From positions 1 through 33,352 of the forward strand of contig JAITLC010000027.1 in the NCBI GenBank assembly GCA_031278095.1: a stretch of DNA of 33,352 bases, written 5' to 3'. A program made the translations under genes and the position numbers. The notes beneath the pieces were generated by a model that saw only the letters and a program-made list of their open reading frames with translations, was not told the origin of the DNA and searched no databases. This DNA comes from Treponema sp. (GTDB lineage Bacteria; Spirochaetota; Spirochaetia; Treponematales; Breznakiellaceae). This document shows, piece after piece, positions 1-33,352 of the stretch (positions are counted from its first letter, which is position 1; every line of letters begins with the position of its first letter).

Positions 1-1
1 C

Positions 2-235
2 GGCATTATCCACAGCAGCGGCCCGTCCCGGGACCACAACGACCTTATCACGTCTTTCGCCGCCCGTTACCGGGTGTCAAGGGACGAGGTGGCAAGTAAA
101 GGCTTTAGGTTCTACTGGAAGCCCGTACAAAAGGGTCTTGTCACCATCAGCCCGGTCCGCAAAATCGACGAAGAATGGGCCTGTAACCATGTTGAGCTGT
201 TTGATAAGCTTATCGACATGGAATTCGGCAAATGA
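2..235 (+). CDS. 3' part of an unrecognised small protein
   Basis: The frame is open from the left edge of the window to a TGA at 233-235 and encodes 77 residues, starting GIIHSSGPSRDHNDLITSF and ending KLIDMEFGK. I do not recognise the family. The complete length can be estimated from a decayed second copy at 2496, which adds about 26 N-terminal residues beginning MNYRLDWNIQNGKL; the intact protein would be about 103 residues. It has no visible membrane segment or signal peptide. It is soluble-looking, with several Arg, Lys and aromatic residues (RFYWKPVQKG). The next gene starts 34 bases downstream in the same direction. No function is assigned; it could be a small partner of the surface-protein gene whose remains precede the second copy. 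Confidence 0.6.
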   Translation, partial: GIIHSSGPSRDHNDLITSFAARYRVSRDEVASKGFRFYWKPVQKGLVTISPVRKIDEEWACNHVELFDKLIDMEFGK

Positions 236-269
236 CCAGGCTTGAAGAAACAAAGAGGAGACTGAAAGT

Positions 270-683
270 ATGGAAAGGAAACAAGAATTTAAGAGAGTTG
301 CCGACATTATGGACAGCTTCGGAGGGGCAGCGCGGCGGGTTTACCCGCCAACCAGAGGTTTGACGACCGGCGGGCACTTGGTACATGTGATAATAATAGG
401 AAACAGAAAAATGGCGAACAAGGGTGTTACGAATGGTCATGGGCCAGGTATAAGCTGGGATGATATTTATATCAATTCTGAACATGGTGGTCTAAACCCG
501 GCGCAGCATCCCATACAAGCAATGTTTGTCAAGGACCAGACGAGAGGCGAGAGAAACTACACTTTTAGAGGCGTTTACAAAGCAGACATCGCCGGTTCAG
601 ACGAGTTTAAAATAACGTATCGCCGTATTGTAACCACGGTGGATGAAACGGCCGAAGAATGGAGAATTGTTGGATTTGTCTGA
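270..683 (+). CDS. hypothetical protein, 137 aa
   Basis: The ATG at 270 is preceded by an AGAGGAG ribosome binding site at about 255-260, and the frame runs 137 codons. I do not recognise the family. The N-terminal ~45 residues are basic (MERKQEFKRV, then an RRVYPPTRG stretch); the rest is a compact beta-rich segment with the pattern HVIIIGNRKMANKG, ISWDDIYINSE, NYTFRGVYKAD and YRRIVTTVDE. There is no signal peptide or transmembrane segment. The aromatic/FRGVY/YRRI spacing is faintly like small modified-base or RNA reader folds (SRA, ASCH, EVE), but this is only an impression. It lies upstream of, and co-directional with, a nuclease-like gene, so a role in a defence or restriction module is possible. 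An internal ATG at 411 is a less likely start because it has no strong ribosome binding site. Confidence 0.6.
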   Translation: MERKQEFKRVADIMDSFGGAARRVYPPTRGLTTGGHLVHVIIIGNRKMANKGVTNGHGPGISWDDIYINSEHGGLNPAQHPIQAMFVKDQTRGERNYTFRGVYKADIAGSDEFKITYRRIVTTVDETAEEWRIVGFV

Positions 684-795
684 GATGGGAGGGTGAATAT
701 TTGCGAGGACTGGAAAACCGTGGCAATACGGTAACGGGAAACGTGGTTTTTCCGTTTTCCCGGAAATACGGGAGTTAAATAAGGAGGCAAATTAA

Positions 796-1272
796 ATGGA
801 TCGTGAAGAAGCATTAATGATGGCTGCCTTAACCATGCTGCGTATAAAAAGAATTGAACAGAAAGCGCTCAGGCGGTTAATCAAGTTGAGGAATAATAGC
901 TATACCGGGAACAAGGGGGGAGGAAAAATGCCGGAAAAGAACCTGGCAATCGCGAAAGAAACCTCTTTAAATGTTCATGGGCGTATGGTAAACTTTATCG
1001 AATACGAGTCCGATCCGGAAGGTGACTTTGTAAAAGTTTGTACAGATGATCACCAGTTGGGCGTTGATGCTGAATATGTCTGGTTCCGCGATAAATACGC
1101 CAATTCCGTTCGCACGTTCCGGATGTTTACCAAAATATGCCTTAACGGACAAGTAGTGGATTGTGATATTTTAACAATCAAGACCGAATACGGCGAAACA
1201 ATAACTGTACATTTTGACATATCCCAATTAATGGAGGATCTTCATAATACGGCAATAGAAAGCGCCGTTTAA
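796..1272 (+). CDS. hypothetical protein, 158 aa (alternative start at 928 gives 114 aa)
   Basis: Two in-frame starts are both well supported. The ATG at 796 follows AAGGAGG, and the ATG at 928 follows GGGGGGAGG. Residues 1-44 form a basic helix-like segment (MAALTMLRIKRIEQKALRRLIKLR) whose composition differs from the rest; residues 45-158 (from MPEKNLAIAKE) are acidic and beta-rich, with aromatic positions in YVWFRDKYANSVRTFRMF. I recognise no family and see no signal or membrane segment. The second start may give the functional small protein, with the upstream part a short leader; the sequence cannot decide. The gene sits 24 bases before the PD-(D/E)XK nuclease-like gene, so the two are probably co-transcribed. 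Confidence 0.6.
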   Translation: MDREEALMMAALTMLRIKRIEQKALRRLIKLRNNSYTGNKGGGKMPEKNLAIAKETSLNVHGRMVNFIEYESDPEGDFVKVCTDDHQLGVDAEYVWFRDKYANSVRTFRMFTKICLNGQVVDCDILTIKTEYGETITVHFDISQLMEDLHNTAIESAV

Positions 1273-1296
1273 AATTCATACCATAAGGAGAATGTA

Positions 1297-2280
1297 ATGA
1301 ACTTGAACAAGTGGCAGCAGGTTTGCAGTTTTATGAGGCCCTTAATCACCGCAAGGGTTGATGAGAATACATATCAAAAAATTTTTGAAGCGGTTTTGCG
1401 CTGTATTTTGTCCTGGGACGAAGAAACCATGAAAAGCCAGGTGCTTTCGCAGTATGGGAAGGAAAAGAAACGGGTGGATATTGTTTTAAAAGGCGACGGT
1501 TTCGGCATTGTAATAGAAATGAAAAAGCCCGGCGAAAAACTTGATGATGACGCAGAAGGCCAGCTCATGTCATATATGCGTATTCTTTCCCATAAATGCG
1601 GTCTTCTTGTTGGCGATCAGATAAAAGCGTTTTATGACGAGAATGGCATCACCAGCAAAGTAAGGAGCTTCGGCTTTGATCCCGCCAATCTTAATGGTAT
1701 GGCTCTGTTTGAAATACTGGACAGAACCGCCTGCTCCGGTGAGCGGTTCAGGGAATTTGTCTTTGGGAGGCAAGACATCGATGGGGAAACGAACGACACC
1801 TCCAAGGAACTGAAAGGTTCCGATACTTCGACTTCGAATCCGCCAGGATTCGATTTTGGTAACCTTATCACTACTTACCACAATATGGAAGGCATTAAAT
1901 TTCGGGCAGAGGGGAAGGAGGGGGATGCCGGACGGATAGGGTGGTATTATAAACACATAAACATTCCCGATTGGCCGAAGGAAAGAATATTTTATGCGTT
2001 CCTTGCGGAGCGTGCAGGGAAAAAGGATGTGGAGGTCATGTTTCATATTGAGGGAGCGGGTTATGACAACGTAGACCGCTTTATCCGGGAGAAATATGAA
2101 GGGAAGCATATAAAACTCGGTAACACCGAGTATGAGATTGAGTATAAAGCGGCGAAGCATGGCAGACTGGTCGTCTCTGTACCTTGCGGTGACGGATATG
2201 AAAATATGGCTCGATGTATGATCGATTTAATTACCCTTACAAAAGATGAAATAAGCGGGGCGCTAAACGGGAGAACCTGA
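1297..2280 (+). CDS. PD-(D/E)XK nuclease-like protein (HsdR N-terminal type), DUF4268-like C-terminus
   Basis: The protein is 327 aa, with an AAGGAG ribosome binding site before the ATG. Residues ~25-110 show the fold signature of PD-(D/E)XK endonucleases, as in the N-terminal domain of type I restriction HsdR subunits: VDIVLKGDGFG, then IVIEMKKPGE, giving candidate catalytic residues D61, E74 and K76, followed by the helix AEGQLMSYMRIL. Residues ~200-320 (GIKFRAEGKEGDAGRIGWYY, PDWPKERIFYAFLAER) resemble the DUF4268-type domain often joined to such nucleases. There is no helicase motor or specificity subunit nearby, so this is not a complete type I system; it looks like a stand-alone nuclease working with the two small genes before it. 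Cytoplasmic. The nuclease fold is fairly sure; the biological role is inference. Confidence 0.75.
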   Translation: MNLNKWQQVCSFMRPLITARVDENTYQKIFEAVLRCILSWDEETMKSQVLSQYGKEKKRVDIVLKGDGFGIVIEMKKPGEKLDDDAEGQLMSYMRILSHKCGLLVGDQIKAFYDENGITSKVRSFGFDPANLNGMALFEILDRTACSGERFREFVFGRQDIDGETNDTSKELKGSDTSTSNPPGFDFGNLITTYHNMEGIKFRAEGKEGDAGRIGWYYKHINIPDWPKERIFYAFLAERAGKKDVEVMFHIEGAGYDNVDRFIREKYEGKHIKLGNTEYEIEYKAAKHGRLVVSVPCGDGYENMARCMIDLITLTKDEISGALNGRT

Positions 2281-2475
2281 CGCGGATGCTCACCGGCACA
2301 TTCACCGCCTTGACGGCAAAATCGCCGTGGCCGGCGCGGACGCCGGTGAGCTTTCCCGCGGCGGCCGGTATCGGTAATGGCGGCCTTCTCCGGCTGTACC
2401 GCCCTGAGCCCGGTGAGCCTCCCCCTGGTGACAGGTATCGGCGAGCATTATAAGCGGATTGTGATTTCGGACTAA
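2281..2475 (+). pseudogene. remnant of a BspA-like leucine-rich-repeat protein
   Basis: Two degenerate repeat units can be read. The first (about 2338-2374) gives TPVSFPAAAGIGN. After a frame change at about 2375 the second (2377-2475) gives AFSGCTALSPVSLP followed by LVTGIGEHYKRIVISD and a stop. The pattern A-L-S-x-V-S-L-P-x-V-T-x-I-G with AFSGC is the hallmark of the BspA/LRR_5 repeats of treponemal surface proteins. No start codon or full-length frame remains, so this is the 3' scrap of a larger gene. It directly precedes the decayed second copy of the gene at 2-235. Confidence 0.6.
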
Positions 2476-2495
2476 AGGAAAAGGCAGACCCAAAT

Positions 2496-2750
2496 ATGAA
2501 CTATCGCCTGGATTGGAACATACAGAACGGAAAACTCGGCGCGGACACCGGCCCTATCATCGTGTATGGGGGCGGCATTATCCGCAGCAACGGCCCCCCA
2601 TGAGACCGCAACGGCCTTATCACGTCTTTTGCCGCCCGTTACCGGATGTCAAGGGACGAAGCGGCACACAAGGGCCCCGGGTTCTACCGGAAGCCCGTGC
2701 AAAGGGGACTTCACCATCAGCCCGGCTCGCAAGAATGAAGATATCCGGAA
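2496..2750 (+). pseudogene. decayed second copy of the gene at 2-235
   Basis: From ATG 2496 the frame gives MNYRLDWNIQNGKLGADTG and then IIRSNGPP before a TGA at 2601-2603. Reading on past the stop gives GLITSFAARYRMSRDEAA and FYRKPVQRGL, closely matching the protein at the left edge. A 2-base deletion at about 2708 then shifts the frame. From 2573 the DNA is about 85% identical by eye to bases 1-187. With one nonsense change and one frameshift it is a pseudogene. It also supplies the missing N-terminus of the intact copy. Confidence 0.8.
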
Positions 2751-2795
2751 GCAAGCATCGGGGCATGGACCCCTGCCTTCCAATCAGCGGTTCCC

Positions 2796-2820
2796 TAAAT
2801 AAAAAGGGCCCGAAGGCCCT
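2796..2820 (-). terminator. rho-independent terminator for the small membrane protein gene
   Basis: Read on the minus strand there is a 6-bp stem AGGGCC / GGCCCT closed by a TTCG tetraloop (2805-2820), followed by TTTTTATTT (2804-2796). It lies 11 bases after the stop codon of the gene at 2832-3077. UUCG loop, GC stem and T-tract are all present. Confidence 0.85.
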
Positions 2821-2831
2821 AAACCACTGTT

Positions 2832-3077
2832 TTACTCTTCCTCAAGGCCCAGATCCTCGTCTTCGGAAGTTTGTTCCTCTTCATCTCCGGCGGCGGCTGC
2901 CTCGCTGGCGTGGCTGGCTTTTGAGATCAGCTTTGCTGAAGCATGGCGGGGCCGGCGGTAATTGCGGCCTACGTAGGATACCAGAAAGAAATAAAGTATC
3001 ACCCCTACCGTTACAGCAAGTACCTGCCAGGAAATAACAACCTGAAGCAGCATATCTTTCAGTTCTTTAGAGAACAT
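2832..3077 (-). CDS. small acidic-tailed inner-membrane protein, 81 aa
   Basis: One transmembrane helix spans residues ~12-36 (LQVVISWQVLAVTVGVILYF). It is followed by a basic patch (GRNYRRPRHASAK) that by the positive-inside rule should be cytoplasmic, and then by a very acidic C-terminus (GDEEEQTSEDEDLGLEEE). I do not recognise a family; short proteins of this layout occur beside housekeeping genes in treponemes. The gene diverges from the ribonucleotide reductase gene, with about 130 bp between its start and that gene's promoter, and has its own terminator. The start is preceded only by a weak AAGG. Confidence 0.65.
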   Translation of the reverse strand: MFSKELKDMLLQVVISWQVLAVTVGVILYFFLVSYVGRNYRRPRHASAKLISKASHASEAAAAGDEEEQTSEDEDLGLEEE

Positions 3078-3205
3078 ACCTTATTATCGGCGGCTTTGGG
3101 GTTTTTATGAGCCTTTTCCTTTCGGTCCTACTATTTCGAGTCTGTCTATGATAGAGTCTTTCCAAACCCCGGCTAGTTTCGGAACAGCCTCAGACACTAT
3201 TTCAT

Positions 3206-3234
3206 TTGAAAAAAATATGGAAAAGGGCTATACA
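3206..3234 (+). promoter_or_regulatory. sigma-70 promoter of nrdJ
   Basis: -35 TTGAAA (3206-3211), 17-bp spacer, -10 TATACA (3229-3234). Transcription should start near 3241, which places the paired NrdR-like boxes over and just after the start site and leaves a leader of about 60 bases before ATG 3300. Confidence 0.7.
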
Positions 3235-3236
3235 TA

Positions 3237-3283
3237 CCCATCTATATGGTGTATCATTTAAAAAACCACACCATATATACTGT
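3237..3283 (+). promoter_or_regulatory. pair of NrdR-box-like operators
   Basis: The downstream box ACACCATATATACTGT (3268-3283) matches the known NrdR box (ACACwATATATwGTGT) at 14 of 16 positions by eye. The upstream box (3237-3252, ending TATATGGTGT) is weaker, at about 10 of 16. The two start exactly 31 bp apart, the three-helical-turn phasing typical of paired NrdR sites. The inner halves also form an inverted repeat, ATATGGTGT / ACACCATAT. Position over the start site suggests repression of the reductase by nucleotide-loaded NrdR. No nrdR gene is in the window. Confidence 0.7.
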
Positions 3284-3299
3284 AGGTAAAGAGGATAAC

Positions 3300-6200
3300 A
3301 TGAAATTCCAGCGTTTGTTCACGGATCCGGTAAAAGGACCCTATGATGGCATTGTCTTTGAAAAAAGGAAGAGTGAAATTCGGAATCCTGACGGAAAGGC
3401 GATATTTTTGGAGGAAGCGGTCATTGTCCCCTCTTTCTGGAGCCAGATAGCTACCGATATTATGGCCCAAAAGTACTTCCGCAAGGCCGGAGTGCCTTCG
3501 AATAAGGTCTATGAATGGGAAAAATGGCTTCCCCATGCCCCGGAAATTCATATTTCTCTCCCGGAAGATGGGGCAGAGCACGATTGCCGTCAGGTTTTTC
3601 ATCGTTTGGCCTTTACCTGGATGGATTGGGGCAGAAAAAACGGGTATTTTGACAGCGAGGAGGACGAAAAAGCCTTCTATGACGAGACTTGCAACATGCT
3701 TGCCTGCCAGATTGCCGCTCCCAACAGTCCCCAATGGTTCAACACAGGACTCTATTCGGTCTACGGCATCGACGGGCCCGCCCAGGGTCACTACTACTTC
3801 GAGACGGAAAAAGGGGAAGCGGTAAAGTCCGGCTCAGCCTACAAGCGTCCCCAGCCTCATGCCTGCTTCATCCTGTCTATCGAAGATGACCTGGTGAACG
3901 AAGGGGGCATCATGGATCTGGTAACCAGGGAAGCCCGGCTCTTCAAGTACGGCTCCGGAACCGGTTCCAACTTCTCCAAGATCCGGGCCGCGAATGAAAA
4001 ACTTTCAGGCGGCGGGGTTTCCTCCGGGCTTCTTTCTTTCCTCAAGATCGGCGACCGTTCCGCCAGCGCCGTCAAGAGCGGCGGTACTACCCGGAGGGCC
4101 GCCAAGATGGTTACGCTGGACGTGGATCACCCGGATGTGGAAAAGTATATCGCGTGGAAAGCCGGAGAAGAACACAAGGTTGCCTCCATGGTTACCGGTT
4201 CCGAGATCGTAAAGAAGCATCTTGAGTCAATCAAGAAGGCCCTTGCCGGTTTCCGGGGGCCGGAAACGGATAAATTCAATGCGGAAAAAAACCATGAACT
4301 TGCCGCCTGCTTGCGCCAGGCTCTGAATGACAAGATTCCTTCCGCCTATCTCTATCAGCTTCTGCGCCGTCTGGAACAGGGTGATGATGAGGTTGAGCCC
4401 CAGGTTTTTTCTACCGCCTGGGATGATGAAGCATACAATACCGTGTCGGGACAGAGTTCCAACAACAGTCTCCGGGTAAGCGATGAATTTATGCAGGCGG
4501 TTCAGGAGGATGAAACCTGGAAACTCACAAGCCGGGTGTCGGGCAAGGAGTTTAAAACCGTCAAGGCTCGTAAAATCTGGTCGGATATTGCCCGTTCAAG
4601 CTGGCAGTGCGCCGATCCCGGCCTTCAGTATCATACTACCATCAATGACTGGCATACCTGCCCGGCGGGAGGGGAAATCCGGGCCAGCAATCCCTGTTCG
4701 GAGTATATGTTTCTCGATGATACGGCCTGTAATCTGGCTTCAATCAATCTGGTCAATTTTTACGACAGACAAAGCCGCCGTTTCAATGTAGACGGTTACA
4801 TTCATACCATTCAAATCTGGACTACGATTCTGGAAATCTCCGTGGTTATGGCCCAGTTTCCCTCAAAAAAAATTGCGGAGCTTTCCTATCAATACCGGAC
4901 TCTGGGTCTGGGCTATGCCAACCTGGGGAGTCTCCTCATGCTGATGGGTCTGGCATACGATTCTCCCGAGGGCAGGGCGGTTGCCGGCGTTCTCTCAAGT
5001 CTCCTCAGTGGAGAAGCCTATACCCAAAGCGCCGTAATGGCCGGAAGTCTCGGGCCTTTTGTTCGTTTTGCCGAAAACAGGGATTCCATGCTCCGGGTAA
5101 TCCGGAACCACCGCCGGGCAGCCAATAACGCTCCCGCTTCGGAGTATGAAAGGCTCAATACCGTTCCCAGAGGCATCGATCCTTCAGCCTGTCCCTCCTA
5201 CCTTCTGGAAGCTGCCAAAGTTTCCTGGGACAAGGCGCTTCAGTTGGGGCAGGAGTACGGCTTCCGGAATGCCCAGGTAAGTGCAATCGCACCCACGGGA
5301 ACCATCGGGCTCCTCATGGACTGCGATACTACGGGGGTAGAACCGGATTTCGCTCTGGTCAAATTCAAGAAACTTGCCGGCGGCGGTTACTTCAAGATTA
5401 TCAACCAGTCCGTGCCCCCTGCCCTGGAGTCTCTGGGTTACAAACAGGATGAAATCGACAGGATCGTTGCCTATGCAACGGGCTGGAAAACCCTGAACGG
5501 AGCCCCCGGCGTCAATACGGAGAATCTTGCCGCAAAAGGTTTCGGTCCCGGGACGCTGGCCGTTCTGGAAGAGGCGATAAAAACAAGCCTCAATCTTGAA
5601 GGGGTGTTTAATGTCTGGATTCTTGGTAAGGATTTTGTTGAAAAGAACCTCAAGGTGCCGGAATCAACCTGGAGTCTCCCCGGTTTCAGTCTCCTGAAGC
5701 ATCTGGGTTTCAGTCAGGAGGATATTGATGAGGCGGAACTGTATGCCTGTGGAACCATGGGGCTTGAAGGAGCTCCCGGTCTCAAGAAGGAACACTATCC
5801 GGTCTTTGATACCGCCACTCCTTCCGGGAAAAACGGCACGCGTTCCATCTCCTGGCAGGCCCATATCGGCATGATGGCCGCGGTACAGCCTTTCATCTCC
5901 GGGGCTATTTCAAAGACGATCAACATGCCCAATGCGGCGGACTATGAAGATGTAAAAGGAGCCTACATGCTCTCATGGAAGAGCGCTCTCAAGGCGGTAG
6001 CCCTGTACCGGGACGGCTCCAAACTCTCCCAGCCCCTCTCCAGTTTCGCTCCCGGTACAGATCCTCTGGCGGACACGATCATCGCTCTGGAGCAGGGCAT
6101 GGTCAGGAGTCCTGTCCCTATGGCGGATCGGCCCGTCCCCCGGAATCAGCGGAAGGGGCTTCCCAACCGCAGGGCCGGTTATACCCAGAAGGCAAAGATC

Positions 6201-6908
6201 GGCGGACATTCTATCTTTATCCGTACCGGTGAATACGACGACGGTACCCTGGGGGAGATATTCCTCGATATGCACAAGGAAGGCGCTGCTTTCCGGAGCC
6301 TCCTCAATAGTTTTGCCATTGCCGTTTCCCTGGGACTTCAATACGGGGTGCCTCTGGAGGAATATGTTGATGCCTTTACCTTCAGCCGCTTCGAGCCCAA
6401 CGGCATTGTCCAGGGCCACGACTATGTAAAGATGGCGACCAGCGTTATCGACTACATCTTCAGAGATCTTGCAATCAGTTACCTTAAGCGTACCGATCTG
6501 GGACAGATAAAGCCCGACGATCTTCTGGCTACCGGAACCAAAAATGATTCAGCATCCCAACAGGGGGTCTCCTCCGGGAATCAGGGCCCGGATGAAAAAA
6601 GCCGCTCAAGCCGGGAGAAGACCAGCGCCGGTTTTAAGCCCAGGGGACTTCAGGCAACCCAGACTGCGACAACCAGTTCTTCCGTAAAGCCGAGAACATC
6701 CGGCACCGCGCCAAGCGCCTCTCCCCTTCAGTCTGCTTCCCGCAATACCGGAGCCGTTCCCCCGCAGAGCGATGCTGCCAAAATTGCCGAGGCGAGGATC
6801 AGAGGTTATGAAGGCGATCCCTGCCCCAACTGCGGTTCCTTCACCCTGGTACGCAACGGTACCTGCATGAAATGCGATACCTGCGGAGGGACAACAGGCT
6901 GCAGTTGA
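3300..6908 (+). CDS. nrdJ: adenosylcobalamin-dependent (class II) ribonucleoside-diphosphate reductase
   Basis: Reduces ribonucleotides to deoxyribonucleotides using a B12-generated thiyl radical; cytoplasmic, oxygen-independent. The protein has 1202 aa, as usual for the long NrdJ type. Active-site residues are visible: C189 in PHACF and C477 as the redox pair, and the radical C466 in NPCSE with N464 and E468. The 11-residue spacing C466-C477 matches the C408/C419 pair of the Lactobacillus leichmannii enzyme. The phosphate-binding loop appears as APTGTIG. Residues ~1080-1170 are a Ser/Thr/Pro-rich linker, followed by a Cys-rich tail (C1175, C1178, C1189, C1192, C1195, C1201) that combines a zinc ribbon with a likely redox-shuttling end. 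The start at 3300 follows AGAGGATAAC; the upstream in-frame ATG at 3246 falls inside the operator and is rejected. It stands alone as its own transcription unit. Confidence 0.95.
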
Positions 6909-6958
6909 GTCCGGATGCGGGTATCGCCCGATACCTGCGGAGGGACAACAGGCTGCAG
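6875..6958 (+). repeat. 30-bp direct repeat of the nrdJ 3' end
   Basis: The 30 bases at 6875-6904, which encode the DTCGGTTGC tail of the reductase, recur without change at 6929-6958 beyond the stop codon. The start-to-start distance is 54 bp. Between the copies lies a small palindrome, GGTATCG-CC-CGATACC. A tandem duplication of the gene end is the simplest reading. Confidence 0.9.
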
Positions 6959-7110
6959 CCAGAAAAATTTTAACCGCAAAAACGCCGAAGGCGGGGAAGG
7001 ATGCTGCTGTTTTGTTCTTTCCGTGCCAGGATTCAGGACCGTGTAGGGCATTCTGGCAACAGGGAAAAACAGAGGTATCTTCGTTTGAGAGGAAATTTAT
7101 TATACTCTCC

Positions 7111-7135
7111 CCCGCGAACCGGTGAGCGGGTTTTT
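7111..7135 (+). terminator. rho-independent terminator
   Basis: Stem CCCGC (7111-7115) / GCGGG (7126-7130) with a loop that contains the self-complementary ACCGGT, followed directly by TTTTT (7131-7135). It lies about 200 bases after nrdJ and is the first terminator-like structure downstream of it. Confidence 0.6.
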
Positions 7136-7195
7136 GAGTCCATACCCCGATTCGAAGATTGGTTTACAGCTTTTCAGGGGGTAATGATTTTAACC

Positions 7196-7235
7196 GGGGA
7201 AGGCCCCCGGGCATGAACCCCGCCTGCGAATCAAA
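7196..7235 (-). repeat. dispersed repeat TTTGATTCGCAGGCGGGG, copy 1
   Basis: The minus-strand reading begins TTTGATTCGCAGGCGGGG and ends CCCGGGGGCCTTCCCC. It matches 17791-17829 on the plus strand at all but about four positions over 40 bases. The two copies lie in opposite orientations about 10.5 kb apart, both in intergenic DNA. Confidence 0.85.
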
Positions 7236-7252
7236 ATTTTTCGAAAAAAAAC

Positions 7253-7281
7253 TTGAATCAGGGACAAAAGTGTGATATGCT
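7253..7281 (+). promoter_or_regulatory. promoter before the CotH-like fragment
   Basis: -35 TTGAAT (7253-7258), 17-bp spacer, -10 TATGCT (7276-7281). An ATG lies only 6 bases beyond (7288) and opens a 41-codon frame different from that of the CotH-like fragment, so the promoter appears to have outlived an intact gene. Confidence 0.5.
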
Positions 7282-7655
7282 TCAACAATGAGTGCTCTGA
7301 AAGATCCAGGTTTATATCAAGGAGATTCAATGGTAATAACAATCCAGAAGGGTTCTGGGTTAAGGATTCAGTCTGGATTTCGAGATTGTTTGAAGATCCG
7401 TATTTTGTTACATTGATAAAAACCCGCTGGGATGCAAAAAAATCGGCACTCAACGGAATATTTCAATATATAGATGAACGTGTTGTTTATCTGGACAAGG
7501 CGCAGGATTATAACTTCAAAAAATGGAATATTCTGGATAAATATGTATGGCCCAATGCGGTCGTAACCGGAACCTATAAAGCTGAGATAGCTTATATGAA
7601 ATCATGGTTTACGAAAAGAATAAACTGGTTTGATGGCGCTATATCCGGATTATAG
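7272..7655 (+). pseudogene. C-terminal fragment of a CotH-like kinase family protein
   Basis: From about 7326 this frame encodes NGNNNPEGFWVKDSVW, then a stretch ending LFEDPYFVTLIKTRW, and it finishes YMKSWFTKRINWFDGAI. That is the layout of the C-terminal end of CotH-family protein kinases (W-x-x-R-L-x-x-D-P-x-F ... Y-x-K-x-W-x-x-x-R-x-x-W-x-D). Only about 110 residues of a normally much longer protein remain; the kinase core is missing. The only good ribosome binding site (AAGGAG before ATG 7330) and the ATG at 7288 lie in another frame, so the fragment probably is not translated. CotH assignment is from pattern memory, moderately sure. Confidence 0.5.
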
Positions 7656-7708
7656 CCTTGAGCCGCAGATATAACCAAGCCGTTTCGCATATTCAGCCAT
7701 AGCGGTTT

Positions 7709-7806
7709 ATTAGACTTGTTCGATAACCCGGTTGGTTATCTTACGGGTCTTGCAATTTCCCGCCATTTAGGCTGCGAAATTGCTGTTCTTAGCGGAATTT
7801 GTTCAG
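7709..7806 (+). repeat. two-hairpin dispersed repeat, copy A
   Basis: It opens with ATTAGACTTGTTC and contains two stems: GATAACC / GGTTATC, and GCAATTTC / GAAATTGC. It ends TTAGCGGAATTTGTTCAG. Copy B at 9645-9775 keeps the same order of blocks and changes the first stem on both arms (GAGAACC / GGTTCTC). It lies in the gap between the CotH-like fragment and the methyltransferase gene. Confidence 0.8.
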
Positions 7807-7829
7807 AAACTGGAGATTTCTGAACAAAT
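7797..7829. repeat. 13-bp perfect inverted repeat
   Basis: Arms ATTTGTTCAGAAA (7797-7809) and TTTCTGAACAAAT (7817-7829), 7-base loop. It continues directly from repeat copy A. Its outer sequence TTTGTTC resembles those of other intergenic stems in the window. Confidence 0.9.
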
Positions 7830-7864
7830 CTATTATTTGAGGCTGTTTCAAAACCAACCGGGGT

Positions 7865-7893
7865 TTGGAACAAGCTCGCTTGTAAAGTATAAT
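7865..7893 (+). promoter_or_regulatory. strong promoter of the RNA methyltransferase gene, predicts a leaderless mRNA
   Basis: -35 TTGGAA (7865-7870), 17-bp spacer, perfect -10 TATAAT (7888-7893). The start codon ATG follows after only TTACC-like 5 bases (7894-7898), so transcription should begin at or next to the A of ATG 7899. There is no ribosome binding site. Confidence 0.75.
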
Positions 7894-7898
7894 TACCC

Positions 7899-8981
7899 AT
7901 GATCTACTATGCCGCCTTTGTTCCCGGGCTGCAGGATGTAATTGCCACTGTAGTCCGCGGACGCCTTGACGATGTAACAATTCACAAACTCCTCGACGGC
8001 GCCATCATTTTTGAAACTGCCTGTTCCTATGACAGGCTGAATTTTTTCTGCTTCAACAATATTTTTGCGGTGGCAAGCATCGTTGAAAAGGCGGAGCCTG
8101 CCGGAACATTCCACCGGAACCCGGATGAGCCGGGCTTCTCCTCCGGAGTCCTGGAAGAGCACATGAGGGCCGTAATCAGGGCAGGTAAAAATCCTGTCAT
8201 TTCTGAAAACAACAAAAAGATACTCAGTTTCAGAATCGTTTTCTCAATTGAAAACAAACTTGCCGCAGTCAACGAAAAGATAAAAAGGGAAACAGAAGTC
8301 TTTATTTCCCGCGCCTCCGCTCTTGCCCTGAACCGTTCAAGACCCGATACGGAATTCTGGTTCCTCTACCGCAGGGAAGGTTTCTCGGTGTTCATGAAAC
8401 GCCTTACCCGGCATGCCTCCTGGGAAAAGCGGCTTCACCCCGGAGAACTCCCTCCTCCGCTTGCCTGGACTCTCTGCAGCCTTGCAGGTCTTGGCGGAAA
8501 GAAAAGCTCTTTCTTAAGTGTTCTGGATCCCTTTTGCGGTTATGGCTCCATCCCTTTCCAGGCCCTCTCCCGTTTCCCCGTGCAAAAGATCTACGCTTCC
8601 GATAATTCCGCGGAGGCGGTACAGGAGACACGGAAGAAAATCGGCTCCGTCTCTCCGGGCCGTTTCTGTGAAATTTTCAAGAGCGATTTCAGGGATCTTC
8701 CTCCGAAGCTGGGTATGCAAAACATAGACAGAATCATTACCGATCCTCCCTGGGGACTCTACAGGGAAACAGACAGAAATACTGCGCAGTTTTACCGGGA
8801 AATGCCGGATTGTTTCGAAAAACTCCTTGCGGCAACAGGCAGGGCGGTGATCCTCAGCGCAGCGGAGGAAGAACTGGAAAAAGCCGTAGCGGAAAGCGGC
8901 CTTTCCATTACGAACAAAATTCCCATTCTTCTTTCGGGGAAAAAGACGGCAATCTTTCTGCTAAAAAAAGGGCCGCCCTAA
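7899..8981 (+). CDS. THUMP-type SAM-dependent RNA (guanine-N2) methyltransferase
   Basis: The protein is 360 aa. The C-terminal half is a Rossmann methyltransferase: motif I is LDPFCGYGSIPFQAL (D210 onward) and the catalytic motif IV is TDPPWG (282-286), as in the tRNA/rRNA G-N2 methyltransferases of the Trm14/TrmN/RlmL group. The N-terminal ~170 residues fit a THUMP-like RNA-binding region. Likely role: methylating a guanine N2 in tRNA or rRNA in the cytoplasm; the exact substrate cannot be read. The start at 7899 is supported by a promoter 6 bases upstream, implying a leaderless mRNA. Its TAA overlaps the TAG of the convergent flavoprotein gene (8978-8981). Confidence 0.8.
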   Translation: MIYYAAFVPGLQDVIATVVRGRLDDVTIHKLLDGAIIFETACSYDRLNFFCFNNIFAVASIVEKAEPAGTFHRNPDEPGFSSGVLEEHMRAVIRAGKNPVISENNKKILSFRIVFSIENKLAAVNEKIKRETEVFISRASALALNRSRPDTEFWFLYRREGFSVFMKRLTRHASWEKRLHPGELPPPLAWTLCSLAGLGGKKSSFLSVLDPFCGYGSIPFQALSRFPVQKIYASDNSAEAVQETRKKIGSVSPGRFCEIFKSDFRDLPPKLGMQNIDRIITDPPWGLYRETDRNTAQFYREMPDCFEKLLAATGRAVILSAAEEELEKAVAESGLSITNKIPILLSGKKTAIFLLKKGPP

Positions 8982-9613
8982 AAAAGAAGGGCGCCGCACT
9001 TAAAGGCTCTTTCAAGATGGTCTGTCCGTTTCTCTTCCCGGCTCGGCATCTCCCGGCTGGTACCTTCAAAAATCACCAGTTCCTTTTGCCTGACCCGGTC
9101 AAAGAGCCTGTCGTCGAGCAGAATCTTTTCCATCGCCGCCAGAATACCGGTACTGTTGAAATACTCCATCGTGTTCCCCGCGGAGAGAAGGTAGAGTCCC
9201 TTTTCGAGTTGTTTCATTAACCGCCTCTGTGTAAACGGGCCGTCCTTGTGTGCAGAAACAGGCTTCTCTGCTTTTTCCCCATAGGCAAAGCCGTAAGTCC
9301 AGACCCGGTCAAACCAGCCTTTGAGTATGGCCGGTACATCGGACCAGAAGACGGGACATATAAAGACAATGGCATCGCAGTTGTTTATCTTCTTCTGTTC
9401 CGCGGCAACATCCTCCGGAACAGAGAGATCGCTGCGGTAAAAGGCTTCCCGCTTGTATTCGGCCTCGCTCATGAGGGCATTGAAATTCATCCGGTACAAG
9501 TCGGAAACGGTAAAGCTGTGCCCGGCACTTTCAAGGCCCCGGATAAAACTGTCCCGAATCTCCGAAGTAAAGGAATCCTCACCGGGATGAGCATAGACAA
9601 TAAAGACATGCAT
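8978..9613 (-). CDS. flavodoxin-fold NAD(P)H:quinone oxidoreductase family protein
   Basis: The protein is 211 aa and begins MHVFIVYAHPGEDSFTSEIR, the FMN-phosphate loop start of the Flavodoxin_2 family (MdaB, KefF, NQO type). It is followed by AIVFICPVFWSDVPAILKGW and FDRVWTYGFAYG, the conserved flavin/substrate stretch of this family. It should be a soluble FMN or FAD enzyme giving two-electron reduction of quinones or other electrophiles. The start is preceded by GAGGAGC. It lies 158 bases downstream of the ABC exporter pair on the same strand, separated by a two-hairpin repeat. Its stop codon overlaps that of the methyltransferase gene. Exact substrate unknown. Confidence 0.85.
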   Translation of the reverse strand: MHVFIVYAHPGEDSFTSEIRDSFIRGLESAGHSFTVSDLYRMNFNALMSEAEYKREAFYRSDLSVPEDVAAEQKKINNCDAIVFICPVFWSDVPAILKGWFDRVWTYGFAYGEKAEKPVSAHKDGPFTQRRLMKQLEKGLYLLSAGNTMEYFNSTGILAAMEKILLDDRLFDRVRQKELVIFEGTSREMPSREEKRTDHLERAFKCGALLF

Positions 9614-9644
9614 AAAAGCTCCTCATGGGACCCCGCAAAGAAAT

Positions 9645-9775
9645 ATTAGACTTGCTCGAGAACCCAGGCTGGTTCTCTGCTAACCTGCGGCCGACGTGCA
9701 AGTCCTGCAATTTCCCGCCAGGGAACCTTCGGTTCCCGGCTGTGAAATTGCGGTTTTTTAGCGGGAGTTGTTCAG
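9645..9775 (+). repeat. two-hairpin dispersed repeat, copy B
   Basis: It starts ATTAGACTTGCTC and holds stem GAGAACC / GGTTCTC, then a 32-base insertion relative to copy A, then GCAATTTC / GAAATTGC, which here encloses an extra GGGAACC / GGTTCCC stem. It ends TTAGCGGGAGTTGTTCAG, reaching into the stop codon of the ABC transporter gene at 9772. The shared blocks are about 80-90% identical to copy A by eye. Confidence 0.8.
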
Positions 9776-11616
9776 GTTTCCCTCTCATTTGAACTGTTTT
9801 CAAGGCTGGTTTCTTCGGCGTACTGGGCCCAGTAAAGCTGGTAGTAGAAGCTCTTCAGGGACATGAGTTCGTCATGGGTTCCCGCCTCGGCAATGCAGCC
9901 ATCCTTGATGTATATGATCCTGGTACAGTCCCGGATAGTAGAAAGTCTGTGGGCGATAATAAAACTGGTACGGCCCTTCATGAGGGTTTTAATACCCTGC
10001 TGAACAAGCTGCTCGGTACCGGTATCAATACTGCTGGTGGCTTCGTCCAGTATGAGAATTCTGGGGTCGCTGAGGAGGGTGCGGGCAAAGGCGAGAAGCT
10101 GCTTCTGTCCGTGGGATATGCCGCCGCCCTGTTCGGTAATGGGAGTATCGTAGCCCTGGGGGAATTTTTCAATAAAACTGTTGGCCCCGATAAGCTCTGC
10201 GGCCCCGCGCACCTCCTCATCGCCGGCATCAAGTTTGCCGTAACGGATATTGTCCGCAATGGTGCCGGTAAAGAGAAAACTGTCCTGAAGCATGATCCCC
10301 ATCTGGCTCCGCAGGGAATTCAATGTTACCTTCATGATGTCCTGACCGTCGATCAGCACCCTGCCCTCCTCAATGTTGTAGAAACGGGAGAGGAGGTTGA
10401 CGATGGTAGTCTTGCCCGCGCCGGTAGGGCCGACGATAGCGATACTGTCGCTGGGATCTGCGGTAAAGGACACGCCCTTGAGAATCTTATGCCCCGGATC
10501 ATAGGAAAAGCTTACATTATCAAAGACCACATGCCCGCGCATGGCGGAAAGTTCATGAGCATCCGGGGCATCCTCAATGAGGACAGGCTCTGCAATGGTG
10601 TCGAAGATCCGATCCAGATACGACATGCCCGTAACAAAGGTATTGTAAATATTCGCCAGGTTGATGATGGGCTGCCAGAAACGCCAGGCATAGTTCCCCA
10701 TCGCCAAAAGCATGCCGAAACTCGCCATGGGATTCATCCAGTAGGCCCCCATGATATACACAAAGGAAAAAACAATCTGGCTTATCGTCTCGGTACTGAA
10801 CCACACAGAGTTGGAAATGTACTGGGCAAACATCCAGGCCTTGTTCCGCTCACCGGCCAGGCGGTCAAGGGTTGCCAGGGTTCTCCTCTGCTGATCAAAG
10901 GCCTGAGTGACCCGCACCCCGTCAATACTCTCCTGCACATAGGCATTGAGATTGGAATTCTTGTTGCTTACAAGCTGCCAGGCTTTCCGCTGCCTGTTTT
11001 TGATCGTCCAGATAAAGGCGGCCAGCACCGGAAGACCCAGCACTGTTACTGTTGCCAAGTGAGCATTAACCTTATACATAAAAAAGATAATAAAGAAAAT
11101 GTTGAGGATCTCAATGATAAAGTTAAGGATACCGTTGGAGAGGGCATCGGAAACACTGTTCACATAGGGCACCACACGAACAAAGATCTTGCCGTGGGGA
11201 CGGCTGTCATAGAAACTGAAGGGCAGCCTTTGCAGGTGGGCAAAAAGATCGTAGCGGATGTCGTGAATAATGGCCTGCCCCGTCTTTGCCACTATCAGGT
11301 TCCTCACGGTTCCAAAACCGATGGAAAACACAATGGTAAACGTGAGCCCTCCTGTCATGAGGAAGAGAAGACGGTAGTCCTTGCCCGGCACCGCTACATC
11401 CAGCGCATGCTGGATAAAAAGAGGCCCCGAAAGGCCGATTATGCTTGAAAAGAGGCTAAAAATCAGGGCGGCGCTCATACTGCCCTTTACTTTTGCAAGA
11501 TAACTCAGCACATACTTAAAGTTGACAAACGAGACTTTATCGTCCAGGTACTCATCAACATCGTACTTGTTCCGTCCCTGAGTCTGCTTTGTCTGTTTAT
11601 CGTTTTTCCGTACCAT
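9772..11616 (-). CDS. ABC exporter half-transporter, canonical ATPase subunit
   Basis: The protein is 614 aa from ATG 11616, chosen over an upstream in-frame TTG at 11649 because GGAAG precedes the ATG. The N-terminal transmembrane domain (~35-340) has six helices of the type I exporter fold; the ATPase domain is C-terminal. Walker A is GPTGAGKT (396-403); the Q-loop is in MLQDSFLF; Walker B is ILILDE with the catalytic Glu525; the H-loop is IIAHR with His556. Its signature motif is altered to ISHGQ (500-504). The partner encoded just upstream has the opposite pattern, so together they form a heterodimeric exporter with one degenerate and one active ATP site, like TM287/288, LmrCD or BmrCD. 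The substrate is unknown; lipids or drugs are usual for this class. Confidence 0.9.
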   Translation of the reverse strand: MVRKNDKQTKQTQGRNKYDVDEYLDDKVSFVNFKYVLSYLAKVKGSMSAALIFSLFSSIIGLSGPLFIQHALDVAVPGKDYRLLFLMTGGLTFTIVFSIGFGTVRNLIVAKTGQAIIHDIRYDLFAHLQRLPFSFYDSRPHGKIFVRVVPYVNSVSDALSNGILNFIIEILNIFFIIFFMYKVNAHLATVTVLGLPVLAAFIWTIKNRQRKAWQLVSNKNSNLNAYVQESIDGVRVTQAFDQQRRTLATLDRLAGERNKAWMFAQYISNSVWFSTETISQIVFSFVYIMGAYWMNPMASFGMLLAMGNYAWRFWQPIINLANIYNTFVTGMSYLDRIFDTIAEPVLIEDAPDAHELSAMRGHVVFDNVSFSYDPGHKILKGVSFTADPSDSIAIVGPTGAGKTTIVNLLSRFYNIEEGRVLIDGQDIMKVTLNSLRSQMGIMLQDSFLFTGTIADNIRYGKLDAGDEEVRGAAELIGANSFIEKFPQGYDTPITEQGGGISHGQKQLLAFARTLLSDPRILILDEATSSIDTGTEQLVQQGIKTLMKGRTSFIIAHRLSTIRDCTRIIYIKDGCIAEAGTHDELMSLKSFYYQLYWAQYAEETSLENSSNERET

Positions 11617-11653
11617 CGTAAAGCCGCTTCCTGTTCGAGGCCGTCCCAAAACT

Positions 11654-13423
11654 TCAGCTTTGGGAACCAGCTTCTTTTACATTATTTTGCAGGGCCCAGA
11701 TATGGCGGTAGAATCCCTGCTGTTTTACCAATTCCTCATGCTTTCCCCGCTGAACAATACGGCCCCTGTCCATGACAAGGATCAGATCCGCCCCCCGGAA
11801 ACTGGTGATCCGCTGGGCAATAAGAATCTTGGTGCAGGAAAAATCCATCTTCCGCAGTTGGTTCTGAATATACTGTTCAGTTTCGCTGTCAACGCTGGAA
11901 GTAGTATCATCCAGAATGAGAAGGGAAGGCTCCACCGCCAAAGCCCGCGCCAGGGCGATACGCTGCCGCTGCCCGCCGGAAAGGCCCACTCCCCGTTCCC
12001 CTACCAGAGTTTCGTAGCCGTCTTCCATTTTCAGGATAAAACCGTGGGCATCGGACTGCATGGCCCTGCGCCGGATACTCTCCTCGTCAAGGCCGGGATT
12101 GCCGTAACTGATATTCCCGGTAACCGAATCGGAAAAGAGAAACACTTCCTGCCGGGCAAGCCCTATATGGCGGCGGAGGCTTGAAAGGGTATAGTTCTGG
12201 ATGTCCACCCCGTCCAGAAGCACCTGCCCCGAATCCGGTTCATAAAAACGGGTAAGCATGTTGATAAGGCTTGTCTTCCCCGATCCGGTACTCCCCAGAA
12301 TACCGATACTCTGCCCCGGTTCGGCCCGGAAACTTATGTCTTCCAGAATCGGCGCCCCGTCTATCGAAAAATTTACATTCCTGAATTCGATACCGCCCTG
12401 CGGCCTTTCCGTCATCTCTACGGCGCCGGGCTTGTCTACAACTGCCGGCACGGAACTTACAACCTCGATGATCATCGTTGCCGCGGCATGGAAACGCTGC
12501 AGATCTGCCAGAAGAATCCCCAGCATCCGCAGAGGCATTGCGAGAGCCCAGGTAAGGCTTGAAAAACTCATGTACTGGCCCGGCGTAAGTTCCCCCCGGA
12601 TCAGGAAAATCCCGCCGGCGAGAAGCATGATAATGAGGAGCACCTGGCTGACCAGTTCCAGAAGCGGCTGATACTTTGCGGCGATATAGGCATTGTCAAC
12701 ACTGGTGTCCCGGTAATCGGCGTTCCGTTCTTCAAAATGCTTCTTCTCGTACTCTTCCCGGGCAAAGGCCTTAACCACCCGGTTTCCGTGGATGTTTTCG
12801 GTCACCGTGGTGGAAAGGGACGTAAGCTTTTCACGGAGCAGGCGGAAACGGGGCCGGATACGTTTTACAAAGATTGAACTAATCAAAAAGATGAAGGGAG
12901 TAACGGTAGCCAGGCTCAGGGCCATCTTCCAGTCTATAAAAAGATAAAAGGCAAAGGTTGCCCCAAAGAGCATCACCGCATCCACAAACTGGTAGCTGAT
13001 CCAGGCCACCGAATGGCGCAGCATATCAAGGTCGCTGGTCATCCGGGTCATGAGGTTTCCGGTGCGGAATTTGTCAAGAAAACGGTAATCCTGAATCTGG
13101 ATCACCTCGTACATTTTCCGCCGCATGGAAGTAAGGCTGTCGGTACTGGCAAATTCCATGAGGATCACCATGATATAACGCAGGGAAAGACGAAACACCT
13201 GTATGCAGAACATCGCCGCCAATAGCTTCAGGAGTGGAGCCGTATTGCGGGGAATGATCACATCATCAATAAGATGCTGGGCAAGGTAAGGATTAACAAT
13301 GATAAGGGAAGAAGTGATCCCCGCCAGGATGAGACCGGTGATAAACCGCCGCTTCTTCTCCCCCATGTACGTCCATACCCATTTGAAGCGGAACCATAAA
13401 CCGGACTCCAGATCTTTACACAC
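11654..13423 (-). CDS. ABC exporter half-transporter, degenerate ATPase subunit
   Basis: The protein is 589 aa from a GTG at 13423 that lies 9 bases after the -10 box, with no clear ribosome binding site. Six transmembrane helices lie in residues ~20-320, then the ATPase domain. Walker A is GSTGSGKT (377-384) and the signature LSGGQ is canonical (481-485). In Walker B the catalytic Glu is replaced by Asp (LILDD, D506), and the H-loop His is replaced by Gln (LIAQR, Q537). Both substitutions are the hallmarks of the degenerate subunit of heterodimeric exporters such as TM287. It is followed after 37 bases by the canonical partner; the gap contains a TCCCAAA / TTTGGGA stem whose loop includes this gene's stop codon. 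Confidence 0.9.
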   Translation of the reverse strand: MCKDLESGLWFRFKWVWTYMGEKKRRFITGLILAGITSSLIIVNPYLAQHLIDDVIIPRNTAPLLKLLAAMFCIQVFRLSLRYIMVILMEFASTDSLTSMRRKMYEVIQIQDYRFLDKFRTGNLMTRMTSDLDMLRHSVAWISYQFVDAVMLFGATFAFYLFIDWKMALSLATVTPFIFLISSIFVKRIRPRFRLLREKLTSLSTTVTENIHGNRVVKAFAREEYEKKHFEERNADYRDTSVDNAYIAAKYQPLLELVSQVLLIIMLLAGGIFLIRGELTPGQYMSFSSLTWALAMPLRMLGILLADLQRFHAAATMIIEVVSSVPAVVDKPGAVEMTERPQGGIEFRNVNFSIDGAPILEDISFRAEPGQSIGILGSTGSGKTSLINMLTRFYEPDSGQVLLDGVDIQNYTLSSLRRHIGLARQEVFLFSDSVTGNISYGNPGLDEESIRRRAMQSDAHGFILKMEDGYETLVGERGVGLSGGQRQRIALARALAVEPSLLILDDTTSSVDSETEQYIQNQLRKMDFSCTKILIAQRITSFRGADLILVMDRGRIVQRGKHEELVKQQGFYRHIWALQNNVKEAGSQS

Positions 13424-13432
13424 CGTATTTTA

Positions 13433-13461
13433 ATGATACCATTTTGTAAAAAGGATTACAA
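13433..13461 (-). promoter_or_regulatory. promoter of the ABC exporter operon
   Basis: On the minus strand: -35 TTGTAA (13461-13456), 17-bp spacer, -10 TATCAT (13438-13433). The GTG start lies 9 bases beyond, so the mRNA should have almost no leader. The -35 hexamer occupies exactly the same six bases as the -35 of the divergent ZIP promoter. Confidence 0.5.
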
Positions 13462-13484
13462 CGTACCGCGTAAAATGCTAAAAT
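13456..13484 (+). promoter_or_regulatory. promoter of the ZIP transporter gene
   Basis: -35 TTACAA (13456-13461, weak), 17-bp spacer, -10 TAAAAT (13479-13484). The ATG follows 6 bases later (13491) with no ribosome binding site, again predicting a leaderless mRNA. Confidence 0.4.
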
Positions 13485-13490
13485 AAAATT

Positions 13491-14306
13491 ATGGAATGGT
13501 TACAAACGCAGCCGGTAGTACTTCAGGCCCTGCTGGCAACCCTTTTTACCTATGGCGTTACTGCCATGGGAGCATCCACCGTATTTTTCTTCAAGAGCAT
13601 AAACCGTAAGGTGCTGGACGGCATGCTGGGCTTTGCGGGCGGCATCATGATCGCGGCAAGCTTCTGGTCTCTTCTCTCCCCGAGCCTTGAAATGGCTGAG
13701 GCTGCCTCGGAGATTACCGGTGTTCCCGGCTGGGTTCCTGTGGCCGCAGGCTTTCTCGCCGGCGGTCTCTTCCTCAGACTGGTGGATACCATACTCCCCC
13801 ATCTCCACATGGAGCATGAACATGCCGAGGGGATCAAGACCAACTGGGGCCGATCCATACTCCTCGTGCTGGCGATTACCCTTCACAACATACCGGAAGG
13901 CCTCGCCGTGGGGGTGGGTTTCGGGGCTGCTTCCGCAGGGCTTCCCGGCGCGGGAATTTCAGGCGCTATCGCGCTGGCTCTGGGTATCGGCCTTCAAAAC
14001 TTCCCTGAAGGGGCGGCGGTTTCCATCCCTCTGCGCCGGGACGGTATGGGCAGACTGAAAAGTTTCTGGTACGGTCAGGCCTCGGGTATCGTGGAGCCTG
14101 TCGCCGGGGTTATCGGAGCGGCTCTGGTAATGTCGATGAAGTCGATCCTTCCCTATGCCCTGTCCTTTGCCGCAGGGGCAATGATATTCGTCGTTGCCGA
14201 AGAGCTTATCCCCGAAGCTTACCGGGAAGGAAACGATCACATCGCCACAACCGGCCTCATGGCAGGGTTTGCGTTAATGATGGTACTGGATGTGGCCCTC
14301 GGTTAG
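13491..14306 (+). CDS. ZIP family metal transporter, GufA type
   Basis: The protein is 271 aa with about eight hydrophobic helices. The two metal-binding helices carry HNIPEG (132-137) and QNFPEG (169-174), the diagnostic motifs of ZIP transporters of the GufA subfamily. A His-rich loop ([11 protein letters not shown], ~104-114) precedes helix 4 and is typical of zinc-binding loops in the family. It is expected in the inner membrane, moving zinc or another divalent metal into the cytoplasm. It diverges from the ABC exporter pair across a 67-bp shared promoter region. The start codon is fixed by the leaderless-type promoter and a family-typical N-terminus. No metal-responsive operator is evident. 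Confidence 0.9.
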
Positions 14307-14353
14307 CAATGCAAGGCCATAAAATCGAACCGGTGTATAACATTAAGATGAAC

Positions 14354-14398
14354 TTGTCCCAAAATTCGATGATCCGGCAGGATCATAATTTTGGAACA
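14354..14398. repeat. long inverted repeat before adk
   Basis: Arms of about 20 bases: TTGTCCCAAAATT then ATGATCC on the left, and GGATCAT then AATTTTGGAACAA on the right, with loop GGCA. There are only a few mismatches. It lies 24 bases before the adk start, so it would stand in the adk leader or end the ZIP transcript; no T-run follows. It belongs to the TTCCAAAA/TTTTGGAA stem family. Confidence 0.85.
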
Positions 14399-14422
14399 AA
14401 CTCAAGACAGAAGGAGTAAACC

Positions 14423-15064
14423 ATGAAACTGATTTTTCTGGGCCCCCCCGGAGCCGGCAAAGGCACACTGGCGGCAAAGGCAGTGGAGATCCTCAGGGTT
14501 CCCCACATCAGCACCGGAAACATCTTCCGGGAAGCCATAGCGGTAAAGAGTCCCCTGGGCCTCAAGGTCAAGGAGATCCTCGATTCAGGGAAACTGGTGG
14601 ACGATGAAACAACCATCGGTCTGGTACGGGAACGCCTCGCCCGGGATGACGTGCAGGCAGGGTATATCCTCGACGGCTTCCCCCGTACCATTCCCCAGGC
14701 GGAGGCTCTGGCAGGTTTTTCCGCGGTGGACAAGGTGTTTAACTTCGACATCCCCGATTCAGGGGTAGTGGAACGGCTCTCGGGCCGGAGAACCTGCAAA
14801 AAATGCGGCGTCAACTTTCATGTACTCTTTAACAAACCTACGCAGGAGGGAATCTGCGACGTATGCGGCGGGGAACTCTACACCAGGGACGACGACAAGG
14901 CGGAATCCATCCGGAAGCGGCTCCAGGTTTACCGGGATCAGACCGCGCCCCTCATCGACTTCTACCGTAAGAAAGGTCTCCTCATCGATGTGGACGCCCG
15001 CCCCGGCATAGACAAGGTCGTGGAGAACTTCAGGAAAAGCCTGGGGGTGGATCCTGTTCCCTGA
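14423..15064 (+). CDS. adk: adenylate kinase
   Basis: Converts ATP + AMP to 2 ADP; cytoplasmic nucleotide homeostasis. The protein is 213 aa, normal for the long (LID-containing) form. The P-loop is GPPGAGKGT (7-15), the AMP-binding segment is STGNIFRE, and the LID entry is YILDGFPRT. The LID carries four cysteines, C125, C128, C145 and C148, the structural zinc site seen in many Gram-positive and spirochaete enzymes. An AAGGAG ribosome binding site lies 7 bases before the ATG. It follows the ZIP gene in the same direction and ends 63 bases from the convergent yggS. Confidence 0.95.
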   Translation: MKLIFLGPPGAGKGTLAAKAVEILRVPHISTGNIFREAIAVKSPLGLKVKEILDSGKLVDDETTIGLVRERLARDDVQAGYILDGFPRTIPQAEALAGFSAVDKVFNFDIPDSGVVERLSGRRTCKKCGVNFHVLFNKPTQEGICDVCGGELYTRDDDKAESIRKRLQVYRDQTAPLIDFYRKKGLLIDVDARPGIDKVVENFRKSLGVDPVP

Positions 15065-15127
15065 AGGGCGGGGATACCCCCCTCCCCCCCACGAATACAA
15101 AACAACCGGAAACGGACCGGCAGCGCC

Positions 15128-15832
15128 TCACCCTCTCTCCCCAAAAATAGCTGTACCGATTCTGATCAAAGTAGCCCCTTCCTCTATGGCAATTTCAAAA
15201 TCGTTTGACATGCCCATGGAAAGGCAGTGCCAATCGGCCTCGGGGAAACGGGATGAAAGGGCCTTCCGGGCTGCCTTGAGTGAACGGAAAGAAGTGCGGA
15301 TAAGTTTTTCGTCTGCGGTAAAGGGCGCAATAGTCATGAGACCTTCCGGCTTGAGACCGGGATATGAAAGGATCTGTTCGGCAGCCCGGAACAGCGCTTC
15401 CGTATCGGGAAAGCCGCTCTTACTCTCCTCGGCGGTGCGGAATTCCAGCAGCACAGGCAAGGTCTCTTTCCGTTCCGCGGCGGCCTTTCCCAGTTCGATA
15501 ATCAGGGATTCCCGGTCTACCGATTGAATGCAGTCAAAGATCGAAAAGGCCGCCTTCACCTTGTTGCGTTGGAGCGGGCCTATAAGCTGCAGTTCCGCGC
15601 CATTGTGTTGTTCCTTAAACCCGCTGAATTTTTCGACGGCCTCTTGTACCCGGTTTTCCCCAAAGAGGCGGAGACCCGCATCCCAGGCTTCTTCTATTGC
15701 GGAAAGGGGATGGAACTTCGACACCCCCATGAGCCGTATCTCCCCTTCCTGCCGTCCGGAACGGATACAGGCTTTAAGAATCTTTTCCCGGATTTCCGCA
15801 AGTGATTCCGCTATGGCGCCCGAAGGCCGCAT
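15128..15832 (-). CDS. yggS: YggS/PROSC family pyridoxal-phosphate homeostasis protein
   Basis: The protein is 234 aa when started at the ATG at 15832, which has a strong AAAGGAG site. A longer in-frame ATG at 15868 lies inside a dispersed repeat and is rejected; the shorter form also matches family length. The PLP-binding lysine is K39 in LMGVSKFHP; further family motifs are LFGENRVQEAVEK, HCLSMGMSNDFEIAI and IRIGTAIFG near the C-terminus. The protein is a single-domain PLP carrier that buffers free PLP and affects amino-acid pools; no catalysis is established for it. It is downstream of proC on the same strand with an 80-base gap, a pairing found in many bacteria. Confidence 0.95.
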   Translation of the reverse strand: MRPSGAIAESLAEIREKILKACIRSGRQEGEIRLMGVSKFHPLSAIEEAWDAGLRLFGENRVQEAVEKFSGFKEQHNGAELQLIGPLQRNKVKAAFSIFDCIQSVDRESLIIELGKAAAERKETLPVLLEFRTAEESKSGFPDTEALFRAAEQILSYPGLKPEGLMTIAPFTADEKLIRTSFRSLKAARKALSSRFPEADWHCLSMGMSNDFEIAIEEGATLIRIGTAIFGERG

Positions 15833-15851
15833 GGGGTTCTCCTTTAAAGAC

Positions 15852-15883
15852 ACGCTGATTGGCGTCATTTAATCGGCGCTTCC
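15852..15883 (-). repeat. dispersed element ACGCTGATTGGCGTCAT, copy 1
   Basis: The 32 bases beginning ACGCTGATTGGCGTCAT and ending TTCC match the reverse complement of 32079-32110 at about 29 of 32 positions. The ends pair (GGCGCTTCC / ACGC region) to form a hairpin. It lies between proC and yggS and contains the rejected upstream ATG of yggS. A half copy (GGGAAACGCCGATT) is at 20801-20814. Confidence 0.8.
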
Positions 15884-15912
15884 TTACGGCTGTTCCAAAA
15901 TCACCGGTCTTG

Positions 15913-16812
15913 TCACGATTTTCCCAACTTTTCGGCCCATCTCCAGGCTGCTTCCACCGCTCCCATCACGGCGCCGCGGAATGCGGCCTTTTCCAGGGCG
16001 GAAACACCGGCAATGGTAGTTCCGGCAGGGGAAGTAACCATGTCCTTGAGTTCTCCGGGATGCAGGCCCGTCTCCTGTACCATGGCCGCGGAACCCAGTA
16101 CGGTTTGAGCCGCGTAGTTCAGGGCCTTGTCCCGCGGCAAGCCGGCCTGAACCCCTCCGTCCGCCAGGGCTTCAATAAACATGTATACAAAGGCCGACCC
16201 CGAACCTGAAAGGCCGGTAACCGCATCAAGATAGCGTTCTTCAATATAATCAATCCGGCCCGCTTTGGAGAGAAACTTCTCTAAAGCGGCAAGTTTGTCC
16301 GCCGGTACCTGGGGAGAGGCCGCCATGGCTATCATCCCTTTGCCAATCAGTGCGGGAGTGTTGGGCATGATCCGAAGTACCGGGACGGGTTTTTCGGGCA
16401 TGATTGCAGACTTCATATCCATCCAGTCGGGCCCGAGCCGTTTAGGTACATAACCGTGAGTACCTGCCAAATTCAGCAGACTCTGAATTTTGACGATGCC
16501 CCAGCCTGCCGCCATTGAGACCAGTACAGGCGGTTTTTTGGCATCCATCCGCTTCTGAATCACCGGAGCAATCTCTTCAAGTACCGGAGAAAGCGCCTGG
16601 GGTTTTACCGCAAGAAACACAAAGTCCGCTTTTTCCGCCGCTTCCCGGTTGGAAGCATAGACTTCTGCCCCCAACGCCTTTGCCGCCGCCTTTGCCTTGG
16701 GCTTATCGCTGTCGGTAAAACCGGTATTTTCAGCCCCGCAAGAGGCTGCCGCCGCCTTCATCAAAGCGGTTCCCATATTTCCGCTGCCTATACAGGCTAT
16801 TTTGAAGTCCAT
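15913..16812 (-). CDS. proC: pyrroline-5-carboxylate reductase
   Basis: Catalyses the last step of proline synthesis, NAD(P)H-dependent reduction of pyrroline-5-carboxylate; cytoplasmic. The protein is 299 aa. The N-terminal Rossmann nucleotide motif is IGSGNMG (8-14). Conserved parts follow: FLAVKPQ, VLRIMPNTPALIGKGM, the C-terminal GLSGSGSAFVYMFIEALADG and LKDMVTSPAGTTIAGV, which is the family signature. It is slightly longer than usual (about 270) because of an insertion around residues 115-145 (AGTHGYVPKRLGPDW). No ribosome binding site is visible before ATG 16812. Its stop lies inside an AAAATC / GATTTT stem. Confidence 0.95.
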   Translation of the reverse strand: MDFKIACIGSGNMGTALMKAAAASCGAENTGFTDSDKPKAKAAAKALGAEVYASNREAAEKADFVFLAVKPQALSPVLEEIAPVIQKRMDAKKPPVLVSMAAGWGIVKIQSLLNLAGTHGYVPKRLGPDWMDMKSAIMPEKPVPVLRIMPNTPALIGKGMIAMAASPQVPADKLAALEKFLSKAGRIDYIEERYLDAVTGLSGSGSAFVYMFIEALADGGVQAGLPRDKALNYAAQTVLGSAAMVQETGLHPGELKDMVTSPAGTTIAGVSALEKAAFRGAVMGAVEAAWRWAEKLGKS

Positions 16813-16957
16813 ATATAACAGTAAAGCATATTTTCTTTTTTTTATGAAGAGACGGACGGCGCTATAGTTTTTTTAAATATTTTTTTGTATGCTTATAGCG
16901 GCAACAGGAAACATCAAGAGAGGAACCTTCGCTCCGGCGGACTCGGTTGAACGTTAC

Positions 16958-17749
16958 ATGGTTATAGACTTCCACGCTCACATTTACCCGGAAAAGATTG
17001 CCGGGAAAGCCGTGTCCAACATCGGGGAGTTCTATAAGATACCCATACAGTGCAAAGGCACCGTCCGGGATCTCCTGGAGAGGGGAGAGGCAGGGGGTAT
17101 CGGCGCCTTTGTGGTGTTTTCCGCCGCTGCAGTAGCGACTCAGGTTGAGAATATCAACAACTTCATTGCAGGTGTCTGCGATGAGCAAAACGGGAAGGAA
17201 ATAACCTTGACCGGTTTTGGCACTCTTCACCCGGACATGGAAAATCCCGGTGAGGAGATCGGGCGGATGAGGGATCTGGGGCTTAAGGGTGTCAAATTTC
17301 ATCCTGATATGCAGCAATTTGACATTGATGACGAAAGGATGATGAAGATCTATGCGCTTCTGGAGGGGGAGTTTCCGGTAATTTTCCATACCGGGGATTA
17401 CCGCTACGGATACTCTCATCCGGCACGGCTGGCCGGTGTTTTGGATGCGTTTCCGAAACTGAAGGTGGTGGCCGCCCATTTTGGAGGCTGGTCCCTCTTC
17501 GATCTGGCCCTGGAGTACCTGAAAGACCGGCGCTGTTACTTCGATGTGTCCAGTTCCATACCCTTCCTGGGGAAGCGCCGGACGGAAGAACTGATAGGCA
17601 TCTATGGGGCCGAACGGATTCTCTTTGGTTCCGATTATCCTATGTGGGATCCTGCCGGCTGTCTTAAAACTTTTGGGGAATTGAACCTCAAAGACAGGGA
17701 GCGGGATATGATACTTCGGGAAAATGCGGAATGCCTGCTGTTTGCATGA
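16958..17749 (+). CDS. metal-dependent amidohydrolase (Amidohydro_2 / ACMSD-like family)
   Basis: From ATG 16958 the protein is 263 aa and begins MVIDFHAHIYPEKIAG, the usual family N-terminus; an in-frame ATG at 16889 would add 23 unrelated residues and is less likely. Metal ligands expected for this TIM-barrel family are visible: H6 and H8 (HAH), H144 (IFHTGDY), H174 (AAHFGG) and D226 (FGSDYPMWDP). It should hydrolyse or decarboxylate a small carbon-nitrogen or aromatic substrate that cannot be named. Cytoplasmic. It diverges from proC. A dispersed hairpin starts inside its stop codon. Confidence 0.85.
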   Translation: MVIDFHAHIYPEKIAGKAVSNIGEFYKIPIQCKGTVRDLLERGEAGGIGAFVVFSAAAVATQVENINNFIAGVCDEQNGKEITLTGFGTLHPDMENPGEEIGRMRDLGLKGVKFHPDMQQFDIDDERMMKIYALLEGEFPVIFHTGDYRYGYSHPARLAGVLDAFPKLKVVAAHFGGWSLFDLALEYLKDRRCYFDVSSSIPFLGKRRTEELIGIYGAERILFGSDYPMWDPAGCLKTFGELNLKDRERDMILRENAECLLFA

Positions 17750-17783
17750 CTTGTTCGGAAACCGGTTGGTTCTCGAACAAGTC
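17748..17783 (+). repeat. dispersed hairpin, copy C (first block only)
   Basis: Perfect outer arms GACTTGTTCG (17748-17757) and CGAACAAGTC (17774-17783), inner GAAACC / GGTTCT with mismatches. It matches the first hairpin block of copies A and B (GACTTGTTCG, then -AACC ... GGTT-). It begins on the second base of the amidohydrolase stop codon and could serve as its transcript end, though no T-run follows. Confidence 0.8.
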
Positions 17784-17790
17784 CAAAGAG

Positions 17791-17829
17791 TTTGATTCGC
17801 AGGCGGGGTCCATACCCGGGGGTTTCCCC
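17791..17829 (+). repeat. dispersed repeat TTTGATTCGCAGGCGGGG, copy 2
   Basis: Begins TTTGATTCGCAGGCGGGG and ends CCCGGGGGTTTCCCC; the second copy of the element found inverted at 7196-7235. It lies just after hairpin copy C. Confidence 0.85.
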
Positions 17830-17934
17830 TGCTGCAAAATAATGTAATCGGAATTAAAATAATGGGGGATGAATAATGAGCAATAAAGGTATAAATTGGT
17901 ATGAACCCCGCATACAATCCATACCTTACAGAAC

Positions 17935-18086
17935 GAAGATACCCAGGAGTCTCCCGGGTTCTTCATTACAGAGCCATTCCCAAAACTCAGGTTTTTTCGG
18001 GGATGGTTTTGGAAAAAGCGGTTAAAAGTCCGCTTTTTCCTCTAAATCCAGGGTCGCTTTCCCAAAAGCTGAAGTTTTAGGAAAGC
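17935..18086. repeat. array of four hairpins upstream of the exported propeller protein
   Basis: Four stems in a row. (1) 17935-17964, GAAGATACCCAGGAG pairing with CTCCCGGGTTCTTC. (2) 17974-18006, CCATTCCCAAAAC pairing with GTTTTTTCGGGGATGG. (3) 18011-18040, perfect GGAAAAAGCGG / CCGCTTTTTCC. (4) 18056-18086, GCTTTCCCAAAA / TTTTAGGAAAGC with one mismatch. Stem 1 belongs to the palindrome family also present between rplL and rpoB. The rest of the 17830-18106 gap shows no gene; a further palindromic stretch, GGTATG...CATACC, lies at about 17898-17925. Confidence 0.85.
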
Positions 18087-18106
18087 CTCTAAATTAGGGA
18101 CGAAAA

Positions 18107-20740
18107 ATGAAAAAGACGGTATTTTGCGTAGTGTTTATACTTCTTTTTACCGGAGCTTTTGCACAAAGATTGTCAACGGTAGCCGTGCTTCCTTTTGATG
18201 CGGAAGCCGGTGTTTCCCTGTATGACGCATCAAGCGTATCACGGCAGTTTTCATCCGAACTTGCCGCCCTGGAAATGGCAAATATTCTGAGCAGTGAAAC
18301 TACCAGCGGCGTTATCGCAGGCCTGGATATAAAGGCCAACGACTGGAAAAATGTCCAGAAAGTCAAAGATATCGGTAAAGCCCTTAAAACCGAATATATC
18401 ATCCGGGGAAGGATGATCAAGGAAGGGAACCAGATCGCTATTTATGCCGACACCCTTGAGGTGAGCAGCGGCAAGGTTCTGTCTTCCATAAAAGAACAGG
18501 CTCCAAGCGCCGGCACAATTCAGATATACTCCCTCTGTGTCAAAACCATGGAGCGGGTTCCCTACCCGAACTACATGATAGGAAAATGGCAGAGCAATGT
18601 ATCCCTGGGGGATGCAAGCCTTGTCTGCATTATCGAATTTAAAAGCGACAGATCCATTGTGGTTGAACGCTTTGACACCTATGAAAGCCGCAATGACAAT
18701 TCTCTTTTGTACTATGCTTCCGGAACAGGGAGCTACTGGTTCGGCGGGCATATCCGGCGGATAACCCAGTTTCGGGATAAAAACGGCAACGTCTACAGGG
18801 AAGCTCCGGTGGACGGTTCCTTCAATCTTACCCTGAATCTGGACAATGCCCTTCCCAACTATGCATCCATCAAACAGGAGCGTCTGTATCTCGCCTTTGG
18901 TGACGGGCGTAACAGTTTTGAACTTCCTGTCGCAGGGCTCCTCTGCGGAGACACCCCCTCAGGGATCATGTCATATACCCGTTTCAGCAAGATATCCGGT
19001 TCCGCTTCCCTTCCCGGGGGCAAAGGGCCCCAGCCCGGAGGAGAAGGGGTGAGCATCAGTCCCCTCTGGTCCCAGGATCTCAATGGAACAGTAAGGGGAA
19101 CTCCCTTCCTTCAGGCTGAATCGGCGGTAGTGGCTGTGGAAGGCGGCGTCATTAAATCCTACAGCCGTCAAGGTACTTTCCTCTGGGAGTACAATGTTCA
19201 GGCCAATGCCAGTCCTTATGTTACCCGTTCCAGGGAAGCGGCATCCTATGTATGCAACGCAGCGGGGAAGCTAATCACCGTTAACCGGGTAGGCAGGGAA
19301 CTGTGGAACCTGGATCTGGGGCGGCCCGTCAGCCATCCTGTGCTGGTAGGCTGGGATGGAAGAGTCTTTATTCCGGTAGGAGCGGATCTCTGGTGCCGTA
19401 CCGCAAGCGGTTTTCCTCTCTGGCATATAAATCTGGGAAGCCCTGTCTCCGTAGCTCCTGTTCTCGATCATACCGGGGGATTGGCCATGGTGCTTGAAAA
19501 CAGGGATTTTGTTCTGATAAGCCAGTTCAGTGCGGCGGAAAAAATCAGCCTCGACAGATTTCCTGCTGCCATTGTACCCCTCAAGGACGAAAGTCTTCCC
19601 AGGGATCAACAGAATTCCTATATACTTTTCTACAGTGATGGAAAAGTGGACAAGATCAGCCGGAACATGGGAGCCGGCCCTTCTTCAAGACTCTCCCGGG
19701 TTTCCTTCCCTTCCCTCCCCGCGGTTCCCGCTGTGGCGGCAGGCCGCGACAAGGATGCTGCGGTTGCCCTGCGGGACGGCAGAGTCCTGCTCATTGCAGG
19801 TGACAACGGAAGAGTGCTCTGGAACGCCGATAGCCATGAACGTCCTTCGGAAAAAGGTACGGGAAACGTTGATGCGGGAAATTCAAGCATGACCTATGAT
19901 GAACGGGGAATTTTTTTCTTCTCCCGGGGCGGCGCTACCCTCTTTAACGATGACGGCAGGCGGATCTGGATGCTTCATCTCAAAGGCGCTACCGCAGTTC
20001 CCGGCTTTAGCGATGAAGGAATCCTCTATTCTCCCTTCCAGGCCAACATGCTTAATGCGTTCAAAATTGAAAACCGTGGGCGTAATGTACCCCGTTCTCT
20101 TTACTACGGCCCCGAACCGGAGGGAAAATATGGCCTGGGAAACCCGCCGCCCTCCCCCTGGGCCAATTCACCCGAGAAATACACGGAAGAGAATATTATC
20201 TATATGTATGAAACCATTTCCCGGGCGGCGAGAACCGGACAAATCGGCGAAATGGAGCCGGCCTATGTAGGCTATATCATGGAAATGACCGCCGGGCTCC
20301 TCAGAACCCCCGGATATTCCCCGGTCAGGCCGCCTGTATTGCCGCCCCAGCGGGTCAGACTAATCAGACTACTCTCTTATATGGGTTCCCGTGAAACCAT
20401 CTCCTTCCTCGTGAACCTGATCAACCGTGATCCCGAACCTTCGATAAAAGCAGCCTGCTGCGAGGCTATCGGCCGTATCGGAGTAGACCCTTCGGGAGAA
20501 GCCATCGCGGCCTACAACGTACTTATCGCCCCCGATAATGCCGCCCGTGATCCCCAGACCCTGATCGCGGCAGTCTCCTCAACTGCGGCCCTTAGCCGCT
20601 TTTCCGGCCCCCCCATGAGTACCGCCGGCATCAGACTCCTGCAGCTCTTTACCCTTCGCGATCTCCCTTCTGTGGTAAAGCAACAGGCCCGCAAGGAACT
20701 GGACGGACTGCGGGAACTGGGAGTGAGTAGACCGCAGTAG
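18107..20740 (+). CDS. exported protein: CsgG/TolB-like domain, PQQ-type beta-propeller, HEAT repeats
   Basis: The protein is 877 aa. A clear signal peptide (MKKTVFCVVFILLFTGAFA, then Q) sends it across the inner membrane. Residues ~20-145 (LSTVAVLPFDAE, FSSELAALE, TEYIIRGRMIKEGNQIAIY) resemble the CsgG/TolB-N-like domains common in spirochaete envelope proteins. Residues ~310-660 are repeats of about 40 residues with W/G patterns (GTFLWEYNVQA, GRELWNLDLG, GRVLWNADSHE), fitting a PQQ-like beta-propeller. Residues ~745-870 hold helical HEAT/PBS-lyase-like repeats (FLVNLINRDPEPSIKAACCE, AIGRIGVD). This is a periplasmic scaffold architecture without visible catalytic residues. The ribosome binding site is a modest AGGGA. 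It stands alone, after a hairpin array and converging with rpoC. Function not assigned. Confidence 0.75.
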   Translation: MKKTVFCVVFILLFTGAFAQRLSTVAVLPFDAEAGVSLYDASSVSRQFSSELAALEMANILSSETTSGVIAGLDIKANDWKNVQKVKDIGKALKTEYIIRGRMIKEGNQIAIYADTLEVSSGKVLSSIKEQAPSAGTIQIYSLCVKTMERVPYPNYMIGKWQSNVSLGDASLVCIIEFKSDRSIVVERFDTYESRNDNSLLYYASGTGSYWFGGHIRRITQFRDKNGNVYREAPVDGSFNLTLNLDNALPNYASIKQERLYLAFGDGRNSFELPVAGLLCGDTPSGIMSYTRFSKISGSASLPGGKGPQPGGEGVSISPLWSQDLNGTVRGTPFLQAESAVVAVEGGVIKSYSRQGTFLWEYNVQANASPYVTRSREAASYVCNAAGKLITVNRVGRELWNLDLGRPVSHPVLVGWDGRVFIPVGADLWCRTASGFPLWHINLGSPVSVAPVLDHTGGLAMVLENRDFVLISQFSAAEKISLDRFPAAIVPLKDESLPRDQQNSYILFYSDGKVDKISRNMGAGPSSRLSRVSFPSLPAVPAVAAGRDKDAAVALRDGRVLLIAGDNGRVLWNADSHERPSEKGTGNVDAGNSSMTYDERGIFFFSRGGATLFNDDGRRIWMLHLKGATAVPGFSDEGILYSPFQANMLNAFKIENRGRNVPRSLYYGPEPEGKYGLGNPPPSPWANSPEKYTEENIIYMYETISRAARTGQIGEMEPAYVGYIMEMTAGLLRTPGYSPVRPPVLPPQRVRLIRLLSYMGSRETISFLVNLINRDPEPSIKAACCEAIGRIGVDPSGEAIAAYNVLIAPDNAARDPQTLIAAVSSTAALSRFSGPPMSTAGIRLLQLFTLRDLPSVVKQQARKELDGLRELGVSRPQ

Positions 20741-20976
20741 AGAAATCGGTATGTTGCAAGACATGGACCTACGATGACCTATAGGCGCAACAGGCTCCTA
20801 GGGAAACGCCGATTGGTCATTGCTTTTTAGAACGGAGCCCGTTCTTTACCTTGCCTCAATGGCTCTCCTGGTTAAGCGCCAAGCCCCGGTTTTTTATACG
20901 TCTTCGGTTGAACCCGGCTCCTTCGGTATTTCTACCACAGTTCGGCCAATTATACAAACTTTAGGACAGGAGCCGT
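20741..20976. other. convergent gap after the propeller gene and rpoC
   Basis: No gene is seen. The gap contains a half copy of a dispersed element (20801-20814, GGGAAACGCCGATT); a 7-bp perfect hairpin AGAACGG / CCGTTCT with loop AGC (20829-20845), which may end transcripts from either side although neither strand has a strong T-run; and a widely spaced inverted repeat CGGCTCC / GGAGCCG (about 20919-20974). I see no canonical rho-independent terminator for rpoC. Confidence 0.5.
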
Positions 20977-23900
20977 TTACTCTTCCGTTTCATTTTCCTC
21001 CACGACAAATTCCTCTTCCTCTCCAGCCCGTTCGACTGTGGCGGCTTCTTCGAGGCGGCGTTTTTCGAGGATTTCCTTCATGTACTCATCAAGATCCTGG
21101 CTGTCTTCGTCAAAAAGCTTCACATTCCGGTAACGTTTCATCCCTGTTCCCGCAGGTATCGGGTGCCCGATGATGATGTTTTCCTTGAGGCCTCTGAGGT
21201 TGTCTGTTGCACCGGCGATGGCTGCATTGGTAAGCACTCTGGTGGTTTCCTGGAAGCTCGCCGCGGAGAGGAAGGAATCAATGTTCAGCGAAGCTTTGGT
21301 AATACCCTGGAACATGGGCTTTGCCACGGCAGGCTGGCCCCCTTCGGCCATAACCCGGCTGTTCTCTTCGTGGAACTTGTACTTGTCCACCATATCGCCG
21401 TAGATGAAGGAGGTATCTCCAACCGCCACAATCTCTACCTTCCGCATCATCTGGCGGATAATAACGCCAATGTGTTTATCGTTAATGGAAACGCCCTGGA
21501 GCCGGTAAACCTGCTGTATCTCATCCATCAGGTAGCGCTGCAGAGTTGATTCCCCCAGTATGTGGAGTATGTCATGGGGATTGGCGGAACCATTGCAGAG
21601 GGGCTCTCCCGCATCAACAATATCCCCATCCCGAATCAGAAGCCGTTTGGACATGGGAACAAGATGCTTGTATTCCTTACCGAAGCTGTCCTCAATAACA
21701 ACAACCCGTTTGCCCTTAATCGTGCCCCGGAAATACACCTTTCCGGAAACCAGCGCAAGCACCGCGGGGAGTTTTGGTTTGCGGGCTTCAAAAAGCTCGG
21801 AAACACGGGGAAGACCGGAGGTAATATCACTGGCCTTGGCGCTTTCCTTGAGGGTTTTGGCAATGGTACGTCCCGCCTGTATCTTTTCGTCCTCATCTAC
21901 CTGTATATAGGCGCCACTGGGGAGGAAGTAACTGGCAACTTCAATGCCTTCATCGTCAACAATGAATATACGAGGCTGTTTGCTTTCAAGCTGGAAATCG
22001 GTAATCCGTTTTTCCGTATTGCCTGTCTCTTCGTCCAGTTCCTCCTTCATCGTGGTGCCGGGGATAATGTCTTCAAACTTTACGAAACCGGAAGCTTCGG
22101 CGATGATGGGATCGCTAAAGGGATCAAAGGTGGCGATGGTTTTTTCCGCTTTCACCATGTCGCCCTGCTTTACCAGGAACTCAGAACCGTTACGGATCTC
22201 GATCTTCTGATCCTGCCCGATAAGGTAAAGGCGTTTGCCTTCTTCGGTATCCATGACCAATACAAAGGCGTGTTCGGGGGAGAGAATCTCCTCCTTACCC
22301 CGTTTAATTACCGGAGCGCCCCGGTTGGCCCGCATGCCGCTTTCCACGAGAATATGATCTTTTGCCTCCAGGATGAATTCCTTCATCACCCGGTTCACTA
22401 TGGCGTGCCCTTTACGGGTAAAGAGCCAATGTCCGCTGGGCAATTCCACATGGACGCCTTCAACAGTCTTTATGATGACAGGGTATTTAAGGAAGGTACG
22501 GTTTTCTTCGCTCAACTTGGTGGCGGCCCCTCCGATATGGAACGTCCGCATGGTAAGCTGGGTACCGGGCTGCCCGATGGACTGGGCGGCAATGGTTCCC
22601 ACCGCTTCGCCTATATCCACCGTGCGGTTGGTCGCAAGATTGCGGCCGTAACATTTGCGGCAGACTCCATGTTCCGCCTCGCAGGTAAGCACGGTTCTGA
22701 TCCGTACCGACTCAATACCGGCGTCTTCAATCTGCCTGGCAATCTCCTCGGTAATCTCCTCATTGACTTCGATGATCAGTTCCTTGGTTATGGGGTGCTT
22801 TACCTGCTCCAGGGTATAGCGGCCTACAATCCGTTCGGAGAGCCGCTCAATTATATCCTCACCATCCTTAATTGCCGAATACTCTATCCCGTTGATTGTA
22901 CCACAGTCATCCTCGTTGACAACCACATCCTGGGCAATGTCCACCAGACGGCGGGTCAGGTAACCTGCCTCGGCGGTTTTAAGAGCCGTATCGGCAAGAC
23001 CCTTGCGGGCGCCGTTTGTGGAGATAAAGAATTCGATAACGCTAAGACCCTCTTTGAAGTTTGAACGGATCGGCAATTCGATAAGGTCACCGGAAGGCTT
23101 TGCCATAAGGCCGCGCATACCGGCAAGCTGCCGGATCTGATTTCGGCTTCCGCGGGCGCCGGAGTTGGCCATCATATAAACTGAGTTAAAACCGTCCCGG
23201 TCTGTTTCCAATGTTTTCATCATGATATTGGTAAGGTCTTCGTTGGTCTTTGACCAAACGTCAATAACCTTGTTGTAACGTTCTTCCTGGGTGATGTGTC
23301 CCGAGCGGTACTGCTTCTGGATGTTTTCGACTTCCTTGTTGGCCTTGTCGATCATCTCGCCCTTTTCCTTGGGCACCACAATGTCATCCACACCGATGGT
23401 AGCGCCGAAAACGGTTGCGTACTTGTAACCGGTTGCCTTGATCACATCGAGCATCTTGACCGTAATCCAGGAACCTTTCACTGCAAAGATATGCTCAATC
23501 AGGGCGCGCAGTTCCTTGTCTTTAAGTTCATAGTTGATAAAAGGAATCTCCGGGGGAAGCTCTTCGTTAAAGACGAGCCTTCCGGCAGTCGTTTCGATAT
23601 AGCCGTCCGTGTCCGCCTTTGCCTCGTGACCCACCTTGTCCCAGATGGGCAATTTGGGAACCTTTACCTTGATAAGGGCCTCCCAATCCAGCACAGGAAC
23701 ACCGTGGGTATCCTTGGTTTCCACCGCCAACTGAATCTCATCGGCAGAGGTATAACGCCGTCCGGCGCCCTTGGCCTTGGCCTTAATCCTGGTAAGGAAG
23801 TTGATCCCCAGAACCATGTCATGAGAGGGGAACACAATGGTCTTACCGTTCGCCGGATTAAGCAGATTCCGGGCGGAAAGCATCAGAGTCCAGCACTCCA

Positions 23901-25299
23901 TTTGGGCCGCCTGGGTAAGGGGCACATGGACTGCCATCTGATCTCCGTCGAAGTCCGCGTTGAAGGCATGACACACGAGGGGATGGAGCTTAATCGCCTT
24001 GCCTTCCACCAATACCGGTTCAAAGGCCTGAATACCCAGCCGGTGCAGGGTAGGCGCACGGTTAAGCAGTACCGGATGCTCCTTTACCACTTCATCAAGG
24101 ATCGCATAGACTTCCGGAGTTTCCTGCTCTACAAAGATCTTGGCCTTCTTGATATTGTAGACTACATCCTTGTCCACCAGTTTCTTCATTATAAAAGGCT
24201 TAAAGAGTTCCAGGGCCATCTTGGTGGGGAGCCCGCACTGCCACATCTTGAGATCCGGCCCCACGGTAATAACCGAACGGCCCGAATAGTCAACACGTTT
24301 ACCCAGAAGATTCTGCCGGAAGCGCCCCTGCTTTCCTTTCAGCATATCGCTGATAGACTTGAGGGGCCGGTTGGAAGCGCCCTTAACCACCCGTTTCTTT
24401 TTGGAATTGTCAAAGAGGGCGTCCACTGCCTCCTGAAGCATCCGTTTTTCGTTACGTATAATGATATCAGGCGCATTGAGGGCCTGAAGCCGCTTAAGAC
24501 GGTTATTCCGGTTGATAACCCGGCGGTACAGATCGTTAAGATCGCTCGTGGCAAAGCGACCGCCGTCAAGCTGCACCATGGGCCGCAGTTCCGGCGGGAT
24601 TACCGGGATCACATCAAGGATCATCCAGGAAGGCTTGTTGTTGGATGCACGGAAATTTTCCACAATATCGATCCGCTTCAAAAGCCTTTTGTCACTCTTC
24701 ATTCCCTTGACGATCATCTTCCGCCTGAGTTCCACGGCCATTTGATCAAGGTCAATGTTTTCAAGCAGGATTCGGATGGATTCAGCCCCCATACCGGCCT
24801 GGAACTGGCCGCCATAACGCTCCTGGGCTTCGTAGTATTCCTCTTCGGAAAGAAGCTGCATCTTTTTAAGATCCGTGTCACCCGAATCTATAACCACATA
24901 CTTTTCATAGTAAAGTACGGAACGAAGGGCGGTGAGGGGCATGTCAAGGAGGAGCCCCATGCGACTGGGCACGGAGCGGTAGTACCAGATATGGGAAACC
25001 GGGGCGGCAAGTTCTATATGGCCCATCCGTTCCCGGCGGACTTTGAAGTGGGTCACTTCCACCCCGCAACGGTCGCAAATAACGCCTTTGTAACGGATCG
25101 ACTTAAACTTTCCGCAGTAGCACTCCCATTCCTTGGTGGTGCCGAAAATCCGTTCGCAGAAGAGGCCGTCCTTTTCCGGCCGGAGAGTCCTATAGTTAAT
25201 GGTTTCCGGTTTTTTCACTTCGCCGTAAGACCAAGCCCGAATTGTTTCCGGCGAGGCCAGCTTTATCATTATCGAATCAAAATCCTGTATATCCCGCAC
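20977..25299 (-). CDS. rpoC: DNA-directed RNA polymerase subunit beta'
   Basis: Largest RNA polymerase subunit, 1440 aa. The N-terminal zinc-binding cysteines are C60, C62, C75 and C78. The catalytic Mg-binding motif NADFDGD is at 447-453, with D449, D451 and D453. The trigger-loop and bridge-helix region appears as [19 protein letters not shown], and the second zinc cluster as [16 protein letters not shown]. The start is a GTG at 25299 with a GGAGTGAGAA ribosome binding site, preceded by a two-hairpin leader shared with rplJ. The C-terminus is acidic ([14 protein letters not shown]). Last gene of the operon, 75 bases after rpoB. Confidence 0.98.
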
Positions 25300-25311
25300 T
25301 TCTCACTCCTT

Positions 25312-25365
25312 AAAAACGGCGGTCCGCCGCTTATGTTCAATCGGACATTAACACGAAGTGTTAAT
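25312..25365 (-). promoter_or_regulatory. two-hairpin leader module before rpoC
   Basis: In mRNA sense: stem ATTAACAC / GTGTTAAT, a linker with ACATAAGC, stem CGGCG / CGCCG, then TTTTT directly followed by AAGGAG. A module of the same 54-base length with the same order precedes rplJ (30186-30239). The second stem plus T-run looks like a small intrinsic terminator immediately before the ribosome binding site. Confidence 0.75.
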
Positions 25366-25374
25366 AATCACTCC

Positions 25375-28300
25375 TTAAAAGTTCGAACCTGACTTTGCGA
25401 TCAGTTCTTCGTCACGCTCGGTAAGGGGGATCTGTTTCCCTTTGGCATCTTTGATGGTGAGATCCAGGGCAAGACCACGGAGTTCCTGCACAAGGACATT
25501 GAAAGATTCGGGGATACCGGCCGTGGCGGAAGGTTCTCCCTTGACAATTGCTTCATAGATTTTTGAGCGGCCCGTCATGTCGTCACTCTTTATCGTCAAT
25601 AATTCCTGCAGGGTATTGGCGGCGCCATAGGCTTCCAGCGCCCAGACTTCCATCTCCCCGAGCCGCTGACCGCCGAACTGGGCTTTGCCTCCCAGCGGCT
25701 GCTGGGTTACCAGGCTGTAGGGTCCTGTGGAACGGGCATGCATCTTGTCGTCCACCAGATGGTGAAGCTTGAGGAAGTAAATCACGCCGCAGAAAACCTG
25801 GTTCACAAAAGGTTCACCCGTCCGGCCATCCCGAAGAACCGTCTTGCTGGTAACGGGGAGACCAGCTTCCTTGAGTTTATCTTCAATCTGCTCCGTAGAA
25901 GGAGACTGGAACACCGGGGCGGAATACCACTCATCCAGGGTAGAAGCTGCCCAGCCCAGTTCCGTTTCCAGAAGCTGACCGATATTCATACGGGACGGTA
26001 CCCCCAGCGGGGTAAGGCAGAGATCGAGGGGAGTACCGTCTTCCATGTAGGGCATGTCCTCTTCCGGAAGAATACGGGCAACAACACCCTTGTTACCGTG
26101 ACGGCCCGCCATCTTGTCCCCTTCGCGGAGCTTCCGCTTGGTTGCGATAAGGACTTTTACCACCTCATCTACTCCAGGATTAAGATCATCGCCGCTCCCA
26201 CGACTGAGCCGCTGAATATCTATCACCGTGCCTTCGATACCGTGAGGCACCCGGAGGCTTGTATCCCGCACCTCCTTGGCCTTTTCGCCGAATATCGAAT
26301 TGAGCAGCTTGAATTCCGGAGTAGTTTCCGTCTCGCTTTTGGGCGTTACCTTGCCTACCAGGATGTCGCCTGAACGGACTTTGGCGCCCACCCGTATAAT
26401 GCCTTCCGCATCCAGATTATCAAGACTCTTTTCGGAAGTATTGGGAATATCGTGTGTTATCTTTTCGGGCCCCAGCTTGGTTTCCCTCACTTCCGTGAGG
26501 AATTCCTTGATGTGGATCGATGTAAACATATCATCCTTAACCACCCGCTGGGAGATAAGGATCGAGTCTTCGTAATTATAGCCGTTCCAGGGCATAAAAC
26601 CCACAAGAATGTTCCTGCCCAGGGCAAGTTCACCGTTCTTCGTGGCGGGCCCGTCTGCAATCACCTGCCCGGCGGCAATCTTCTCACCCGGTTTGACAAT
26701 AGGGCGCTGGTTGTAACAGGTATCCTGATTTGTCCGCTGGTATTTAACCAGACGGTATACGTCGTTGCCCTCGGAGTCTATTGCCGCCTGACTCGAAGGC
26801 TTGGCGGAGCCGGGATGTTCCGGCCTGATAACTACTTCCTGACTGGTTACCCGGATCACTTCTCCTCCCCGGCGGGCCTTAACAAGAACACCCGAATCAT
26901 AGGCGCACTTGCCTTCCATGCCTGTACCCACACGGGGAGCATCGGGGAATACCAGCGGTACCGCCTGACGCTGCATGTTGGAGCCCATAAGAGCCCGGTT
27001 GGCATCGTCATGCTCCAGAAAGGGAATAAGCGAAGCGGACACGGAGATGATCTGTTTGGGCGACACATCCATGTACTGAATGTCTTCCGGAGAACGGGTA
27101 GTATAGTCCCCCTGACGGCGGCAGGAGATCTGATCATCCGCAAAAGAACCGTCGTTGTTGAGCCTGGCGGAAGCCTGAGCGATAAAGTAGCGATCTTCAT
27201 CCATGGCGGAAAGGTATTCAATATCCGCGATGGCAACCCCCCTGTCTACCTTGCGGTAGGGAGTTTCCAGAAAACCGTATTCGTTGACCCTGGTATAGTT
27301 TGCCAGGGAAACAATAAGCCCGATGTTCGGGCCTTCCGGCGTCTCGATGGGGCACATACGCCCGTAATGTGTATAGTGAACATCCCGTACTTCAAAACCT
27401 GCACGATCCCTGGAAAGACCGCCGGGCCCCAACGCATTGAGCCTTCGCTTGTGGGTCAATTCGGCAAGAGGATTCACCTGATCCATAAACTGGGAAAGCT
27501 GACTTGAACCGAAAAATTCCTTTGTTGCGGCCACCAGAGGCTTTATGGAAATAAGATCCTGCGGCTTGATCGTATCGGTTTCCTTAAGACTCATCCGCTC
27601 CTTGGCAACCCGTTCCATGCGGCTAAAGGCAGTCTTCATCGAATTCGCCATCAGCTCACCGACAGACCGCACCCGCCTGTTCCCCAGGTGATCGATATCG
27701 TCAATATTTTCATCGCCCGCATAAACCTTGATAAGAAACTTCATGGTAGCGATAATGTCGGGCTTTGTCAGGATAAACTCTTCCTTTTTTGCGTTCTTTT
27801 CGGGATTCTTCTTTTCAGTATCACCCTTGTTTTCAAACTGAAACTTTTTGTCGAGCTTGTAGCGGCCCACCCGGCCCAGATCGTAACGCCGGGATGTAAA
27901 GAACATACCGTTAAGATCCTTTTCCGCAGCGTCGAAGGTAATTGACTCACCGGGCATAAGAACCGTATACACCGCGGCAAGAGCCTCCTCCCGGGAAGGT
28001 TCATCCCGGCTGGGATCTTCCTTGACAAACTTTATCTCCTCCCGTTCAAAACAGTTAAGGAGCATGTCGGACCTGAGGGAATCTTTCTCATCAAAATTGA
28101 TAATCTCTATGGAAGAAATACCGTTGGAAAGAAGTTCATCCACATTGTGCGGGTAGAGCTTCTCTCCTGCCCGGTAGAGCTTCTTTTTTATCTCTTCTCC
28201 CTCCGCTCCATTGTTAATCCAGACAGGAGCGGCCAACACCTTGCCGGAAATGAATTCCCTGGTCTCCCGGTCATCCCGAACTTCCATGGTTTCGGTAAGA

Positions 28301-28956
28301 TAAAAGGCCTTGATTATGTCTTCCCGGCTTTCATAACCCAGGGCGCGGAGAAATATAGTTCCCAGAATACGCTTCTTCCGGTCGATTTTGGCATAGATAA
28401 GTTCTTTTTTTTGATCGATTTCAAATTCCAGCCAGGAACCGCGGTAGGGAATGATCCGGGAAGAATAGATCCCCTTTTCATGGCTAAAAATAACTCCCGG
28501 TGAACGGTGAATCTGGGAAACAACCACCCGTTCCGCTCCGTTGATAATAAAGGTACCCCGCTCGGTCATGATGGGAATATCCCCCATGTAGATATCCTTC
28601 TGGCGGATTTCACCGGTCTGTTTAAAGATCAGGTTTACGCGAGCCTTGAGAGACACTGCATAGGTAAGACCCTTCTGTTTGCACTCCTGTTCGGTAAACT
28701 TGATGTTATCTTCATCAAGAGAGTAGTACTCGTACTCCAGAATCATGTCTCCATTGAGACTTTCTATAGGGAATGTCGTCTTAAAGACCTCTTCCAGACC
28801 CTGGAAATTGGGCTTTTCGCCTTTGGCAACTTTTTCCCGCTGCAGGAAGCGTTCATAGGAACTGAGTTGGATATCAATAAGATTGGGCAGATCCATTACG
28901 TCATTAATATTCTTACCGATATATGTCCGTTTCGTTGCAGCTTTGATTTTCACCAT
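25375..28956 (-). CDS. rpoB: DNA-directed RNA polymerase subunit beta
   Basis: Second-largest RNA polymerase subunit, 1193 aa. The rifampicin region reads [19 protein letters not shown], then [10 protein letters not shown]. The residue equivalent to E. coli Ser531 is Asn507, the natural change known from rifampicin-resistant spirochaetes. Other landmarks are [14 protein letters not shown] and the C-terminal [19 protein letters not shown], with [12 protein letters not shown] in the active-site region. The start ATG at 28956 is preceded by GGGGGTTAAGGG; a GTG immediately after it is a possible alternative. It is separated from rplL by 112 bases containing three hairpins. Confidence 0.98.
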
Positions 28957-29030
28957 CCCTTAACCCCCGCTAATTGAGCAATAGAGGGGGCAAATCCTGC
29001 CCACCCCTGCATTTTGTATGACAAATGCAA

Positions 29031-29070
29031 AACAATGAAGAACCCAGGAACTCCTGGGTTCTTCATTGTT
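29031..29070 (-). promoter_or_regulatory. 19-bp perfect hairpin between rplL and rpoB, probable attenuator or processing site
   Basis: Arms AACAATGAAGAACCCAGGA (29031-29049) and its exact complement (29052-29070). The stem starts on the last two bases of the rplL stop codon. In mRNA sense it is followed by TTTTGCATTTG. Two more stems follow before rpoB: GCATTTTGT / ACAAATGC at about 29010-29029, and a GGGCAGGATTTGCCC stem at about 28988-29002. The position equals that of the rplL-rpoB attenuator / RNase III site known in E. coli. Confidence 0.75.
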
Positions 29071-29458
29071 ATTGTACCTCTACCGTACCGCCGGCAGCGG
29101 TAACCTGATCCTTAATCTTGTTAGCCTCGTCCTTGGAAACATTTTCCTTGAGAGGCTTGGGCGCCCCTTCCACTAATTCCTTGGCTTCCTTGAGACCCAG
29201 ACCGGTAACCGCCCGCACTTCTTTGATAACGGCAATCTTCTTGGTGTCATCAAAAGCCTTGAGGACTACGGTAAATTCCGTCTTCTCCTCAGCGGCCTCG
29301 GCGCCTGCAGCGGCGCCGGGAGCGGCAACAGCGGCAACCGCCACAGGAGCCGCAGCGGACACACCGAATTTTTCTTCCATCATTTTTACCAGTTCGGAAA
29401 CCTCCAGAACGGTCATGGAAGCAATTGCTTCTAAAATTTCTTCTTTTGTAGCTGCCAT
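29069..29458 (-). CDS. rplL: 50S ribosomal protein L7/L12
   Basis: The protein is 129 aa. The N-terminal dimerisation domain is [19 protein letters not shown], the hinge is Ala/Pro/Gly-rich ([20 protein letters not shown]), and the C-terminal factor-binding domain is [20 protein letters not shown] followed by [20 protein letters not shown]. It forms dimers on L10 in the ribosomal stalk and recruits translational GTPases. The ribosome binding site is AAGGAG. The 175-base gap before it contains a CCGGG-TTCG-CCCGG tetraloop hairpin. Confidence 0.98.
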
Positions 29459-29633
29459 ATTATCTTCTCCTTAAATCATTTACGCGCCTCATACAAGGCA
29501 CGTCCGGGCGAACCCGGTTTACAGCCCGACAGGACGACAGCGCCGAAGCCTGACAGGCAAAAAAACACACAACCCGTAACTGCAGTACGAAACGCCTCCG
29601 CCCACCGGGACGGTCGGCGCCGTTTTAATGGCG

Positions 29634-30170
29634 CTAACCGTTTTTCTTTTCCCCGGCCGCCTTGATGGTACGCACCAGCCGTGCGGGAACGTCGTTGAGA
29701 GCAGTGGTAAGATTCCGGACAGAACCGTTCATCACCGACATAAGCATGGCAATCAATTCCGGCTTGCCGGGCAGCTTGCTAAAGGCCTCGGTCTGGGCGG
29801 CATCGTATATTGAGTCTCCAACCAGAGCGCCCTTTACATGCAGCGTAGGAGCCTCCCTGGTAAAATCGAAAAGGATCTTGGCCGCCTCGTTGGAATCCCT
29901 GGGAGCAACAGCCACGGCAGTAGGCCCAATCAGATAGGAAGACACATCAGGCGCCTTGAGCTCTTCAAAGGCAATCCGTGCAAAGTTATTTTTTACAACC
30001 TTATACTGAACTTCCTTGGTACGAAGCCGCGTGCGCAGTTCGGTGATCTGTTCCACCGTTAAGCCGCGGTAATCGGTAAAAATAAAGTCCCTGGAAATCC
30101 CAAAGACTTCCTTCAGTTCCCTGATGGAACCTGTCTTAGATTCCTGTATCTTTTTAGCAACAATAGCCAT
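29634..30170 (-). CDS. rplJ: 50S ribosomal protein L10
   Basis: The protein is 178 aa. The N-terminal rRNA-binding domain carries FIFTDYRGLTVEQITELRTR and VVKNNFARIAF; the C-terminal helix (IAMLMSVMNGSVRNLTTALN) binds L7/L12 dimers. The start at 30170 follows GGAGTTAATGT. It is preceded by the two-hairpin leader module at 30186-30239, where autogenous control by the L10-L12 complex might act. It follows rplA by 78 bases. Confidence 0.97.
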   Translation of the reverse strand: MAIVAKKIQESKTGSIRELKEVFGISRDFIFTDYRGLTVEQITELRTRLRTKEVQYKVVKNNFARIAFEELKAPDVSSYLIGPTAVAVAPRDSNEAAKILFDFTREAPTLHVKGALVGDSIYDAAQTEAFSKLPGKPELIAMLMSVMNGSVRNLTTALNDVPARLVRTIKAAGEKKNG

Positions 30171-30185
30171 ACATTAACTCCTATG

Positions 30186-30239
30186 AAAAACGGCGGCATC
30201 GCCGCTTATGTAAACCGAAAATTAACATGAACTGTTAAT
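30186..30239 (-). promoter_or_regulatory. two-hairpin leader module before rplJ
   Basis: In mRNA sense: stem ATTAACA / TGTTAAT, linker with ACATAAGC, stem CGGCG / CGCCG with loop ATGC, then TTTTT, then AGGAG. It has the same order and length as the module before rpoC. The sequence changes between the copies keep both stems paired (for example ATTAACAC/GTGTTAAT against ATTAACA/TGTTAAT). Confidence 0.75.
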
Positions 30240-30248
30240 TCTAACTCC

Positions 30249-30923
30249 TTATTCACCCATGCTGACCCATACGCCGGGCCCCATGGTGGAAGCCACTGAA
30301 ACGGTCCGGATAAACTCACCCTTGGCATCCGCAGGACGCTTCCGGACGATTTCTTCAACAACGGCCTTTACGTTTTCCGCAATCTTGGCAGGTTCCATGG
30401 AAACCTTCCCTACCGCCAGATGCACCACCCCGGTCTTATCCGCACGGAATTCAACCCGGCCTTTCCTGAGTTCCGAAAGGGCGTTCTTGAGGTCGAAGGT
30501 TACCGTTCCGGTCTTCGGGTTGGGCATAAGACCCCGGCGGCCGAGAACCATACCGAGCTTTCCGACATCCTTCATCATGTCGGGAGTGGCAACCGCCACA
30601 TCAAAATCCAGCCATCCGCCCTTGATCTTTTCGATAAGATCATCCGCGCCTACAAAAGCCGCTCCGGCATCCTGGGCTTCCTTTTCCTTTTCAGGCTTGC
30701 AGAAAACCAGCACCCGTTTTTCGCCCTTGAACTGGTTGGGAAGTACAACCGTATCCCGGACAGACTGATTCTTTTTAAGGTTTACCTTTACGGAAAGATC
30801 TACCGTTTCGTCAAATTTTGCATAGGCCATGGACTTTATCACATCCAACGCTTCACCAAGGGGATAGATCTTTGTCCTCTCGTACTTCTTTGCGCTTTCC
30901 TGATACTTCTTGCCCCGGCTCAT
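30249..30923 (-). CDS. rplA: 50S ribosomal protein L1
   Basis: The protein is 224 aa, beginning [20 protein letters not shown]. It contains the family signature [19 protein letters not shown] and the RNA-contacting [13 protein letters not shown]. It binds 23S rRNA in the L1 stalk and in many bacteria represses its own operon through an mRNA mimic of that site. Its ATG overlaps the TGA of rplK (ATGA, 30920-30923), indicating translational coupling. Confidence 0.98.
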
Positions 30924-31351
30924 TTTTCCACCTCCACACCCATGGAACGGGCCGTACCGGCAATGATCTTCATGGCGCCGTCAATATCAATGGCGGAAAG
31001 ATCCGGCATCTTCAATTTGGCAATCTCCTCAAGTTTAGCCCTGGGAAGTTTTCCTACCTTTACCTTATGAGATTCGGCGGAACCCTTTTCCAGGCCGGCA
31101 GCCTTCTTGATCAAAACCGATGCAGGCGGGGTCTTGAGAATAAAACTGAAAGACTTGTCCCCATACACGGAGATTACAACCGGGATAATAAGCCCCGGTT
31201 CCATTGCCTTTGTCCGGTCATTAAACTGCTGGACAAACTGAGGAGCGCTGACACCGTGAGGTCCCAGAGCCGGACCGACAGGGGGGGCCGGGGTGGCCTT
31301 GCCTGCGGGGCACTGCAACTTAATCATTACAGTTACCTTTTTCTTTGCCAT
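30920..31351 (-). CDS. rplK: 50S ribosomal protein L11
   Basis: The protein is 143 aa from ATG 31351 ([20 protein letters not shown]), preceded by AAGGAGTATCGA. An in-frame start 17 codons upstream is rejected because it runs through the leader hairpins. The family core [20 protein letters not shown] is present. L11 binds the GTPase-associated centre of 23S rRNA. The 4-base stop/start overlap with rplA couples the two. Confidence 0.98.
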
Positions 31352-31371
31352 TCGATACTCCTTCGTAGTGT

Positions 31372-31411
31372 GCCCGGCCGAAACCGGGCTAACGAAGTTC
31401 ATAAGAACTTC
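31372..31411 (-). promoter_or_regulatory. two-hairpin leader before rplK
   Basis: In mRNA sense: stem GAAGTTC-TTAT-GAACTTC (31411-31394), then stem GCCCGG-TTTCGG-CCGGGC (31389-31372), then the AAGGAG of rplK. The sequence differs from the rplJ/rpoC modules, but the plan is the same: a weak stem, a GC-rich stem, then the ribosome binding site. It may be an L1 or other ribosomal-protein binding site; unproven. Confidence 0.6.
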
Positions 31412-31487
31412 TCCTACTTCAAATTAAAGTGGAGAGTAAGGGCCGGGAATGGAATTTTCACCCTTGCGCCCTCCTGCTCCGCCTTTC

Positions 31488-32045
31488 TTACAATTTTTCT
31501 ACTTGTAAAAGATCAACCTCCACCGGAGTGTTCCGTCCAAAGATACCTACTATGACCTTAAGTTTGCCCTTCTCCTGATTGACCTCTTCTATGGTACCGG
31601 TAAAGGACTCAAAAGGCCCATCGATGATCTTAACCTGCTCGCCTGAGGAAAAAATTTGCCGGGCCCGTGTCGGCCTTTCACCCTTAATCTCCCCGGATTT
31701 CTGCAAAATAGCCCGGGCCTCGTCCCCGGTAAGGGGATTGGGACGCCTATCCGCCGGAGTTCCAACAAAACCGGTAACCCCCTGGATCTTGCGTATCTTG
31801 GAACAGGTAGTTTTCCAGTCCAGTTCCGGCAGATCCATCTCGATCAGGATATAACCAGGCAAAAATTTCCGCTTTTGAACCCGTTTTTCGCCGTCACGGA
31901 CTTCCACGACATCCTCAGAGGGAACTTTAATGTCCCGCACGATCTCCTTGTCGATATCCCCCATATCCATCATCATCCGGATTGTCTTTTCTATCTTATT
32001 TTCGTACCCTGAATAGGTATGGAGAACATACCAGCCTGCAGCCAT
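31488..32045 (-). CDS. nusG: transcription elongation/antitermination factor NusG
   Basis: The protein is 185 aa. The NGN domain starts AAGWYVLHTYSGYENKIEK and has FLPGYILIEMDLPELDW and VTGFVGTPADRRPNPL. The C-terminal KOW domain is GEQVKIIDGPFESFTGTIEE. It binds RNA polymerase and links it to Rho or the ribosome. The ATG at 32045 is preceded by AAGG about a dozen bases upstream, a rather distant site. It follows secE after a 144-base gap full of hairpins. Confidence 0.97.
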   Translation of the reverse strand: MAAGWYVLHTYSGYENKIEKTIRMMMDMGDIDKEIVRDIKVPSEDVVEVRDGEKRVQKRKFLPGYILIEMDLPELDWKTTCSKIRKIQGVTGFVGTPADRRPNPLTGDEARAILQKSGEIKGERPTRARQIFSSGEQVKIIDGPFESFTGTIEEVNQEKGKLKVIVGIFGRNTPVEVDLLQVEKL

Positions 32046-32072
32046 AGTGTACCTTTACTTCCTTGTTTGCCA

Positions 32073-32185
32073 GGGAAACACCGATTACATGACGCCAATC
32101 AGCGTTTTCCTATATATTTGCTCATTTCATTACGCAAATATCGCATTAAAGCAGCACTGATGAATTCTGTTGAATACATCAGTGC
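32073..32185 (-). repeat. three hairpins between secE and nusG
   Basis: (1) 32073-32110: outer GGGAAACACCGATT / AATCAGCGTTTTCC, a second full copy of the ACGCTGATTGGCGTCAT element of 15852-15883. (2) 32114-32141: perfect ATATTTGC / GCAAATAT. (3) 32154-32185: GCACTGATG / CATCAGTGC with inner ATTC / GAAT. No gene is seen in the gap. Confidence 0.85.
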
Positions 32186-32189
32186 TTCC

Positions 32190-32369
32190 CTAGAAAATCG
32201 CCCGGATTCCGAAGAGAAGCAGTACATCCACCAGTCCCAGTACAGCGGCGATAATGATGGTGGATATAACAACCACCTTGACCGAGCTAACTACGTCATC
32301 TCTGCCAGGCCAGATGACCTTCCTAAGCTCGGCATAGGATTCTTTTACAAATTGAATCAGTTTGTTCAC
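32190..32369 (-). CDS. secE: preprotein translocase subunit SecE
   Basis: The protein is 59 aa from a GTG at 32369 with AAAGGA seven bases upstream, ending TAG at 32190-32192. It begins MNKLIQFVKESYAELRKVIW with the family signature ELRKVIWPGRDD, followed by one transmembrane helix (VVVISTIIIAAVLGLVDVLL). This is the short single-helix SecE of most bacteria, part of the SecYEG channel. The position directly before nusG is the conserved one. Confidence 0.95.
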   Translation of the reverse strand: MNKLIQFVKESYAELRKVIWPGRDDVVSSVKVVVISTIIIAAVLGLVDVLLLFGIRAIF

Positions 32370-32457
32370 TAAAAATTCCTTTCCGGACGTTTTGACTAAA
32401 CCCTTCGAAGCCTGCCTTTACTCCGGCATCATGCACTTTGTAACCCTGTAATTAGTA

Positions 32458-32579
32458 TCTGTCCACAAAGCCGGTTACTTTATGGACAGACCTTCCATTT
32501 GCGCATCTTTTCGTACCAAACGGTACGCAAAATGCGTTCTTTAATGAAATTTGTCCATAATGTTCATATTATGGACAAA
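32458..32579 (-). repeat. three hairpins between tRNA-Trp and secE
   Basis: (1) 32458-32490: TCTGTCCACAAAG / CTTTATGGACAGA, one mismatch. (2) 32501-32537: GCGCATCTTTTCGTACC / GGTACGCAAAATGCGT. (3) 32550-32579: perfect TTTGTCCATAAT / ATTATGGACAAA. Stems 1 and 3 share the outer motif TGTCCA / TGGACA. The 243-base gap holds no other feature that I can see. Confidence 0.85.
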
Positions 32580-32612
32580 CTCTAATCAGTTTTACCGGGA
32601 CTTACAAGGCTC

Positions 32613-32685
<73 letters not shown>

Positions 32686-32692
32686 CTGAAAA

Positions 32693-32866
32693 CTACTTTA
32701 TTTTAGTCTCTTTATGCAGGGTATGCTTCCGGTCAAAGGGGCAATACTTCTTCAATTCAAGCTTTTCCTGGGTATTCCGGCGGTTTTTGGAGGTGGTATA
32801 GTTCCTCCGTTTGCACTCGCTGCACTGCAGGGCCACCAATTCGACCACCTGTTTCTTGCTAGCCAT
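32693..32866 (-). CDS. rpmG: 50S ribosomal protein L33
   Basis: The protein is 57 aa, starting [20 protein letters not shown] and ending [10 protein letters not shown], with an AGGAGG ribosome binding site. It has the zinc-type first pair C15/C18, but the second pair reads YCPFD: C42 is present and the fourth ligand is Asp45. This looks like a partly lost or Cys3-Asp zinc site. It is encoded between the two tRNA genes. Confidence 0.95.
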
Positions 32867-32904
32867 TTTTCATTCCTCCTGATTCCACAATCCTCACTGA
32901 ATCC

Positions 32905-32977
32905 AGCCCTCGAACAGAATCGAACTGTTGACCTTATCCTTACCATGGATATGCTCTGCCAACTGAGCTACAAGGGC
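32905..32977 (-). tRNA. tRNA-Thr (anticodon GGT)
   Basis: Acceptor GCCCTTG / CGAGGGC, D-arm TAGCTCAGTTGGCAGAG, anticodon stem TATCC / GGATA with loop ATGGTAA (anticodon GGT), T-arm CAGTTCGATTCTG, discriminator T. CCA is not encoded. It is the first gene of the operon, about 20 bases after the predicted transcription start. Confidence 0.97.
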
Positions 32978-33002
32978 ATAATTCCACATAATATGTCCAC
33001 TT

Positions 33003-33031
33003 AAGATACCAAAAGAAAAAAACTTCGTCAA
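33003..33031 (-). promoter_or_regulatory. main promoter of the tRNA-Thr to rpoC operon
   Basis: On the minus strand: -35 TTGACG (33031-33026), 17-bp spacer rich in T, -10 TATCTT (33008-33003). It is close to consensus and ideally placed before tRNA-Thr. No other comparably good promoter was seen before the downstream genes, so it may drive all eleven, with the internal hairpins modulating read-through. Confidence 0.8.
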
Positions 33032-33309
33032 TATGCCGCGTTGCCTCATTGCCCACCGTCAAACTCATTGACAGCGTCTTAGTTTGGCCCCCGGCCTCTT
33101 CTCTACTCTGGGTTTGACCTCCACGGTACTTTTTATCCTTTCGGCCTTGCTCTCCCTCCTCTCCTTTGACGACTATATCACGGTTTTGCGAAGGTCAAAA
33201 CCTTAAAAGGCTCCGGGGAGGGGACGCCGCTGTGGCAGGCAGCCGCAGCCCCGGAATTTTCCGCAGAAGGATGCGTTCATCATGGTTTTCTTCATGCTAT
33301 AAAAGGTGT
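33032..33309. other. intergenic stretch without a convincing gene
   Basis: It contains a small AAGGT-CAAA-ACCTT stem (about 33191-33204) and a GC-rich structure closed by CCGGGG (33213-33218) / CCCCGG (33249-33254), followed by AATTTT. The latter could be a weak terminator or a structured RNA. A short open stretch encoding a hydrophobic segment (TSTVLFILSALLSLLSFDDY) at about 33110-33205 has no proper start. Confidence 0.4.
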
Positions 33310-33315
33310 TATACT
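33301..33315 (+). promoter_or_regulatory. extended -10 promoter
   Basis: TGTTATACT at 33307-33315 gives an extended -10 (TG-n-TATACT). A -35 is not convincing. It would start transcription near 33322, just before the last gene start of the window. Confidence 0.4.
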
Positions 33316-33337
33316 GTATGTATAGGCAGGGGGATGT

Positions 33338-33352
33338 ATGCAGGAACCAGTT
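33338..33352 (+). CDS. start of an unidentified gene cut by the window edge
   Basis: ATG at 33338 is preceded by CAGGGGGATGT, a usable ribosome binding site, and lies 22 bases after an extended -10 box. Only MQEPV can be read. An overlapping ATG at 33334 in another frame is less likely because it touches the ribosome binding site. Confidence 0.35.

Follow-up and report, generated by a model that had tools for sequence, protein, structure and literature searches.

The promoter of nrdJ, the gene for the B12-dependent ribonucleotide reductase of this gut Treponema, very probably carries an NrdR operator at positions 3237-3283 of the window (the whole 33,352-nucleotide stretch of DNA analysed), through which the gene would be repressed in response to dATP. 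We infer binding by NrdR, its nucleotide dependence, repression, and the presence of nrdR in this organism; the boxes, their phase and conservation, the promoter register kept in relatives and the NrdR of congeners were observed. Sensing of dATP and ATP at nrdJ would follow the example of the NrdRs that have been studied, whose binding needs dATP plus ATP (PMC9110341, PMC12051234).

A pair of NrdR-like boxes upstream of nrdJ

Box 1 (CCCATCTATATGGTGT, 3237-3252, plus strand) matches the consensus ACACTATATATAGTGT at 11 of 16 positions, and box 2 (ACACCATATATACTGT, 3268-3283, plus strand) at 14 of 16. The boxes are 31 bp apart, start to start, with a spacer of 15 bp, and the halves that face each other form a perfect inversion of 10 bp (TATATGGTGT / ACACCATATA). 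The first-pass annotation had described two ACAC-AT-rich-GTGT boxes with 31-bp phasing and a downstream box matching at 14 of 16 positions; both were found where it placed them. When the 300 bp upstream of nrdJ were dinucleotide-shuffled 20,000 times, their combined score of 25/32 was never reached. The spacer is within the range of NrdR operators, i.e., 14-17 or 24-27 bp, which sets the centres of the boxes a whole number of helical turns apart and of which four studied NrdRs prefer 14-17 bp (PMC12051234). The pair is placed on the promoter of a reductase gene whose coding sequence starts at 3300, with box 1 between the -35 and -10 elements and box 2 just beyond the predicted transcription start.

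The gene itself (3300-6908, plus strand; NCBIfam, Pfam) encodes a class II adenosylcobalamin-dependent ribonucleotide reductase of 1202 amino acids. Its product scored 1779 bits against NF005736 (NCBIfam PRK07562; cut-off 1737) and contains PF08471 (Ribonuc_red_2_N), PF02867 and TSCPD domains, with the class II N-terminal domain and the barrel over curated cut-offs, which bears out the earlier assignment to the B12-dependent class. It is the sole Ribonuc_red_lgC protein found in the assembly (157 contigs, 92.5% complete), in which a class III nrdD was not found. There was no ATP-cone in NrdJ or elsewhere in the assembly and, with NrdJ lacking this domain, NrdR control would be its main dATP feedback.

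Several other features of these loci were observed. A stretch of about 66 bp (window ~3138-3203), immediately upstream of the promoter and bounded by ACTATTTC at 3130-3137 and 3196-3203, is an insertion missing from three congeners. Downstream of nrdJ, a stretch of ~32 bp (window 7108-7139, minus strand) occurs in about 20 copies across contigs of the same genome and is also present before nrdD in the congener G003. As for the nrdD not found in the assembly (G000), C70:1-2058 ends ahead of the place syntenic with nrdD in G003, and the other flank (C68:87398 onward) diverges, so that the gene may have been lost or may lie in a gap. In G021, G023, G031, G033 and G034, the nrdJ frames are 1405-1599 amino acids long and match the query in separate segments, the break falling mostly close to residue 190 of the query; they look like genes carrying in-frame insertions such as inteins.

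Conservation of the probable operator and its promoter register

Conservation of both boxes upstream of nrdJ in close relatives, as expected in the first-pass annotation, was found. The nrdJ upstream regions of relatives were taken from homologues found at the protein level in MAGs and genomes of Treponema and of other spirochaetes, and removal of near-copies left 90 distinct sequences. A box pair was present in 75 of these (Treponema and kin), compared with 0 of 900 mononucleotide shuffles. The distance between the boxes was 31 bp in 41 pairs, 32 bp in 25, 30 or 33 bp in six and 42 bp in three, so that 72 of 75 lay 30-33 bp apart and 66 of 75 at 31 or 32 bp. A symmetrised matrix derived from the relatives' pairs gave ACACTATATATAGTGT, a result that is partly circular because candidates were initially ranked by that consensus; no such circularity affects the preference for distances of 31-32 bp. 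Within the genus, the operator is nearly invariant in the four members compared and the DNA directly upstream is variable, box 1 being identical in all four but for one base.

The relatives also define the register of the promoter. When their operators were aligned on box 1, TTG occurred at -8 or -9 of the box in 54 of 71, and a TATAAT-like hexamer was commonest at +15. Box 1 thus fills the gap between the -35 (TTGccA) and the -10 (TAtacT), the last T of the box being also the first base of the -10. The corresponding promoter in the window is probably TATACA (3229-3234, plus strand; 8 bp before box 1, at the position of the relatives' TTG), followed after 17 bp by TATCAT (3252-3257, plus strand), the first T of which is common to box 1. 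TATCAT is invariant across the four genus members, and two congeners read TATGCA at the -35 position. Because TATACA matches TTGACA poorly, the -35 assignment in the window rests on position.

This register replaces the one proposed in the first-pass annotation, which had taken TTGAAA-17-TATACA as a good promoter. The strings are present (TTGAAA at 3206-3211, 17 bp, TATACA at 3229-3234), but TTGAAA is not conserved within the genus, its counterpart in congeners being TTCGAA-like or missing, and it adjoins the ~66-bp insertion specific to the window. TATACA as a -10 was rejected as mis-registered, since it sits where relatives have their -35. Transcription would start near 3264, which would place box 2 a few bases into the transcript. 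With a start there, an in-frame ATG at 3246, which falls within box 1 and upstream of the predicted transcription start, would not be transcribed. The translation start proposed at the ATG at 3300 is supported: homologues start at the same codon, and a Shine-Dalgarno-like AGAGG (3290-3294, plus strand), 5 nt before the ATG, is kept in congeners.

The boxes are degenerate in a consistent manner, in that those of the genus keep the inner G/C position and lose the outer one (box 1 has A at position 4, box 2 has C at position 13). The window boxes consequently fail a published survey pattern for NrdR boxes that asks for both G/C positions in each box (PMC12051234), and only six of 72 conserved clade operators satisfy it in both boxes; we treat it as a search pattern and not as defining NrdR operators. 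G at position 13 of box 2 is present in only 27 of the 72. In Streptomyces, changing one GC pair per box reduced binding close to 60-fold (PMC9110341). Streptomyces NrdR has aspartate at residue 15, close to the bases, and the congener NrdR has glutamate there. Among 62 distinct NrdR sequences from relatives, 46 have glutamate at residue 15, 15 have aspartate and one has asparagine, and R17 is invariant; a comparison of residue 15 with operator degeneracy included just six D15 NrdRs with operators.

A model of 47 positions, built from 49 clade nrdJ operators including that of the window, was used to scan the 3.05-Mb genome. The best match was the window site (E = 1.3e-8), a top rank that is partly by construction, although the absence of other full pairs is not. 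No further full pair was detected by this model. The next match, on contig C54, was partial (E = 0.009) and adjoins a poly-G run near the contig end, and was rejected as a second operator.

The nrdR gene and alternative explanations

No match to NrdR or to an ATP-cone was found in the assembly. The lack of an nrdR gene, named in the first-pass annotation as an outcome that would count against its reading, therefore holds literally for the assembled sequence, but the contigs on either side suggest that the assembly has a gap here. Two congeners, G003 and G004, carry NrdR, that of G004 with Zn-ribbon and ATP-cone over cut-off. The block preceding nrdR in both is present here at 92% identity up to the last base (10432) of contig C96, which ends inside a gene of this collinear block; in the congeners nrdR lies ~2.3 kb further on. 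The far side of the G003 block picks up again on a different contig, 856 bases into C17, and the intervening 5.1 kb, containing nrdR and its neighbours in G003, was not found in the assembly. Since C96 breaks inside the block that leads to nrdR, the gene is probably missing because of a gap in the assembly. The same break, together with the intact state of the operator and the presence of NrdR in 39 of the 50 genomes in which related nrdJ loci were found, argues against the operator being a relic, i.e., that the strain has truly lost nrdR and now expresses nrdJ constitutively. We consider such a loss unlikely, even though an assembly of this completeness yielded no NrdR or ATP-cone match and none was found in G001 and G002 either (just 79% and 77% complete, respectively).

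That the two palindromes bind some dimeric repressor other than NrdR seems more improbable still. AT-rich palindromes with ACAC and GTGT ends are used by more than one regulator, and several relatives that carry NrdR have no boxes at nrdJ; yet the sequence of the boxes, their phase of three or four helical turns, and their placement at nrdJ, nrdD and nrdR all fit NrdR. The inverted repeat of the window, perfect over 10 bp, might instead act as an RNA hairpin, in attenuation or translational control, a reading to which we give hardly any weight: pairing was maintained in 80.0% of cases across 49 operators versus 80.7% in shuffles, paired changes were not in excess, there was no Rfam match, and box 1 would not be transcribed under the conserved promoter register. 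With no covariation across the 49 operators, a hairpin at nrdJ was rejected, as was a cobalamin riboswitch or other Rfam element, the only Rfam matches in the window being two tRNAs.

We also asked whether boxes and nrdR were lost together. The 99% complete G034 has no ATP-cone anywhere and no box at nrdJ, whereas L099, L077, L078 and L040 have nrdR but an nrdJ without boxes; simple joint loss fits the former and not the latter, and there is no clean rule.

An NrdR operator remains the best explanation. It is favoured by a pair that exceeds chance, is conserved at nrdJ with three-turn spacing and stands in a fixed register with the -35 and -10 elements; by pairs at nrdD in G003 and at nrdR in many relatives; by NrdR in the congeners and the break in C96; and by G034, in which ATP-cone and nrdJ box are both missing. 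Against it are the assembly without nrdR, the lost outer G/C positions, and the relatives with NrdR but no pair at nrdJ. If dATP were plentiful, an NrdR tetramer loaded with ATP and dATP would occupy both boxes, three helical turns apart, and, by analogy with studied systems (PMC9110341, PMC12051234), would bend the promoter. With box 1 between -35 and -10, and box 2 past the start near 3264, RNA polymerase would be excluded; a drop in dATP would release NrdR and allow nrdJ to be expressed.

Putative operators at other genes and comparison with known systems

A second pair of sites at another nrd gene, suggested in the first-pass annotation as a source of support, was found in G003: this congener, whose nrdD is complete, has a 32-bp box pair upstream of that gene. 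At nrdR there were no boxes within the genus. Among distinct nrdR upstream regions of the wider family, pairs were spaced at 39-44 bp in 20 of 60 and at 28-34 bp in 15 of 60. Pairs at nrdJ are nearly all three-turn and operators at nrdR(-nrdD) mostly four-turn (Fisher p about 1e-10, a value that is indicative only, because it used slightly different nrdR counts, 12 versus 20, and ignores shared ancestry). The promoter register of the four-turn nrdR operators is also fixed, with TTG at -5 in 17 of 20.

In L001, L002, L003, L010, L020, L204, L218 and others, the nrdR(-nrdD) boxes are mostly 42 bp apart, corresponding to a 26-bp spacer and four turns, with the -35 TTG at -5 of box 1, and such operators often share a genome with three-turn operators at nrdJ. 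Three to five box-like sites, ~31, 36 and 14 bp apart, precede nrdR in L197, L198, L201 and L203, an arrangement that suggests multi-box autoregulation.

In vitro, both spacings are bound by the NrdRs of four bacteria, and the native long-spacer sites of Streptococcus pneumoniae NrdR were bound 13 times more weakly than the short-spacer sites of S. thermophilus (PMC12051234). A graded regulon is a tentative idea that we consider rather doubtful: three-turn operators at nrdJ would be tight and four-turn operators at nrdR/nrdD looser, an E15 NrdR would tolerate degenerate outer half-sites, and rising dATP would silence the B12-dependent enzyme earlier than the anaerobic class III one.

These results correct the promoter map of nrdJ and describe a conserved set of operators in the spirochaete phylum that is tied to a definite promoter register. 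Most such operators, with their degenerate outer half-sites, would escape the published survey pattern, and the occurrence of three- and four-turn operators within single genomes offers a natural test of the role of the long spacer. In the literature, of which our coverage was incomplete, we found nothing past incidental mentions that links NrdR to ribonucleotide reductase genes of Treponema or other spirochaetes.

The long spacers (25-26 bp) of S. pneumoniae operators are four-turn, like those at nrdR(-nrdD) in the relatives and unlike the three-turn nrdJ operator of the window; these spirochaetes mix both spacings in one genome, whereas in most Streptococcus species the spacers of the two promoters are comparable (PMC12051234). 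The two NrdR boxes of the Escherichia coli nrdHIEF operon have the same 15-bp spacer as those described here, although that operon encodes a class Ib enzyme and has a Fur site nearby, whereas nrdJ is class II (PMC12051234). Another close parallel is nrdRJ of Streptomyces coelicolor, where a class II, B12-dependent reductase likewise has paired NrdR boxes on its promoter (PMC9110341). The nrdJ operon of that species begins with nrdR, whereas here nrdJ stands alone and the nrdR of congeners is elsewhere; GC pairs are highly conserved in the boxes of Streptomyces (PMC9110341), and the outer one in each box is lost here. The nrdJ operator would thus represent the same kind of control as that of Streptomyces nrdRJ, i.e., a well-supported new example and not a new mechanism.
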